57,648 bases of DNA, from positions 1-57,648 of the forward strand of contig JAFZVQ010000066.1 of assembly GCA_017617715.1 (NCBI GenBank). The letters are read 5' to 3'. The DNA comes from Bacteroidales bacterium. Lineage in GTDB: Bacteria; Bacteroidota; Bacteroidia; Bacteroidales; UBA932. Shown piece by piece: positions 1-57,648 of the stretch. The notes below the pieces were generated by a model. The model was not told the origin of the DNA and ran no database searches. It worked only from the letters and a program-made list of their open reading frames with translations. Numbering within the stretch: position 1 is the first letter of the stretch; every line of letters starts with the position of its first letter. Made by a program: the position numbers and the translations under genes.

Positions 1-594
1 CACGTCCTCCTTCAGCGCCCCTGCTTTGATCAGGTCCGCGAAAGTGCGCGCGGCCGCCTCGTCTCCGTCATGCCCCACGATGATGCGGCTCGGGTACAGA
101 TTGTCATACAGCGCCTTGGACTCGCGGAGGAATTCCGGAGCGAAAAGGATCTTCGGCGTAACCACCCGGAAAGAGCCGTCCGCCATGCGCTCCCGGTAGC
201 TGAACTTCTCCCGCACAGCCCTGGTGTAGCCCACCGGAATGGTGGATTTGATCACCATCACGGCGTCGGGATTGACCTCCAGCACCAGCTCTATCACCTC
301 TTCGACGTGCGAAGTGTCGAAGAAATTCTTCTTGGGGTCGTAGTTGGTGGGAGCGGCGATCACCACGTAGTCGGCGTCCCGATATGCCGCACGGCCATCA
401 AGGGTGGCGACCAGTTTGAGGTCCTTCTCCGCCAGATATTTCTCTATGTATTCGTCGGCGATGGGGCTGATTCTCTTGTTAATCTTTTCCACCTTCTCCG
501 GAATCACGTCCACGGCCACGACCTCGTGCCGCTGGGAAAGCAGCGTCGCGATCGAGAGACCAACGTATCCTGTTCCTGCTACTGCGATTTTCAT
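1..594 (-). CDS. UDP-glucose/GDP-mannose dehydrogenase family protein (partial, C-terminus outside window)
   Basis: NAD-dependent oxidation of a nucleotide sugar to the uronic acid form, as in UDP-glucose 6-dehydrogenase. The visible 198 residues start [14 protein letters not shown], a Rossmann GxGYVG motif, and include the family segments [20 protein letters not shown] and [15 protein letters not shown]. The catalytic Cys region lies beyond base 1. The start ATG overlaps the stop of the upstream nucleotidyltransferase gene (ATGA), so the two are probably translationally coupled. With the kinase and nucleotidyltransferase upstream, it would complete a route from a free sugar to an NDP-sugar acid, or interconvert the product. 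Substrate (UDP-Glc or another NDP-hexose) is not decided by what is visible. Confidence 0.9.
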
Positions 595-1325
595 ATTGCG
601 TATCTTTGTTTTGCTTCTTCGTAAGTGTCGAGGCTGCCGATGTCGAAACGGCCGGCAGGCATGGGCCATGCATGGAGCACGGAGGCGTCCACCATATAGT
701 GCGCGAGGTTGCCGGGGGCGTCGGAGCCGCAGCCATGCTCAATCGCATGCCTGATAAGGTCCAGGTCGTCGCGGCGGTAGATATAAAACGGCGGCACCGC
801 CCAGTGGCTCACCGGCACCTGAGGCTTCTCCTGCATCTGCAGCACCCTCATATCCTCATCCACCTCTATCACGCCGGTCCTCTGCAACTTGTAGATCTCA
901 GGCTCATGATGGCACATTATCATCGACGTACCCCTCTTCCTGAACTCTTCCACAAAACCCCTGAAACTGAAATCCAGGATATTATCCGCCGCCACCACCA
1001 GGATGTCATCGTCGATTCCCAGTTTCTCCAGGGCGAAGATCAGGTCGCGAACGGCGCCGAGGCGCGTCTCATTGCTCTCCGTGCCATCATCAATGATTGT
1101 GACTGGCTTGCTGTAGTGCAGCTGCTTCTTCCAGTTTTCGAAGATCGGGAAAAAACGATGGTTGGTGATAATGATATGTTCATCGATATCCGGAATCGTG
1201 TCGATATCATCCAGCATCCTGCCAAGTATCGTACTCTTCCCTATCTCCAGCAACGGTTTCGGAAAGTTCTTCGTCAACTCCCCCAACCTCGTCGCATATC
1301 CCGCTGCAATTACTATCGTTTTCAT
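591..1325 (-). CDS. Sugar-phosphate nucleotidyltransferase
   Basis: A 244-residue single-domain nucleotidyltransferase that would join a sugar 1-phosphate to an NTP. The N-terminus [17 protein letters not shown] followed by FPKPLLEI is the G-x-x-TRL...PKPL pyrophosphorylase signature, with alanine where many relatives have glycine. [13 protein letters not shown] supplies the acidic metal-binding residue. It lacks the left-handed beta-helix seen in GlmU or GlgC. The start is the ATG five bases after the kinase stop; upstream in-frame sequence belongs to the kinase gene. It lies between a galacturonokinase-like kinase and a UDP-sugar dehydrogenase, so the inferred substrate is the sugar 1-phosphate made by that kinase. 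Nucleotide preference cannot be read from sequence. Confidence 0.85.
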
Positions 1326-1330
1326 TGAAT

Positions 1331-2464
1331 CTACACGAATCTGGCTCCGTCGTCGGACTTGCAGAAGTAGACGCGGAACGAGTTTTTGTATTGGGGGAAG
1401 CGGGCGAGGTACTTTTCGGTGATCTCCCGCTCGATGGATTCTTTCTTCGACGGATCCACAAGCGCAATGCATGCGCCCTTGAAACCGGCGCCGGAAAAGC
1501 GTCCGCCATAGATACCGTCGGTGGTCAGCATCGCCTCGTATATAGCGATCAACTCTGGAGAGCCGCACTCATAATTGTGGATCGAACTCTCGCACGAAGC
1601 CTTCGACAGCGAACCGAACCACTCGATATTGCCGGTCTCCCAGGCGGTAATGCCCTCGCGCACGCGCTTATGCTCCGAGAAGAAATGCTCAGCCCTGCGC
1701 GCAAAACGCGGCGGCATCTCGTCGCGGTGGCGCTTGAACATAGACTCGCTGACGTCCCTCAGGAACGTCTTCCCCTGCTCCTTCAGCGGAATGTTCTCAT
1801 ACGCCTGCACCAGCCAGGTGGCCGTCTTGCACTCCGCCACGCGGAGATTGTAGTCGCTGCTCATGAGGCTGCGGGTCAGGCCGCTGAAGAAAATGCCCAG
1901 CTCGAAATCCGGCATCTCAGGATTCCTGGGGATAAGCCGGTACTCGTTGCTCTCGCAGTCAAGCATCAGCAGATGGTCCTTCTTGCCCAAGGCGATACAC
2001 GCCTGGTCCAGGAGGCCGTTGTTCAGGCCGATATACTCCCGCTCAGCCTCGGAAGCGATCTTCATCACCTCGAAAGCCTCCAGCGTGATACTGTTCGCCT
2101 TGGCAAACGCCATCACGTAAGCGATAAGCACAGCCGCGCTGCTGCTCAGGCCGCCAACGGGAATGGAGCCCTTGATCACCCCGGTGATACCCCGGGAAAG
2201 CTTGAAGCGCTTCTGGAGGGCAAACTTCGCCCCGCGCGCGTAATCGCCCCATTCGCCCTGCTTCACGAGGGCAGGCATGGCGATATCGAACTCCACGTGG
2301 CCGGAGAAGGTCTCGGAGTCCAGCACGACGCGGCTGTCGTCCCTGACGTCGAACTCCAGGTCGACGCCTTTGTCGATGGCAAAACCCGTCACCAGGCCGT
2401 GCTGATGATCGACGTGCGCGCCAAGAGGGCATACACGGTAAGGGCTGAAAATATGGTACTGCAT
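1331..2464 (-). CDS. GHMP sugar kinase, galacturonokinase/galactokinase-like
   Basis: Anomeric sugar 1-kinase of the galactokinase group, 377 residues. GHMP motif 1 reads YRVCPLGAHVDHQHG at the N-terminus, motif 2 is PVGGLSSSAAVL at about 109-120, and motif 3 is FSGAGFKGAC near the C-terminus. Motif 1 differs from the galactokinase form (GRVNLIGEHTDY) and resembles what I recall of plant galacturonokinase (PLGAH-DHQ). It is the first gene of a tight three-gene operon, so a salvage kinase for galacturonate or a related sugar is a better guess than a Leloir galactokinase: no galT, galE or mutarotase lies nearby in what is visible. The substrate assignment is inference. Confidence 0.85.
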   Translation of the reverse strand: MQYHIFSPYRVCPLGAHVDHQHGLVTGFAIDKGVDLEFDVRDDSRVVLDSETFSGHVEFDIAMPALVKQGEWGDYARGAKFALQKRFKLSRGITGVIKGSIPVGGLSSSAAVLIAYVMAFAKANSITLEAFEVMKIASEAEREYIGLNNGLLDQACIALGKKDHLLMLDCESNEYRLIPRNPEMPDFELGIFFSGLTRSLMSSDYNLRVAECKTATWLVQAYENIPLKEQGKTFLRDVSESMFKRHRDEMPPRFARRAEHFFSEHKRVREGITAWETGNIEWFGSLSKASCESSIHNYECGSPELIAIYEAMLTTDGIYGGRFSGAGFKGACIALVDPSKKESIEREITEKYLARFPQYKNSFRVYFCKSDDGARFV

Positions 2465-2470
2465 ATGATA

Positions 2471-2497
2471 GATTCTTCGACTTCGCTCAGAATGACA
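2471..2497. repeat. Dispersed short repeat, copy 1 (GATTCTTCG...AATGACA)
   Basis: A 27-base sequence starting GATTCTTCGACTTCGCTCAG and ending AATGACA. A near-identical copy lies at 56908-56933, and a reverse-complement relative (TGTCATCCTGAGCG...) at 35399-35425. All three copies are intergenic. Short repeats of this kind are scattered through many bacterial genomes. Confidence 0.7.
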
Positions 2498-2530
2498 AAT
2501 GGACTTCGCGCAGAGGGGTATGAGGGAAAA

Positions 2531-2610
2531 GGGTATAGTTTACCCTGTCCGGGGCCATATTAAAAACTGCCCCGGTCAAGGCCGGGCCCTTGAAGCATTG
2601 CTCCGCTTCA
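2531..2610. repeat. Cluster of small inverted repeats in the leader of the nucleotide-sugar operon
   Basis: Between the presumed promoter at 2681-2688 and the kinase start at 2464 lie several inverted repeats. GGGTA/TACCC pairs 2531-2535 with 2541-2545, and CCGGGGC/GCCCCGG pairs 2549-2555 with 2569-2575. An overlapping CCCGG(tcaag)GCCGGG follows, and then GAAGC/GCTTC near 2590-2607. The rest of the 2465-2783 gap holds repeat copy 1, a promoter and a terminator; I see no gene in it. Confidence 0.4.
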
Positions 2611-2680
2611 GCCGGTCCTGCTCCCATCCGAGAGCGGTGTCCGCGAGCCCCCGCTTTCCGGCACATGCCCAAAAAGCATA

Positions 2681-2688
2681 CAAAGATA
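2681..2688 (-). promoter_or_regulatory. Candidate -7 box TATCTTTG for the nucleotide-sugar operon
   Basis: TATCTTTG on the minus strand fits the Bacteroidota -7 consensus TAnnTTTG. A TTG lies about 22 bases upstream in AT-rich DNA, slightly wide spacing. If used, it would give a leader of roughly 210 bases before the kinase ATG. Confidence 0.45.
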
Positions 2689-2724
2689 CTAATATTTTTT
2701 TATATATTATCAAAACTTTCTTGC

Positions 2725-2758
2725 AAAAAAAGGAGCCCGGGCTTGCGGCCAGGGCTCC
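2725..2758 (-). terminator. Rho-independent terminator of the 2784-3479 gene
   Basis: On the minus strand a GGAGCCC stem (2752-2758) pairs with GGGCTCC (2732-2738) and is followed by seven T residues (2725-2731). It lies just downstream of the membrane-protein gene stop. Confidence 0.85.
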
Positions 2759-2783
2759 GAAAAGAAACGGCTTAAAACTTCAG

Positions 2784-3479
2784 TTATTCAGCGGCCGGAG
2801 CTTCAGGGGCGGGCTCGGGCTCTGCGGGAGCTGCAGGAGCTTCGGGAGCCTTGCAGCCGCAACCGATCTGGCCTTCTGCGAACATTTCGTCAGCCTTCTT
2901 CTGGAAATGGGCATACATCACGCCTTCCACGGCGACAGTGACAGCCATGTAGCAGATAAACAGGGCGAGAACGAAAATCCAGCCCACCTTGGGAATCAGG
3001 CCGAAAATAGCGGAGAGTATGCTGATGCAAACGCCCAGTACAAGATACACAAGGAAGATGTTCCACTTCTCTCCGTCGGTGGCTTTATAGCTGATCTTCA
3101 GGCACTTGGTCGGAGACAAACCCTTGTCGATAAAGAAGAAGATCGCGAACATCCATGCAAAGCACATCACGATGGCGGGGATGAGCATGAACACAGCCGC
3201 CACGGAAATACCCATGGACATGAGGCCCATGAGGATGAAGAAATCGCCAAGGTTGTTGCGGTTCTCCTTCTGGAAGATGTCGAGCGGATTGATCACTTCT
3301 CCGCGGCCGATCTTGATGGTGGCCTTGTAGAGACCGATGGTCGTGCCTATGTTGATGTAGGGGATCCAAACGGTCAGGATGTACAGGACGATCATCAGGA
3401 TAAGGGGTCCGATGTTCTTGATGCCATACTGGACTGCGTCCATAATGGTCTGCTTGACTTGTAGTTTTTGAGTTGCCAT
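2784..3479 (-). CDS. Multi-spanning inner-membrane protein of unknown function
   Basis: 231 residues starting MATQKLQVKQ. I do not recognise the family with confidence. Hydrophobic stretches (for example LILMIVLYILTVWIP, ILMGLMSMGISVAAVFML, FLVYLVLGVCISIL and IFVLALFICYMAVTVAV) suggest four to six membrane spans. After a CGCK motif the C-terminus is a low-complexity tail rich in Ala, Pro and Glu. The start is the ATG at 3479, placed downstream of a good promoter (-7 TATATTTG at 3519-3526), rather than the upstream in-frame TTG/ATG options. It is a single-gene unit with its own terminator. Confidence 0.8.
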   Translation of the reverse strand: MATQKLQVKQTIMDAVQYGIKNIGPLILMIVLYILTVWIPYINIGTTIGLYKATIKIGRGEVINPLDIFQKENRNNLGDFFILMGLMSMGISVAAVFMLIPAIVMCFAWMFAIFFFIDKGLSPTKCLKISYKATDGEKWNIFLVYLVLGVCISILSAIFGLIPKVGWIFVLALFICYMAVTVAVEGVMYAHFQKKADEMFAEGQIGCGCKAPEAPAAPAEPEPAPEAPAAE

Positions 3480-3518
3480 AAAAATATTTTTTAAAAAGAA
3501 ATTGTGTTCACATCTTTG

Positions 3519-3526
3519 CAAATATA
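3519..3526 (-). promoter_or_regulatory. Promoter -7 box TATATTTG with TTG 20 bases upstream
   Basis: TATATTTG matches TAnnTTTG, and a TTG -33 element sits 20 bases upstream. It would drive the 2784-3479 membrane-protein gene with a leader of about 35 bases. Confidence 0.65.
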
Positions 3527-3549
3527 GCAATTATTTCGCTTTCCTGCAA

Positions 3550-5457
3550 CTACTTGAAAACTTTCAGCAAGGTCACGATTCCGTCCATCGCAGAAGCCAG
3601 TATGCACACTCCGTCAGGCTCTTCCCAGGCTTCCAGGGGATTCACCAGCGCCACTGAAATCTTACGCACCCACATCAGCGAACCGTCCTGCAGACTGAAT
3701 GCGAACAAGTTGCCCTTATCGCTGGGCGTCAGTACCATACCGTCTATCTCCACCAGCGCCGAAGGCCCGATTTCATACCCCATGCCGTTGGGCACGCTCC
3801 ACGCCAGCTCCTCCGGCAGCAACTCCCTCCCGCACCGCACGTCCGCCCTGAAAGCGTACGAACGGTTGTGCATGGTCTTCACAAGCACCGTGGAGCCGTC
3901 CGAAGACAGGCCGATGGCTTCCCTGCCCCCGTCCGCACGGAACAATTCCTCCCCCGTACGCGCGTCCAGAGCATAAACCTTACGGTCAGGCACGGCGATG
4001 AAGATGCGTCCGCAAGCCTTCACAGGCCACGTCGCCGCCGGCGAATACATACGCGACGGCCGTTCGCAACGCCACGTCCACTGCAGCGCGCCGCTCCCGG
4101 TGTCGAGCGAATACAGGCGCCCGGACCAGCTGCCGAATACCACCTGCTCCGCATCCACGAACGCGCGGCACTCCACGAACCCTTCCACCCCGTCGAAGCG
4201 CCACACTTCCCTGCCGCTCTCCAGCGCCAGCGCCCGGAACACTCCGTCGGACGCTCCGATGAACACTTTCCCGTCGAAAACCACGGGCGAAGCCAGCACC
4301 GACTTCCCCGCCCTGACGGTCCATTTCACACGCCCGCTGCCGGCGTCGAGCGCGTAGATACAGCCGTCCGTGCAGCCGAACACAAGCAGGCCGTCTCCAA
4401 CTGCAGGCGTACTGAAGATCTTACCTCCGAACTGCCTGCTCCACAGACGCTTGCCATCGACCACGGAAATGCATCGCACGCACCCCGAAGCCGTTGTGAA
4501 CCACGCCCTCTCCCCTTCCCTCGCGAAGCCTGCCACGACGTTGCTGTCTTCCTGCAGCCGCCACAATTCCCGCACCTGCGGATAGCGGTCGTTCACATCG
4601 TAGCGCAGCCACGGATAGGAGGCCGGCAAGCCATCTGCGTCGTAACGCACGGTGTCGGTGAGTTCGCAGAGGTGCCGCCCGTACCAGGTCTCTTCTTCAG
4701 CCGGAGCGCCCGGCGGCAGGCGGCGTTCGCGCACAGACACGCTGTCGGGCCAGACGGAGAAAATGTTGTAGCCGGGAGGCCGTTTCCTGTCGGCCATGGT
4801 GGAACGCCCGAGCACGGCGGGTATGCCGTCGTAGCACATTGGGCGGTTCTGGTGCCAGTGCCCACCTATCTCGAACTGCACGCCGGCGCGCTTGAGGGCC
4901 TTGGTGACGTCGAAATAGTTGAGTACGGAGGTGTCCTGCGGGTAGTGGTTGATAAAGATGCTCTTACGGCCTGCAGGAAGGCTTTCCAACCACTCCATGC
5001 TCTCGCGCGGGAGCAGCGCCGGGGCCATGCGCATGTCCGGGCCGCAGTTGCAGCCAAGGAAGCGCCAGCCGCCGGCTTCAAATTCGAAATGCTCGTAGCC
5101 GAAGACCTTGCGGAAGGTATTGCAGCCGGATTCGGACCACTTGGCATCGTGGTTGCCGGCCACCACCCAGTAGCGCAGGCGGAGCGAGTCGAGCAGCGCC
5201 TTTGCGGCACGGATTTCTTCATCTGAGCCAAAATCGGTCACGTCCCCGCCGAACACCACGAAATCCAGGGAATCGCGGGCATTGATATCGGCTATGCAGG
5301 CACGCAGGTCGTCGAAAGAGCGGGAGCCGGGCGAGAGGTGGGTGTCGGTCAGGAAGGCGAAGCGCACCGGTTCGTCTCCGGCCGGCTCGCTGGGGCTGCA
5401 AGACAGCAGCAACGAAGCCGCGGTCAGCAGCAGTACGGCAGTCCCGCGCAGGCTCAT
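3550..5457 (-). CDS. Lipoprotein with calcineurin-like phosphoesterase and PQQ-type beta-propeller domains
   Basis: 635 residues. The lipoprotein signal ends at Cys20 (LLLSC), so the protein is probably anchored in an envelope membrane. Residues about 30-205 carry the metallophosphoesterase motifs DTH (38-40), GGDVTD (70-75), GNHD (101-104), NHY (170-172) and GHWH (199-202). All metal ligands look present. From about 290 onward there are repeated blade motifs (GRVKWTVRAGKSVLASP, SGREVWRF, LYSLDTGSGALQW, VYALDARTGEELF) like PQQ/YncE-type propellers. The ATG overlaps the murF stop (ATGA), so it is cotranscribed with cell-wall synthesis. The substrate is unknown. Confidence 0.85.
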   Translation of the reverse strand: MSLRGTAVLLLTAASLLLSCSPSEPAGDEPVRFAFLTDTHLSPGSRSFDDLRACIADINARDSLDFVVFGGDVTDFGSDEEIRAAKALLDSLRLRYWVVAGNHDAKWSESGCNTFRKVFGYEHFEFEAGGWRFLGCNCGPDMRMAPALLPRESMEWLESLPAGRKSIFINHYPQDTSVLNYFDVTKALKRAGVQFEIGGHWHQNRPMCYDGIPAVLGRSTMADRKRPPGYNIFSVWPDSVSVRERRLPPGAPAEEETWYGRHLCELTDTVRYDADGLPASYPWLRYDVNDRYPQVRELWRLQEDSNVVAGFAREGERAWFTTASGCVRCISVVDGKRLWSRQFGGKIFSTPAVGDGLLVFGCTDGCIYALDAGSGRVKWTVRAGKSVLASPVVFDGKVFIGASDGVFRALALESGREVWRFDGVEGFVECRAFVDAEQVVFGSWSGRLYSLDTGSGALQWTWRCERPSRMYSPAATWPVKACGRIFIAVPDRKVYALDARTGEELFRADGGREAIGLSSDGSTVLVKTMHNRSYAFRADVRCGRELLPEELAWSVPNGMGYEIGPSALVEIDGMVLTPSDKGNLFAFSLQDGSLMWVRKISVALVNPLEAWEEPDGVCILASAMDGIVTLLKVFK

Positions 5458-6755
5458 AATTCGGGCAGCACGGTCTCCATCCGGGTGCCCCTGGAGCCCT
5501 TGACAAGTATGGCCTTTCCGCTGGCCGGGCGCTCCTTCAGGAAGGCTGCGAGAGCAGGTGAATCTGCAAAGCAGGTGAAGCCATATAACCAGGTATCTTC
5601 CACTGCTTTGGCAAACTCTTCACCAACCAGCATCGCAGGTATCCCGAGAGCCTCAAGAAGGCGAACCACCTTCACGTGCTCGGCCACTGATTCGGCGCCG
5701 AGTTCGCGCATTTCTCCGAGCAGCGCGAGCTTCTCCGGCGCCTGCATGGAGGCAAAGTTTTCGAGGGCTGCGCGCATCGACGAGGGGTTGGCGTTGTAGG
5801 CATCCACGATGAGGGTGTTGCGTTCAGTGCGGACCATCTGGGAGCGCTGGTTGGAAGGCACGTAGGCCTCCAGTGCGGCCACGGCATCCGCCCTTGGCAC
5901 GCCGAAGTAGTCGCCCACGGCGAGGGCCGCGAGCACGTTGGCCGCATTGTAGGCGCCAACGAGTTGCGTGCGTATCCGGGTATCGCCAACCTGCAGGCCC
6001 AGGAAGGGGGCCTCAGGGGTGGTCGGGAGAAGCGTGGCGCCTTGATAATCAAGGCCGTAGCCGAAGAAGTGGCACGGCAGGCCGGCGGCCATTCCGCGCA
6101 GGTCGGCATCGTCTTCATTGATGAAAATCAAGCTGCCGGGGCTCTGGCCGAGCCAGCGGTAGAGCGCCCCTTTCGCCTGCTTCACGCCTTCGAAAGAGCC
6201 GAAGCCGAGGAGGTGGGCACTGCCCACGTTGGTGATCAGGCCATAGTCGGGACGGCTCACGCGCACCAGCTTTTCAATGTCGTCGGGGTGATTTGCGCCC
6301 ATCTCGATGACGGCAATTTCGGTGTCGGGGGTTATGCTGAGCAGGCTCAGGGGCACGCCGATGTCGTTGTTGAGGTTGCCTTTGGTGGCCGTGACTTTGT
6401 ATTTCTTCGCCAGCACGGCGGCTATGAGTTCCTTTGTGGTGGTCTTGCCGTTGGTGCCGGTGAGGCCGATGACGGGCAGTTTTCCGTCGCGGACGTGGGT
6501 GCGGTGCCAGACGGCGAGGTCGCGAAGGGTGGTTTGAGGGTCGGGGACCCTGATGATCCTGGGATCGTCCGGCAACTGCGCATCCGCCGCAACCACCGCC
6601 CACGCAGCGCCGTCCTCCAAAGCCTTGAGGGCAAAAGCATTGCCGTCAAAGTTCTCACCACGAAGGGCGAAGAACATCTCCCCGCCCTTTATCGTACGGC
6701 TGTCGGTCGTCACCCTATACCCGCCGCTGCAATATAAATCATAAAGATCTTTCAT
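5454..6755 (-). CDS. murF: UDP-N-acetylmuramoyl-tripeptide--D-alanyl-D-alanine ligase
   Basis: Cytoplasmic ATP-dependent ligase adding D-Ala-D-Ala to the UDP-MurNAc-tripeptide, the last soluble step in peptidoglycan precursor synthesis. 433 residues, normal length. The substrate-binding N-domain has TTDSRTIKGGEMFFAL. The ATP loop GLTGTNGKTTTKE is at about 97-109, GNLNNDIGVPLSLL follows, the central-domain segment EMGANHPDDIEKL matches Mur ligases, and VDAYNANPSSMRAAL is the typical MurF C-terminal motif. It lies 47 bases after dut and overlaps the downstream phosphoesterase gene by four bases. Confidence 0.97.
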   Translation of the reverse strand: MKDLYDLYCSGGYRVTTDSRTIKGGEMFFALRGENFDGNAFALKALEDGAAWAVVAADAQLPDDPRIIRVPDPQTTLRDLAVWHRTHVRDGKLPVIGLTGTNGKTTTKELIAAVLAKKYKVTATKGNLNNDIGVPLSLLSITPDTEIAVIEMGANHPDDIEKLVRVSRPDYGLITNVGSAHLLGFGSFEGVKQAKGALYRWLGQSPGSLIFINEDDADLRGMAAGLPCHFFGYGLDYQGATLLPTTPEAPFLGLQVGDTRIRTQLVGAYNAANVLAALAVGDYFGVPRADAVAALEAYVPSNQRSQMVRTERNTLIVDAYNANPSSMRAALENFASMQAPEKLALLGEMRELGAESVAEHVKVVRLLEALGIPAMLVGEEFAKAVEDTWLYGFTCFADSPALAAFLKERPASGKAILVKGSRGTRMETVLPEL

Positions 6756-6764
6756 ATCTCATTT

Positions 6765-6799
6765 CGTTTTGCGGAAGGGGTCTACCCTCCCGCAAAACG
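6765..6799. repeat. Inverted repeat CGTTTTGCGG/CCGCAAAACG between dut and murF
   Basis: Ten-base arms at 6765-6774 and 6790-6799 enclose a 15-base loop. The same arm core, GTTTTGCGG/CCGCAAAAC, is found in the much larger palindromic element at 10807-10934, so this may be a minimal member of the same family. Confidence 0.6.
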
Positions 6800-6802
6800 C
6801 TG

Positions 6803-7237
6803 CTATTTAGTTCCGGTGCTGCCGAAGCCGCCGGTGCCGCGGTGGGATTCAGCAAGTGATTCAGACTCTTCCCACTCGATGACTTCGTGGCGGGCGAGGA
6901 CGAGCTGCGCGATGCGCTCGCCGCGCTCCACCACAAAATCCTGGTCGGAAAGGTTCACGAGGATGACGCACACCTCGCCGCGATAGTCGGCATCGATGGT
7001 GCCGGGCGCGTTGAGCACGGTCACGCCCTTCTTTGCCGCAAGCCCGCTCCTGGGCCGCACCTGCACTTCGCAGCCAGGGGGAATCTCAAGATACAGGCCC
7101 GTGGGCACGAGGGCGCGACCGAGGGGCTTGAGCACTATGGGCTCAGGGTTGTCGGCGCGCACGTCAAGCCCGGCGGAAAACTCCGTAGCATACTCCGGCA
7201 GCGGGTTCGAGCTACGGTTTATCACCTTGACTTTCAT
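6803..7237 (-). CDS. dut: Deoxyuridine 5'-triphosphate nucleotidohydrolase (dUTPase)
   Basis: Hydrolyses dUTP to dUMP and pyrophosphate, limiting uracil in DNA and feeding dTMP synthesis. 144 residues, the usual trimeric dUTPase size. All five motifs are visible: SAGLDVRA (about 21-28), RPRSGLA (61-67), [14 protein letters not shown] (76-89, with the catalytic Asp and the uracil-binding region), ERIAQLV (107-113) and the C-terminal Gly-rich arm [10 protein letters not shown]. The start ATG is four bases downstream of the permease stop, so it shares that transcript. A nucleoside permease with dUTPase makes biological sense. Confidence 0.97.
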
Positions 7238-7241
7238 CTCC

Positions 7242-8522
7242 TTATGCAGCGGCTTTCTGCTTCTGCGGGTCCTTGAACAGGATCATGAAGAGCACACCCA
7301 CCACGAAGGCGTAGCCTGCGAAAATGTACCATGCGCTGGCCCAGTTGGCCGGAGTGTTGAACACGTCGCATGCATCGACCACGGCGCCGGCGGCGAGGGT
7401 GCCGATCGTGGCGCCCAGACCGTTGGTCATCAGCATGAACACGCCCTGCGCGCTGGAGCGGATATCGGTGGTGGTGTTCTGCTCAACGTAGAGCGAACCG
7501 GAAATATTGAAGAAGTCGAATGCGACGCCGTAGACTATGCAGCTGAGCACGAACAGGAGCACTCCGGGCATGGCCGGGTTGCCGAGGCCGAAGAAGCCGA
7601 AACGGAACACCCATGCGAACATGGCTATGAGCATCACCTTCTTGATGCCGAACTTCTTCATGCAGAACGGTATCAGCAGGATACAGAGGGTTTCGGAGGC
7701 CTGCGAGATGGCTATCAGGGCGTTGGAATTCTTGACGGCGAAGGTGTCGGCAAGGGCGGGATCGGACGCGAAGGAGCCCAGGAAAGTGTTGGCATAGCCG
7801 TTGGTGACCTGGAGCGAAGCGCCAAGGAGCATCGAGAAGATGAAGAAAATGGCGAACTGGCCGTCCTTGAAGAGGCTGAAAGCCTTGAGGCCGAACGCGT
7901 CGGCGAAGGACTGCTTGCCGGAACTCTTGTTCACGGGGCAGGCCGGCATGCTCAGGGCGTAGCCGCAGAGCACCAGGGAAAGGATGCCGGACGAGAACAG
8001 CTGTGTATATGAATCCTGCATGGCCACGCCGCCTATCTTGAGGAAGTTGGTCAGCAGCATGCTGCATATGAAGCCGACGGTGCCGAACACGCGGATGGGC
8101 GGGAAGGCGACCACGGGATCCATCCCCTCCTTGCCGAGGGCGTTGTAGGCCACGGAATTGGCGATAGCGATGGTGGGCATGAAGAAGGCCACGCTGATGC
8201 TGTAGAGGATGAAGAGAGGGGCGAAAGCCACTCCGCCTCCGGCATTCATGCAGTAGAAGCCTGCGCCTATCATGGCAGCGCCGGCGATGCCGTGGCAGAG
8301 CGACAGCACCTTCTGCGCCTCAATCTTGCGGTCGGCCACAATACCCATGAGGGTGGGCATGAATATGGACACGATGCCCTGCATCGCAAAGAACCATTTG
8401 ATCTGGGAGCCCAGACCTATGTTTCCGAGATAACGGCCGAGAGAAGTCAGGTATGCACCCCAGACCGCGAACTCCAGGAAATTCATCAAGACAAGCTTGA
8501 TGGTAATGGGTTTGATTTTCAT
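7242..8522 (-). CDS. MFS nucleoside permease (NupG-type H+ symporter family)
   Basis: Inner-membrane proton-coupled transporter, 426 residues with about 12 hydrophobic spans. The N-terminus [25 protein letters not shown] resembles NupG/XapB nucleoside:H+ symporters, as do [20 protein letters not shown] and [13 protein letters not shown]. The ATG at 8522 is preferred to an in-frame TTG two codons earlier. It heads the operon permease-dut-murF-phosphoesterase. A promoter with -7 box TATATTTG lies at 8545-8552, only 12 bases from the oppositely oriented tgt -7 box. Nucleoside specificity is family-level inference. Confidence 0.88.
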
Positions 8523-8544
8523 AAGCAAATAGGGTTACAACACA

Positions 8545-8552
8545 CAAATATA
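8545..8552 (-). promoter_or_regulatory. -7 box TATATTTG of the permease-dut-murF operon
   Basis: TATATTTG fits TAnnTTTG and sits 23 bases before the ATG at 8522. No clear TTG -33 is present at the right spacing. It is back-to-back with the tgt box at 8565-8572. Confidence 0.55.
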
Positions 8553-8564
8553 AGAAATTTTCAG

Positions 8565-8572
8565 TATTTTTG
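8565..8572 (+). promoter_or_regulatory. -7 box TATTTTTG of tgt-lptG
   Basis: TATTTTTG ends four bases before the tgt ATG at 8577, so a transcript from it would be leaderless or nearly so. No good -33 TTTG is visible. The opposing permease promoter occupies the same 30 bases. Confidence 0.45.
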
Positions 8573-8576
8573 CACT

Positions 8577-9710
8577 ATGTTAAGATTTGTGAGGCAAGCA
8601 TCCGATCCCGGCTCTTCAGCACGCACCGGCCTGATCCAGACAGATCACGGCGAAATCCGCACGCCCATCTTCATGCCCGTCGGCACGGTGGGCTCGGTCA
8701 AGGGCGTGTACCACCGCGACCTGAAGGAAGACATCGGGGCCGAAATCATACTCGGCAACACCTACCACCTCTACCTGCGGCCGGGGCTGGACGTCCTGCG
8801 CGCCGCCGGCGGGCTTCACAAATTCGAAAACTGGGACCGCCCCATCCTGACCGACAGCGGCGGCTTCCAGGTGTTCAGCCTCAGCAAGATCCGCAAGATC
8901 ACCCCGGAAGGCTGCAAGTTCCAGTCGCATATCGACGGCTCCCGGCACATGTTCACCCCGGAGAACAACGTCGACACCCAGCGCATCATCGGCGCCGACA
9001 TAATGATGGCGCTCGACGAATGCTGCCCGGGCGATGCCGACAGGGAGTATGCCGCTAAATCACTGCGCCTTACGCAGGGTTGGCTGGAGCGTTACTCCAG
9101 GCGCTTCGAAGAGACGGAGCCCCTATATGGATTCGAGCAGACCTTCTTCCCCATCATCCAGGGCTGCACCTACCCCGACCTTCGCGTCGAGGCGGCGGAG
9201 CACGCGCTGCAGTTCTCCAAGGTGGGCATAGCCATCGGTGGCCTTGCCGTCGGCGAGCCGACCGAAGTGATGTACGAAATGCTGGAGGTGCTCGATCCCG
9301 TGATCCCGACCGACCGCGCCCGCTACCTGATGGGCGTCGGCACCCCTGCCAACATCCTTGAAGCCATTGCCAGGGGCGTGGACATGTTCGACTGCGTGAT
9401 GCCCACCCGCAACGGCCGCAACGCCATGCTGTTCACCTGGGACGGCATAATGAACCTGCGGAACGCCAAATGGGCGGAGGATTTCTCCCAGATCGACCCT
9501 CTCGGTACGTCTTTTGTGGACCACGCCTACACCAGGGCCTACCTCCACCACCTGTTCATCGCCGGCGAGATGTTCGCCGCGATGCTTGCGAGCGAGCACA
9601 ACCTTGCCTTCTACCTTGATCTGGTGCGCCAGGCGCGCATGCATATAGAGGCCGGGGATTTCGCCCCGTGGAAAGACCAGGCCGTCAAACGCATAAGCCG
9701 GAGACTGTAA
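8577..9710 (+). CDS. tgt: Queuine tRNA-ribosyltransferase (tRNA-guanine transglycosylase) lacking zinc cysteines
   Basis: Exchanges guanine 34 for preQ1 in GUN-anticodon tRNAs (queuosine pathway). 377 residues, normal length. ILGNTYHLYLRPG, LTDSGGFQVFSL (Asp93), GGLAVGEP, MGVGTP and DMFDCVMPTRNGR (catalytic Asp) are all present. The usual C-terminal zinc motif C-x-C-x2-C...H is absent: IDPLGTSFVDHAYTRAYLHHLF contains no cysteine. The start chosen matches the family N-terminus; in-frame sequence upstream overlaps the divergent permease gene. The stop and the lptG start overlap as TAATG. Confidence 0.95.
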   Translation: MLRFVRQASDPGSSARTGLIQTDHGEIRTPIFMPVGTVGSVKGVYHRDLKEDIGAEIILGNTYHLYLRPGLDVLRAAGGLHKFENWDRPILTDSGGFQVFSLSKIRKITPEGCKFQSHIDGSRHMFTPENNVDTQRIIGADIMMALDECCPGDADREYAAKSLRLTQGWLERYSRRFEETEPLYGFEQTFFPIIQGCTYPDLRVEAAEHALQFSKVGIAIGGLAVGEPTEVMYEMLEVLDPVIPTDRARYLMGVGTPANILEAIARGVDMFDCVMPTRNGRNAMLFTWDGIMNLRNAKWAEDFSQIDPLGTSFVDHAYTRAYLHHLFIAGEMFAAMLASEHNLAFYLDLVRQARMHIEAGDFAPWKDQAVKRISRRL

Positions 9711-10804
9711 TGACGCTGAAGCCGAAAATACTGGACCGCTACATAATGAAGAAGTTCATAATGACCTTCCTCATTGCCCTGCTCATCATCATCGGCATAG
9801 TGATCATTTTCGACATTTCCGAGAAAATCGAGAACTTCGTCGAACACGAGGTGCCCCTGGAGTCCATCATATTCGACTACTACGTCAACTTCATCCCCTA
9901 CTTCATCAACATGTTCTCCCCGCTGTTCGTCTTCATCACGGTGATTTTCTTCACTTCCCGTCTGGCGGCGAACTCTGAGATCATCGCGATCCTGTCCGGA
10001 GGCGTCAGTTACCACCGCCTTATGGTGCCATACCTGGTGTCGGCGGCGCTGATCGCCCTGTTCTCGCTGGGGCTGAACCTGTACGTGATCCCCCGCTCCA
10101 ATGCGTCCAGGGTGGAATTCGAGACCAAATACGTGGACCAGCACTACACAAAATACAACCGCAGCAACGTCCACTACCAGATTGCGCCTGGCCAGTTCGT
10201 CTACGTGCAGTCGTTCAGCGCCTACAACAACACCGCTTATAAGTTCACGCTCGAGAGCATCGAGGACAACAAGCTGGTCTCCAAGCTTACTGCCGAATCC
10301 GCATCCTGGGACAGCACCATGGACGGCTGGCACCTTCGCCGCTACTTCATCCGTGATTACACCAAAGGGCTTGAGGACCACGTCCGTTGCGGCGACGCTA
10401 TCGACACCGTGATAGCCCTTAAGCTGAGCGACTTCTACCGCAACCAGAAGACCGTGGAGACGCTCACGCAAAAGGATTTGAACGCCCTTATCGCCACCCA
10501 GAAGATGCGCGGCGACGCCAACGTCATGTACGCCCAGATCGAGAAGAACCGCCGCATGACTCTCCCCTTCTCCGCGTTCATCCTCACCATCATGGGCGTG
10601 GCGCTGACCAGCCGCAAGAAGCGCGGCGGCATAGGATTCAACATCGCCCTCGGCATCGGCCTGGCGTTCCTCTACATCCTCTTCCTGAAGTTCAGCGAAA
10701 TGTTCGTCTTCACCGGCACCCTCTCCGCCGCCCTCGCCCTCTGGCTCCCCAACTTCGTCTACATCGGCATCGCCGCCGTCTTATACTACCTCGCCCCGAA
10801 ATAG
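9710..10804 (+). CDS. LptF/LptG family permease (YjgP/YjgQ)
   Basis: Inner-membrane subunit of the LPS export ABC transporter LptB2FG. 364 residues. Three N-terminal spans include FIMTFLIALLIIIGIVIIF and FVFITVIFFTSRLA, with the conserved NSEIIAILSGGVSYHRLM and NLYVIPRSN. A periplasmic beta-rich domain follows (about 120-260), then three C-terminal spans starting RRMTLPFSAFILTIMGVAL with the SRKKRGGIGFNIALG coupling segment. The ATG at 9710 shares one base with the tgt stop; the earlier in-frame ATG lies inside tgt. LptF versus LptG cannot be decided here. Confidence 0.9.
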   Translation: MTLKPKILDRYIMKKFIMTFLIALLIIIGIVIIFDISEKIENFVEHEVPLESIIFDYYVNFIPYFINMFSPLFVFITVIFFTSRLAANSEIIAILSGGVSYHRLMVPYLVSAALIALFSLGLNLYVIPRSNASRVEFETKYVDQHYTKYNRSNVHYQIAPGQFVYVQSFSAYNNTAYKFTLESIEDNKLVSKLTAESASWDSTMDGWHLRRYFIRDYTKGLEDHVRCGDAIDTVIALKLSDFYRNQKTVETLTQKDLNALIATQKMRGDANVMYAQIEKNRRMTLPFSAFILTIMGVALTSRKKRGGIGFNIALGIGLAFLYILFLKFSEMFVFTGTLSAALALWLPNFVYIGIAAVLYYLAPK

Positions 10805-10806
10805 TT

Positions 10807-10934
10807 ATGGAAAAACGGTTGCTACCGCAAAACAGTGGCCGCCCGTGGCCACTTGAACGGGAGGGGCCCACAAGCGAAGCGCAGTGGGAGGGATGGAGCG
10901 AAGCGGAAGTTTTGCGGAGCAACCGTTTTTCCAT
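10807..10934. repeat. Large palindromic element with two internal hairpins
   Basis: The left arm at 10807-10833 (ATGGAAAAACGGTTGCTACC then GCAAAAC) is the reverse complement of the right arm at 10909-10934 apart from a single one-base bulge. Inside are two further hairpins: AGTGGCC/GGCCACT at 10834-10840 and 10847-10853, and CCCAC/GTGGG at about 10868-10887. The folded form would be a long stem with two branches. It starts two bases after the lptG stop. No reading frame in it looks protein-coding. Confidence 0.75.
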
Positions 10935-10959
10935 GAGAATATAGCAAAAGAGTATATAT

Positions 10960-10992
10960 AACATTTTTGTTAATAATAAAAACAATAATGTT
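10960..10992. repeat. AT-rich inverted repeat downstream of lptG
   Basis: AACATTTTTGTT (10960-10971) pairs with AACAATAATGTT (10981-10992) with one mismatch and a nine-base loop. It is followed by TTTTATT and could act as a weak terminator for the tgt-lptG transcript. Confidence 0.4.
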
Positions 10993-11020
10993 TTATTCAT
11001 TAAGTATTAGCTATATATAT

Positions 11021-11057
11021 ACAAACAGAAAGGACTGACCTGTGGCCAGCCCTTTCT
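11021..11057 (-). terminator. Terminator of the porin-potABCD operon
   Basis: On the minus strand AGAAAGGGCTG (11047-11057) pairs with CAGTCCTTTCT (11027-11037), with one G-T pair, then a T-rich run. It lies 17 bases past the potD stop. Confidence 0.7.
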
Positions 11058-11073
11058 GAACAGCGATAAGACA

Positions 11074-12369
11074 TCAGCGGCGTTTGCGGCCGCGGCCTCT
11101 CTTGCGGTTCTTTGAGACAAACAGCCAGGCGCCTGCCGCCAAAAGGACTATACCGATAATGATATAAGTGCCGGCGCCGGCGCTGTCGCCCTTGACCCGC
11201 GACCACATCTGCAGGAGATTGTCCGTCCGCTCACCGCTGTCGTGCATCATACCGCAACGGGAGATGATATCTGCCGAAGGGTACATCACCGGATTCAGGC
11301 ACGCCGCAGTTGCTTCTTCGCCGAAGAAATAGCTCGCATCTTCCTGCTCGAAGGCCTCTTCGTCTTCCATGGCCTCAAGAATCTCAGGGCCGCCGACGCA
11401 ACTCACATATCCTATCTCGTCCATATTGCGCAGGGCGTTTTCAGGCATGCACATGAAATTGATGAAATACCTGGCGGCCTTGACGTTCCTGGCGTATTTG
11501 GGAATCACCCAACCGTCGAACCATACGATACTGCCCTCCTTGGGTACTGCAAAATCCAAGGGCACGCCCACTGCTTCCGCCTCTTCGATGGCCCACTGTG
11601 CGTCTCCGCTCCATGTGACGTTGATCCACGCCTTCTCCTGAGTCATCCTCTCCTTGCCGAAATCGGCCTCCCAACCGGAGACATTATCCTTGAACTCGTT
11701 CAGGAAACTCTCCACCATGGCTATGGATTCGTCGGAAGAATCAAAACAAAGCTTCTCGGTGTCAAGCTCGCCGGCGTCTATCTTATCCCGGTTCAGCGCA
11801 ACGATAAGGGAAGTGTAGATATCCCTGAAGGCATCCTTGACGAAGAGTTTGCCCGCCCACCTGGGATCTTTGAGGGTGTACCAGCTCGACGCCTCTTCAG
11901 GGGTCACGTGCCGCTTGTTGTAAAGCATGCCTACCGTGCCCCACATATATCCTACGGAATAATCGTTGGCATTCTTTCCCGAACCGTCTATCTGGTTGAA
12001 TTTATGGATGATATACGGAGAAATGTTGCTTATGTAATCCGGCGTGTCGCCGAAGTCCCTGTCTATGGGAAGGAGCAGGTCGGCGCGGAGCATCCTCTCG
12101 ATAATATACTCGGAAGGGCATACTACGTCGAAATCCTCATGTCCAAGCTCGATTTTGGACAACATGATCTCGTTTATGTCGAAAAGCTGGTAAACTATCT
12201 TGACGGGCTCGCCTGTCTGCTCTTCATACCACTTCTCGAATTCCCCTATGAGGTCTTCGTCGATGTAATCAGCCCAGTTGTACACCTTTAAAGTGTGCTC
12301 CCTGTCAAGTGCGGAAAGGCTTGTGCAGAACAGGGCAAGGGCAGACAAAACAATCAATAATCTTTTCAT
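11074..12369 (-). CDS. potD: Spermidine/putrescine ABC transporter substrate-binding protein with C-terminal membrane anchor
   Basis: Periplasmic polyamine-binding component, 431 residues, longer than E. coli PotD (348). The N-terminal signal peptide MKRLLIVLSALALFCTSLSA is followed by LKVYNWADYI, the typical PotD/PotF start, and later by FDVVCPSEYIIERM, YMWGTVGMLYNK and WSGDAQWAI. Unusually, the C-terminus carries a hydrophobic span (IIIGIVLLAAGAWLFV, about 402-420) and a basic tail KNRKRGRGRKRR. The binding protein is therefore probably tethered to the inner membrane. Its ATG overlaps the potC stop (ATGA). It is the last gene of the operon and is followed by a terminator. Confidence 0.93.
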   Translation of the reverse strand: MKRLLIVLSALALFCTSLSALDREHTLKVYNWADYIDEDLIGEFEKWYEEQTGEPVKIVYQLFDINEIMLSKIELGHEDFDVVCPSEYIIERMLRADLLLPIDRDFGDTPDYISNISPYIIHKFNQIDGSGKNANDYSVGYMWGTVGMLYNKRHVTPEEASSWYTLKDPRWAGKLFVKDAFRDIYTSLIVALNRDKIDAGELDTEKLCFDSSDESIAMVESFLNEFKDNVSGWEADFGKERMTQEKAWINVTWSGDAQWAIEEAEAVGVPLDFAVPKEGSIVWFDGWVIPKYARNVKAARYFINFMCMPENALRNMDEIGYVSCVGGPEILEAMEDEEAFEQEDASYFFGEEATAACLNPVMYPSADIISRCGMMHDSGERTDNLLQMWSRVKGDSAGAGTYIIIGIVLLAAGAWLFVSKNRKRGRGRKRR

Positions 12370-13160
12370 TGCTGCTTGGTTTTTAATGTTCGGAAGTTAA
12401 TGATGACCAACAAGGCCAGGACCACGAGGAAGACCACGGTCATGAGCGGGCGCAACTCAGGAGTCAATCCCCCTTTTCGTGCGTCTGCATAGATGAAGGT
12501 GGACAGGGTCTCCAGGCCTTGATTGCCTTTTGTGAAAAGAGTCACCGCAAAATCATCAATAGACAAAGTGAAAGACAAGATGAATCCGGAAATCATACCA
12601 GGGCGGATTTGGGGAAGGATGACCCGCAACAACGCCTGATGCGGTTTGGCGCCCAGGTCAAGGGCGGCTTCATACACATTGGGATTCATCTGCTTGAGCT
12701 TAGGCATGACGCTCAGCACGACATATGGCGTACAGAACGAAATATGGGCGAGAAGAACGGTCAGATAGCCCTGTGTGAGCCCCGCAGCCACAAACAGCAG
12801 GAACAAAGCTATACCGGTGATGATATCCGGATTGAGCATGGGGATATCATTCATGAAGACGACAGCACGCTTCTTGAAGCCGCGCAGGTTGTAAATGCCG
12901 ACCGCGGCTATCGAGCCCAGGGCCGTCGAGAACAGGGCGGACAGGATACCTATGGAAAGAGTATTCTTTATCGCCGAGAACAAGGAGCTGTGGACACTGC
13001 CGGAAAACAGGTTCTTATACAGATTGAGAGAGAATCCCGTCCAGTTTCCCAGCACCTTGGCTTCCGTGAAGGAAAAAATGGCGATAATCACGATGGGGGC
13101 GTACATCAGCAGCAGGAGCGCCCACAGGTAAAGCTGCGCAAACAGTTTATTTGCCTTCAT
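12366..13160 (-). CDS. potC: Spermidine/putrescine ABC transporter permease PotC
   Basis: Inner-membrane permease, 264 residues with about six spans. The conserved cytoplasmic EAA loop reads EAALDLGAKPHQALLRVILPQIRPG. The N-terminal APIVIIAIFSFTEAKV and the later SFTLSIDDFAVTLFTKG match the PotC group. It overlaps potB by one base and potD by four bases, so expression is tightly coupled. Confidence 0.95.
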   Translation of the reverse strand: MKANKLFAQLYLWALLLLMYAPIVIIAIFSFTEAKVLGNWTGFSLNLYKNLFSGSVHSSLFSAIKNTLSIGILSALFSTALGSIAAVGIYNLRGFKKRAVVFMNDIPMLNPDIITGIALFLLFVAAGLTQGYLTVLLAHISFCTPYVVLSVMPKLKQMNPNVYEAALDLGAKPHQALLRVILPQIRPGMISGFILSFTLSIDDFAVTLFTKGNQGLETLSTFIYADARKGGLTPELRPLMTVVFLVVLALLVIINFRTLKTKQQ

Positions 13161-13942
13161 TATATCAGCCCTCCATTTTCTTCAATGTCTTTGTCGCCTC
13201 CGGAGAAAACGGTCGTGATGCCGATTATCAGCAGCATGATGAGGGCAAGTGCAGCGCCATAATTCCACATACCGCTGTTGATGTTCTCCTGGATTGTCGT
13301 TCCGAACAGCTTTATGCGGTTCATCGTCAGCAATTCAGCAACCGCAAAAGTGGAAATGGTGGGCATGAAGACCATCAGTATGCCGCTCGCCACGCCTGGC
13401 ATAGACAGCGGAAGGACCACCTTTGCAAACACATGCCTTGGAGATGCTCCCAGGTCCTGGGCCGCTTCCGTGTAGGATTTATCCATCTTGTTCAAAGTGT
13501 TGTAGATGGGATAAATCATGAACGGAAGGAAGTTGTAGACCATACCGAATATCAGCGCACCTTCGCCGAGCGGGGCACGGAGGAAGTCGAACAGCGCCAC
13601 CGTGGCCAGCGTGCGGATCAGCATGTTGATCCACATGGGCAGGATAAAGAGCACCACGGTGATGGACGAACGGTTGAGGGAGCTGTTGCTCATAATCCAT
13701 GCCGCAGGGTATCCTAGCACCAGGCACAGAACGGTTGTAATAACCGCTATTTCAATCGAATACAGGAATGTGTGAACGTCTTCCGGAGTGTTGAAGAACT
13801 TCACGAAATTCGCAAAGGTGATGGAACCTGACTTATCCTGAAAGGCATAGAGCAGCACCATGACCAGCGGAAGGGCCACGAACAACAGAAGGAAAATAGC
13901 ATATGGCGCCGCCCAGACGGAGCGATTCACTGTCTTTGCCAT
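13160..13942 (-). CDS. potB: Spermidine/putrescine ABC transporter permease PotB
   Basis: Inner-membrane permease, 260 residues and about six spans. The EAA loop is EAAQDLGASPRHVFAKVVLPLSMPG. PTISTFAVAELLTMNRIKLFGTTIQ resembles the PotB C-terminal region. The start ATG at 13942 follows the potA stop with one base between. It pairs with PotC to form the transmembrane channel. Confidence 0.95.
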   Translation of the reverse strand: MAKTVNRSVWAAPYAIFLLLFVALPLVMVLLYAFQDKSGSITFANFVKFFNTPEDVHTFLYSIEIAVITTVLCLVLGYPAAWIMSNSSLNRSSITVVLFILPMWINMLIRTLATVALFDFLRAPLGEGALIFGMVYNFLPFMIYPIYNTLNKMDKSYTEAAQDLGASPRHVFAKVVLPLSMPGVASGILMVFMPTISTFAVAELLTMNRIKLFGTTIQENINSGMWNYGAALALIMLLIIGITTVFSGGDKDIEENGGLI

Positions 13943-13943
13943 A

Positions 13944-15323
13944 TCACTTCCGTATCAGTTTGATACCCTCTGGAGGAATGTCTATGCCCACCAGGTCGCC
14001 CTTGTCCCAGATATCGTTGGTGTCCACCCATAGGCGGTCACCTTCGTCGGTGAGGATGGTTAGGTGGTAGTGATCGCCTTTGTAGAGGAGGAAATGCACC
14101 TCGCCGGAAAGCTTGCCGTCTTCCTGGTGGTCAAGGAGATCCACCTTTTCGAAAGGTATCTCAGCCGTGAAAACATCGCCCGCCGAGGCGTCCTCAGGCA
14201 CTTCGCACTCCCATTCGGCACCAAGCATGGATACGTGGTTCGAATCAACGACGGTTGCTTCAAGCACATTCCGGGTGCGCTCCTTGTGCATCACCTGGAT
14301 GTCGTCGGGGTCGATGTAGAGCATGACTTCGGTGCCGACCTCATAGGGGTCGTAGTCCTGGATCATCAGCTCATAGCCGGTGTCGGTGTCCACCCACATC
14401 TCGTAGTGGACGCCCTTGAAAATGCAGGAATTGACGGTCGCCTTGAACTGGCATTTTGCCGGGTCCTTGGTGAAATAGATATCCTCGGGACGCACCACTA
14501 CATCCACGGGCACGTCCTCGCCGAAGCCCTCGTCCACGCAGTCGAACTCGTGCTTGATGAAGGCCACGCGGCGGTCGCGTATCATGCGGCCCTTCAAGAT
14601 ATTGCTCTCGCCTATGAAGTCGGCCACGAAGCAGTTGACGGGCTCGTTGTAGATATCCATCGGAGTGCCGATCTGCTGTATCTTGCCTTCGTTCATCACG
14701 ACTATGGTGTCGGAGAGCGTCAGGGCCTCCTCCTGGTCGTGGGTCACATATATGAAGGTGATACCCATCTTACGGTGTATCTCCTTGAGTTCAAGCTGCA
14801 TATCCTTGCGCATCTTAAGGTCGAGTGCAGCAAGGGGCTCATCCAGGAGAAGCACCTTGGGATAGTTCACCAGGGCGCGTGCGATTGCGACGCGCTGCTG
14901 CTGGCCGCCGGAGAGGGAATCGACTGAACGGTCTTCATAGTCGGTCATCGACACCATCTTCAGCATCTTCTTCACCCGGACCTCAATCTCTTTCGGCGGC
15001 ACCTTCTGGAGCTTCAGGCCGAACGCTATGTTGTCGTACACGTCCAGATGGGGAAAGAGGGCGTAGCGCTGGAACACGGTGTTGAGCGGACGCTCGTACG
15101 GAGGTATGCCGGAGATATCCTTGCCCTCCAGCAGTATCTTCCCCTCGTCCGGAGCGATGAAGCCGGCAATCTGGCGCAGCAGGGTCGTCTTGCCGCAGCC
15201 TGAAGGCCCAAGCAGGGTGATGAATTCGCCCCTGCGTATGTAGAAATTGATGTCGTCCAGCACCTTCTTGTCTCCGAAAGACTTGCTCAGGTGCTGTATA
15301 TCAATGATATAATCCTTTGCCAT
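13944..15323 (-). CDS. potA: Spermidine/putrescine ABC transporter ATP-binding protein PotA, extended C-terminus
   Basis: ATPase powering polyamine import. 459 residues against 378 in E. coli. Walker [10 protein letters not shown] is near residue 40, the Q-loop is [10 protein letters not shown], the signature is LSGGQQQR, Walker B is [12 protein letters not shown] and the H-loop is VTHDQEEAL. After about 235 comes an unusually long regulatory region with two TOBE-like halves ([14 protein letters not shown], then [20 protein letters not shown] and a further 100 residues). The extra length may bind substrate or a partner. It lies six bases after the outer-membrane gene. Confidence 0.95.
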
Positions 15324-15329
15324 CAGCAG

Positions 15330-16358
15330 TTACAGCGAGAAAACCGAGAAGTTCACCTTGATCCCGAACATGGCGGAAACGGCCTTTGTGTTGTAGTCCC
15401 AGCCCACGGCGGTGTGAAACTGCACGGGCTCGATGGGACGGTAGCGGACAACCGCACCGGCATTAAGGTCATAGAGGCCCTTCAGACGGGTGTAGATGTT
15501 GCCCACCAGGGAGCAGTCGAACTGCTCTGCCGGGGAATAGGTCACCACGGGACGGATGGTGTTGCCCTTTATGAATTCGCAGGGCGAGTCTTCCAGGCCG
15601 AAGTCCACGTCGACCATGTTGTACCAGTCGAGGCCGAGGGTGAAATCCCCGAGTCCGAACCTGTTGGACAGGGACACGAGCCACTCGCAGCGGCCGTCGG
15701 GACGCTGGATTGCGGAAGTGGACCAGATGTTGGAGAATGCGCCATAGTTGCCTTTCCACATAAGGGAATAGCTGTAGAGCCCGCTTGCAAAGGGACGCTC
15801 GCCGAACGGGGACGTGAGCATCTGGGCCTTCAGGGACGTATGCTCGCCGAAGTCGTAGCCTATGGATGCTCCCCACTGGTAGCTGGGAAGGTTGTACCAG
15901 AGGTAGGATGCGATAAGGGGCTTCTCCCCCACGGTCACGTAGTCCACATCCACGTCCCACTCGTCGTACTCGAAGCCGCCGGTGGCGATGCAGTCCTTGC
16001 CGACGGTGAAATTGAAGCCGCCGAAGTTGAAGCTGACGGTCGCTATGTCCAGCCAGTTGTTGGTGTTGGAATAAAGGGTGCCGGTGTAGAGCGGCGAAGG
16101 ATCCGGAGCGAACCAGTGGTTGCTCACGGTGTAGGTGACGTGCTCACCGAATGCTCCTTCCAGAAGTGTGTATACAGATGAATTGCCGAGCGAGGAACCG
16201 CTTGATCCGTCACCGGAGTGCCCGGGCGTGAAATAGGGATTGAACTCGAATCGCGGAATGACCTGGAACTCGGCGTAGCTGCCGGTCCCCTCACCCTCTT
16301 GCGAATGCGCAAGGGAGCATAGCAGCAAGGCTGCGAAGACAAAAAGCAGTTTCTTCAT
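15330..16358 (-). CDS. Outer-membrane beta-barrel protein encoded with potABCD
   Basis: 342 residues with a signal peptide (MKKLLFVFAALLLCSLAHS then Q). The rest alternates polar and aromatic residues in amphipathic strands (FNFGGFNFTVGKD, SLMWKGNYGAFSNIWS, FTLGLDWYNMVDVDFG, AVGWDYNTKAVSAMFG), as in 12-16 strand porin-like proteins. I do not recognise a named family. As the first gene of the polyamine operon, separated from potA by six bases, it may be a polyamine-permeable channel of the outer membrane; this is inference from context. The promoter at 16398-16405 has two 17-base direct repeats immediately upstream. Confidence 0.82.
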   Translation of the reverse strand: MKKLLFVFAALLLCSLAHSQEGEGTGSYAEFQVIPRFEFNPYFTPGHSGDGSSGSSLGNSSVYTLLEGAFGEHVTYTVSNHWFAPDPSPLYTGTLYSNTNNWLDIATVSFNFGGFNFTVGKDCIATGGFEYDEWDVDVDYVTVGEKPLIASYLWYNLPSYQWGASIGYDFGEHTSLKAQMLTSPFGERPFASGLYSYSLMWKGNYGAFSNIWSTSAIQRPDGRCEWLVSLSNRFGLGDFTLGLDWYNMVDVDFGLEDSPCEFIKGNTIRPVVTYSPAEQFDCSLVGNIYTRLKGLYDLNAGAVVRYRPIEPVQFHTAVGWDYNTKAVSAMFGIKVNFSVFSL

Positions 16359-16397
16359 CTCTGTACATAAAAGAATGTCTAGTTAAACTTCAGGTTG

Positions 16398-16405
16398 CAA
16401 ATATA
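16398..16405 (-). promoter_or_regulatory. -7 box TATATTTG of the porin-potABCD operon
   Basis: TATATTTG on the minus strand lies about 40 bases before the porin ATG. There is no TTG or TTTG at -33; that position is filled by the direct repeats at 16408-16441, which suggests activator dependence. Confidence 0.6.
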
Positions 16406-16407
16406 GT

Positions 16408-16441
16408 GATATTTTAACTATTTCGATATTTTAACTATTTC
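16408..16441. repeat. Two perfect tandem copies of a 17-base sequence upstream of the pot promoter
   Basis: GATATTTTAACTATTTC occurs at 16408-16424 and again at 16425-16441. The pair begins two bases from the -7 box and covers roughly -10 to -43 of the pot promoter, overlapping the last codons of the LysR-type gene. The spacing (17 bases) is not an exact number of helical turns. It looks like a tandem protein-binding site. Confidence 0.7.
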
Positions 16442-16788
16442 AAAGCTATACGGAGCTCGCCTTCGTCCACTCTGATTTCCGCCGAACGGCCGTCCCCGAG
16501 CTCCAGGACGGTGCGACCGGACGCGGGCGGCGCCTCCCCTGCCATCGCGCCGGCAAGGTCTTCATAAAGGGACAGGATGCGGCGGGCGTAGGAACAGAAC
16601 ACCTCGCCGCGGGGAGTCAGCGCCACGGGAGCATTGCCGCGCACGAAAAGCTCGCCGCCGGCCCAGGATTCCAGTGCCGAGACCTGCTGGCTCACGGTGG
16701 GCTGGCTGAGGCCCAGTTTCCTGGCCGCGGCCGTGAAGGAACCGAGCTCCGCGAGGGTAACGAATGTTTCGAGCCGTCTGTCTTTCAT
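16435..16788 (-). CDS. Stand-alone LysR-type helix-turn-helix DNA-binding protein
   Basis: 117 residues. Residues 1-60 are a LysR winged helix-turn-helix: LETFVTLAELGSFTAAARKLGLSQPTVSQQVSALE, then ELFVR and LTPRGEVFCSYARRIL. The effector-binding domain of normal LysR proteins (about 200 further residues) is missing; only about 30 residues follow the linker. The ATG at 16788 is chosen because it fits the family start and lies behind the promoter at 16808-16815; the longer frame upstream runs into rnpB on the other strand. It sits just upstream of the pot operon in the same direction and could regulate it. Confidence 0.82.
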   Translation of the reverse strand: MKDRRLETFVTLAELGSFTAAARKLGLSQPTVSQQVSALESWAGGELFVRGNAPVALTPRGEVFCSYARRILSLYEDLAGAMAGEAPPASGRTVLELGDGRSAEIRVDEGELRIALK

Positions 16789-16807
16789 CCCTTTAGCGCC
16801 ATTTGCA

Positions 16808-16815
16808 CAAAAATA
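16808..16815 (-). promoter_or_regulatory. Promoter of the LysR-type gene (TTG, 20 bases, TATTTTTG)
   Basis: The -7 box TATTTTTG has a TTG exactly 20 bases upstream (16836-16838 on the plus strand). It is divergent from the rnpB promoter at 16849-16856. Confidence 0.6.
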
Positions 16816-16848
16816 CCAAAATTCAGACACATTCTCAACATTTTTCTT

Positions 16849-16856
16849 TATTTTTG
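16849..16856 (+). promoter_or_regulatory. -7 box TATTTTTG of rnpB
   Basis: TATTTTTG lies 8 bases before the first paired base of the RNase P RNA, the spacing expected if transcription begins at or near the mature 5' end. Confidence 0.6.
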
Positions 16857-16864
16857 TACAAATA

Positions 16865-17170
16865 AAGGTGGAACGGTCTGCCGCGGCAGAAATGCTGAGG
16901 AAAGTCCGGACAGAACAGGGCGCCTTGCTGCGGAAAGCGCAGATGGGGGTAACCTCATGTCCGCCGTAACAGAAAATAACCGCCTGCGAAGGCAAGGGTG
17001 AAAACGTGAGGCAAGAGCTCACGACGCAGTGCAGCGATGCCCTGCGGGTACGGCACCAGGGTCTGCAAGACCAAGTATACCGGCAGTTGAGGGCGGCCCG
17101 CCTGATGCCGGGGGGTAGGTTGCGAAGATAAATGGCAGAACAAACAGAAACCGGCTTACGGTTCCACCTT
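16865..17170 (+). ncRNA. rnpB: RNase P RNA
   Basis: Catalytic RNA that matures tRNA 5' ends. The universal 5' core GAGGAAAGTCCGGAC is at 16897-16911 and the 3' core ACAGAAACCGGCTTA at 17144-17158. The terminal P1 helix is GGTGGAAC (16867-16874) with GTTCCACC (17161-17168), directly followed by six T residues, so P1 may double as the terminator stem. Length is about 305 bases, a compact A-type RNA. It lies between the LysR-type gene and glpA. Confidence 0.95.
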
Positions 17171-17199
17171 TTTTAAAACCGAAAGTAACACATTACGAT

Positions 17200-18828
17200 A
17201 TGCCAGTGAAAAACGAATTTGATGTCATAATTATCGGTGGCGGCATCACGGGTGCGGGCACTGCGCGCGACTGCGCCATGCGCGGCCTGAAGGTGCTGCT
17301 CATCGAAAGACACGACATCGCCACAGGTGCCACCGGGCGCAACCACGGCCTGCTCCATTCGGGCGCCCGCTACGCCGTGAAGGACAGCGAGTCCGCCGAA
17401 GAGTGCATACGGGAGAACAAGATACTCCGCTCGATAGCCGCCAACTGCGTCGAAGACACGGGCGGCCTTTTCATCACCCTTCCGGAAGACGCCGACGCCG
17501 GCTTCGGCCTGGACTACCAGCAAAAATTCATTGAAGCCTGCACGAAGGCTGGAATTGATGCGCACGCCATCTCCCCCGCCGAGGCCATTGCGATGGAGCC
17601 CTCCGTGAACCCGACGCTCATCGGCGCCGTGGTCGTGCCGGACGGATCCGTGGATCCCTTCCGCCTCTGCGCCGCCAACGTGACCGACGCCGCCATGCAC
17701 GGGGCCAAAATACTCCCTTACACCGAGTTCCTCGATTTCGTGCGCGAAGGCGACACCATCCTCGGCGTGCGCGTCCGGGACGCCCGCAGCGGGCAGGAGT
17801 CCGAATACAGGGCCCCCGTGACCGTGAATGCCGCTGGCATCTGGGGGCACGGAGTGGCCGAAAAGGCCGGTGTGCACATCGGCATGTACCCCGCTAAAGG
17901 CGCCCTGCTCGTCTTCGGGCACCGCGTCAACAACGTGGTGATCAACCGCTGCCGCAAGTCGGCGGACGGCGACATCCTCGTGCCGGGCGACTCCGTGACC
18001 GTGATCGGCACCACGTCCACCAAGGTGCCTTTCGAAGAATGCGACCACATGGAAGTGACTCCGGACGAAGTTCGCCTGCTCCTGCGTGAAGGCTGCGCCC
18101 TCTGCCCCGCCCTCGCCAGCACCCGTATCCTGCGTGCCTATGCAGGCGTGCGGCCTCTGGTTGCCGACGACAGCGACCCCACCGGACGCAGCATCAGCCG
18201 CGGCATTGTGTGCCTCGACCACGAAACGCGCGACGGCATCAAGGGCTTCGTGAGCATCACCGGCGGCAAGCTGATGACCTACCGCCTGATGGCCGAGCTC
18301 GCCACGGACGCCGTGTGCCGCAAGCTGGGCGTCACCCAAGCCTGCACCACCGCCGAGACTCCCCTTCCCGGCTCCGCCGACGGCCGCATCGAATCCGTCA
18401 GCAAGCGCTTCGAAGGCAAGCCCAGCGCCGGCCAGAAAGGCGCCGCGGGCCGCCAGGGCGACCTCGTGGGCAAGATCCACTTCAACACCGAAGCCGACAG
18501 GCAGCTGGTATGCGAATGCGAGAACGTCACGCTTGCGGAAATCAAATACGCCGTAGCGGAACTGGGCGTCCGCAGCCTGGGCGACCTGCGGCGGCGCACG
18601 CGCGTGGGCATGGGCACCTGCCAGGGCACGCTCTGCATACGCAAGGCGGCCAAGGCGCTCGCCGAAGCGCTCGGCGACCCGTCCCTCGCCCCGAAGCTCG
18701 CCGCAGACTATCTGGACGAGCGCTGGAAAGGCATGCGCGCCGTGGGCTGGGGCGCCACCCTCCGCGAAATGGAGTTCATGCAAAGAGTCTATAAATTCGA
18801 GAAACCCTATTCCTATGATGAAGTTTGA
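17200..18828 (+). CDS. glpA: Anaerobic glycerol-3-phosphate dehydrogenase subunit A
   Basis: FAD subunit oxidising sn-glycerol 3-phosphate to dihydroxyacetone phosphate, with electrons passed through GlpB/GlpC to menaquinone. 542 residues. The N-terminal FAD site is VIIIGGGITGAGTARDCAMRG (given here as family motif GGGITGAG), then GATGRNHGLLHSGARY. The C-terminal BFD-like [2Fe-2S] domain has CECENVT and GMGTCQGTLC at about 434-480. It overlaps glpB by 14 bases. I see no clear TAnnTTTG box in the 31 bases after rnpB, so read-through from rnpB or an unusual promoter is possible. Confidence 0.95.
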   Translation: MPVKNEFDVIIIGGGITGAGTARDCAMRGLKVLLIERHDIATGATGRNHGLLHSGARYAVKDSESAEECIRENKILRSIAANCVEDTGGLFITLPEDADAGFGLDYQQKFIEACTKAGIDAHAISPAEAIAMEPSVNPTLIGAVVVPDGSVDPFRLCAANVTDAAMHGAKILPYTEFLDFVREGDTILGVRVRDARSGQESEYRAPVTVNAAGIWGHGVAEKAGVHIGMYPAKGALLVFGHRVNNVVINRCRKSADGDILVPGDSVTVIGTTSTKVPFEECDHMEVTPDEVRLLLREGCALCPALASTRILRAYAGVRPLVADDSDPTGRSISRGIVCLDHETRDGIKGFVSITGGKLMTYRLMAELATDAVCRKLGVTQACTTAETPLPGSADGRIESVSKRFEGKPSAGQKGAAGRQGDLVGKIHFNTEADRQLVCECENVTLAEIKYAVAELGVRSLGDLRRRTRVGMGTCQGTLCIRKAAKALAEALGDPSLAPKLAADYLDERWKGMRAVGWGATLREMEFMQRVYKFEKPYSYDEV

Positions 18829-19393
18829 CGTTGTTGTGATAGGAGGAGGCCTTGCCGGAATGACGGCGGCCACCGAGCTTCAGCGCTCCGGACTCCGCTG
18901 CGCCGTCGTGGCCGCGGGGCTTTCGCTCCACGATGCCCCGCGCCGTGATTTCAAGGCTGCCGGAGGCACTCTCCTCGCCGGTGACATAGTGGTTTCCGGA
19001 CAGATTGAGGGCGGGCGCCTCGTGAGCGTCCGCACCGAAAAGCTGGGCGAAGTCCTGCTCGAGGCCGACTGGTTCGTGCTGGCCACGGGCAAGTATTTCT
19101 CGCAGGGCATCGTGGCCGACATGGACAAAGTCTACGAACCCGTCTTCGGCCTCGACGTGGAATACGACGAAGACCGCTCCGGGTGGTTCGACCCGTCGTT
19201 CGCCGCGCCGCAGCGTTTCCTGGAATTCGGAGTGAAGACCATAGACGGATGCGCGCTCAAGGATGGTTCCCCCATCAGTAACCTGCTGCCCGCCGGCGAA
19301 GTGCTTGCCGGCCTGAGCAGCGCGCAGGGCGACGCCACCGCCGCAATCAGGCAGAGCGCGCTGGACGCTGTAGCAATAATAAGGAGGAAATAG
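18815..19393 (+). CDS. glpB: Anaerobic glycerol-3-phosphate dehydrogenase subunit B, short form
   Basis: 192 residues against about 420 in E. coli GlpB. The N-terminal flavin-binding motif FDVVVIGGGLAGMTAATELQ and a C-terminal flavin segment GEVLAGLSSAQGDATAAIRQ are kept, along with FVLATGKYFSQGIV in the middle. About half of the usual central sequence is absent, with no sign of frameshift. Start options are two adjacent ATGs (18815, 18818), both inside the end of glpA. The position between glpA and glpC supports the assignment as the subunit linking GlpA to GlpC. Confidence 0.85.
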   Translation: MMKFDVVVIGGGLAGMTAATELQRSGLRCAVVAAGLSLHDAPRRDFKAAGGTLLAGDIVVSGQIEGGRLVSVRTEKLGEVLLEADWFVLATGKYFSQGIVADMDKVYEPVFGLDVEYDEDRSGWFDPSFAAPQRFLEFGVKTIDGCALKDGSPISNLLPAGEVLAGLSSAQGDATAAIRQSALDAVAIIRRK

Positions 19394-19395
19394 CT

Positions 19396-20631
19396 ATGCA
19401 GGAGACCAATATAAGCGCAAAGAACTTCGAACAGTGCCAGAAGTGTTCGATATGCGAGACCGTGTGCCCCGTGATGGCCAACAATCCGGCCTATGGCGGC
19501 CCCAAGCGTTCAGGCCCCGACGGCGAGCGCTACCGCTTGAAGAACGGCATATTCTTCGACGATTCGCTGAAATACTGTCTCAACTGCAAACGTTGCGAGG
19601 TGGCATGCCCCTCCGGAGTGCGCATCGCCGACCTGATTCAGCAGGCCCGCATAGACTACGGCAGGAAAGCTCCCAAGCTGAGGGACATGATGCTTGCCAG
19701 CACCGACCAGATGGGTCCGGTCGCAGGCGCCTTCGCCCCCCTGGTGAATTTCTCCCTCGGGCTCTCCCCCGTCAAGGGCCTCATGGACCTGACCTTAGGC
19801 ATCGACAAGCACCGCACCCTGCCCAAGTATTCCTCCGAGACCTTCGTCCACTGGTTCAAGAAGAACGCGGCAGCAAAGCAGGACGCCTTCAGGAAACACA
19901 TAAGTTACTTCCACGGCTGCTACGCCAATTTCAACTATCCCCAGCTCGGAAAGGACTTCGTGGCCGTGCTCAACGCCTTCGGCTACGGGGTGCACCTGAT
20001 CGACGAGCGCTGCTGCGGCGTGGCGAAGATTGCCAACGGCATGATTCCCGCCGCCACGCGCGACGCCAGGACGAACATCGCCGAATTCGAAAAGGCCGTC
20101 TCGCAGGGCCGCGACATAGTGACCGTGTCCACCACCTGCACCATGACGCTGCTTGAGGAATATCCTGAGCTGCTGAAAGTTGACAATTCCAAGGTGAAGG
20201 ATCACATCAGCCTCGTGGAGCAGTTCCTATACAAGGCAATTGCTTCCGGGGAGGTCAAGCCGGTGTGGAAGGAAGGCTACAAGGCGCGCGCCGCCTACCA
20301 CTGCCCCTGCCATCAGGAAAGGCTGGGCCTCGGCATCTTCACCACAGAGCTCCTGAAGATGATTCCCGGCATGGAGTTGACCGAACTGGAGAGCAACTGC
20401 TGCGGCATCGCCGGCACCTACGGATTCAAGAAGGAGAACTACAAGTATTCGCAGATGATAGGCAAGCCCCTGTTCGACGACATAGCCGCACAGGCTCCGG
20501 AATTCGTGGCCTGCGAGTGCGAGACTTGCAAATGGCAGATTGAGATGTCCACGGGCGTGCCCGTGAAGAATCCGGTCAGCATACTGGCAGAAGCCCTCGA
20601 CCTGGAGGCGACAGCCGCCGCTAACCGTTGA
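19396..20631 (+). CDS. glpC: Anaerobic glycerol-3-phosphate dehydrogenase subunit C
   Basis: Iron-sulfur subunit passing electrons to the quinone pool. 411 residues. Two [4Fe-4S] motifs lie near the N-terminus (CQKCSICETVCP and CLNCKRCEVACP). Two CCG domains follow: HGCYANF...ERCCGVA...TTCTMTL and HCPCHQE...SNCCGIAGTYG...CETCKWQ. An AAGGAGGA Shine-Dalgarno sequence at 19381-19388 lies seven bases before the ATG, notable because such sites are rare in this phylum. The 3' end overlaps rimO on the other strand by 11 bases. Confidence 0.95.
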   Translation: MQETNISAKNFEQCQKCSICETVCPVMANNPAYGGPKRSGPDGERYRLKNGIFFDDSLKYCLNCKRCEVACPSGVRIADLIQQARIDYGRKAPKLRDMMLASTDQMGPVAGAFAPLVNFSLGLSPVKGLMDLTLGIDKHRTLPKYSSETFVHWFKKNAAAKQDAFRKHISYFHGCYANFNYPQLGKDFVAVLNAFGYGVHLIDERCCGVAKIANGMIPAATRDARTNIAEFEKAVSQGRDIVTVSTTCTMTLLEEYPELLKVDNSKVKDHISLVEQFLYKAIASGEVKPVWKEGYKARAAYHCPCHQERLGLGIFTTELLKMIPGMELTELESNCCGIAGTYGFKKENYKYSQMIGKPLFDDIAAQAPEFVACECETCKWQIEMSTGVPVKNPVSILAEALDLEATAAANR

Positions 20632-21901
20632 TTATTTCGCCGAGCAGGTCGTATTCCCCTGCTTCCGTGATACGGACGTCAAGATAGGCGCCGACGGGTA
20701 TTCCGCCGGCGTTTTTCACTATTATCTCCCCGTCCACTTCGGGGCTTTCGGCGTAGCTGCGGCAGACCAGTGAATCGCCGACCACTGAGTCCACAAGCAC
20801 GCGCGCCGTCGTGCCCACGCGGGACTGGTTGAATTCCAGGGAGATACCGGCCTGCAGAGACATAAGGTCTTCGAGCCTGCGGCGCTTCTCGTCCTCGGGG
20901 ATGTAATCTTTCAGGTTGGCCGCGCCCCAGGTGCCTTCCTCTTCGGAATAGCAGAATGCTCCGAGCCTCTCGAACCTGGCTTCGCGCACGAAGTCGATCA
21001 GTTCTTCGAAATCCTCCTCGCTCTCCCCGGGATGCCCGACTATCATGGTGGTGCGGAGCACTACGCCGGGCACGCGGGCACGGAGCTTGGCTATGAGTTC
21101 GCGGGTGCCGGCGGAGTCGATATGGCGGTGCATGTTCTTCAGGACGCGGTCGCTGATGTGCTGCAGCGGTATATCCAAGTACTTGCATACCTTTGGATTA
21201 TCAGCCATCTCCTCGAGCACGTCTTCAGGAAAGTCGGTAGGATAGGAATAGTGTATCCTGAGACGTTCCACGCCCTCGATAGCCGAGAGGCGCCGCAGCA
21301 GTTCGGCAAGGGTCCTGCGGCCATAGAGGTCGAGGCCGTAAAAGGTGGTGTCCTGGGCGATGAGTATCAGTTCGCTCACCCCTTCGGCCACGAGGCCGCG
21401 CGCTTCCGTCTCCAGGTCCTCCATGGGCACGGATTTATGGGCGCCCCGTATGAACGGTATGGCACAGTAGGAGCAGCGGCGGTCGCAGCCTTCGGAAATC
21501 TTCAGGTAGGCGTAGCCCCTGTGCGCCTCCTGCCTTCTGGTTGTGAACCGGGAAGGAGGCGCGCCGAGGTATTTCAGCAGCGGATTCATGTCGCGGGCGC
21601 CGAACCAGGCGTCCACTTCTGGGATGAGGGCGGGCATCTCGGCGGCGTAGCGCTGCGACAGGCAGCCGAACACCACCAGTTTATCCACTTCTCCCCTCTT
21701 CTTGGCCTCCACGCCCTCCAGCACGGCCTGTATCGACTCTTCCTTGGCGTCGCCGATAAAGCCGCAGGTGTTGTAGAGCAGGTAGTCGAATGGGGCTTCC
21801 CCGCATAAGGAGAACTCTTCCGGGGGCAGGGCCGCCAGAAGATGTTCCGTGTCGACGCTGTTTTTGGAACAGCCTAAAGTGATGACTTTAAGCCTCTTCA
21901 A
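20621..21901 (-). CDS. rimO: Ribosomal protein S12 methylthiotransferase
   Basis: Radical SAM enzyme adding a methylthio group to the conserved aspartate of S12. 426 residues. The UPF0004 cluster cysteines are Cys11 (LGCSKN), Cys46 (NTCGFIG) and Cys80 (FGCLSQR). The radical SAM motif C-x3-C-x2-C is at 139-146 (GCDRRCSYCAIPFIRG). A C-terminal TRAM domain follows. The first start codon available is TTG at 21901, which gives the family-typical MKRLKVITLGCSKN; it lies 14 bases inside the preceding gene, consistent with coupling. Confidence 0.95.
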   Translation of the reverse strand: MKRLKVITLGCSKNSVDTEHLLAALPPEEFSLCGEAPFDYLLYNTCGFIGDAKEESIQAVLEGVEAKKRGEVDKLVVFGCLSQRYAAEMPALIPEVDAWFGARDMNPLLKYLGAPPSRFTTRRQEAHRGYAYLKISEGCDRRCSYCAIPFIRGAHKSVPMEDLETEARGLVAEGVSELILIAQDTTFYGLDLYGRRTLAELLRRLSAIEGVERLRIHYSYPTDFPEDVLEEMADNPKVCKYLDIPLQHISDRVLKNMHRHIDSAGTRELIAKLRARVPGVVLRTTMIVGHPGESEEDFEELIDFVREARFERLGAFCYSEEEGTWGAANLKDYIPEDEKRRRLEDLMSLQAGISLEFNQSRVGTTARVLVDSVVGDSLVCRSYAESPEVDGEIIVKNAGGIPVGAYLDVRITEAGEYDLLGEIING

Positions 21902-22850
21902 CTTGCGCTTCTCTTTCCTCGTCGGTCACGAAATCGAGGGATGCGAACTTGACGAGCTCGTCGTACCACTCCAGGACCTTCTTCATATGGGACACATAGA
22001 AACGGTCCTCGTCGTAATTGGGCACAGCCTTGATGAAGAAAGCCTTGATTTCATCTGCCGGGGACTTGGGGCCGGGCACTGCCGCGCCTTCGTCGGCGGC
22101 CTTCTTCATTGCGGTGAACACTTCGGCGAGGCGCATTTCGCCTTCGGAAGTGTAGATGGCTATGTCGGAAAGGGTGGAAATACGGCTGTGGGCGTCGAAG
22201 GCAGTGCGCTTCTTGTCGCTGAGTGATTCGGCGATGGCGCCGTTGCGGGCCTGCGCCACATAAAGATAGAGGCCGTGCTGTCCGGAGACGGACAGGATCT
22301 TGGCCAGGTTGGTTTTCATTGTTATGCTTTGTTTAATTGTTTGTAAATATTTATCTGTCAATTCGATAAGCTCTTCCTTCGAACCATCGTTGCGTATAGT
22401 CCAGTCCGCCCGGGACTCTTCGAAGCTCTGCAGGCGGCCGCGACGGGCGGCTTCCGGATTCCTTTCGATGCGCCTGGTTTCCGGAGCCGTGACAAGCAGC
22501 ACGCGGTCGTAGAGACCGTCGAAGGCCGGCTTGTCCAGGGCTATGGCCGACTCCACAAAGGCGAGCGGCGAATCCAGGCTCTCCTTCCAGGCCTTAAGGT
22601 CCCCTGCCAAAAGCGGATACACCAGGCGTTCGAGCTTAAGCCTCAGGGCGTCATCCTCGAAAATGCGGCGCAGCTCAGTGAAAGGGATTCCAAGCTCCTG
22701 CTCAATCCGGCCTTTCAGACCGGGGACGCTATCATACAGGGCCTTGCATCGGGAATCGCAGTCATAGACAGGCCATCCCCGGCTTTCCAGGTGCCGGCAG
22801 ACGGTGGATTTGCCGCCGCCGATGGGGCCCGTGACGAGAACCGTGGTCAT
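21888..22850 (-). CDS. coaE: Dephospho-CoA kinase fused in frame to a DUF5606 domain
   Basis: CoaE phosphorylates dephospho-CoA, the last step of CoA synthesis. Residues 1-177 are CoaE: P-loop VTGPIGGGKST, YDCDSRCKALY, PLLAGDL and the lid region RRIERNPEAARRGRLQSFEESR. The frame then runs without a stop into a Bacteroidota DUF5606 domain (residues 178-320: LAKILSVSGQHGLYLYVAQ, STLSDIAIYTSEGEM). An internal ATG at 22319 begins exactly where separate DUF5606 proteins usually start, so the cell may make a fusion, a separate 143-residue protein (21888-22319), or both. The ATG overlaps the YbbR-like stop (ATGA); rimO follows with a 14-base overlap. Confidence 0.88.
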   Translation of the reverse strand: MTTVLVTGPIGGGKSTVCRHLESRGWPVYDCDSRCKALYDSVPGLKGRIEQELGIPFTELRRIFEDDALRLKLERLVYPLLAGDLKAWKESLDSPLAFVESAIALDKPAFDGLYDRVLLVTAPETRRIERNPEAARRGRLQSFEESRADWTIRNDGSKEELIELTDKYLQTIKQSITMKTNLAKILSVSGQHGLYLYVAQARNGAIAESLSDKKRTAFDAHSRISTLSDIAIYTSEGEMRLAEVFTAMKKAADEGAAVPGPKSPADEIKAFFIKAVPNYDEDRFYVSHMKKVLEWYDELVKFASLDFVTDEEREAQVEEA

Positions 22851-23776
22851 TCCGCTTCCTCCCTTTCCACGCAGTCGAACACTTCCGGTTCCATGTGCCA
22901 CTCGATCACATAAGCGGGCATATTGTCGCAGTGCGGCACGCAACGGCCGGTCAGCGAACCCTGGAATTCGGCATAGTCGATGTAGAATTCGCAAGTCTCG
23001 GCCGGGTTGCTCCTGGCCGGGAACTGGCAGCGGAACACGGCGGTCGCGGAGGATGGATACACCGAGAAGCCGGTCCCGAGGGGCACGCCCCGCGCGCCTA
23101 TCTTCACTTCGGAGCGCAGTTCGACGTAGCGCACCACGTCGAGCGACCACGCCACTTCCGTGTCGGACATGCGCACGCCGGGGGCCTGGATCAGGCGCAC
23201 GGCACCGTTGACACTCTTGGACAAGTCGCTGAAGCTCAGGTCCTTGGTCAGCACGGCGTCGAGCGAGGCAAGCGAAGACTTGCTGCCATACACCGTCACC
23301 GAATCCGGATGCAGCACCACGGGCCCGGAGGCCATGTACTGCGGCTTGTAGGTGGCGGAAAACACGGCGCGCACCGGCACCGTCTTGTAGTTCTCAGCGG
23401 CAAACTGGAAGGTGTAGCTCTGATTGAGAAAGGTGAGTAAAGTCACGTCTTCCCCGAATATCTCGGAGGCGTACTTGGCCATTTCGGCAGCGGACACGGT
23501 GTAGCGGTCATCCCCGCTGTAGACCAGGTCCTCTGCGTGAATCTTCACCTTGATGTCCCTCTTCTGGTGGCTGAGCTGTATGTGCTTGAAACCGGTGGCG
23601 GAACAGCGGGCGCTCACCAACACCGATTCGCGGGCTACGCTGGCCCTCCCCTTCAGGCTGCTTTCAGGCAGCACAGACACGCTCACAACCCTTGCATATT
23701 CTTGCGAGAGGTTGTGAATCAGCCAGATGCTTGCGGAAAGCAGGAGGCAAAGAAGGAATTGCGACCAGCGCTTCAA
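22847..23776 (-). CDS. YbbR-like domain protein
   Basis: 309 residues with an N-terminal signal anchor (FLLCLLLSASIWLIHNL) and periplasm-facing beta-rich repeats typical of YbbR/CdaR-like proteins (VPVRAVFSATYKPQYMASG, VTVYGSKSSLASLDAV). In Firmicutes YbbR proteins regulate the diadenylate cyclase; whether that holds here is unknown. No ATG fits; TTG at 23776, five bases after the yajC stop, is the likely start. It sits between yajC and coaE, the usual Bacteroidota order. Confidence 0.85.
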   Translation of the reverse strand: MKRWSQFLLCLLLSASIWLIHNLSQEYARVVSVSVLPESSLKGRASVARESVLVSARCSATGFKHIQLSHQKRDIKVKIHAEDLVYSGDDRYTVSAAEMAKYASEIFGEDVTLLTFLNQSYTFQFAAENYKTVPVRAVFSATYKPQYMASGPVVLHPDSVTVYGSKSSLASLDAVLTKDLSFSDLSKSVNGAVRLIQAPGVRMSDTEVAWSLDVVRYVELRSEVKIGARGVPLGTGFSVYPSSATAVFRCQFPARSNPAETCEFYIDYAEFQGSLTGRCVPHCDNMPAYVIEWHMEPEVFDCVEREEAE

Positions 23777-23781
23777 CGACG

Positions 23782-24135
23782 CTACTTGTTATCGGACTGG
23801 GGAGCGGTGCTCTCGGAGAAGTCCTGCTGGAGGGACGCCTTGTCCACACGGAGCTTCACGTCGCCGTCGACCTTGAGGAGCACGGTCCTGCTGTCGGGAT
23901 TGACTTCGGCGATGGTGCCGTAGATGCCGCCGGCGGTGACCACCTTGTCGCCTTTCTTGAGGCCGCTGCGGAACTGCTCCATCTTCTTCTGCTGCTGGCG
24001 CTGGGGCCTGATCATGAAGAGCCACATCACTACGAAGATAAGGATGAGCATGATCCACATGGTCCAGCCGCCGCCCTGCTGGGGGGCTCCTCCGGCCGCT
24101 CCGGCCGCCTGGAGAACGATAGTAAGTAAATTCAT
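23782..24135 (-). CDS. yajC: Preprotein translocase subunit YajC
   Basis: Small Sec accessory membrane protein, 117 residues. One membrane span (MWIMLILIFVVMWLFMI, about 26-42) is followed by the family motif RPQRQQQKKMEQF, then KKGDKVVTAGGIYGTIAEV and a short cytoplasmic beta domain. The N-terminus contains a Gly/Gln-rich stretch. The ATG overlaps the nusB stop by four bases. Confidence 0.95.
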   Translation of the reverse strand: MNLLTIVLQAAGAAGGAPQQGGGWTMWIMLILIFVVMWLFMIRPQRQQQKKMEQFRSGLKKGDKVVTAGGIYGTIAEVNPDSRTVLLKVDGDVKLRVDKASLQQDFSESTAPQSDNK

Positions 24136-25058
24136 AAAGCTTTATTTTTATTGATCAATTTGTCCAGTACTCCGTTCACGAAGGCACGGCTCTCGGGCGT
24201 GCTGTAGTATTTGGAGATTTCGACGTATTCGTTGATAGTCGTACGGTAATCTATGTTGGTGGTCGCGTCGGCTTCGGCCAGGCCGCAGATTATCAGGGCA
24301 AGGTCGGTGGCGCAGATGCGGTTGGTATCCCACTTGGGGGTGACGTCGGAGACCATCTGGTAGTAGCGGTCGAAGTTGCGGCAGGCCGTGCGCACCACGT
24401 TGTACACGAAGGCCTTGTCGCTGTCCTTGCCCTCCGAGCCGGGCATTTCGCTCATGTAGAGCTCGGGGAGAGCCCAGGGACGGCCCTTGCCAAGCTGCTC
24501 CATGGCGCGGCAGCACCACTGGAGCGCATACTCAAGCTCGTCGTTCCAGTAGATGGAGAGGTCTTCGAGTATGTCTTCCAGGTCGGGGTTGCCGGAGAAT
24601 TCTTCCTCGTAAATATGCACGAACAAGGCAGCGTCTTCAGCGAGCGACTCTCCCGGTGCTTCCATATAAGCCTTGAACCAGTCCTTGCTGCGGATGGATT
24701 CATAGAGGCGGCGAAGGAACACGTCGTCGTTCTCCCAGGTGATCTTCTTTTTCTTGATGAGCTTTGAGAAATCGGGGTCGGAAGCAAGCAGGGGGGCGAT
24801 CCTGTTGTGGACGAACTTCATGTTGGGGTTCAGCTCTTCGGATGAAGGATTGAATTTGGAACGTGCCGCCTCGATCCGGGAAAGAGCCTCGTCGGTAAGC
24901 GGTCCCGCAAGGGCAAGCATGCGCAGGTAGAGGTCCCTGGTAGCTTCGCAGGAGCGTTCGAGCTCGAACTCAGCGTCGCCCTTAGTCATTGCAGGATTTT
25001 CCACACGCGAATAGACCACTTTGAAGGCCTTGATCCGGAGGATTCTTCTGTTCAGCAT
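24132..25058 (-). CDS. nusB: Transcription antitermination protein NusB, long Bacteroidota form
   Basis: RNA-binding factor for rRNA antitermination. 308 residues, about twice E. coli NusB (139). The N-terminus LNRRILRIKAFKVVYS is the NusB start. A long helical insert fills the middle (about 50-215). The second conserved half ATDLALIICGLAE...IDYRTTINEYVEISKYYSTPESRAFVNGVLDKL is near the end. The ATG at 25058 is chosen over an in-frame TTG three codons upstream. Promoter -7 box TATCTTTG lies at 25081-25088. It heads the operon nusB-yajC-ybbR-coaE-rimO. Confidence 0.93.
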   Translation of the reverse strand: MLNRRILRIKAFKVVYSRVENPAMTKGDAEFELERSCEATRDLYLRMLALAGPLTDEALSRIEAARSKFNPSSEELNPNMKFVHNRIAPLLASDPDFSKLIKKKKITWENDDVFLRRLYESIRSKDWFKAYMEAPGESLAEDAALFVHIYEEEFSGNPDLEDILEDLSIYWNDELEYALQWCCRAMEQLGKGRPWALPELYMSEMPGSEGKDSDKAFVYNVVRTACRNFDRYYQMVSDVTPKWDTNRICATDLALIICGLAEADATTNIDYRTTINEYVEISKYYSTPESRAFVNGVLDKLINKNKAL

Positions 25059-25080
25059 AGATTTCAAAAAAAATTTACTG

Positions 25081-25098
25081 CAAAGATAATAGTTATCT
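25081..25098 (-). promoter_or_regulatory. nusB promoter overlapped by palindrome AGATAATAGTTATCT
   Basis: The -7 box TATCTTTG is at 25081-25088 (minus strand). A perfect palindrome with a three-base centre, AGATAA/TTATCT, spans 25084-25098 and covers half of that box. The divergent PUR-gene box lies 12 bases further on, at 25111-25118. Confidence 0.5.
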
Positions 25099-25110
25099 GA
25101 GAAAATATTC

Positions 25111-25118
25111 TAATTTTG
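25111..25118 (+). promoter_or_regulatory. -7 box TAATTTTG of the PUR-domain gene
   Basis: TAATTTTG fits TAnnTTTG and would give a leader of about 25 bases before the ATG at 25148. The -33 region overlaps the palindrome and the opposing nusB promoter. Confidence 0.55.
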
Positions 25119-25147
25119 CATAGTTATACATTAATTTTTTTATCGTT

Positions 25148-25465
25148 ATGGTCAGAGACGACTACAATTCCGAGGACGTTTATTCAAAGCCCGTCAGGGC
25201 CGGCAAGCGCACCTATTTCTTCGATGTGAAATCGACGAAAGGCAACAACGACTTTTTCCTCACCATCACCGAAAGCAAGAGGCGCAACAATCCTGATGGC
25301 TCATTCACGTACGACAAACACAAGATTTTCCTGTATAAAGAGGACTTCGAGAAATTCCGCGAAGGCCTTGATGAAGTCATAACCTACATCAAGGACAACT
25401 GCTTCGGCGGCACCATCCCCCAGAGGGAGCCGGACGAAAGGTCAGTAGAATTCGAAGACCTGTAG
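25148..25465 (+). CDS. PUR-alpha-like nucleic-acid-binding protein (DUF3276)
   Basis: 105 residues, a single PUR repeat as in the DUF3276 family. VRAGKRTYFFDVKSTKGNNDFFLTITESK is the conserved beta-sheet, and KHKIFLYKEDFEKFREGLDEVITYIKDN the C-terminal strand and helix. Bacterial PUR proteins bind single-stranded DNA and RNA and often act as regulators (for example in Borrelia), so an RNA- or DNA-binding regulatory role is likely but not specific. It is followed four bases later by an amidohydrolase gene on the same transcript. Confidence 0.92.
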   Translation: MVRDDYNSEDVYSKPVRAGKRTYFFDVKSTKGNNDFFLTITESKRRNNPDGSFTYDKHKIFLYKEDFEKFREGLDEVITYIKDNCFGGTIPQREPDERSVEFEDL

Positions 25466-25469
25466 TAAA

Positions 25470-26738
25470 GTGATACTGCTCAGGAATATACAGATCGACG
25501 ACAAGCCCTGTGACGTCCTAATAGAAAAAGACGTCATCACCAAAATCGCTCCCGCCGGCAGCAGCCGGGGTTGGGAGATCGCCGGTGACGTCGAGATGAT
25601 GGACTGCAGCGGTAAAGTGGCCGTTCCCGGATTCATCAACATGCACACCCACGCCGGCATGGCCCTCATGAGGGGCATCGGCGAGGATATGGTGTTCCAG
25701 GACTGGATACAGAAGATCTGGGCCATCGAGGAGAAGTTCGACGCAGAGTTCGTGTACTGGAGCACAAAGGTAGCCTGCCTGGAAATGATCCGCACCGGCA
25801 CCACCACGTTCAACGACCAGTACTGGTTCTTCCCCGCCGCGCATAAAGCGGCCACGGAGATGGGCGTGCGCCATTCCCTGGGCTACGACATGATGGACAG
25901 GGGCGACCCTGCCGAAGCCGAAAGGCAGAAGGACCAGTGCCTCCGCTGGTATGAGCACGCCCGCGAGATCTGGCAGGAACGCAGCATCTACGAAGTAGCT
26001 TTCCACGCCGTCTATTCAGTCAGCGAGCCAATGATACGCTGGATTTCGGAATTCGCCCGCGAAAGGGGCCTCAACCTGCACATCCACCTGAGCGAAACCC
26101 GCAAGGAGGTGGAAGACTGCAAGGCGGCCCACGGCGGCCTGACTCCGGTCGAATACCTCGAAGAGCTCGGCGTCCTGGGTCCCAACCTGCTGGCTGCGCA
26201 CACCCTGTGGCTCACCGAGCACGACATCGAGCTGCTCGCCAGGCGCGGCGTGCACTGCATCCACAACATCAACTCCAACGCCAAGATTTCCTCCGGCTAC
26301 AAGTTCCTCTACAACGAACTGCGCGACGCCGGAGTCAACATCTGCATAGGCACCGACGGCTGCGCGTCTTCCAACAACCTCGACATACTCGAGGCCATGA
26401 AGACCTCCGCCCTCTTCCAGAAGGCCTGGCGCGACGACCCCAAGTCGCTCCCCCTCGACGAGCTTATAGCCATGGCCACGGTCAACGGGGCCAAAGCCCT
26501 GAAAATCAATGCCGGCCGCCTCGAGGAAGGGGCCCTGGCCGACATCTCTATCGTCGACACCGACAACACCTTCTTCCTCTCCCCCGGCTCTTTCCTCGCC
26601 AACTTCATCTACTCAGCACATTCCGACTGCATAGACTCCGTCATCTGCGGCGGCAGGTTCGTGATGCGGCACCGTGAGATTGAGGGCGAGCGCGAGATTC
26701 TGGCGGAAGCCCGCAAAGAAATCCAACGAATGCTATAA
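25470..26738 (+). CDS. Amidohydrolase, MTA/S-adenosylhomocysteine deaminase-like
   Basis: Zinc hydrolase of the ATZ/TRZ/MtaD group, 422 residues. Metal and catalytic residues visible: H59 and H61 (NMHTHAGMALMRG), HIHLSET, AAHTLWLTEHD and GTDGCASSNNLD. These fit deamination of methylthioadenosine, SAH or related adenosine compounds. The next gene is a purine nucleoside phosphorylase, which supports a purine-nucleoside salvage role: the deaminase would give an inosine-type product and the phosphorylase would then release the base. The start is GTG at 25470, four bases after the upstream stop, inferred from the family N-terminus. Confidence 0.88.
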   Translation: MILLRNIQIDDKPCDVLIEKDVITKIAPAGSSRGWEIAGDVEMMDCSGKVAVPGFINMHTHAGMALMRGIGEDMVFQDWIQKIWAIEEKFDAEFVYWSTKVACLEMIRTGTTTFNDQYWFFPAAHKAATEMGVRHSLGYDMMDRGDPAEAERQKDQCLRWYEHAREIWQERSIYEVAFHAVYSVSEPMIRWISEFARERGLNLHIHLSETRKEVEDCKAAHGGLTPVEYLEELGVLGPNLLAAHTLWLTEHDIELLARRGVHCIHNINSNAKISSGYKFLYNELRDAGVNICIGTDGCASSNNLDILEAMKTSALFQKAWRDDPKSLPLDELIAMATVNGAKALKINAGRLEEGALADISIVDTDNTFFLSPGSFLANFIYSAHSDCIDSVICGGRFVMRHREIEGEREILAEARKEIQRML

Positions 26739-26742
26739 CACT

Positions 26743-27570
26743 ATGGACGAAAGAACTGAAAAAATCAACCACGCAGCCCGGTATCTCAAATCCTGTATCG
26801 GCAAAGAACTACCCACAATAGGCATCGTGCTCGGCAGCGGCCTCGGAAAACTGGCCGACGAGATCAAAGACCCCATCGTGATTCCCTATCGCGACGTGCC
26901 TGAATTCCCGGTTTCCACCGCAATAGGCCATAAAGGCAATTTCATCTACGGCAACCTCGGAGGCAAGAAGATTATCGCCATGCAGGGTCGTCTCCACTTC
27001 TATGAGGGTTACCCCATGGAGCTTGTGACCCTCGGCGTGCGCGTGATGAAGATGCTCGGCATCGAGTTCCTCTTCGTGTCCAACGCGGCAGGCGGCACCA
27101 ACCTCGACTACCACGTCGGCGACCTGGTGATCATCAAGGACCACATCAACATGATGCCCAACCCGCTCATCGGTCCCAACCTGAGCGAGTTCGGTCCCCG
27201 CTTCCCCGATATGACCTGCGCCTATGACCTTGAGCTTCAGGAGCTTGCCGAGAAGCTCGGCGTCCAGATGGGGCTCAACCTCAAGAAGGGCGTCTATTTT
27301 GGCAGCACCGGCCCGACCTATGAGACCCCTGCAGAAATCCGCTTCTTCCGTGAAGTCGGCGCCGACCTCGTGGGCATGTCCACGATTCCCGAAGTCATCG
27401 TGGCCCGCCACTGCGGCATCCGCGTCTTCGGCATGTCCGTCGTCACCAACGAAGCCAACTCCCGCAACGTCCCCCGCAACCTCAACGACGGCGACGACGT
27501 CGTCAAGCAAGCCGGCATCGCCGCCGACATGATGTCTGAGCTCTTCAGGAGAATGATCGAAGCTTTGTAG
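26743..27570 (+). CDS. Purine nucleoside phosphorylase (trimeric, inosine/guanosine type)
   Basis: Phosphorolysis of purine nucleosides to base and ribose 1-phosphate. 275 residues. The phosphate loop GIVLGSGLGKLAD is near residue 25, and AIGHKGNFI, MQGRLHFYEGYP, VSNAAGGTN, GPTYETPAEIR (with the base-binding Glu), VGMSTIPEVIVARHCG and SVVTNEA (with the purine-binding Asn) are all conserved. The start is the ATG five bases after the deaminase stop. Its stop abuts the stop of DUF486 on the other strand without a spacer. Confidence 0.95.
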   Translation: MDERTEKINHAARYLKSCIGKELPTIGIVLGSGLGKLADEIKDPIVIPYRDVPEFPVSTAIGHKGNFIYGNLGGKKIIAMQGRLHFYEGYPMELVTLGVRVMKMLGIEFLFVSNAAGGTNLDYHVGDLVIIKDHINMMPNPLIGPNLSEFGPRFPDMTCAYDLELQELAEKLGVQMGLNLKKGVYFGSTGPTYETPAEIRFFREVGADLVGMSTIPEVIVARHCGIRVFGMSVVTNEANSRNVPRNLNDGDDVVKQAGIAADMMSELFRRMIEAL

Positions 27571-27939
27571 CTACTTCAGGAACACGAAGAAGACGGCGAG
27601 GACGAGGAGGGCGAAGGCGACCAGGTGGTTCCACTGGATCGGCTGGCCCTTGAAGACGAGCATCACGATAATAGTAAAAACGGTCAGTGAGATAACCTCC
27701 TGTATCACCTTGAGCTGCAGGAGGTTAAACGGACCGCCGTTGCCGCTGAAGCCGATGCGGTTGGCAGGCACCGTGAGGCAATACTCAAAGAAGGCGATAC
27801 CCCAGGAGAACAGGATTACCAGAATCAGCGGCCAGCCGGTGGAGATCTTCATCTCGCTGAGTTTGAGGTGGCCGTACCAGGCGAAGGTCATGAAGATGTT
27901 GGAGAACACCAGCATCAAAACAGTCCAGAAACCATTCAT
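27571..27939 (-). CDS. DMT-family small membrane protein (DUF486)
   Basis: 122 residues with four hydrophobic spans, matching the DUF486 family: [61 protein letters not shown] and a C-terminal span. The conserved QEVIS motif is present. Function is unknown; the fold resembles small drug/metabolite transporters. The ATG overlaps the uvrB stop (ATGA), so it is translated behind uvrB. Confidence 0.88.
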
Positions 27940-30110
27940 TTGTCTTTCCACACTTTAAGGTACTGCTGCAGCGCCCACATCTCGTCGCGGTAGCGCGCTG
28001 CGGCAGGGAAATCGAGTTCGGCGGCGGACTTCTTCATCCGCGCCTTGTCCTCTTCTATCATCTTTTCTATCTGCGCCCGCGACATGGAGCGTATCACGGG
28101 ATCCTGCAGCACGGCGGCCAGGTCGGCCCGCACAAAGCCCTGGTCGTACGCTGCGCCGGAATCGCGCAGGGCGTCATGGCCGAAGCCGACGCTGACGGAG
28201 CCTTTACCGTAGTCCGAAGGATTGGGAATATACACCGGAGCGTCGTAGGAATTGGCTGCCGACACGCGTCCGGTGGTGCCGCCGGCTAGCCTGCCCTCGA
28301 CAGGTTTCGCGCCGCCCAGCTCGGAAGCCAGTACATTGAGGCGCGTCTGCACCTGGCGGGGCGTGATGCCGTGCTGCTTGTTGTACGCAATCTGGCGCGA
28401 GCGGCGGCGCTCCGTCTCCCGTATGGTCTGTTCCATCGAAGGGGTGATGGAGTCGGCGTACATGATCACAAGGCCGTTGACGTTGCGGGCGGCCCTTCCG
28501 GCGGTCTGCGTGAGCGCCCTTCCGGTGCGAAGGAACCCCTCCTTGTCGGCGTCCAGTATGGCCACCAGCGAGACCGACGGAATGTCCAGCCCCTCGCGCA
28601 GCAGGTTCACGCCCACGAGCACGTCGAAGAGCCCGTTCTTGAAATCTTCTATGATCTCCACCCGCTCCGAGGTGTCCACATCCGAATGTATATAACGCAC
28701 GCGCACGCCTATGCGGCGCAGGTACTCGTCAAGCTCCTCCGCCATACGCTTGGTGAGGGTGGTCACGAGCACGCGCTCATCCACCTCCGCCCGTTTGCGT
28801 ATCTCCTCCACCAAATCGTCCACCTGACCTTCCGTCGGACGCACCTCGATGGGCGGGTCAAGCAGGCCGGTGGGGCGCACAACCTGCTCTACCACAAGGC
28901 CTTCCGATTTCTCAAGTTCATAGTCGGCAGGGGTCGCGCTCACATAGACCGTCTGACCCGTGAGCTCCTCGAACTCCTCGAATTTCAGTGGGCGGTTGTC
29001 GGAGGCGGCGGGCAGGCGGAAGCCGTACTCCACCAGCACCGACTTGCGGGAATGGTCGCCGCCGTACATGGCGCGCACCTGCGGTATGGTCACGTGGCTC
29101 TCGTCGATGAAGGTAATGAAGTCCTTGGGGAAGTAGTCCAGCAGGCAGAAGGGCCGCTCGCCCTCCTTGCGGCCGTCGAAATAGCGGGAGTAGTTCTCGA
29201 TTCCGGGGCAGTAGCCCATCTCCTTGATCATTTCGAGGTCGTATTCGACGCGCTGCTTCAAGCGCTTGGCTTCCAGGCTCTTACCTATTGACTCGAACCA
29301 CTCGGTCTGCTTCACCAGGTCGTCCTGGATGGCGCTCACGGCAGCTATGGAGCGCTCGCGCGTGGTCACGAAATTGGTGGCCGGGCAGATGCTCACGTGG
29401 TCGAGCTCCTCGATGTGGGCGCCCGTGACCGGGTCGATAAGGCTCAGCCCATCCACCTCGTCGCCGAAGAATTCTATGCGCGCTGCCTCGTCGGCCCCGC
29501 CCAGGAACACGTCCACGATGTCGCCGTGGACACGGAAGGTGCCGCGCTTGAAATCGGTCTCCGTGCGGCTGTAGAGGGCATCCACGAGCTTGTAGAGCAG
29601 GCCGGTGAGTGTGCGGCGTTCCCCTTTCAGCACTTCGATGGTCTGGGCGTGGAAGTCGTCCGGGTTGCCTATGCCGTAGAGGCAGCTCACGCTCGACACG
29701 ACCACCACGTCGCGCCTGCCGCTCATAAGCGCGGATGCGGCGGACAGCCTGAGTTTCTCTATCTGGTCGTTGATGCTCAGGTCCTTTTCAATATAGGTGT
29801 CCGTGATCGGCAGGTATGCCTCGGGCTGGTAATAATCGTAGTAGGAAACGAAATATTCGACGGCGTTGTGCGGGAAGAACGACTTGAATTCCCCGTAGAG
29901 CTGGGCCGCGAGTGTCTTGTTGTGGCTCAGTATGAGCGCAGGGCGCTGGAGGCGCTCAATGACGCCCGCCATCGTGAAGGTCTTTCCGGATCCGGTCACG
30001 CCGAGGAGAGTCACGTCGGGCACGCCCTCCCGCAGCGCCGAGCAGAGCTGCGATATGGCCTCAGGCTGGTCTCCTGCGGGCTTGTAATCGGATTCAAGGA
30101 CAAATTTCAT
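27936..30110 (-). CDS. uvrB: Excinuclease ABC subunit B, with C-terminal insertion
   Basis: Nucleotide excision repair helicase-like damage verifier. 724 residues against about 670 typically. Walker [13 protein letters not shown] is near residue 38, the beta-hairpin is [14 protein letters not shown], and [35 protein letters not shown] and QTAGRAARN follow. The C-terminal UVR motif ([20 protein letters not shown]) is intact. Between helicase domain 2 and the UVR motif there is an unusual Gly/Ser/Tyr-rich stretch of roughly 45 residues. The start is the ATG matching [19 protein letters not shown]; in-frame upstream sequence is promoter and the divergent gene. Confidence 0.96.
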
Positions 30111-30139
30111 TTCGGGTGCGAATATACTAATCTTTTTAT

Positions 30140-30147
30140 TATTTTTG
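30140..30147 (+). promoter_or_regulatory. -7 box TATTTTTG of the CofE-like/relA operon
   Basis: TATTTTTG fits the phylum consensus and lies 18 bases before the ATG at 30166. The region is AT-rich, so the -33 element is uncertain. Confidence 0.5.
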
Positions 30148-30165
30148 TAGTAGATTATTTGATAT

Positions 30166-31368
30166 ATGAACACGCACGAACGCAAAGTCGGCACGGTGTC
30201 CAGAGGTATCCGCTGCCCCATAATCCGCCAGGGCGACAATCTCGCCGAAATCGCAGTAAACAGTGTACTTGAAGCAGCCTGGGAGGAGGGTTTCGAACTC
30301 CACGACCGGGATGTTGTCTGTATCACCGAATCCGTCGTCGCCCGTTCCCAGGGCAATTACGCCCGCGTCGACGACATCGCAGCCGACGTGCGCGCCAAGA
30401 CCGGCGGCGGCACCGTGGGCGTGATCTTCCCCATCCTGTCCCGCAACCGTTTCGCCATCTGCCTGCGCGGCATGGCAAAGGGCTGCAGCAAGATAGTGCT
30501 CATGCTGAGCTACCCTTCCGACGAAGTGGGCAACTCGCTGGTGAGCCTGGACCAGCTCGACGAAGCCGGCATCAATCCTTATTCCGACGTGCTCACGGAA
30601 GCACGCTACCGCGAACTCTTCGGTGTCAACCCCCACGAGTTCACCGGAGTGGACTACGTGGCCTACTACCGCAGCATAATCGAGGAGAGCGGCGCTGAAG
30701 CGGAAATCATCATGGCAAACCGCCCCGAGACCATCCTTAAATACACCGACACCGTGATCACCTGCGACATCCACACCCGCAAGCGCACCAAGCGCAAGCT
30801 GGCAGCCGCAGGGGCCCGCATCGTGCTCGGGATGGACGACATACTGAACGCTCCCGTTAACGGCAGCGGCCACAACACCCTCTACGGCCTGCTCGGCTCC
30901 AACAAGGCCACCGAAGACACCGTGAAGCTCTTCCCGAACGAATGCCGTCCGCTCGTGCTCGACATCCAGAAGCGCCTTCTGGAAGCCACCGGCAAGCATA
31001 TCGAGGTGATGGTGTACGGCGACGGCGCCTTCAAGGACCCGCAGGGCAAGATATGGGAGCTCGCCGACCCGGTGGTCTCTCCCGCCTTCACCGACGGCCT
31101 TATCGGCACACCCAACGAGCTCAAGCTCAAGTACCTGGCCGACAATGACTTCTCCGCCCTCAGCGGAGAGGCGCTCAAGGAAGCCATATCCGCCTCCATC
31201 AAGGCCAAGGACGCCAATCTCAAAGGCAAGATGGCCTCCGAAGGCACCACGCCCCGCCAGCTCACCGACCTGATCGGCTCGCTCTGCGACCTGACCTCCG
31301 GCTCAGGCGACAAAGGCACTCCCATCGTGCTCGTGCAAGGATATTTCGACAACTACACCAGCCTGTGA
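30166..31368 (+). CDS. Coenzyme F420-0:L-glutamate ligase-like protein
   Basis: 400 residues with the CofE/FbiB ligase domain signatures: [17 protein letters not shown] near the N-terminus, then [35 protein letters not shown] and GDGAFKDP. F420 is not expected in Bacteroidales, so the real substrate is probably another amino-acid ligation; this is inference. The stop overlaps the start of the RelA-like gene as GTGA, which indicates translational coupling and perhaps a shared stress-related role. Confidence 0.82.
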
Positions 31369-33443
31369 CGGAAGAAGCGCGCAACATAGCCCTGGCCGCC
31401 CTTGAAGGGGAGACTCGTTACGACGGCACCCCCTTCATCGGGCACGCGGACGGCACGGCCCATATCGTCGGAGACGAGATAGGCCTGCCGGAGGCTTGTG
31501 TCGCCGCAGTGTATCTCCACGAAGCCACCCGTATCCATAAGGATATAGATATCAGCGCCTTCCCCCAGGACGTGCGCATGATGGTGAACGGGCTCAACAA
31601 GATTTCCACCATAAAGCCGAAAGACACGCGCCTTGAGGCGGAGAACTACAAGAAGCTCATAGTCCAGTATTCCACCGACCCTCGCGTCAGCGTGATCAAG
31701 ATCGCCGACCGCCTGGAAGTGATGCGCCACCTTGAGATCTTCCCCAAGATGTCCCGCGACCAGAAGCTGCTCGAGACGCTCATGCTCTACATGCCCCTCG
31801 CGCACCAGCTGGGCCTCTACAACATCAACAGCGAACTCGGCAACATCTACCTCAGGTACGCCGAGCCTCAGCAGTACCGGGCGATCAATTTCAAGCTCAA
31901 GGCCACCGAAAAGGACCGCGAGCGCCTTACGGAAGAGTTCGTGGAGCCGCTGAAGAAAAAGCTCTCCGACGCAGGCATCAGCTACAAGCTTAAGGTCCGC
32001 ACCAAAAGCGCCTACTCTATCTACCGCAAGATGCAGGTGCAGAAAGTGCCTTTCGAGGGCATCTACGACGTGTTTGCCATCAGGTTCATTATCGATTGCG
32101 AGCCCGACCCGAAGCTGGAAAAAGACCTGTGCTGGAAGGTGTACTCCTACGTGACCGAAGAATACGAACCGGACACCCGGCGCCTGCGCGACTGGATCAC
32201 CACCCCTCGCCCCAGCGGCTACGAGTCCCTGCATATCACCGTCAAGAACAAGCAGGGGTCGTTCCTTGAAGTCCAGATCCGCACCAAGCGCATGGACGAG
32301 ATGGCTGAAAACGGTCCCGCCGCCCACTGGGCCTACAAAGGCATCAAGCATGAAGCCACGACCGACCGCTGGCTGCAGAGCGTGCGCGACGCCCTCGGGC
32401 ATCCCCTGGACGCCACGCCGGAAGACCTGCCCGCCCCGCCCGACAAGGAGATTTTCGTGTTTACCCCCACTGGCGAGCTCAGGATCCTGTCCGCAGGAGC
32501 CTCCGTGCTGGATTTTGCGTTCAACATCCACTCCGGGCTCGGCGCGCGCTGCATAGGCGGCCGCGTGAACGGGAAGGCCGTGCAGTTGAAGGAAAAGCTC
32601 AAGACCGGCGACACCGTGGAAATCCTCACCCGCAAGGACCAGCGTCCTTCGCGCGACTGGCTGAACTGGGTGGTCACTTCCAAGGCACGCTCAAAGATCA
32701 AGCTGGAGCTCGATGCGGACGAGCGCAAACGTGCCGCCGAGGGCCGTGAAATACTGGAACGCCGCCTCAAGAACTGGAAACTGGAGTTTCCGGACGTGAT
32801 GCTGACCGAGTACATGAAGGCGCATAAATACAGCTCCGTGCTGTCATTCATGTCCGGAATAGCGAAGGGGGAAATAGACGTCGCCGACATCAAGGCGTTC
32901 ATACTGGAGAAGACGGAGGCCCGCCACGAAGATGTGCAGCAGGAGGCCGCGGCCGCCGAGAAGTCGCTGCAGTACAGCGGCAACGGTGAGGACATCCTGG
33001 TGCTCAACGCCAAGAACGTGAAGGGGCTGGACTACAAGATGGCCGCCTGCTGCAACCCCGTGTTCGGCGACGACGTGTTCGGCTTCGTGACCCGCAGCGC
33101 CGGCATCAAGATCCACCGTGTGTCCTGTCCCAACGCCGCCCGCCTGCAGGAGCGCTATCCCTATCGTATCCAGAAAGTCATATGGCAGGACAACGCCTCC
33201 GCCGGCACTTTCCAGGCCACGCTCGTGGTCACGGCCGATAACGACGCTCCCGTGATGAGCGCCATACTGGACGTGACCGGGCAGTTCCGTGTGTCGGTGC
33301 GCGCACTGACCGTCAGCGACAACCCCCGTAACGGCACGCAGGAGATCACGATCCGCCTCCTGGTGCCCTCCAACCTGGAGCTGGACAAGGTCATTTCGCA
33401 GGTCGGCAACCTCAGGCAGGTCCTGAAAGTGAAGCGACTGTAG
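31365..33443 (+). CDS. RelA/SpoT family (p)ppGpp synthetase with degenerate hydrolase domain
   Basis: 692 residues. The N-terminal HD hydrolase region is eroded: LHEATR replaces LHD, and KIADRLEVMRHL replaces the catalytic KLADRLHNMR. The synthetase domain looks intact (KSAYSIYRKMQ, YDVFAIRFI, RPSGYESLHITV, EVQIRTKRMDEMAENGPAAHW). A TGS domain (IFVFTPTGELRIL), an AACCNPVFGDDVFGFV zinc-finger-type segment and a C-terminal ACT domain follow. It is probably a synthetase-only RelA-type enzyme. The start is GTG at 31365, overlapping the previous stop. Confidence 0.92.
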   Translation: MTEEARNIALAALEGETRYDGTPFIGHADGTAHIVGDEIGLPEACVAAVYLHEATRIHKDIDISAFPQDVRMMVNGLNKISTIKPKDTRLEAENYKKLIVQYSTDPRVSVIKIADRLEVMRHLEIFPKMSRDQKLLETLMLYMPLAHQLGLYNINSELGNIYLRYAEPQQYRAINFKLKATEKDRERLTEEFVEPLKKKLSDAGISYKLKVRTKSAYSIYRKMQVQKVPFEGIYDVFAIRFIIDCEPDPKLEKDLCWKVYSYVTEEYEPDTRRLRDWITTPRPSGYESLHITVKNKQGSFLEVQIRTKRMDEMAENGPAAHWAYKGIKHEATTDRWLQSVRDALGHPLDATPEDLPAPPDKEIFVFTPTGELRILSAGASVLDFAFNIHSGLGARCIGGRVNGKAVQLKEKLKTGDTVEILTRKDQRPSRDWLNWVVTSKARSKIKLELDADERKRAAEGREILERRLKNWKLEFPDVMLTEYMKAHKYSSVLSFMSGIAKGEIDVADIKAFILEKTEARHEDVQQEAAAAEKSLQYSGNGEDILVLNAKNVKGLDYKMAACCNPVFGDDVFGFVTRSAGIKIHRVSCPNAARLQERYPYRIQKVIWQDNASAGTFQATLVVTADNDAPVMSAILDVTGQFRVSVRALTVSDNPRNGTQEITIRLLVPSNLELDKVISQVGNLRQVLKVKRL

Positions 33444-33454
33444 AAAAATTTACC

Positions 33455-33462
33455 TAACTTTG
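33455..33462 (+). promoter_or_regulatory. -7 box TAACTTTG of parE
   Basis: TAACTTTG matches TAnnTTTG, 18 bases before the ATG at 33481, in the short gap after the RelA-like gene. No good -33 element is seen. Confidence 0.5.
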
Positions 33463-33480
33463 CAGGAATTTCTTTCGACA

Positions 33481-35382
33481 ATGGCAGATCAGATCAAATA
33501 CACAGACGACAACATAATCACCCTGGAAGGTGTACAGCATATCCGGATGCGTCCGGGCATGTATATAGGAAGGTTAGGCAACGGCAACAACCCGGGCGAC
33601 GGCATCTACGTCCTGCTCAAGGAAGTGGTGGACAACTGCATCGACGAGTTCGCCATGGGATTCGGCAAGCAGGTGCAGATTCAGATCGAGGAGGGAGAGG
33701 TCAGCGTGCGGGACTTCGGCCGCGGCATTCCGCTCGACTCGGTGGTGAAGGCCGTGAGCATACTCAACACCGGCGGAAAGTTCGACGACAAGGCTTTCAA
33801 GAAGTCCGTCGGCCTCAACGGCGTGGGCACGAAGGCCGTCAACGCGCTGTCCGAGCGCTTCTTCGTGTGCTCCCACAGAGGCGGCGAGTGCTCATGGGCC
33901 CGCTTTGAAAGGGGTGAGCTTAAAGACAGCGGCAAGGAGCCCACCAAGGAGAAGGACGGCACCCTCGTGCGTTTCTATCCCGACCATCTGATGTTCGGCG
34001 AATTCCACTACAACATGGATTACGTCGAGACCATGGTCAAGAACTATTCCTACCTGAAGCGCGGCCTGACGCTTGTCCTGAACGGCACGCCATACAAGTC
34101 TGAAAACGGTCTGCTCGACCTGGTGAATGAGAATCTCGCCGAAGAGCCCCTTTATCCGCCCATCCACCTGGAAGGCGAAGATATCGAAATAGTGCTGAGC
34201 CACGGCAACGCCTACGGCGAGAACATAGCATCATTCGTGAACGGCCAGAACACCCGCGACGGCGGCACCCATCTCGCGGCATACAGGGAGGCTATCGCCA
34301 AGACTCTCAAGGACTTCTTCAAGAAGAACTACGAGCCGGCCGACTGCCGCCAGGGCATAGTGGGCGCCATCAGCATCCAGATCCAGGAGCCCAATTTCGA
34401 AGGCCAGACCAAGACCAAACTGGGCAGCAACTACATGTGGGAGAAGCAGACGCGCGACGAAAAGGGCGCCGTCAAGACCGACATAGGCCCGACCATACGC
34501 AGCTTCGTCAACGACTTCGTGGCCAAAAACCTGGACAATTACCTCCGCATCCACAAGGAGATAGTCCCCGTCATCGAAGACAAGATAAAGGCCTCCCAGC
34601 AGGAGCGCGAGGAGATTTCCGGCATACAGAAGAAGACCCGCGAGCGCAACAAGAAGACCAACATCTACAACCGCAAGCTCCGCGACTGCAAGTTCCATTT
34701 CAACGACAAGGTCACCGAAAAGACCCAGGAGAACATCGAAAAGTCCAGCATCTTCATCACGGAGGGCGACTCCGCAAGCGGCACAATCACCCAGGCGCGC
34801 AATGCCGCCTACCAGGCAGTGTTCAGCCTCCGAGGCAAACCTATCAACTGCTACAAGGAGAGCCGCAAGAAGGTGGCGGAAAACGAGGAGCTCAGCCTGC
34901 TGGTCAACGCCCTTGGCGTGGAGGATGAGCTCGACAACCTCCGCTACAACAACATCATAGTGGCCACCGATGCTGATGATGACGGCATGCACATCCGCAT
35001 GCTGGTGCTGACCTTCTTCATGAAGTACTACCCCGAACTAATCCGCCGCGGGCACGTGCACATTCTCCAGACCCCTCTCTTCAGGGTCCACAACAAGAAG
35101 GAGAACCGCTACTGCTATTCCCAGGAGGAAAAGGAGAAGGCCATCGCCGCCCTGAAGACCGGCGTGGAAATCACCCGCTTCAAAGGTCTCGGCGAAATCA
35201 GCCCCGACGAATTCTCAGACTTCATCGGCGACGACATGCGCCTCGACCCCGTCTCCCTCGCGGAAGAGGAATCCATCTTCGAAATCATGGATTTCTACAT
35301 GGGCGACAACACAGTCGACCGCCAGAACTTCATCCGCTCCCACCTCCGCTCCGAGCAGGAACTCGAAGACGTCAACATCTAG
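33481..35382 (+). CDS. parE: DNA topoisomerase IV subunit B (type IIA ATPase subunit)
   Basis: ATPase/TOPRIM subunit for chromosome decatenation. 633 residues. GHKL ATPase motifs: EVVDNCIDEFAMG, DFGRGIPLDS, GLNGVGTKAVNALS and QNTRDGGTH. TOPRIM motifs: FITEGDSASGTIT and ATDADDDGMHIR. The C-terminus is RFKGLGEISPDEF, followed by TVDRQNFIRSHL. Residue order and length fit ParE rather than GyrB, but the two are close. parC is not adjacent: the next gene is a convergent ORF6N gene in an AT-richer patch. Confidence 0.9.
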   Translation: MADQIKYTDDNIITLEGVQHIRMRPGMYIGRLGNGNNPGDGIYVLLKEVVDNCIDEFAMGFGKQVQIQIEEGEVSVRDFGRGIPLDSVVKAVSILNTGGKFDDKAFKKSVGLNGVGTKAVNALSERFFVCSHRGGECSWARFERGELKDSGKEPTKEKDGTLVRFYPDHLMFGEFHYNMDYVETMVKNYSYLKRGLTLVLNGTPYKSENGLLDLVNENLAEEPLYPPIHLEGEDIEIVLSHGNAYGENIASFVNGQNTRDGGTHLAAYREAIAKTLKDFFKKNYEPADCRQGIVGAISIQIQEPNFEGQTKTKLGSNYMWEKQTRDEKGAVKTDIGPTIRSFVNDFVAKNLDNYLRIHKEIVPVIEDKIKASQQEREEISGIQKKTRERNKKTNIYNRKLRDCKFHFNDKVTEKTQENIEKSSIFITEGDSASGTITQARNAAYQAVFSLRGKPINCYKESRKKVAENEELSLLVNALGVEDELDNLRYNNIIVATDADDDGMHIRMLVLTFFMKYYPELIRRGHVHILQTPLFRVHNKKENRYCYSQEEKEKAIAALKTGVEITRFKGLGEISPDEFSDFIGDDMRLDPVSLAEEESIFEIMDFYMGDNTVDRQNFIRSHLRSEQELEDVNI

Positions 35383-35398
35383 CCGGAGACAGTAGCTC

Positions 35399-35425
35399 TG
35401 TCATCCTGAGCGTAGCGAAGGATCT
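35399..35425. repeat. Dispersed short repeat, copy 2 (TGTCATCCTGAGCG...)
   Basis: TGTCATCCTGAGCGTAGCG then AAGGATCT, the reverse-complement orientation of the repeat at 2471-2497 and 56908-56933 with several substitutions. It lies between the convergent parE and ORF6N gene ends. Confidence 0.6.
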
Positions 35426-35438
35426 ATCTCTTGTCATT

Positions 35439-36380
35439 CTACAATCTTGACAGGAGTATCTCTGGGTCGGTCTCCGACATCAGTGAAACAGCGAACCATT
35501 TCTTGCCAAGGTCTTTTAGGGACGCGCCGATAAGATACACTTGATTGTCCATTATTAGGAAGCGGTCGTGAGATTTGGTGAACTCTTTCACGTCGATGAC
35601 CGGGTACTGGGCATTGTGCTTGGCAATGTCAAGCTGGAATTGTGGCGATATCTTTTGTGTGTAGATGGTTGTCGAAACGCCGCCCTCCCGCTTGTCCAAC
35701 ATAGTCAGGACGGTATCATCCACATAATTATCGATGAGGACGATACGTGTCTTGGCGCTCTTGATCAGCCCGCATATGAACTCATAGGCGTCAAAGATTT
35801 GACCGTCGAAGAATATGCCCTGTTTGGGCGTGATTGAACGCTCGTCTATCTTTCGGAAGAGTTCTTCAATCAGATGATCCGTCTCAATTTGTTTATACTC
35901 GATTCTGTCAAGTCGTTGAAAAACCTGGGCGTTAGATAGAAGGAAGTGACGCATGGCTACGAATGCCTCAATTATGCGAATGCTGATATCAATGGCCTCA
36001 GGGCTATGCAGAACGGTGGAAAGCATTGCTACTCCTTGCTCGGTAAATGCGTAAGGAGGATTAGAACTGTGTTTTAATGAAGACAACCTATCGCAACTTG
36101 CGATGACTTCAGTCGCCTCTTCTTCAGTTAGCTGAAATCTGAATGATTTGGGGAATCGCTTTAGATTTCGCTTGATTTGCTCATTCAGTCGTTTTGTCTC
36201 AACTCCAAATAGTTCTGCTAAATCTTTATCCACAATAACTTCAACACCTCTGACTCTAAATATTTTGTTTTCGATGTCTCTGTTATGTAACTGGTCGCAA
36301 TTTGCGACCGGTTGTACTAAACTTATCTGGTTGCCGTTTGCATCTGGTCCATGTGTTTGAGTGTCTTTTTTCTTTGCCAT
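35439..36380 (-). CDS. ORF6N-domain protein with C-terminal phospholipase-D-like domain
   Basis: 313 residues. An N-terminal ORF6N DNA-binding-type domain (about 33-145) has FRVRGVEVIVDKDLAELFGVET (motif VDKDLAELFGV), NLKRFPKSFRF and PYAFTEQGVAML. The C-terminal domain (about 185-313) resembles phospholipase D nucleases, but the HKD motif is HDRFLIMD (271-278) with IGASLKDLGKKWFAVS. ORF6N proteins are common phage- or mobile-DNA-associated genes in this phylum. The gene is visibly more AT-rich than its neighbours. Two palindromes lie inside the coding sequence, each encoding the same short motif (VANCDQL at 25-31, IASCDRL at 93-99). Confidence 0.85.
   Translation of the reverse strand: MAKKKDTQTHGPDANGNQISLVQPVANCDQLHNRDIENKIFRVRGVEVIVDKDLAELFGVETKRLNEQIKRNLKRFPKSFRFQLTEEEATEVIASCDRLSSLKHSSNPPYAFTEQGVAMLSTVLHSPEAIDISIRIIEAFVAMRHFLLSNAQVFQRLDRIEYKQIETDHLIEELFRKIDERSITPKQGIFFDGQIFDAYEFICGLIKSAKTRIVLIDNYVDDTVLTMLDKREGGVSTTIYTQKISPQFQLDIAKHNAQYPVIDVKEFTKSHDRFLIMDNQVYLIGASLKDLGKKWFAVSLMSETDPEILLSRL
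36090..36104. repeat. In-gene palindrome ATCGCAACTTGCGAT
   Basis: A perfect palindrome with one central base, inside the ORF6N gene. It shares the core TCGCAA-n-TTGCGA with the palindrome at 36293-36309 and lies in the same reading frame. Confidence 0.6.
36293..36309. repeat. In-gene palindrome GGTCGCAATTTGCGACC
   Basis: A perfect 17-base palindrome (one central base) near the start of the ORF6N gene. A related half site, AGCGACCGC, lies just upstream of the ATG near 36423-36431. The set could be autoregulatory operator sites or copies of a small palindromic repeat. Confidence 0.6.
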
Positions 36381-36841
36381 ATCAATAAGCGTTAATTATC
36401 CAATGAGTATGAGGTCACAAAAAGCGACCGCAAACATGTCATATAGAATTGTGAAGGGAGCTGCTTCCTAGATGCGGAAGACTTACCATGCTCCTGATTT
36501 CATTACCGGCCGATTCGACGACCGTCTTGCTAAACACAATACCTTAGATTTGCAGCGTAGTTTTCTGCAGGATCAAGGTTGTTCACAAATATAGTGAATG
36601 CTATTAAACCAAGCAAGTAATGTATCAATAATCTCGCGATACCGCTCTTTTTGGGGGGCTCTCAGCGACACCCTTACGAGCAATACGCTACAAAACCCTC
36701 GGAGGGACTCCTGAACTTATCCATGAGGTCCTCCGCCGCAAATGTTGCGAAATAGAGAAAGGGGCCTTTCTCCGGAGGCTTTGTGGCTGAAGTAAGTTTG
36801 CGCCGATGTGCGTAATCGGAAACTGCTGAGTTACTTACTTC
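36381..36841. other. 461-base intergenic region, AT-richer, with inverted repeats and no convincing gene
   Basis: It contains a promoter for the ORF6N gene at 36586-36593, a short perfect hairpin GAGAAAGG(GG)CCTTTCTC at 36755-36772, and related CGGAGG/CCTCCG repeats at about 36699-36778 that could pair in alternative ways. No long reading frame or RNA family was recognised. The composition differs from the flanking GC-rich genes, consistent with acquired DNA. Confidence 0.5.
36586..36593 (-). promoter_or_regulatory. Promoter of the ORF6N gene (TTG, 20 bases, TATATTTG)
   Basis: The -7 box TATATTTG has a TTG exactly 20 bases upstream. If used, the ORF6N gene would have a 5' leader of about 200 bases. 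Confidence 0.55.
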
Positions 36842-38686
36842 TCACGGTTGGAAAGAGCTCACGGTGGAGGCGTCGAGGACTTCGGCGAGGTCGCGGACGG
36901 GGCGGTCGGAGTAGCGGCGGAAGGTGGAGAGGCAGAGGGGGCAGGCGGTGGCTATGGCGTCGGCGCGGCTGCCGTAGAGGTTGTCCAGGGCCTTTCTGGT
37001 CATCACTTCCCTGTGGGCGAAATCGAGTGTGAGGCTGCCGAGCGAGCCGCCGCAGCAGATACTTTCAGCCCTGTTCTTTTCGGCCTCGGCAATGCCGGCG
37101 GCCTGGCCGATGAGCTTGCGAGGCGTTTCATAGATGCCGCAGCCGCGGCCCAGCTCGCACGGGTCGTGGTAGACATAGCAGATGTCGCTCTTCTCGAGCT
37201 TCAGTCTCCCCTGCTCGAGCAGCTCTGCAAAGAAGTCGGCGTAGTTGACCACACGCACACCGGGCAGCGAATAGCGCTCGGTGAATATCTTGTAGCAGAT
37301 AGGACAGCTCACCAGCAACACGGAAGCGCCGCTGCCCAGGATAATCTCCTGATTCTTGCGGATTAGGGCAAGGGCGGCGTCGATGCGGCCGGCGGTCAGG
37401 AGCGGGCGTCCGCAGCACAAGCCTTCCTCGCGGTCCATCCATGTGAACTCCACCCCGGCCTTCCCGAGCAGCGAGGTCACGGCCTTCCCTATCGACGGAG
37501 TCAGCCTCGTCATGCATCCGGAGAAATACAGCACCTTCGGTCCGGCGGCGGCCTTCGACACCTGTGCCGCCGCGGCCTGCACGAGCGGAGCCGTGTCGAT
37601 GGCGGCGAAATCCGGGGTCAGGCCGTATCGCCGCACCGAGCGCTGCGCCACACGCATCTTCGGCCCTTCCACCCCCACCTGGCACACCGCCTCACACTTG
37701 CCGCAGAGCAGGCACTTGTCGCTAATTTCCTCGATGCGTTTCTCGTTGCCGCGCCTGATCTGGCGGTTCAGATAGACCGTGCAGTCCTTGATGTTGACCT
37801 TCTGCACACTCATCGGGCAGGCGTCTATGCACACGCCGCAACCCGGACAGCTGAGCACCTGCATCTTGGCGAAGCCCTTGCGGGGATGCCTGATACGCAG
37901 GCCGGCGTTGCGCATGGGGATGAGCATCATCTCGGCAGGGATGTGCATATAGCGCGTGAACGGAAGCACTACCATGAAGATACCCAGAGCAATGCTGTAG
38001 GCCCACCAGGTCGGCAGGAGGTTAAGGTCGTTGCCCAGGAACTGGCGGAAAACCCAGTTGGCCGGAATGGTCAGGAAGGAGCCGCCGCTGATATGGGCCG
38101 TAAAACTTTCTGCCAGAAGCCGCAGGGGGAAAATGGCCCAGAGCGAATAAAGGCCGATGCGGTCCAGCATGCTGGGACGGGTGGTTCGGCGCATCCCGAA
38201 AAGCCTGGAGCGCACTCTCTTTATCATCGCCAGCGCGATGCCGGAAAGCACCAGCAGCAGGAAAAAGTCCATAAGGAAGAAGAGCACGGCTCCCCCTATC
38301 GTGGACTCGTTATTGGCGACGAAGTAATTGAAAAAGATAGGATAATAGAACAGATGCACACGCTCCGGGCAATAGATGAAGACTTCCAGGTGACCCAGCA
38401 GGATGAGCATGAACCATCCGAAAGCGATGCTGGAATGCATGAAACCAAGCATCTTGTTGCGCTTCCATAACTTAACGTGCAGCAGGCAGTTGCAGAATAT
38501 GTCCCAAATATTCTTAAGGGCGGTGGCGGGCGTTATGAGAGAGAGCAGGAACTTGCGCCTGTCTTCCCGGGGCAGCTGCCAGAGGATACGGAATAACCCG
38601 AACAGGCAGTAGCCGAGCACGAACACCATCCCGACAAGGAACGGCAGCACGAAAGGGTCGAATCCTATGGCAAACCTCTCTTTCAT
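36842..38686 (-). CDS. Membrane-bound Hdr-like protein: cytochrome-b-type membrane domain, two [4Fe-4S] sites, two CCG domains
   Basis: 614 residues that fuse what are separate subunits in HdrDE or DsrMK. Residues 10-250 hold about five membrane spans with possible haem histidines (H84, H99, H198, H248), NarI/HdrE-like. Two [4Fe-4S] sites follow (C280/283/286/290 and C325/328/331/335). Then come two CCG motifs (C391, CC424-425, C461xxC464; and C510, CC544-545, C582xxC585), the cysteine-rich module that binds non-cubane clusters in HdrB/HdrD. It probably exchanges electrons with menaquinone at the inner membrane. The start at 38686 overlaps the ferredoxin-like gene stop (ATGA). Partner and substrate are unknown. 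Confidence 0.88.
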   Translation of the reverse strand: MKERFAIGFDPFVLPFLVGMVFVLGYCLFGLFRILWQLPREDRRKFLLSLITPATALKNIWDIFCNCLLHVKLWKRNKMLGFMHSSIAFGWFMLILLGHLEVFIYCPERVHLFYYPIFFNYFVANNESTIGGAVLFFLMDFFLLLVLSGIALAMIKRVRSRLFGMRRTTRPSMLDRIGLYSLWAIFPLRLLAESFTAHISGGSFLTIPANWVFRQFLGNDLNLLPTWWAYSIALGIFMVVLPFTRYMHIPAEMMLIPMRNAGLRIRHPRKGFAKMQVLSCPGCGVCIDACPMSVQKVNIKDCTVYLNRQIRRGNEKRIEEISDKCLLCGKCEAVCQVGVEGPKMRVAQRSVRRYGLTPDFAAIDTAPLVQAAAAQVSKAAAGPKVLYFSGCMTRLTPSIGKAVTSLLGKAGVEFTWMDREEGLCCGRPLLTAGRIDAALALIRKNQEIILGSGASVLLVSCPICYKIFTERYSLPGVRVVNYADFFAELLEQGRLKLEKSDICYVYHDPCELGRGCGIYETPRKLIGQAAGIAEAEKNRAESICCGGSLGSLTLDFAHREVMTRKALDNLYGSRADAIATACPLCLSTFRRYSDRPVRDLAEVLDASTVSSFQP

Positions 38687-39009
38687 TGCTTCTTCCCGTA
38701 AATTCGGCACAAGCTCAGAATCAAGTGCCGGGTGTTAATACCTCTGGGACAGACCATGGTGCATTTCCCGCACAGCATGCAGCAGGACAGCATTTTCTCC
38801 ACATCCTTGCCGCGCTGGAGGTTAAGGATGAGCTTGCGTACGCTCATGCCCGACCATGGGCCGGCGGTGCAGGTGGATGTGCAGGAGCCGCAGGACATGC
38901 ACACGCGCACGCCCGGCTCCAGGGCCTCCAGCTTATGATAGAGCCCAAGGTCAACCTCATCCAGTTTCACGGAAGAACTCCTGGACAGCCCGAAACCGAA
39001 ATCAATCAT
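38683..39009 (-). CDS. HdrC-like double [4Fe-4S] protein
   Basis: 108 residues. Two [4Fe-4S] motifs: C37/C40/C43/C47 (CMSCGSCTSTC) and C77/C80/C83/C87 (CMLCGKCTMVCP), spaced as in HdrC. An extra cysteine (C76) precedes the second site. It probably wires the flavoprotein to the membrane subunit. The ATG at 39009 lies eight bases inside the end of the HdrA-like gene, and its stop overlaps the next start, so it is translated in strict sequence with its neighbours. Confidence 0.9.
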   Translation of the reverse strand: MIDFGFGLSRSSSVKLDEVDLGLYHKLEALEPGVRVCMSCGSCTSTCTAGPWSGMSVRKLILNLQRGKDVEKMLSCCMLCGKCTMVCPRGINTRHLILSLCRIYGKKQ

Positions 39010-40015
39010 TGCCGCTCAGGTAATTATGGATATCGAGCGCTGCGGCGCGGGCCTCGCCCACGGTCTCGGGGACGGTCTTGGTGCCGGTGCAGGCGCCGGC
39101 GAAGAAAATGCCGGGGCGGTTGGACTCATTGATGCGGTAGATGTTGTCGCGGCTGCGCATGAAGCCGTCGGAATCGACGTCGGCGCGCACCATGCGGGCC
39201 AGGCTCTGGGTGTCTTCGTTGCAAAGCATGCCGGACATCAGCACCAGCAGGTCGGCGCTGAGCTTCACCGGCGTGCCGGCAAGGGTGTCTTCAGCCTTCA
39301 GCACCACGCGGCCGTCGATGTCTTCCGATACTTCGGACACGCGCCCGCGCACGAAATGGATGCCGTGGTCGCGCTGGGCGGCTATGTAGAAGTCTTCGTA
39401 CTTCTTGCCGAAGAGGCGAAGGTCCATGTAGAAACACCATATATCGGCCTGCGGGAACTTCTCCTTCATCTCGATTGCCTGCTTGATGGCTGTCATGCAG
39501 CACACCTTGGAGCACTGCGGGTTGCCGGCCTTGAGGTCACGGGAGCCGACGCAATGGACAAAGGCAACGGAGGCGGGATTGTCCGGGATACGGTAGTCGG
39601 GCGCGCCACCCAGCCAGGCCTCAAGGTCGGAATTGGTGACCACATGGTCGTAGACACCGTAGCCGTATTCCTCCTTCCGGGAGGCGTCGAACAGGCGGAA
39701 GCCGGTGGAAATCAGCACCGCGCCGCACTGCAGGTTGACGCCGTTGGACAGCATCACGCTGTAGCCGCTGCCCAGGCGGTTCATGTTGGCGACGCGGGTG
39801 CGGTAATACACCGTGACGCCGTCAAGCCCGGCGGCGAGCTGCTCCACCAGCTCCCGTGCGGACATCATGTCCGGGAAGAGCTTGTACCAGCCTGCTACGT
39901 GGCCGCCCAGGTGGTCGGATTTCTCCACGATCACGGGCTCATGGCCGAGTTGCAGGAGCCTGCGGGCCGCTTCCATTCCGGCTATACCGCCTCCTATTAT
40001 CGCTATCTTTTCCAT
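39002..40015 (-). CDS. HdrA-like FAD and iron-sulfur protein, compact form
   Basis: 337 residues, about half the length of a methanogen HdrA. The FAD-binding N-terminus is IAIIGGGIAGMEAARRL, then VIVEKSDHLGGHVAGW. The HdrA cysteine motif is present: C155 (HCVGSRD), C168, C172 and C173 (CSKVCCMTAIKQA). A C-terminal flavin segment GIFFAGACTGTKTVPETVGEA follows. The extra ferredoxin domains found in larger HdrA proteins are missing. In relatives HdrA holds the flavin where electrons split; whether bifurcation occurs in this compact form is unknown. It lies three bases after the HdrB-like gene. Confidence 0.88.
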   Translation of the reverse strand: MEKIAIIGGGIAGMEAARRLLQLGHEPVIVEKSDHLGGHVAGWYKLFPDMMSARELVEQLAAGLDGVTVYYRTRVANMNRLGSGYSVMLSNGVNLQCGAVLISTGFRLFDASRKEEYGYGVYDHVVTNSDLEAWLGGAPDYRIPDNPASVAFVHCVGSRDLKAGNPQCSKVCCMTAIKQAIEMKEKFPQADIWCFYMDLRLFGKKYEDFYIAAQRDHGIHFVRGRVSEVSEDIDGRVVLKAEDTLAGTPVKLSADLLVLMSGMLCNEDTQSLARMVRADVDSDGFMRSRDNIYRINESNRPGIFFAGACTGTKTVPETVGEARAAALDIHNYLSGND

Positions 40016-40018
40016 ATG

Positions 40019-41089
40019 CTAACAACATTTGAGCACCGTGGGCATCTGGGGCTTGAGAAGATCTTCCTTGTTGACGCCCAGATACTTGGCAGAAGGGTCG
40101 TATTCAATTCCTATCTTGTCCAGCAACGGCTCCACGGCCACCTGGTGCAGCTGCAGGCCGAGATCCCATGGGTCGTAGCCCAGCACGAGGCCGGCCAGTT
40201 CTTCGTATGTGAACACGGGTATGCCGAAGCCGTCGCGGCCATAGGTCTTGCCGGTCTGCTCGGCAATCACGTACTGCCAGCGGTCCAGGAAATACGGGCA
40301 CCCCGGGCAGTTGGTGATGATGGCGTCCGGATGGTAAGGCTCCATGGATTCGAACTTCTTATGGGTGTTGGAGACGCTGTAGCCACGGTTGGCCTTGACG
40401 AGGTACTGCCTGAAGCCGAAGCCGCAGCAGTGCCTGCGTTCGGGGTAATCAACGACCTCGCCGCCCCAGGATTCCACCATCCCGCTCAGCACGCACGGGT
40501 ATTCTGCGCCGCCTATGCCTTTGTGGGGAAACATTTTGGAGTAGTGGCAGCCGATATGCTCCACTATGCGCAGGGGCAGACCGGTCTCCTTGTCCACCAG
40601 GCGGAACCGGGCGCGTTCGGCTATTTCGCTGCGGTATTTATACACGAGGTCGCTGGCGTGGGCCACGTACTCCGGCTTGTCGAATTCGCGGCGGGTGGCC
40701 TTCCATAGGTTTTCACGTATGCGGGCCTCCAGTTCCGGGTATTCGCGCCAGGTTTCCAGGATTTCGGTGTAATTGCCGAAAGAAGTAATGCAGCTGGTCA
40801 CGAGATTTTTGTAGCCGGCCTCCTTCATCAGGGCGAACTGGCGGGCCACTATGGTCATCGCCGTCTCCTGCGGTATGGTGTCGCTGTGGTAGGCTATGCC
40901 GCCGCAGGTTGTGTGGTGTTCGGTCTCGTAGATGTCGTGCCCCAGCAGGTCGCGGCAGATGGCGAGAAAGTATTTTTCCGATGCCGGGAAGAAATTCTGC
41001 CGTATGCAGCTCCGGACGTAGAACCAGCCGTCGGCGGGTATATCTTTCTGGTAGTCGGACCAGATTCTCTGTTTGCCCTGGTAGATCAT
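40019..41089 (-). CDS. HdrB-like CCG-domain protein with one degenerate CCG motif
   Basis: 356 residues with two CCG-type domains. The second is complete: C181 (GCHYSKMFP), CC221-222 (RRHCCGFGFRQ) and C261xxC264 (NCPGCPYF). The first is eroded: C28 (RSCIRQNFFPASE), a single C62 (TTCGG instead of CCG) and C100 followed by ITS rather than a second cysteine. One non-cubane [4Fe-4S] cluster is therefore likely, rather than the two of true HdrB. HdrB is where a disulfide is reduced in methanogens; the substrate here is unknown. The ATG overlaps the HdrC-like stop by four bases. Confidence 0.88.
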   Translation of the reverse strand: MIYQGKQRIWSDYQKDIPADGWFYVRSCIRQNFFPASEKYFLAICRDLLGHDIYETEHHTTCGGIAYHSDTIPQETAMTIVARQFALMKEAGYKNLVTSCITSFGNYTEILETWREYPELEARIRENLWKATRREFDKPEYVAHASDLVYKYRSEIAERARFRLVDKETGLPLRIVEHIGCHYSKMFPHKGIGGAEYPCVLSGMVESWGGEVVDYPERRHCCGFGFRQYLVKANRGYSVSNTHKKFESMEPYHPDAIITNCPGCPYFLDRWQYVIAEQTGKTYGRDGFGIPVFTYEELAGLVLGYDPWDLGLQLHQVAVEPLLDKIGIEYDPSAKYLGVNKEDLLKPQMPTVLKCC

Positions 41090-41781
41090 TCGTTATTGAA
41101 ATGGCCGGTTGAACAATGGGTGAATGTGTATTCAGCGTACTCCTCCATGGTCATGCCCATCTCCTTTGCCTTCGCGCGGGAGTGTTTTTCCACAAGTTCC
41201 AGGCGTTCGGTGCCGCCGGTGACGTCGTAGATTGCCTTGAGTTCGTCGAGGTCTTCCTGAGGGATCTTGCGGAGGGCGCCCGGCCCTTTGCCCCGATAAT
41301 TTGCGCCCAGACGGGCGTAGACCTGTTCCTTGTGGTCCAGGGCCCATTCGAAGACGGGGCCGGATTCGGGGTGGTCTTTGTAGGCAAAGGTGGCGGGGTG
41401 GACGCAGTAGCCGTAATTGAGCACGTTGCCGTTCAGCACTTTTGTGAGGGGGTAGATTTGCCGCCCCTTTTCGGATTCGGTGAAGAAGCCCAGGCGTATG
41501 CTGAGGTCGCGGAGGGCCATTATGACGAGCCCGGGGCCGTTCTTCCTGGGGCATCTGGTCACGCAGCTCATGCATTCGCCGCAGTACCAGATGGTGTCGC
41601 TTTTCAGAAGGGATTCAATCTTGCCGTTGTCGCGGGTCTGCACGATGGACACGATCTTGCGGGGGTCGTATTTGTAAAACTCCGCCGCCGGGCAGACCGC
41701 CGTGCATGTGCCGCAATTGATGCAGGTGTGGAACCCTTCCTTGAACCGGTAATCCTTATTTAGCTCTTCAAAATAGTCCAT
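41086..41781 (-). CDS. HdrC-like [4Fe-4S] protein, first gene of the Hdr-like operon
   Basis: 231 residues. Two [4Fe-4S] motifs: C20/C23/C26/C30 (CINCGTCTAVCP) and C67/C70/C73/C77 (CGECMSCVTRCPRKNGPG). A helical C-terminal half of about 150 residues follows, ending in TFTHCSTGHFNNE. The ATG at 41781 fits the family start; sequence upstream in frame crosses the promoters and rpsF. The -7 box TAATTTTG ends six bases before this ATG, so the mRNA should be leaderless or nearly so. Translation of all five genes is then coupled by overlaps or a three-base gap. Confidence 0.9.
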   Translation of the reverse strand: MDYFEELNKDYRFKEGFHTCINCGTCTAVCPAAEFYKYDPRKIVSIVQTRDNGKIESLLKSDTIWYCGECMSCVTRCPRKNGPGLVIMALRDLSIRLGFFTESEKGRQIYPLTKVLNGNVLNYGYCVHPATFAYKDHPESGPVFEWALDHKEQVYARLGANYRGKGPGALRKIPQEDLDELKAIYDVTGGTERLELVEKHSRAKAKEMGMTMEEYAEYTFTHCSTGHFNNE

Positions 41782-41787
41782 GGAGAG

Positions 41788-41818
41788 CAAAATTAGAAAA
41801 AGTTTGGAAATTCTCAAA
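41788..41818 (-). promoter_or_regulatory. Promoter of the Hdr-like operon (TTTG, 19 bases, TAATTTTG)
   Basis: The -7 box TAATTTTG is at 41788-41795 and the -33 TTTG at 41815-41818, a near-perfect phylum consensus. The -33 element lies inside the spacer of the divergent rpsF promoter. Confidence 0.75.
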
Positions 41819-41834
41819 AGAATAACTATCTTTG
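41803..41834 (+). promoter_or_regulatory. Promoter of rpsF-rpsR-rplI (TTTG, 20 bases, TATCTTTG)
   Basis: The -33 TTTG is at 41803-41806 and the -7 TATCTTTG at 41827-41834. The two divergent promoters cross over each other, so polymerase should not be able to sit on both at once. Confidence 0.75.
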
Positions 41835-41837
41835 CGT

Positions 41838-41852
41838 CCCCAAATTTTGGGG
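41838..41852 (+). promoter_or_regulatory. Leader hairpin CCCCAAATTTTGGGG upstream of rpsF
   Basis: A perfect 15-base palindrome immediately after the expected start site, 24 bases before the rpsF ATG. It could stabilise the mRNA or be a protein-binding leader; it does not obviously match the S6:S18 leader motif. Confidence 0.45.
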
Positions 41853-41875
41853 CTAAGTTATTATTTACAAACATT

Positions 41876-42286
41876 ATGATCAAACAGTACGAAACCGTTT
41901 TCATTGCAACTCCCGTTTTGTCTGACACCCAGATGAAGGAAGCGGTTGCCAAGTACACCAAGCTCATCACCGACAATGGCGGTGAGGTCGTGTACGAAGA
42001 GGATTGGGGGCTCAAGCAGCTCGCGTACCCAATCCAGCACAAGACATCAGGTTTTTATTACCTGATCGAATTCAAGGCGGACCCTCAGTTCGTCGCTACT
42101 CTCGAGACCCAGTATCACCGTGACGAGCGCATCATCCGCTTCCTCACCGTGGCCCTGGACAAAGATTCCATCGCCTATGCCGAGCATCGTCGCCAGATGC
42201 GCGCCGGCAAGGCTGCAGCAAAGGCCGAAGAAGTTCCCGCCGAGGAGCCCCAGGCCATCGAAGAACCTGAAATTGTGGAGGAATAA
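41876..42286 (+). CDS. rpsF: 30S ribosomal protein S6
   Basis: 136 residues. The S6 fold signatures are YETVFIATPVLSDTQMKEAV, GGEVVYEEDWGLKQLAYPIQHKTSGFYYLIEF and DERIIRFLTVALD. The C-terminus is an acidic, alanine-rich tail (EEVPAEEPQAIEEPEIVEE). The ATG at 41876 is chosen by similarity to the family start; longer frames upstream run through the promoter. It binds S18, encoded three bases downstream. Confidence 0.97.
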   Translation: MIKQYETVFIATPVLSDTQMKEAVAKYTKLITDNGGEVVYEEDWGLKQLAYPIQHKTSGFYYLIEFKADPQFVATLETQYHRDERIIRFLTVALDKDSIAYAEHRRQMRAGKAAAKAEEVPAEEPQAIEEPEIVEE

Positions 42287-42289
42287 GTC

Positions 42290-42562
42290 ATGGCAGCTAT
42301 CGAAAACAACGAAATCCGTTATCTGAACCCTCCTACCGTAGAGGTTCGCAAGAAGAAGTACTGCCGTTTCAAGAAGGCAGGCATCAAGTATGTGGATTAC
42401 AAGGATCCCGAGTTCCTCAAGAAGTTCCTCAACGAGCAGGGTAAGATTCTCCCCCGCCGCATCACCGGTACTTCCCTCAAGTTCCAGCGCAAAGTCGCCC
42501 AGGCAGTGAAGCGCGCCCGCTCCCTCGCCCTTCTTCCTTACGTTACCGACCTCCTTAAATAA
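42290..42562 (+). CDS. rpsR: 30S ribosomal protein S18
   Basis: 90 residues. The S18 motifs [44 protein letters not shown] and the basic [20 protein letters not shown] are intact. It lies between rpsF and rplI in the usual order. Confidence 0.98.
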
Positions 42563-42572
42563 TTGAAGCGCT

Positions 42573-43013
42573 ATGAAGATTATACTTAAGAAAGATGTTG
42601 CCAATCTCGGCGATGCCGGAGAGGTGGTAGAAGTAAAGACCGGTTACGCTCTCAATTATCTGGTTCCCCAGGGATTCGCCGCCATCGGCACCCCCGCTGC
42701 CCTGAAGCAGCATGAGGAGACCATCCGCCAGAGGGCCCACAAGGAAGCCAAGAATATCGCCGAGGCTGAGGCCAAGGCCGCCAAGATTTCCGCCGAGACC
42801 CTCCAGATCGCTGTGAAGGTCGGTGAGAACGAGAAGCTCTATGGCAGCGTCACTGCAGCCCAGGTTGCAGCCGCCCTCGTGGAGAAAGGTTACGAAGTTG
42901 ACAAGAAGAACGTCGAAGTTCCTGAAATCAAGGAGCTTGGCGAGTTCGAGGCCAAGGTGAAGTGCTACAAGGGCGTCTTCGCCACCCTCAAGCTCAACGT
43001 CGTCGCAGAGTAA
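42573..43013 (+). CDS. rplI: 50S ribosomal protein L9
   Basis: 146 residues. The N-terminal domain MKIILKKDVANLGDAGEVVEVKTGYALNYLVPQG (key motif GYARNYL-like GYALNYLVP) is followed by the long connecting helix and a C-terminal domain (KLYGSVTAAQVAAAL). It is the last gene of the rpsF operon and is followed by a GC-rich hairpin with a T-rich tail. Confidence 0.98.
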   Translation: MKIILKKDVANLGDAGEVVEVKTGYALNYLVPQGFAAIGTPAALKQHEETIRQRAHKEAKNIAEAEAKAAKISAETLQIAVKVGENEKLYGSVTAAQVAAALVEKGYEVDKKNVEVPEIKELGEFEAKVKCYKGVFATLKLNVVAE

Positions 43014-43032
43014 TCCTGAATCCTGTTCCCTT

Positions 43033-43067
43033 AAGCGGTCGAGCCCCTGGCCCGGCCGCTTATTTTG
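43033..43067 (+). terminator. Terminator of rpsF-rpsR-rplI
   Basis: AAGCGG (43033-43038) pairs with CCGCTT (43056-43061) around a GC-rich loop and is followed by ATTTTGTCTT. It is a moderate intrinsic terminator. Confidence 0.6.
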
Positions 43068-43082
43068 TCTTCCCCCTCGTCC

Positions 43083-43140
43083 GGGAGCGATTCTCCCCCT
43101 GGCGCTCCCAAATGGCAGGAAAATCTGGCTATCGGGAGCG
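43083..43140. repeat. Alternative pairing repeats GGGAGCG / CGCTCCC / GGGAGCG
   Basis: GGGAGCG occurs at 43083-43089 and 43134-43140, both followed by ATT. CGCTCCC at 43103-43109 can pair with either copy, giving two mutually exclusive hairpins. They lie between the rplI terminator and the DUF2147 promoter. Confidence 0.4.
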
Positions 43141-43185
43141 ATTTTGGATAAATAACGCCCGGATATGGTATTTGGAAAGAATAAC

Positions 43186-43193
43186 TATATTTG
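43186..43193 (+). promoter_or_regulatory. -7 box TATATTTG of the DUF2147 gene
   Basis: TATATTTG, 21 bases before the ATG. No TTTG is present at the usual -33 distance. Confidence 0.55.
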
Positions 43194-43213
43194 CATAAAC
43201 AATAAAAAATAGA

Positions 43214-43660
43214 ATGAAACATCTCATCACCTCTCTGGCGGTTGCGATTCTTTGCACGCTTTCAGCTTTCGCACAAAACGAAAAAGCAGACAACATCATA
43301 GGCAAGTACATCTGCGGCACCGGCAAGGATGCCTACAAAGTGGAAATCACCAGGCAATCCGACGGCGGCTACAAGTGCCAGATATTCTGGGTGGCCGATC
43401 CCCTTGACGAAAACGGTAAACCGTCCCTCGACACCAAGAATCCGGACAAGTCGCTCCGTAATGTACCTATGGACAAGGTTGTCCTTTTCACCGGACTGAA
43501 ATACAATGCGGAGAAAAAGCACTGGTCCGACACCAAGATTTACGATCCCAACAGGGGAATCAAGGTCAAAGTTACCATCAATTTCGACAATCCAAAGACC
43601 CTCAAGGTGCGTGGCACCGTGTTCGGTATAGGCGAGACCGTCACCTGGACGCGCCTGTAA
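43214..43660 (+). CDS. Secreted DUF2147 protein
   Basis: 148 residues. The signal peptide MKHLITSLAVAILCTLSAFA is followed by mature QNEKADNIIGKYICG. The remainder fits DUF2147, a small beta-barrel-like periplasmic domain: KVEITRQSDGGYKCQIFWV, KVVLFTGLKYNAEKKHWSDTKIYDPNRGIKVKV (motif IYDPNRG) and TLKVRGTVFGIGETVTWTR. Function of the family is unknown. A 25-base gap separates it from the acyltransferase gene, so they may share a transcript. Confidence 0.9.
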   Translation: MKHLITSLAVAILCTLSAFAQNEKADNIIGKYICGTGKDAYKVEITRQSDGGYKCQIFWVADPLDENGKPSLDTKNPDKSLRNVPMDKVVLFTGLKYNAEKKHWSDTKIYDPNRGIKVKVTINFDNPKTLKVRGTVFGIGETVTWTRL

Positions 43661-43685
43661 TCCGACTGACCCCTGATTTGTGACG

Positions 43686-44600
43686 ATGAAGAAATTCGTG
43701 GTAAAGTCTTTGATGCGCCTGATGGGCTCGATGCCCCTCAGGCTGCATTATTGCTTTGCCGGCCTGCTCGCATTTCTGGCCAGTAGGGTATTCCGCTACC
43801 GGGTGGGAATCGTGGAGAAGAATCTTGCCGCCAGTTTTCCGGGCAGGGATGCCAGGGAGTTAAAGCGGATCAAGTATCAGTTCTACAGGCACTTCGCGGA
43901 TATCATCGTCGAGACCGTCTGGTTCGGAGCGTGCAGGGGACCGAAGCGCCTGAGGAATGCCCGGCTGGTCGAGATAAGCAATGTCGAAGTCCTGAACCGC
44001 ATGTACGAAAATGCCCCGAGCGTCATGGTGCTTATGTCGCACGCCGGCAACTGGGAGCTCATCGGCGGAATGGCCTCATACAATTATACCGACGAGCCTT
44101 CCTGCTTCACCGAGCAGAACTTTAGCGTGGTGTACCTGAAGCAGAAGAACCGTATGTGGGACGAAATCCTGCGAGACAACCGCACGGCCCCGCTCATCGA
44201 CCCGAAAGGCTTCCCCGGCTATCTGGAGGCCCGGCAGGCGATGCGCTATGTATTTGAGCATCAAAACGAAAAGAAGATATACAACTTCATCACCGACCAG
44301 CATCCTTACTTCAGGGCCAAGGATTTCCTGAAGGTGACGTTCATGCACAGGGAATGCGAATCCATGAGAGGCGCCGCTGAACTTGCCTGCCGTTTCGGCA
44401 TGGCGGTGTGCTACCTGAGCATGCCTGTGGAAAGCCGCGGACACTACAAATTGACATACGTCCCTATCTGCGAATCCGCCACCGTCATGCCGGCCGACGA
44501 GGTAATGCGCCGCTACTATGAGCTGCTGGAATCAGATATAGAAGCCCAGCCATGGAATTACCTATGGACCCACAACAGATGGAAAAAATTTCCGAAATAA
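43686..44600 (+). CDS. Lipid A biosynthesis acyltransferase (LpxL/HtrB family)
   Basis: Inner-membrane acyltransferase adding a secondary acyl chain to lipid A. 304 residues. An N-terminal hydrophobic anchor (LHYCFAGLLAFLASRVF) is followed by VEKNLAASFPGRDARELKRI, the H-x4-E catalytic motif in MSHAGNWELIGG (about 114-125), and the later DQHPYFRAKDFLKVTFMHRE. The ATG at 43686 is preferred to a GTG two codons upstream. It is followed 12 bases later by pepD. Confidence 0.92.
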   Translation: MKKFVVKSLMRLMGSMPLRLHYCFAGLLAFLASRVFRYRVGIVEKNLAASFPGRDARELKRIKYQFYRHFADIIVETVWFGACRGPKRLRNARLVEISNVEVLNRMYENAPSVMVLMSHAGNWELIGGMASYNYTDEPSCFTEQNFSVVYLKQKNRMWDEILRDNRTAPLIDPKGFPGYLEARQAMRYVFEHQNEKKIYNFITDQHPYFRAKDFLKVTFMHRECESMRGAAELACRFGMAVCYLSMPVESRGHYKLTYVPICESATVMPADEVMRRYYELLESDIEAQPWNYLWTHNRWKKFPK

Positions 44601-44612
44601 TATATTATCACT

Positions 44613-46094
44613 ATGACTATCAAAGATTTACAACCCTCCGTGGTATGGAATAACTTCTATTCCATCACCCGTTGCCCCCGTCCGTCCAAACACGAAGAAA
44701 TCATCCGCAAGTTCCTGCTTGACTGGGCGGCCCGGCACAAGATCGAGGCTTTCACCGACGAGCCAGGCAACGTGATAATGCGCGTGCCTGCCACTCCCGG
44801 CTATGAGCATCTCAAAACCGTCGTTCTCCAGGGCCACATGGATATGGTGCCCCAGAAGAACGCCGACGTGCAGCACGACTTCCTCAAGGATCCCATCGAG
44901 ACCTGGGTGGACGGCGAATGGCTGCGCGCCAAAGGCACCACGCTCGGAGCGGACAACGGCCTCGGCGTAGCCCTCGCCATGGCGGTGGCCGAATCGCCCG
45001 AAGTAAAGCACGGCCCCATCGAAATACTCGTCACCTACGACGAGGAGACCGGAATGACCGGCGCCAGCCTGCTCAAGCCGGACATCCTGAAGGGAGACAT
45101 CCTGATCAACCTCGACTCCGAGACCGAAGGAGAACTCTACGTGGGCTGCGCAGGCGGTCTCGACGCCGTTGCCCGTGCCCGCTACCGCCGCAAGAAGGAG
45201 CCCCGCGCCCATCTTTGCTATACCCTTGCCGTCAAAGGCTGCCAGGGTGGCCATTCCGGAATGGACATCATCCTTTGCCGGGCCAACGCCAACCGCCTGA
45301 TGGCCAGGATACTGCTTCCCCTGCTCGAAAGGCACGGGGTCAAGCTGATCGACCTCGAAGGAGGCACCCTGCGCAACGCCATTCCGCGCGAGGCCTTTGC
45401 CACCGTGTATGTCCACAAGAAGAAAGTCGCCGCCGCAAAGCGCGCCGTGGCCCGCATAGCCAAACTCCTGAAAGCGGAGTATGCCGCTACCGATCCCGGC
45501 CTTAACGTGGTGTTCGAGCCCTACGTCCCCGCCCCGGGCGAGGTCTGCGACCATGAAGACTGCAAGTACGTCTCCGAAGAGGCGGCCCTCCGTTTCGTCC
45601 GCTGCATCCTTGCATGCCCGGACGGTGTGGAGCGCATGAGCGACGCCATGCCGGGCATGGTGGAGACCTCCAACAACCTTGCGATGGTGAAGATCTACCG
45701 CGGCGAATTCTTCCTCAGCTGCCTGATGCGCAGTTCCGTCGACTCCGCCAAGGCAGCGCTCGCCGCACGCATGAAATCCGTCTTCCAGCTTGCCGGCATA
45801 CGCATCGCCTTCAGCGGCGGCTACAGCGGCTGGGCGCCTAATGCATCGTCCGAGATACTCGCCGTTATGAAGAAAGTCTACAAGGACATGTTCGGCAAGG
45901 AGCCTCTGGTGATGGCTATCCACGCCGGTCTCGAATGCGGCATCCTTTCCGGCGCATATCCCCACTGGGATATGGTGTCCATGGGTCCCACCCTCCTGAG
46001 CCCCCATTCCCCAGACGAAAGGGCCTTTATCCCTTCTGTCCAGAAAGTCTGGGACTTCCTGCAGAAGGTTCTCGTGAACATACCTGCCAAGTAG
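44613..46094 (+). CDS. pepD: Aminoacyl-histidine dipeptidase (PepD, peptidase family M20)
   Basis: Cytosolic dinuclear zinc dipeptidase (carnosinase-like), 493 residues. Zinc and catalytic motifs are LQGHMDMVPQK (H, D), GADNGLGVALAMAV (bridging D), TYDEETGMTGAS (E, E) and INLDSETEGELYVGCAGG. GGHSGMDI lies at the lid domain, and the C-terminal AIHAGLECG has the last ligands. It has no signal peptide. It is part of a run of peptide-degrading and peptide-transport genes. Confidence 0.95.
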   Translation: MTIKDLQPSVVWNNFYSITRCPRPSKHEEIIRKFLLDWAARHKIEAFTDEPGNVIMRVPATPGYEHLKTVVLQGHMDMVPQKNADVQHDFLKDPIETWVDGEWLRAKGTTLGADNGLGVALAMAVAESPEVKHGPIEILVTYDEETGMTGASLLKPDILKGDILINLDSETEGELYVGCAGGLDAVARARYRRKKEPRAHLCYTLAVKGCQGGHSGMDIILCRANANRLMARILLPLLERHGVKLIDLEGGTLRNAIPREAFATVYVHKKKVAAAKRAVARIAKLLKAEYAATDPGLNVVFEPYVPAPGEVCDHEDCKYVSEEAALRFVRCILACPDGVERMSDAMPGMVETSNNLAMVKIYRGEFFLSCLMRSSVDSAKAALAARMKSVFQLAGIRIAFSGGYSGWAPNASSEILAVMKKVYKDMFGKEPLVMAIHAGLECGILSGAYPHWDMVSMGPTLLSPHSPDERAFIPSVQKVWDFLQKVLVNIPAK

Positions 46095-46097
46095 CAC

Positions 46098-47654
46098 ATG
46101 CGTAACTGGTTCAGAATAATGCTGACGGTCGCCCTGGCCGTCGGCATTGCCCAAGGGGCGTCCGCCCAGGACAAGGTCGTCAAATCCGTGCTGGAGCTCG
46201 GCCGCACCGACAACCGCACCATGCAGCACTCTGAATACCTGAGCCGCGTGATCGGCGGGCGTCTGGTCGGCACGACAGCCCTCACCCACGCCGAAGCCTG
46301 GGTGAAGGAGCAGTTCGAATCCTGGGGCCTGGAAGTGATGGTGCAGGAAGCCGGCACGATAAACGTCGGATTCGAACGCGGCCCCTGGTCCGGACGCATG
46401 CTTTGCGAAGGCGGCCAGGTGCTGCATTTCGGCACCCCCGCCTACACCGCCGGCACCTGCGGCAAGGTCAAAGGATCTGTGCTCGCCGAGCCGCATTCCC
46501 GCCGCGAGCTGGAGCGTATGAAAGGCGCGCTCAAGGGCGCCTGGGTGCTGCTGGATGCCGAATCCAACGGCATGGCCATCGACCGTACCGAAAAGGCTGA
46601 GACAAAGCGTGCGGAGGTCATCAAAGCCAACGAGGACATCGACCGCCGCAACATGGAAATCATGCGCTGGAACTATGAGCACCGCGATTCCGCCGCCCGC
46701 AAGCCTGTCCCGTACGAAAAGGTGACGGCCGCATTCTACAAGGAAATGGTGGAAGCCGGCGTGCTCGGGTTCATCCGTTCTGCCAAAGTGCCCCTGCAGG
46801 TGATGTACGACCGCGCAGGCGCCTTCGACCTCACCATGGACACGCTCCCGACCGCCTGCGACATCCTGCTCGACGAGGCCCAGTTCGCCACCATACGCAA
46901 GAAGGTCCAGCGTAAAGACATCTTCGAACTGGAATTCGACATACGCAACCACTTCTACCGCGGTCCGGTGGCGTTCCACAACATAATCGGCATCATGCAC
47001 GGCAGCAAGTATCCCAAGCAGTACGTGCTTGCCGGCGGGCACCTCGACTCCTACGACAACGGCACCGGAGCCGTGGACGACGGCAACGGCGTCTCCGTGA
47101 CCATGGAGGCGGCGCGTCTGCTGGCGGCATCGGGAGCGAAGCCCAAGCGCACGCTGCTCTTCTGCATCTGGACGGCGGAAGAATTCGGGCTGCTCGGCTC
47201 GAAATACTTCGTCGACAGCAAGACCGTGCCCCTGGATGCCATCTCCAACTATTTCAACCGGGACGGCGGCCCTCTGATGGCCACGTCCGTAAGTGTGCCG
47301 GAGGCCATGTACGACGACTTCGTGCGCGTCTGCAAGCCGCTGGAGAACTACAATCCGGAAGTTCCGTTCACCGTGGAGAAACGCAGGGGCCCGGCCGGAC
47401 CGCGTCCGAAGAACGCCGGCGGCAGCGACCACGCCTACTTCGCCATGAACGGCGTGCCCACCATTTCCCTCCGCGAGACCGACCCCAAGGGCCTCAACTT
47501 CGACTACCGCGAAATCTGGCACACCGAGCGTGACATCTACAACAAACTCATCCCCGAGTACATGGAGCACTCCGCCGTGGCCACGGCCGTCGCCATGTAC
47601 GGCCTGGCCAACCTGGACCACCTGCTGTCGCGGGAGGGCTTGTACAAGGAATAG
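46098..47654 (+). CDS. Secreted M28-family zinc peptidase
   Basis: 518 residues with a signal peptide (MLTVALAVGIAQGASA then Q). The N-terminal half carries a PA-like insert and a charged helical segment (about 140-215). The M28 catalytic core has AGGHLDSYDNGTGAVDDGNGVS (H, D and the catalytic D), TAEEFGLLGSKYFV (E, E) and GGSDHAYFAMNGVPTISL (H), so all ligands look present. It is probably a periplasmic or surface aminopeptidase/carboxypeptidase. It begins three bases after pepD. Confidence 0.92.
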   Translation: MRNWFRIMLTVALAVGIAQGASAQDKVVKSVLELGRTDNRTMQHSEYLSRVIGGRLVGTTALTHAEAWVKEQFESWGLEVMVQEAGTINVGFERGPWSGRMLCEGGQVLHFGTPAYTAGTCGKVKGSVLAEPHSRRELERMKGALKGAWVLLDAESNGMAIDRTEKAETKRAEVIKANEDIDRRNMEIMRWNYEHRDSAARKPVPYEKVTAAFYKEMVEAGVLGFIRSAKVPLQVMYDRAGAFDLTMDTLPTACDILLDEAQFATIRKKVQRKDIFELEFDIRNHFYRGPVAFHNIIGIMHGSKYPKQYVLAGGHLDSYDNGTGAVDDGNGVSVTMEAARLLAASGAKPKRTLLFCIWTAEEFGLLGSKYFVDSKTVPLDAISNYFNRDGGPLMATSVSVPEAMYDDFVRVCKPLENYNPEVPFTVEKRRGPAGPRPKNAGGSDHAYFAMNGVPTISLRETDPKGLNFDYREIWHTERDIYNKLIPEYMEHSAVATAVAMYGLANLDHLLSREGLYKE

Positions 47655-47661
47655 TTTTTTG

Positions 47662-47669
47662 TATATTTG
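47662..47669 (+). promoter_or_regulatory. Promoter TTG, 19 bases, TATATTTG upstream of the hydrolase lipoprotein
   Basis: The -7 box TATATTTG has a TTG 19 bases upstream (inside the last codons of the M28 gene). The leader is about 30 bases. It likely starts the 47701-55516 transcript. Confidence 0.65.
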
Positions 47670-47700
47670 CAGAATCGACTATAACTAATAACTGTTTTAT

Positions 47701-48687
47701 ATGAAAAAAAGTTTTCAGATCGCATTGATATGTCTGTCCGCAATTGCGCTCAGCAGCTGCATGGCCGGCAAATTCATGAGTAAATATGCGCTGGCGCCCG
47801 AGGTGCACGGCGTAGCCGACATCGAGCGCACCCGCCACAAGGCCGATTCTCTGATGCCTGGCAGCACCGCCTGGTACGACAGCCTCAAGACACTGGGCGT
47901 CCTTCAGGACACCTGGACCACCAGCCATGACGGCAAGAAACTTCATGCCTGCTACGTCAGCGCCGCCAGGCCCGAAGAAGCCGAAGGCACCGCCATCGTG
48001 ATCCACGGCTATGGAGACAACCACTATGTGTTCCTGTATCTGGTCCGCATGTACAGGGACCAGTTCAACTACAACGTGCTGTTCCCCGATCTGCAGTACC
48101 ACGGGTATTCAGAGGGCGACGAGATCCAGATGGGCTGGCTGGACCGCCTCGACATCGAAAAATGGATCCCCATCGCCCATGATATCTTCAATGATGATTT
48201 CATGGTGCTGCACGGAGTTTCCATGGGCGGAGCGACCGTCATGATGACCAGCGGTGACCGGTTACCCGGATATGTGAAATGCTTCATAGAGGACTGCGGC
48301 TATGCATCCGTGGTGAAACAGTTCAACAACAACCGCAAGCAGAGCTTTGCCTTCATCCCTGCGGATGTGCTCCAGAGCGCCAGTCTCGTGACTAAGAAGA
48401 ACTATGGTTGGGGATTCTGGGAAGCCTCTTCCATGGCTCAGGTGGCCAAGTGCGTCCTTCCTATGCTCTTCATCCACGGCGATGCGGACGACTTCGTGCC
48501 ATTCGAGCACCTTCAGCTTAACTACGACGCCAAGATCTACGGCTACAAGGAGAAGTGGGTAGCCCCCGGAGCGGTGCACGCCAATTCCTACGCCAAATAT
48601 CCTGAGGAATACACCAAGACCTGCTCGAACTTCCTCGCCAAGGTCAAGAAGATGATCTCCGACGGCACCTATCCCCTTGGCAACTAA
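47701..48687 (+). CDS. Alpha/beta-hydrolase lipoprotein
   Basis: 328 residues. The lipobox ALSSC puts the lipidated cysteine at about residue 20. The alpha/beta-hydrolase fold shows the oxyanion region VIHGYGDNHY, nucleophile elbow GVSMGG (Ser), acid HGDADDFVP (Asp) and C-terminal histidine in GAVHANSY. It resembles the Bah1/FrsA-like hydrolases often lipid-anchored in this phylum. The substrate (ester or peptide-like) is not clear. It is followed 18 bases later by a peptide transporter. Confidence 0.9.
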   Translation: MKKSFQIALICLSAIALSSCMAGKFMSKYALAPEVHGVADIERTRHKADSLMPGSTAWYDSLKTLGVLQDTWTTSHDGKKLHACYVSAARPEEAEGTAIVIHGYGDNHYVFLYLVRMYRDQFNYNVLFPDLQYHGYSEGDEIQMGWLDRLDIEKWIPIAHDIFNDDFMVLHGVSMGGATVMMTSGDRLPGYVKCFIEDCGYASVVKQFNNNRKQSFAFIPADVLQSASLVTKKNYGWGFWEASSMAQVAKCVLPMLFIHGDADDFVPFEHLQLNYDAKIYGYKEKWVAPGAVHANSYAKYPEEYTKTCSNFLAKVKKMISDGTYPLGN

Positions 48688-48705
48688 CATTAAACATATC
48701 AATCC

Positions 48706-50388
48706 ATGTTCAAAGGACAACCCAAAGGTCTATTTGCCTTAGCGCTGGCCAACACAGGCGAGCGCTTCGGCTACTACACCATGCTCGCCATCTTCCTGCT
48801 GTTCCTGCAGGCCAAATTCGGCTTCTCGGCAGCTGCGGCTGGCCAATTCTATGCAATTTTCCTTGCCGCCGTGTACTTCATGCCCGTCATCGGCGGATGG
48901 CTCGCCGACAAGATTGGTTTCGGCAAATGCGTCATCACCGGTGTCTGCATCATGTTCACCGGCTACCTGTGCCTGGCGATTCCGACGGACGCCTTCGCCG
49001 CCCGCGGCCTCGCCCTGATGCTGATGATCGGCGCCCTGCTGCTCATAGCTGTCGGCACCGGCCTCTTCAAGGGCAACCTCCAGGTGCTCGTGGGCAATCT
49101 TTATGACGACCCGAAATACTCGGCCAAACGCGACTCGGCTTTCAGCCTCTTCTACATGGCCATCAACATCGGCGCCATGTTCGCCCCCACCGCCGCCACG
49201 GCGCTTACCAACAGCAACCTCGCCAAGGCCGGCCTCATCTACAAAGCCGACATCCCCGCCCTGGCCCACCAGTACATCGACGGCACGCTCGCCGATCCCG
49301 GCATACTCGAAGGCCTCAAGGCCGCGATGCCCGGCTCCGACATAGCCGCAATGGACCTCGGCACCTTCAGCCAGTACTATATCAACCAGCTCTCTACGGC
49401 ATACAACATGGGCTTTGCGGTGGCATGCGTGTCCCTTATAGTGTCCATAGCAATCTACCTGGGCTGCCGCAGCTGGTTCAAGCACGCCGACGTGAACGCC
49501 AAGCAGGCCAAGAGCGGCGAAGGCGCCCCCGTCGTGGAACTCACGCCCAAGCAGACCAAGGACCGCATCACCGCCCTCATCTTCGTGTTCGCCGTGGTCA
49601 TCTTCTTCTGGATGGCATTCCACCAGAACGGCTCCTCGCTCACCTACTTCGCCCGTGACTACACCCAGAGCTCGGTGGCCGGCCCCCTAAAGATAGGCTT
49701 CAACATCTGGGCCCTCGCCCTGATTGCCGTGTCGGTGTACACCCTCTTCGGCACGTTCCAGTCGGAAACCGGCAAAGGCAGGATTATCAGCGGAGCCGTG
49801 ACCGTGGCCCTCTGGGGCGGCGCATATATGCTCTACAAGGGCATGGCCCCCGAAATCAGCATCCTTCCCCAGCAGTTCCAGCAGTTCAACCCCTTCTTCG
49901 TGGTGGCACTGACACCTATCTCCATGGCCATTTTCGCCGCGCTTGCAAAGAAGGACAAGGAGCCTTCGGCGCCTAAGAAGATCGGCCTCGGCATGTTCGT
50001 GGCCGCGGTCGGCTACCTCATCATGCTCGCCGCATCCAAGGGCCAGCCGGCTCCGTCGGAGCTCGTTGCCGTCGGTGGCGTATCCCCCGACCCCGTGGTG
50101 CCGACCTACCTGATCTCCACCTATCTGGTGCTCACCTTCGCCGAGCTGCTGCTCTCCCCTATGGGCATCTCCTTCGTGTCCAAGGTGGCCCCGCCCAAGT
50201 ACAAGGGTCTCATGATGGGCCTCTGGTTCGCTGCTACCGCAGTCGGCAACTACCTCAGCTCCATCCCGTCGATGCTTTGGAACAACGTGCCCCTCTGGGT
50301 CAACTGGACGGTGCTCATGGCACTCTGCGTCATCTCCGGCGTGGTCATGTTCTCCATGCTTAAGAAACTTGAAGCAGCCACCGCATAG
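48706..50388 (+). CDS. Proton-coupled oligopeptide transporter (POT/PTR family)
   Basis: Inner-membrane di/tripeptide:H+ symporter, 560 residues with about 14 hydrophobic spans. The family motif ExxERFxYY appears as NTGERFGYY, so the first acidic residue is replaced by Asn. FYAIFLAAVYFMPVIGGWLAD, GTGLFKGNLQVLVGNLY and the PTR signature FSLFYMAINIGAM are conserved. FAELLLSPMGISFVSKVAP is the typical C-terminal motif. It is surrounded by peptidase genes. Confidence 0.93.
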   Translation: MFKGQPKGLFALALANTGERFGYYTMLAIFLLFLQAKFGFSAAAAGQFYAIFLAAVYFMPVIGGWLADKIGFGKCVITGVCIMFTGYLCLAIPTDAFAARGLALMLMIGALLLIAVGTGLFKGNLQVLVGNLYDDPKYSAKRDSAFSLFYMAINIGAMFAPTAATALTNSNLAKAGLIYKADIPALAHQYIDGTLADPGILEGLKAAMPGSDIAAMDLGTFSQYYINQLSTAYNMGFAVACVSLIVSIAIYLGCRSWFKHADVNAKQAKSGEGAPVVELTPKQTKDRITALIFVFAVVIFFWMAFHQNGSSLTYFARDYTQSSVAGPLKIGFNIWALALIAVSVYTLFGTFQSETGKGRIISGAVTVALWGGAYMLYKGMAPEISILPQQFQQFNPFFVVALTPISMAIFAALAKKDKEPSAPKKIGLGMFVAAVGYLIMLAASKGQPAPSELVAVGGVSPDPVVPTYLISTYLVLTFAELLLSPMGISFVSKVAPPKYKGLMMGLWFAATAVGNYLSSIPSMLWNNVPLWVNWTVLMALCVISGVVMFSMLKKLEAATA

Positions 50389-50389
50389 T

Positions 50390-51508
50390 ATGCGAAAGCT
50401 TTCTGCCATCGTGGCCGCGCTCCTGCTCGGGGCCTGTGCACTCGCAGCCGAACTCCCTGACTCCCTCTATGTCGGAGTCAGGGACGGCCACGTGCAGGGC
50501 ATCGCGCTTGACAGGGCGAAGGGCTGCATGTACTTTTCTTTCACCAGTTCTTTTATCAAGACCGACCTCAGCGGCAACATAATCGGCACCATCAACCGCA
50601 TCCAGGGGCACTTGGGCGCCATGACTCTCGGCCCCGACGGCCGCGTGTACGCTTCCCTTGAGTGCAAGGACGATGAAATCGGCAAGGGCATAGCGGACAG
50701 GCTCGGCATAGAGAACCTCAGCCACGACCAGGCTGTGTTCTACGTGGCAATCATCGACGTGGACCGTATCGACAGGCCGGGCATGGACCCGGAAAAAGAC
50801 GGAGTCATGACCACGGTATGCATACGCGAAGCCGTCAAGGACTACGCAGGCAGCACCTACGGATGCACCGGCATCGACGGAATCACCTTCGCGCCCGCCA
50901 TCGGCTCCCGCTGCAAGAAGCTTTTCTTGTACGTAGCCTACGGCATCCGCGGCGACAATTCCCGCACCGACAACGACAACCAGGTGATACTCTGCTACGA
51001 CATCAAGGACTGGAAACGGAAGTACGAGACCCCCGTGGTGTTCGGCACCGTGCCCACAAACGGTCCCGAGAAGCCGCTGCACAAGTATTTCATCCACACC
51101 GGCAACACCACCTGGGGCGTCCAGAACATGGCCTACGACGCCGCCACCGGACGCATCTTCCTTGCCGTGTACAAAGGCAAGAAGCCGCAGTATCCCAACT
51201 ATCCCCTCTTCTGCTTCGACGTGGACCAGAAGCCGGTAAAAGCGTGCCCGAAAGGCCTCAGCGTGAAGCAGGAAATGCTCCGGCTCTCGTCCGACGGCCT
51301 GCTGGACGAATCCACCGGCGTACGCGGCTGGAACTTCAAATGGGGTTCCACCGGTCTCTGCCCCCTGGGCGACGGCCTCTGGTACATCTCCGAGAACCAT
51401 AAAGACAAAGCCACCGGCATTCAGAGCTGCACGGCAAGGCTCTACCGCTGGACCGGTGAAGGCTCCAAACCATTCGTACCAAGACAGCATGAAACAACAG
51501 ACCATTGA
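50390..51508 (+). CDS. Lipoprotein of unknown function, beta-propeller-like
   Basis: 372 residues. The N-terminus MRKLSAIVAALLLGAC gives a lipobox LGAC with Cys16. The mature part has weakly repeated segments (GHVQGIALDRAKGCMYFSF, GHLGAMTLGPDGRVYASLE, TWGVQNMAYDAATGRIFLA and STGLCPLGDGLWYISE) that read like propeller blades, with several cysteines that could form disulfides. I do not recognise a named family. It starts one base after the transporter stop and its 3' end overlaps the next gene by 20 bases. Confidence 0.82.
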   Translation: MRKLSAIVAALLLGACALAAELPDSLYVGVRDGHVQGIALDRAKGCMYFSFTSSFIKTDLSGNIIGTINRIQGHLGAMTLGPDGRVYASLECKDDEIGKGIADRLGIENLSHDQAVFYVAIIDVDRIDRPGMDPEKDGVMTTVCIREAVKDYAGSTYGCTGIDGITFAPAIGSRCKKLFLYVAYGIRGDNSRTDNDNQVILCYDIKDWKRKYETPVVFGTVPTNGPEKPLHKYFIHTGNTTWGVQNMAYDAATGRIFLAVYKGKKPQYPNYPLFCFDVDQKPVKACPKGLSVKQEMLRLSSDGLLDESTGVRGWNFKWGSTGLCPLGDGLWYISENHKDKATGIQSCTARLYRWTGEGSKPFVPRQHETTDH

Positions 51509-52181
51509 GTTGCTCCGCGCCTGGGCGGAGGAATACAACGACCCAAAGTACTTCGAGGAGGACCCGATAGCCTTCCCGCGCGAGTTCGTGCAGCGCGGCG
51601 CCAGCCGGCAGGACATCGAGATTGCCGCCCTGTTCGCTTCTTTCCTTGCCTGGGGCAAGCGCGCCATGATAGTGCGGGACTGCGGCCGCCTGTTCGACGA
51701 AATGGAATGGAAGCCGCTGGAATACGTCATGGCCGGCAGCTACAGGGACGACGAGACCTCCCTGCACCGGACGATCAAATGGAGCGAAACGGCCGCAATT
51801 TGCTCCCGCCTGCGCGAATGGTACACCTGGCACCGCAGCCTTGAAGAGCTGTCCGCCAAAGAGATACGTTCAATCATCTTCCGCCGCAAGGACGACCCGG
51901 CCGCCCCGGACAAGAAAATCAACTTGATGCGCCGCTGGCTGGTCCGGAACGACGGCAAAGTGGACCTGGGCCTGTGGAAGAAGACTTCTCCGGCCGATTT
52001 GATCCTGCCACTGGACGTCCATGTGTACGGGCAGGCATACGCTCTGGGCCTGACGCGCCGCAAATCCAAGGACCTCAGGACTGCCGTCGAAATCACCGGC
52101 CGTTTCCGGGAAATCTGGCCAGATGACCCGACGCTCGGCGATTTCGCCCTGTTCGGCTACGGCGTCACCCACACAAAATAA
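51489..52181 (+). CDS. TIGR02757 family protein (DUF2400)
   Basis: 230 residues, cytosolic. Matches the Bacteroidota TIGR02757/DUF2400 family: YNDPKYFEEDPIAFPREFV, DIEIAALFASFLAWGKRAMI, LMRRWLVRNDGKVDLGLWK and PLDVHVYGQAYALGLTRRKSKDLRTA, ending DPTLGDFALFGYGVTH. The pattern recalls helix-hairpin-helix DNA glycosylases, but the function is unproven. The ATG at 51489 lies inside the upstream gene. Its stop overlaps the next start as TAATG. Confidence 0.88.
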   Translation: MKQQTIELLRAWAEEYNDPKYFEEDPIAFPREFVQRGASRQDIEIAALFASFLAWGKRAMIVRDCGRLFDEMEWKPLEYVMAGSYRDDETSLHRTIKWSETAAICSRLREWYTWHRSLEELSAKEIRSIIFRRKDDPAAPDKKINLMRRWLVRNDGKVDLGLWKKTSPADLILPLDVHVYGQAYALGLTRRKSKDLRTAVEITGRFREIWPDDPTLGDFALFGYGVTHTK

Positions 52182-52759
52182 TGCCCAGACTCATCATCCT
52201 TGCTGGTTGCAACGGCGCCGGAAAGACCACGGCGTCCTACACTTTCCTGCCCGAAATACTCGACTGCCGCGAATTCGTGAATTCCGACGAATTCGCCAAG
52301 AGCCTCTCCCCCTTCGACCCGTCGATCGCCTCCGTGTCGGCAAGCCGCTACATGCTGATGCGCATTGAGTATCTGCTGGAGCAGAATGCCGATTTCAGCA
52401 TCGAAACGACGCTTGCCACGCGCTCCCTCGTGACCATAATCCGCAGGGCAAAGGCACAGGGGTATAAGATTACCCTCATCTACCTCTGGCTCCAGTCACC
52501 CGAGCTCGCGCTCCAGCGGGTTCGCAGCCGCGTTGCCAGCGGCGGGCACAATATCCCGGAGGATGTGCTCAGGCGCCGCTACAGGATGGGCATAGCTTAT
52601 CTTTTCGACACCTACATGCCCCTGTGCGACAACTGGATAATAGCCGACAACACCCATCCGCCCTTCACCGTGGTCGCAGAAGGGAACCTGGAGCGCATTA
52701 TCATAAAGGACGAAGAGACCTTCAAAAAGATCAGAAGCTTGATTGGGAATGAACAATAA
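52181..52759 (+). CDS. Zeta-toxin-like P-loop kinase
   Basis: 192 residues. Walker A AGCNGAGKTTASYTFLPE is at about 8-25. NSDEFAKSLSPFDP, SRYMLMRIEYLLEQNADFSIETTLATRS (with the FSIETT segment typical of zeta kinases) and the basic lid RVASGGHNIPEDVLRRRYRMG follow. Zeta toxins phosphorylate UDP-GlcNAc; chromosomal homologues can have other kinase roles. No epsilon-like antitoxin is visible beside it. It overlaps TIGR02757 by one base and is embedded in an operon, which argues for a housekeeping-type use. Confidence 0.85.
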   Translation: MPRLIILAGCNGAGKTTASYTFLPEILDCREFVNSDEFAKSLSPFDPSIASVSASRYMLMRIEYLLEQNADFSIETTLATRSLVTIIRRAKAQGYKITLIYLWLQSPELALQRVRSRVASGGHNIPEDVLRRRYRMGIAYLFDTYMPLCDNWIIADNTHPPFTVVAEGNLERIIIKDEETFKKIRSLIGNEQ

Positions 52760-52760
52760 C

Positions 52761-54149
52761 ATGGATATCTTCGGCGTGGATACCGCCGGCCTGAGGAACA
52801 TCGTGGCTGAAGGCCTGAAGGGAGGCAGCTGGTGCGACCTCTATTTCGAGCAGACAGTCTATAACGACCTGCTTCTGCGCGACGGGATAGTGGCCTCCGG
52901 CGGCTTCCATCTCGACTATGGCTGCGGAGTACGCGTGCTGGACGGGGAAAAGACCGGCTACGCCTATTCCGAATCCACCGAGATGCCGGCCCTGATGGAT
53001 GCCGCAAGGGCCGCCGCCGCAATAGCCGGCAAGGCCGGTACATTCGGGACAGCCGCACCCGTGTGCCCTCCTGAGATCGACATAGTGCGACAGGCATGGG
53101 ACAGCGCCACCAAGAAAGAACTTGCCGCCTGGCTGGAGCGCCTGGAAGCGGCCATCAGGGCCCGTGAGCACAGGACCGTCAAGGTGATAGCCCTGCTCTC
53201 CTGGTCCCAGAGCGACATAATGATGTACAACTCCCTCGATTCGCTGACCTCAGACAGCCGTCCGCTGGGCAACGTCACCGTGACCGTGATATTCAGCGAC
53301 GGCCGCCGCACGGAGCAGCGGAACGTCTCCAGAAGCCACCGCTGCGGCCGCGAAATGCTCTCCGACGGGCTGCTGGAAGCCCTCGCCGATGAAGCGGTGG
53401 CCGGGCTTGACGACAGCTTTGCGGCGCGCCGTCCCAAAGGCGGCAGGATGCCCGTCGTGATGGCGGCAGGCGCCTCCGGAATCTTGCTCCACGAAGCCAT
53501 GGGACACGCTTTCGAGGCCGATTTCAACCGCAAGGGGCAGTCCATATTCTGCGACAAGATGGGCCGCCGCATCTGCAGGCGCGGCATCAACATACTCGAC
53601 GATGCCACCATTCCCGGCAACCGCGGCTCCCTGCGCATAGACGACGAGGGCGTGCCCGGACAGAAGACCTACATGGTGCAGGACGGTGTGCTGACTTCCT
53701 ACCTCCACGACCGCATCAGCGCCGGCTGGTACGGAGTACCCCCCACCGGCAACGGCAGGCGCGAGTCGTTCCGCTACAACCCCATCCCCCGCATGCGCGC
53801 CACCTACATGGAAAGCGGCACGGACGGCACCCTTCAGGACCTCATAAGCTCCGTGCGCAAAGGCATCTACGTGGACAAGTTCGCCAACGGCGAGGTGAAG
53901 ATAGGCGAAGGCGACTTCACATTCTACGTGAACCGCGGCTACCTGATTGAAAACGGGCGGCTCACCATGCCCGTCAAGGACATCAACATTATCGGCAACG
54001 GTCCGCAGGCGCTTGCCGACATAGAAGCAGTGGCCGGCGACCTGAAAATTGACGACGGCACCTGGACCTGCGGCAAAGAACAGAGCGCAGCCGTATCCTG
54101 CGGCATCCCGAGCGTACTTATCAAGAACCTGACAGTTGGAGGAGAATGA
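52761..54149 (+). CDS. tldD: TldD family metalloprotease subunit
   Basis: TldD forms a heterodimer with TldE that degrades unfolded or modified peptides (for example the microcin and CcdA pathways in E. coli). 462 residues from this start. The catalytic metal motif is LLHEAMGHAFEADF, an HExxxH zinc site. The N-domain has WCDLYFEQTVYNDLLLRDG. The C-terminal GEVKIGEGDFTFYVNRGYLIENG and VKDINIIGNGPQALADI match the family. Starts at 52749 (overlapping the kinase gene) and 52761 are both possible; I chose the latter as nearer the family N-terminus. It overlaps tldE by four bases. Confidence 0.92.
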   Translation: MDIFGVDTAGLRNIVAEGLKGGSWCDLYFEQTVYNDLLLRDGIVASGGFHLDYGCGVRVLDGEKTGYAYSESTEMPALMDAARAAAAIAGKAGTFGTAAPVCPPEIDIVRQAWDSATKKELAAWLERLEAAIRAREHRTVKVIALLSWSQSDIMMYNSLDSLTSDSRPLGNVTVTVIFSDGRRTEQRNVSRSHRCGREMLSDGLLEALADEAVAGLDDSFAARRPKGGRMPVVMAAGASGILLHEAMGHAFEADFNRKGQSIFCDKMGRRICRRGINILDDATIPGNRGSLRIDDEGVPGQKTYMVQDGVLTSYLHDRISAGWYGVPPTGNGRRESFRYNPIPRMRATYMESGTDGTLQDLISSVRKGIYVDKFANGEVKIGEGDFTFYVNRGYLIENGRLTMPVKDINIIGNGPQALADIEAVAGDLKIDDGTWTCGKEQSAAVSCGIPSVLIKNLTVGGE

Positions 54150-55516
54150 TCACCCGGACCGAAAGAGACATAGCCCTCGCGTGCCTGGACTTCGCACGTG
54201 AAGCAGGAGCCCAGGGGGCACGTATCACCCTGAACAAGAGCATCGAAGACCTCATAGCCACGCTCGACGGCGAAGTGGACAAAGTGACGCGCTGCGCCGA
54301 CCGTTCGCTGAGCATAGCGCTGTTCGTGGACGGCAGCTACGGCAGTTTCTCCGTGAACAAAATGGATCCCGAATCGCTGCGCGACTTCATCTTCAAGGCA
54401 GCCGAGACCGTGCGCATGCTTGCTCCCGATCCCTGCCGCGTCCTTCCGGATCCGGAGCGCTGCTGCAAAACTGCGCGGGAAGGCACGGAAATGGACATTT
54501 ACGACCCGGCCCGCGAAGCCGTGAGCCCGGACGAACGAAGGGAGGCGGCGCTCGCGGCTGCGGTGACGCCACGCTGCAGCGGCAAGGCGCTCGAGCCTGC
54601 ACTCTCATGCGGCCACGAAGGCATGAGGCTGGTCTCCGAAGAAGGCGAATACAGCGACTCGGTGTTCGACACCCTCGTCGTGGACAGCCAGGGGCTGGAG
54701 TGCCGGCACACCGAGACATCTTTCGACTACGGCGTCGAGGTCACGGTGGAAGACCCCGAGGGCAACAAATACAGCGACTACTGGTGGACTTCATCGCCCC
54801 GCCGCAGCGATTTCGACGCCTCGGACTGCGGGGCGGAAGCCATACGCCGCGCATGCGCCCAGGCCGGCTCGTCCCCGGCCCCGAGCGGCAAATACAACAT
54901 GGTGATTTCCAGGGACATGGCCTCGCGGCTCGTGACTCCCCTGCTCAATGCCCTGAACGGTTATTCCATACAGCAGGGCAACTCCTTCCTCGTCGGAAGC
55001 GAGGGCAAACAACTGTTCTGCCCCGGGCTGGGCATAATGGACGAGCCCTGGCGCAAGGGCGAGGCCGGCTCCAAGCTGTTCGACGGTGAAGGCGTGGCCA
55101 CATGTGAAGCCCCGATAATCGAAAACGGCACGGTCAAGCGCTTCTTCATTAACAGCTATATGGCCGGGAAACTCGGTATGGCCCCCACTGTCGAAGACGC
55201 AATACGGCCCCGCGTACTCCCCTGGCCCGCTCCTGGGCTCGACGCCGACACCCTGATGCGAGAATGCGGCGACGGCATACTCGTGACCGACTTCAACGGC
55301 GGCAACTGCAACATGACCACCGGCGACTTCTCCTATGGTATCTCCGGCCAGCTCTTCCGGGACGGAAAGTCTGTCCGTCCCGTCAGCGAGATGCTCATCA
55401 CCGGCAATTTCCTGGAGCTCTGGAAGCACCTGCTCGCCGCCGGCTCCGACTACCGCCCCTGCGCCACCAAACTCGTCGGCTCCCTTGCCTTCTCCGCGGT
55501 GGATTTCAGCGGGTAA
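54146..55516 (+). CDS. tldE: TldE/PmbA family protease subunit
   Basis: Non-catalytic partner of TldD, 456 residues. Features include SIEDLIATLDGEVDKVTRCADRSLSIALFVDG near the N-terminus, MVISRDMASRLVTPLLNALNG, QQGNSFLVGSEG and a C-terminal GILVTDFNGGNCNMTTGDFSYGISG, the PmbA pattern; it has no HExxxH. A GGAGGAGA Shine-Dalgarno-like sequence precedes the ATG. The stop is followed by an inverted repeat shared with the tRNA terminator on the opposite strand. Confidence 0.94.
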   Translation: MITRTERDIALACLDFAREAGAQGARITLNKSIEDLIATLDGEVDKVTRCADRSLSIALFVDGSYGSFSVNKMDPESLRDFIFKAAETVRMLAPDPCRVLPDPERCCKTAREGTEMDIYDPAREAVSPDERREAALAAAVTPRCSGKALEPALSCGHEGMRLVSEEGEYSDSVFDTLVVDSQGLECRHTETSFDYGVEVTVEDPEGNKYSDYWWTSSPRRSDFDASDCGAEAIRRACAQAGSSPAPSGKYNMVISRDMASRLVTPLLNALNGYSIQQGNSFLVGSEGKQLFCPGLGIMDEPWRKGEAGSKLFDGEGVATCEAPIIENGTVKRFFINSYMAGKLGMAPTVEDAIRPRVLPWPAPGLDADTLMRECGDGILVTDFNGGNCNMTTGDFSYGISGQLFRDGKSVRPVSEMLITGNFLELWKHLLAAGSDYRPCATKLVGSLAFSAVDFSG

Positions 55517-55548
55517 AAAAGAAAAAAGCACCGCTTGCGCAGTGCTTT
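55516..55548 (-). terminator. Terminator of tRNA-Glu, possibly bidirectional
   Basis: AAAGCAC (55525-55531) pairs with GTGCTTT (55542-55548). On the minus strand the stem is followed by TTTTTTC then TTTTTT, a strong intrinsic terminator directly after the tRNA CCA end. In the plus direction it may also end the tldDE transcript. Confidence 0.8.
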
Positions 55549-55622
55549 GGTACTGGGTAGGAGAATCGAACTCCTATTGCAAGATTGAGAATCTTGAGTA
55601 CTAACCGTTATACGAACCCAGC
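55548..55622 (-). tRNA. tRNA-Glu(CTC), CCA encoded
   Basis: The minus-strand cloverleaf starts GCTGGGTTCGTATAACGG and ends ACCCAGT-A-CCA. The acceptor stem is 7 bp with a G1-U72 wobble. The anticodon stem CAAGA/TCTTG encloses loop TTCTCAA, giving anticodon CTC (Glu). The T arm AGGAG-TTCGATT-CTCCT is canonical. The 3' CCA is encoded at 55548-55550. A consensus promoter lies upstream. Confidence 0.95.
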
Positions 55623-55633
55623 GGATTGGAGTG

Positions 55634-55664
55634 CAAAGATAGTGAAGAATTTTGATTCAGCAAA
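55634..55664 (-). promoter_or_regulatory. Promoter of tRNA-Glu (TTTG, 19 bases, TATCTTTG)
   Basis: The -7 box TATCTTTG is at 55634-55641 and TTTG at 55661-55664, ideal spacing. Transcription would start a few bases before the mature 5' end. Confidence 0.75.
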
Positions 55665-55698
55665 TTTTTTGTACTGAATTATTTCAATTAATATTTAG

Positions 55699-55706
55699 TA
55701 TATTTG
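55699..55706 (+). promoter_or_regulatory. -7 box TATATTTG of the aquaporin gene
   Basis: TATATTTG lies 24 bases before the ATG at 55731 in AT-rich DNA. The -33 element is weak. Confidence 0.55.
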
Positions 55707-55730
55707 CTTGTTACTAAACCACATTCAATT

Positions 55731-56411
55731 ATGAAAAAGTATTTTGCTGAGTGCTTAGGCACTTTCGTTCTCACTTTCCTTGGTTGCGGAACGGCTATGT
55801 TGCTGGGATGCGGCACTCCTGCGGGAGTTGTCGGGACGGCTATTGCGTTCGGTCTCGCGGTGGTGGCGATGGCTTATACCATCGGCGGCATCAGCGGGTG
55901 CCATATCAATCCTGCCATCACTCTCGGCGTGGCCCTATCGGGCCGCATGAGCTGGAAGGATGCCTGCGGCTACTGGTGCGGCCAGATCATCGGCGGTATC
56001 ATAGCCGGCGCAATGCTCCTCCTGGTTGCCAGCGTGACCGGTGCTCCCGGTGCAATGGGTGATCCCGCAGGCCTCGGAGCCAACGGCGTCGCCAATGCAG
56101 GCGGCGTGTGGGGCGCCTGCCTCGTGGAGGTCATCGCCACCTTCCTCTTCGTGCTCGTGGTCCTCGGGGCGACAGATCCCAAGGTGGGCGCCGGCAATTT
56201 CGCCGGTCTCGCCATCGGTCTGAGCCTCATCCTCGTGCACCTGGTGTGCATCAACCTCACAGGCACGTCGGTCAACCCCGCCCGCTCCCTCGGTCCCGCC
56301 ATCTTCGCAGGCGGCGATGCCCTGAAGGACGTCTGGGTGTTCATCTGCGCTCCGCTCGTGGGCGGCGCACTGAGTGCATTCTGCTGGAAGGCCCTCGCTC
56401 CCAAGGAGTAA
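55731..56411 (+). CDS. Aquaporin (MIP family, AqpZ-like)
   Basis: Water channel of the inner membrane, 226 residues with six spans. Two NPA loops are present: GCHINPAITLG (about 62-72) and TSVNPARSLGPA (about 180-191). The second is followed by Arg, and the preceding helix has His (LILVHLVCINLTGTSVNPA, key H before the loop), as in the narrow water-selective filter of AqpZ rather than glycerol facilitators. The ATG at 55731 gives MKKYFAECLGTFVLTF, matching the family start. It is a single-gene unit with its own terminator. Confidence 0.93.
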   Translation: MKKYFAECLGTFVLTFLGCGTAMLLGCGTPAGVVGTAIAFGLAVVAMAYTIGGISGCHINPAITLGVALSGRMSWKDACGYWCGQIIGGIIAGAMLLLVASVTGAPGAMGDPAGLGANGVANAGGVWGACLVEVIATFLFVLVVLGATDPKVGAGNFAGLAIGLSLILVHLVCINLTGTSVNPARSLGPAIFAGGDALKDVWVFICAPLVGGALSAFCWKALAPKE

Positions 56412-56425
56412 GAAAGCATTACTGA

Positions 56426-56462
56426 CTAAAAACGGCCCGGACTCCTTGAGCCCGGGCCGTTT
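56426..56462. terminator. Bidirectional terminator between the aquaporin gene and rpmE2
   Basis: AAACGGCCCGG (56430-56440) pairs perfectly with CCGGGCCGTTT (56452-56462). The minus-strand side continues into TTTTTAGTC, strong for the L31 gene; the plus-strand side has a weaker TTTGCC tail for the aquaporin gene. Confidence 0.8.
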
Positions 56463-56485
56463 GCCTATCTGTATCGCTGAAGTAA

Positions 56486-56737
56486 TTACTTCTTGCGAGC
56501 CTTGTAACGCTGGTAGAACTGGTCCACGCGGCCGGCGGTGTCGACAATCTTCATCTTGCCGGTGTAGAAGGGGTGAGACGTGTTGGAAATCTCAAGCTTC
56601 ACAAGAGGATATTCAACACCATCGATAGTTATCGTCTCCTTTGTGTTGGCGCAACTGCGGGTGATGAACACATCTTCGTTGGACATATCCTTGAAAGCTA
56701 CAAGTCGGTAGGTTTCGGGATGGATTCCTTGCTTCAT
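56486..56737 (-). CDS. rpmE2: 50S ribosomal protein L31, type B (zinc-free form)
   Basis: 83 residues. MKQGIHPETYRLVAFKDMSNEDVFITRS and SHPFYTGKMKIVDTAGRVDQFYQRYKAR are typical of L31B. The CxxC zinc ligands of the C+ form are absent; the single Cys29 stands alone. In several bacteria L31B genes are induced under zinc limitation by Zur. The promoter here carries a perfect 20-base palindrome in its spacer, a candidate operator. Confidence 0.96.
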   Translation of the reverse strand: MKQGIHPETYRLVAFKDMSNEDVFITRSCANTKETITIDGVEYPLVKLEISNTSHPFYTGKMKIVDTAGRVDQFYQRYKARKK

Positions 56738-56761
56738 AAACTATAGTTTTAAATGCGGGCG

Positions 56762-56791
56762 CAAATATAGTGTTTTTTCCGGAAAAAACAA
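56762..56791 (-). promoter_or_regulatory. rpmE2 promoter with 20-base palindromic candidate operator
   Basis: The -7 box TATATTTG is at 56762-56769 and the -33 TTG at 56789-56791, 19 bases apart. The perfect palindrome TGTTTTTTCCGGAAAAAACA spans 56771-56790 and fills the whole spacer, ending on the -33 element. A repressor bound there would block polymerase. Confidence 0.7.
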
Positions 56792-56907
56792 TGGCCATGC
56801 AGCAAGTCGTGACAAGAAAGAGATGCCGACTGATAAACAAAGAGCACATTCCTTCCCAATCGGGAGAGTATGTCAACCAAAATCAGGATAAGGCAACAAG
56901 GGCGGGA

Positions 56908-56933
56908 GATTCTTCGCTTCGCTCAGAATGACA
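56908..56933. repeat. Dispersed short repeat, copy 3
   Basis: GATTCTTCGCTTCGCTCAG then AATGACA. It matches copy 1 at 2471-2497 except for one base missing in the middle. It lies in the 253-base gap before the Rpn-type gene. Confidence 0.7.
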
Positions 56934-56990
56934 ACGGAGCAGATTGCTCCGCTCCGTTCAATGTGTTTGCCCCACTCAGGTGTTGTAGCG

Positions 56991-57648
56991 TTACAGCGCC
57001 TCGATTTCTTCAAGACTCAAGCCTGATGCCTGAGAGATTTTATCGGCAGGGACGTCGAGAGATTTAAGCGCTTTGGCCATCTTCACTCTCTCTTTTGCTT
57101 CTCCACGAGCCTCGCCCCTTGACTCAGCCTGGCTTATATCATACTGATGTGCCGAACGAATCTCGTTCTTCACGGCAGTGAGCATATCCTGATAGTTATC
57201 CATTTCTTCCGGTGAGAGGCAGTCGACACGGGCGGCATCCAACACATCCTCAAATCCATGCAGATCCCCGGGCTCCGCTCTCTCACTTGCGAATTTAGAC
57301 ATATTTTTGAAAAGGTAACACCAGCGCTCCGGATTTTTTTGCAACTTCTCCCACTCCCGTTCCTTCATCCGGCTCAATTCAAGGTAATAGAACGATGTCT
57401 TAGCATTCTCCAGCAACTCATAAGTCTCGTTCTCGCGATAATCGTAACCAAACAGCAGCTTATCCTTCGGGGTGTTTTCAGCATGCTTGCGAATAAAACT
57501 GGCCACACACAATACATACACATGCTTGACCTTGTAAATCTCGGCCTTGCGCTTGACCTGTCCATGGACAAGGGACGCCGAATAATACGCCAGACGATCG
57601 TCAATATCCGCAGTGTGCCTGCGCTGCATCTCCACCAGGAACTTCCCC
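56991..57648 (-). CDS. Rpn/PD-(D/E)XK nuclease family transposase-like protein (partial, N-terminus outside window)
   Basis: The visible 219 residues begin GKFLVEMQRRHTADIDDRLAYYSAS, where VEMQR is the E-x-Q part of the PD-(D/E)XK nuclease core of the Rpn/YhgA-like family. KVYVLCVASFI-type strands, YDYRENETYELLENAKTSFYYLEL and a C-terminal coiled segment (ESRGEARGEAKERVKMAKALK, then DKISQASGLSLEEIEAL) follow. The reading frame is open to the window end at 57648. Such proteins promote recombination or act in mobile contexts. No terminal inverted repeats are visible on this side. Confidence 0.85.
   Translation of the reverse strand, partial: GKFLVEMQRRHTADIDDRLAYYSASLVHGQVKRKAEIYKVKHVYVLCVASFIRKHAENTPKDKLLFGYDYRENETYELLENAKTSFYYLELSRMKEREWEKLQKNPERWCYLFKNMSKFASERAEPGDLHGFEDVLDAARVDCLSPEEMDNYQDMLTAVKNEIRSAHQYDISQAESRGEARGEAKERVKMAKALKSLDVPADKISQASGLSLEEIEAL

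Follow-up and report, generated by a model that had tools for sequence, protein, structure and literature searches.

Five adjacent genes in the genome of a Bacteroidales bacterium are predicted to join an sHdr-type core, C1-B1-A, to a small ferredoxin-like protein (C2) and a fused membrane subunit (BM). The homology and architecture of these proteins are well supported by comparison of their sequences, and together they would form one complex. We propose, with about even confidence, that they represent a third architecture within the sHdr superfamily, one that is anchored in the membrane and acts as a thiol or sulfane-sulfur:menaquinone oxidoreductase.

Organization of the locus

The window, that is the whole stretch of DNA analyzed, is a contig of 57,648 nucleotides. 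The coordinates of the open reading frames confirm that all five genes lie on the minus strand in the order C1-B1-A-C2-BM, as in the original prediction:

41086..41781, minus strand: C1, HdrC-like, two [4Fe-4S] sites, 231 aa from ATG (Fer4 families, HdrC profile)
40019..41089, minus strand: B1, sHdr-kind HdrB-like protein, 356 aa (CCG complete at the C-terminal site and degenerate at the N-terminal one)
39002..40015, minus strand: A, compact HdrA with FAD and one [4Fe-4S] site, 337 aa (6tjr_A match, tree)
38683..39009, minus strand: C2, small HdrC-like, two [4Fe-4S] sites, 108 aa (invariant cysteines)
36842..38710, minus strand: BM, fused cytochrome b-like / two [4Fe-4S] / two CCG protein, 622 aa from GTG
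37913..38653, minus strand: membrane cytochrome b-like part of BM, residues about 20-266 (alignment, weak register with EtfD)
37682..37849, minus strand: two [4Fe-4S] sites of BM, Cys288, 291, 294, 298, 333, 336, 339 and 343
37295..37516, minus strand: first CCG domain of BM, five cysteines
36932..37159, minus strand: second CCG domain of BM, five cysteines

C1 and B1 share 4 bases, B1 and A are separated by 3, and A and C2 share 8. The overlap of BM with C2 is 28 bases when BM is read from the GTG and 4 when it is read from an ATG at 38686 (614 aa), which is the likelier start. The close packing first described is borne out. Residue numbers for BM follow the 622-aa reading.

Conservation, spread and neighbors

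Conservation of the gene order, which had been suggested as a check, was found in 112 of 120 related loci: 37 of the 40 from the order and genus, and 75 of the 80 from named close relatives. As HdrA proteins from outside the genus are 38-49% identical, retention of the order on this scale is not due to chance. Relatives named Candidatus Cryptobacteroides come from rumen and gut; hosts of the five genes are gut and sediment bacteria. One locus, in genome G031, has B1 and A and no BM. An apparent C1-B1 fusion in L058 (585 aa as read) is an artifact: there is a stop at 8000, and the list of reading frames holds two genes. Likewise, a split of BM in L054 falls on a run of masked bases, and the order A-C2-C1-BM in L050 comes from a C1 query matching C2.

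Of 198 genomes sampled from the order, 65 encode a compact HdrA of full length; the five-gene order was examined in part of these 65. The cluster is patchy even within the genus (12 of 31 genomes). A profile of BM run against 247 Bacteroidota genomes, with at most five candidates scored per genome, gave no full-length match at E 1e-40 except the window's own. Outside the order, a B1 profile gave two strong matches, each within a cluster resembling type II, along with 14 matches that were weak and partial; in other phyla, the spread is known from two plasmid matches, one of which was followed.

The genes around the cluster do not reveal a substrate. When the flanking genes of the 120 loci were clustered, each of the 22 largest families was confined to 8 or fewer of the 40 loci from the order and genus. 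The commonest flanking family, which sits directly downstream and chiefly in loci of the 80 named close relatives, is a pyridoxal-phosphate enzyme, which we take to be threonine synthase. A Pfam scan of 80 same-strand neighbors found no family above 4 of 80 and none that points to a substrate; hydrogenase, formate dehydrogenase and Flox are not prominent among the 25 commonest Pfam families. No conserved neighbor reveals the substrate. The original picture is upheld: an Hdr-like electron-transfer operon whose fused membrane subunit is of the quinone type, with no evident partner close by.

The core subunits

Protein A matches sHdrA (6tjr_A) over its full length, with 31% identity over the kept columns, and has 337 aa against 643-671 aa in solved full-length HdrA. 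Three cluster cysteines had been named, Cys155, Cys172 and Cys173; these and a fourth that had been missed, Cys168, are unchanged in all 18 sequences of the alignment. The proposed HdrA tree was built from 43 rows (18 Bacteroidales, one cyanobacterial, three sHdrA and 21 other HdrA-type). The 18 Bacteroidales proteins and the cyanobacterial one form a group (98/97) that adjoins sHdr I plus II (100/99), and the compact and sHdr rows stand apart from the 21 other Bacteroidales HdrA-type rows (96/91). On this evidence the compact HdrA, with one cyanobacterial protein, is placed as the sister of sHdrA, the sHdr flavoprotein, a comparison missing from the original prediction; with three sHdrA rows in the tree, it groups with these and not with longer or Qmo-like HdrA.

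B1 differs from HdrB in its N-terminal CCG motif, where Cys28, Cys62 and Cys100 are kept and Thr/Ser61 and Ser/Thr103 replace cysteine, leaving the motif two of five cysteines short in 18 of 18 sequences. Thr/Ser61-Cys62 and Cys100 are found in 21 of 21 B1 proteins and Ser103 in 20 (Thr in L075), whereas all six HdrB have cysteine at 61, 62, 100 and 103 and none has the degenerate motif. The CCG motifs originally reported are complete in BM and at the C-terminal site of B1, with the N-terminal motif of B1 as the exception. A tree of the CCG subunit B1, also suggested at the outset, separates 21 B1 from 6 HdrB (100/100) in 27 rows that include flagged long branches and two sHdr-type B1. Cys261 is kept here, and the two type II B1 in the comparison have Asp at this position. 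The AlphaFold model of B1 resembles HdrB (5odc_B). From the two type II rows, we infer that the degenerate N-terminal CCG may be a defining feature of sHdrB1.

C1 matches Fer4 families and an HdrC profile (5e-23), and its eight cluster cysteines are invariant in 17 aligned rows; the eight cysteines of C2 are likewise invariant (17/17).

The homology to HdrA, HdrB and HdrC would also suit a textbook bifurcating HdrABC, coupling ferredoxin, NADH or H2 to heterodisulfide reduction. We regard this as highly improbable, given the short HdrA and its place outside the longer-HdrA clade, the incomplete N-terminal CCG of B1 and the lack of prominence of hydrogenase, formate dehydrogenase and Flox among neighbors. 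With an HdrA of 337 aa and no second complete CCG in B1, the proteins also fall outside the CoM-CoB HdrABC family.

The fused membrane subunit

In all 17 sequences compared, BM keeps its ten CCG cysteines (399, 432, 433, 469 and 472; 518, 552, 553, 590 and 593) and the eight cysteines that make up its two [4Fe-4S] sites. Loss of the cysteine motifs in close homologues, which would have counted against the original prediction, is thus not seen in either HdrA (18/18) or BM (17/17). In the alignment, the putative membrane part has invariant His78, His92, His256, Trp99 and Phe245. The soluble half matches EtfD at 1.1e-34. The alignment of the membrane parts is not significant in one comparison and weak in another; in it, His92, His256, Phe245 and Trp99 of BM align with EtfD heme ligands and quinone-site residues.

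EtfD, the membrane ETF:menaquinone oxidoreductase (9ojn), has a five-helix membrane part with one heme b and a menaquinone site. As in BM, whose membrane part is putative, a single chain also carries two [4Fe-4S] sites and two CCG domains. The first CCG of EtfD binds a linear [3Fe-4S] cluster; the first CCG of BM has all five cysteines. In HdrDE, the membrane part, two [4Fe-4S] and two CCG are spread over two chains. To our knowledge, neither EtfD nor HdrDE has a C1-B1-A core.

The likeness of the cytochrome b/HdrD-like fusion to HdrDE suggests that the complex might run in reverse, with menaquinol, driven by the membrane potential, reducing a disulfide or trisulfide at one of the CCG sites; the same has been proposed for HdrDE and for DsrMK, which has DsrC as its partner. 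Both CCG motifs of BM are complete and invariant, as disulfide cleavage needs, and disulfide cleavage by paired noncubane clusters is described for HdrB in the part of PMC13083937 consulted. We consider this direction unlikely: no known disulfide-substrate gene stands out among the neighbor families listed, and it leaves unexplained why a full sHdr-type C1-B1-A core is retained.

Relationship to known systems

sHdr is known from sulfur oxidizers. The C1-B1-A order with a compact HdrA is the shared core of sHdr complexes, according to the sections seen of PMC6067878 and PMC11582611; in the latter, type I is syntenic shdrC1B1AHC2B2 and type II is syntenic shdrC1B1AHB3 with etfAB. Type I, as in Hyphomicrobium denitrificans, shares the C1-B1-A order, the compact HdrA and a C2 after A. 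It has sHdrH and B2, whereas the five genes here include neither: C2 has 108 aa, BM replaces B2, and the overlap of A and C2 leaves no room for an H between them. The five genes also lack lbpA, and a search of this incomplete genome found no homologue of GcvH/LbpA. Type II clusters (L220 and L221, both with ETF genes) share the core at 27-34% identity and the degenerate N-terminal CCG of B1. They differ in the Asp at the position of Cys261 and in having B3 (428 aa, C2-CCG) and ETF genes where BM is found here; H and B3 are absent from the five genes, and ETF from the 25 commonest neighbor families.

The closest core found outside Bacteroidales is a plasmid cluster of Picosynechococcus sp. PCC 7003 (L161), a single plasmid record, with the order C1-B1-A-C2-B2-SQR, core identities of 47% (C1), 42% (B1) and 44% (A), and no gene between A and C2. 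It has a 203-aa C2, an HdrB-type B2 and a sulfide:quinone reductase in place of BM. The position of this core beside a sulfide:quinone reductase gene links a relative to sulfur and quinone.

QmoABC brings together a flavoprotein of the HdrA type, clusters of the HdrC type and a menaquinone-linked membrane cytochrome b. QmoC fuses HdrC-like and HdrE-like parts, whereas BM fuses HdrE-like and HdrD-like parts. The five genes contain neither a second HdrA-type flavoprotein nor an HdrC-HdrE fusion.

The half-length HdrA and the fused BM bear out the earlier view that the cluster is unlike textbook Hdr, Qmo or Dsr complexes. That view overlooked sHdr, to which HdrA and the C1-B1-A core are related; what is new compared with described sHdr is the membrane output module, together with a locus that contains neither sHdrH nor lbpA. 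A characterized complex with a known substrate would have countered the original prediction. Relatives are characterized, and in our searches of open-license PMC literature the five-gene architecture itself was not found in the portions available of PMC6067878, PMC11582611, PMC13083937, PMC11129491, PMC8470020, PMC10266427, PMC7382037, PMC13384644, PMC10451225 and PMC8076601.

Partner proteins across the order

GcvH, ETF_alpha, TusA, MenA, MenB and MqnA/D were searched for in the same 198 genomes; TusA, MenA, MenB and Mqn were cross-tabulated, and GcvH and ETF taken from their lists. A GcvH/LbpA homologue is absent from 5 of the 65 HdrA genomes, all with compact HdrA: the window's own (77% complete) and four that are 94-99% complete (G034, G048, G077 and G153). 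Three of these four show the five genes (L066, L061 and L022, the last with BM cut by the contig end). TusA shows no association with HdrA (24/65 with, 57/133 without).

These counts bear on a genuine sHdr sulfur oxidation, in which sulfane sulfur delivered by carriers of the TusA/DsrE type becomes sulfite on a lipoate-binding protein and BM serves as the outlet to quinone. The sister relationship to sHdrA, the sHdr kind of B1 and the SQR beside the cyanobacterial relative agree with it, as does the sulfur-oxidizing heterodisulfide reductase system proposed for Bacteroidota isolates in a Black Sea study (PMC11129491, seen in part). It is improbable, however, in view of the genomes lacking LbpA, the distribution of TusA, the absence of sHdrH from the five genes and the retained Cys261 of B1.

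ETF_alpha also shows no association (60/65 with HdrA, 119/133 without). It is missing from the window's genome, G159, G184, G208 (99% complete) and G059; G059 is 100% complete, and its HdrA match contains a stop. An EtfD-like complex, with EtfAB or another flavoprotein donating to BM and C1-B1-A as an accessory branch, would account for the EtfD match of the soluble half, and ETF genes belong to type II sHdr clusters (PMC11582611, in the part seen; L220, L221). We think it quite improbable, since the operon has no etf genes and five HdrA genomes lack ETF_alpha.

The menaquinone markers MenB or MqnA/D occur in 49 of 65 HdrA genomes, and 15 of the other 16 have a MenA-family match; the exception, a single genome (G031), is the one with B1-A and no BM. 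Across the order, MenB or MqnA/D show no association with HdrA (49/65 with, 99/133 without). MenB is rarer with HdrA (12/65 against 52/133, p 0.004) and Mqn commoner (39/65 against 48/133, p 0.002); relatedness is uncontrolled in both comparisons, and so nothing is drawn from them. Neither MenB nor MqnA/D is found in the window's genome or in same-genus G038 (100% complete), and the window's MenA-family match (73.8 bits) is under the cut-off of 102.15. Because MenA detection is uneven, a missing match means little. MenA-family matches can be other prenyltransferases.

Proposed function

We favor a complex that acts mainly as a thiol or sulfane-sulfur:menaquinone oxidoreductase, the substrate and direction being a guess. 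B1, and perhaps also the CCG pair of BM, would handle a thiol, persulfide or disulfide. Electrons might pass from the C1 clusters to the FAD and cluster of A, then through C2 to BM, in a guessed order of carriers, and would reach menaquinone via one heme b in BM. This would feed an anaerobic chain, probably ending at fumarate. The direction from thiol to menaquinone is preferred because electron flow from typical thiols to menaquinone (about -74 mV) is downhill.

More tentatively, the cluster may define a third, respiratory sHdr class: a membrane-bound thiol/persulfide:menaquinone oxidoreductase that belongs to fermentative Bacteroidales of gut, rumen and sediment and has a substrate other than lipoate-bound sulfur. 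If true, C1-B1-A would be a general sulfur-redox module with at least four outputs: C2-B2, B3 with ETF, C2-B2 with SQR, and cytochrome b.

Significance

The patchy distribution (12 of 31 genomes in the genus) makes it possible to compare growth and gene content between close relatives. A natural comparison concerns the role of B1 and A without LbpA, and what the membrane module adds. A sister lineage of sHdr in 65 of 198 genomes would mean that fermenters own an unrecognized quinone-linked redox entry point.

The operon and its surroundings

The contig under study (C26 of a 2.32-Mb genome that is 76.6% complete) carries the five-gene Hdr-like operon that the original prediction described, and its gene content, gene order and the domains of all five products were borne out.

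Position of the operon
41781 to 36842, minus strand: C1 (HdrC-like), B1 (HdrB-like), A (compact HdrA), C2 (small HdrC-like) and BM (membrane protein with 2x[4Fe-4S] and 2xCCG)

The likely start codon of BM is the ATG at 38686; residues of the protein are numbered here by a 622-aa reading from a GTG. The predicted cysteine motifs are present, and HdrA Cys168 can be added to the cluster motif. Among the CCG motifs, the N-terminal one of B1 proved incomplete.

On the 3' side of the operon, an ORF of 313 aa (35439-36380, minus strand) encodes an ORF6N-domain protein (Pfam 7.8e-29), a type frequently associated with phage or mobile regulators. Elsewhere in the window a glpB-like gene of just 192 aa (18815-19393, plus strand) lies between glpA (17200-18828) and glpC (19396-20631). 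Its product aligns with GlpB residues of about 3-34 and 262-398, so that the middle of the protein is absent.

A core related to sHdr

The bacterial sulfur-oxidising complex sHdr is described, in the relevant part of one study, as having two layouts, type I (shdrC1B1AHC2B2) and type II (shdrC1B1AHB3 with etfAB), which share sHdrA, sHdrC1 and sHdrB1, the last being the proposed catalytic subunit (PMC11582611); a section of another likewise gives the gene order (PMC6067878). Where these types have C2-B2 or B3, the Bacteroidales operon instead has a 108-aa C2 and BM.

The HdrA of the window aligns end to end with sHdrA (6tjr). A 43-row HdrA tree joins 18 Bacteroidales proteins and one from a cyanobacterium in a single group (support 98/97) that stands beside sHdr I and II (100/99); jointly, these groups split (96/91) from 21 other Bacteroidales HdrA-type rows of 296 to 931 aa. 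The cyanobacterial protein is placed within a poorly resolved Bacteroidales radiation. Longer or Qmo-like HdrA paralogues, often paired, occur outside the compact clade in other Bacteroidales (loci L187-L198).

An HdrB-type tree (27 rows, some long branches flagged) sets 18 Bacteroidales, one cyanobacterial and two type II B1 apart from six HdrB (100/100). Thr/Ser61-Cys62 and Cys100 are found in all 21 B1 proteins and Ser103 in 20 of them; Cys261 is kept by the Bacteroidales and cyanobacterial proteins, with Asp there in both from type II. The predicted B1 model (mean pLDDT 79.5, but less in the regions of residues 181-200 and 221-240, which lie close to part of the C-terminal CCG) resembles HdrB (5odc_B, TM 0.82 by target length). 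Judged by sequence, the core is related to that of sHdr and the membrane half is not.

The C1-B1-A core was also seen in other arrangements. Type II-like clusters in which ETF genes accompany C1-B1-A-B3 occur in G232 and G314, genomes of Bacteroidota from outside the class; L220 alone has a candidate H gene, which lacks a Pfam match, and none lies between A and B3 in L221. A further arrangement is found in a cyanobacterium.

Other arrangements of the core
L220, 4358-11210: type II-like cluster, ETF confirmed by Pfam
L221, 5457-11627: type II-like cluster, ETF confirmed by Pfam
L161, 7068-12808: Picosynechococcus sp. PCC 7003 plasmid, C1-B1-A-C2-B2 and then a gene for sulfide:quinone reductase

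The membrane subunit

The soluble half of BM matches HdrB and the membrane ETF:menaquinone oxidoreductase EtfD (9ojn, 1.1e-34). According to portions of the structural report, EtfD has a single heme b with ligands His78 and His241, a quinone site that includes Phe85 and Phe230, and a linear [3Fe-4S] cluster in its first CCG (PMC13083937). Both CCG motifs of BM retain the full set of five cysteines, unlike in EtfD. By hand count, His78, His241 and Phe230 align with invariant His92, His256 and Phe245 of BM, and Phe85 with invariant Trp99, in a stretch that is itself not significant (score -5.2). An hhalign comparison of BM with the EtfD membrane part (E 5.6e-4, 30% probability) covers His92 and Trp99 and ends before Phe245 and His256. 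The ligand positions are thus invariant but this alignment is weak, which makes a single heme b and a site for quinone in BM no more than plausible.

Compared with described sHdr complexes, the membrane half appears to be new. No description of the C1-B1-A-C2-BM architecture was found in the accessible portions of open-licence literature on Hdr and sHdr in Bacteroidota and Cyanobacteria, or on HdrDE. A study of Black Sea isolates, Bacteroidota among them, reports a complete heterodisulfide reductase gene set as a possible sulfur-oxidation system, which may or may not correspond to the present genes (PMC11129491).

Distribution and gene order

Of 198 genomes of the order, 65, including that of the window, carry a full-length compact HdrA (E <= 2.9e-72; the next match, a 588-aa frame, is well separated at 8.1e-54); in two of the 65 (G059, G215) a stop interrupts the matched stretch. 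Only 12 of 31 genomes of the genus carry the gene, which is thus accessory. The best 80 of 585 named relatives of the window's HdrA are from Bacteroidales, Bacteroidia or Bacteroidota bacteria, mainly MAGs and including several Candidatus Cryptobacteroides, with rumen, horse, goat, deer or chicken as the source of many.

The order C1-B1-A-C2-BM is kept in 37 of 40 stretches of <=20 kb, sampled from 75 other genomes with the gene mainly for long contigs, and in 112 of 120 loci once 80 named ones are included; five named loci depart from it, some of them short contigs. Within the sample, L050 lacks C1 and B1. L077 reads C1-C2-BM-B1-A, as if C2-BM and B1-A were movable as blocks. The B1-A pair stands alone in L078, from genome G031, and C1, C2 and BM were not found in the searched parts of its 54-kb contig; likewise, further flanks in G120 yielded no C1 or B1. 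No recurrent neighbour gene was found among the loci compared.

Partner genes and proposed function

The sHdr route relies on a lipoate-binding protein that resembles GcvH (PMC6067878). A GcvH-family protein was detected in 60 of the 65 HdrA genomes, and was not found in that of the window (77% complete) or in G034, G048, G077 and G153 (94-99% complete). TusA occurs in 24/65 genomes with compact HdrA versus 57/133 without, and ETF_alpha in 60/65 versus 119/133.

Across the order, MenB exceeds the cut-off in 64 and MqnA/D in 87 of 198 genomes, many having neither. HdrA genomes are no richer in these markers of menaquinone synthesis (49/65 with MenB or MqnA/D versus 99/133), and neither was found in the window's genome or in G038, of the same genus and 100% complete, which weakens a simple link to quinone. 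The link is favoured by the 16 HdrA genomes that lack both, missing matches being weak evidence: 15 have a MenA-family match, as if they salvage a quinone precursor, though such matches may be other prenyltransferases, and the remaining one, G031, which has none of these matches, is the one whose locus lacks BM, a single case. G038 itself has MenA-family matches, and possibly salvages a precursor.

In these protein families, CCG clusters are binding sites for thiols or disulfides, proteins of the HdrC type are electron relays, HdrA carries FAD together with a cluster, and cytochrome b modules like that of BM interact with quinones. The sequences establish gene content, gene order, homology and conserved ligands. 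We infer that the five proteins form one complex with one heme b and a link to quinone; its substrate and direction are a guess. On the best-supported reading, the operon would provide these Bacteroidales with a thiol or sulfane-sulfur:menaquinone oxidoreductase.
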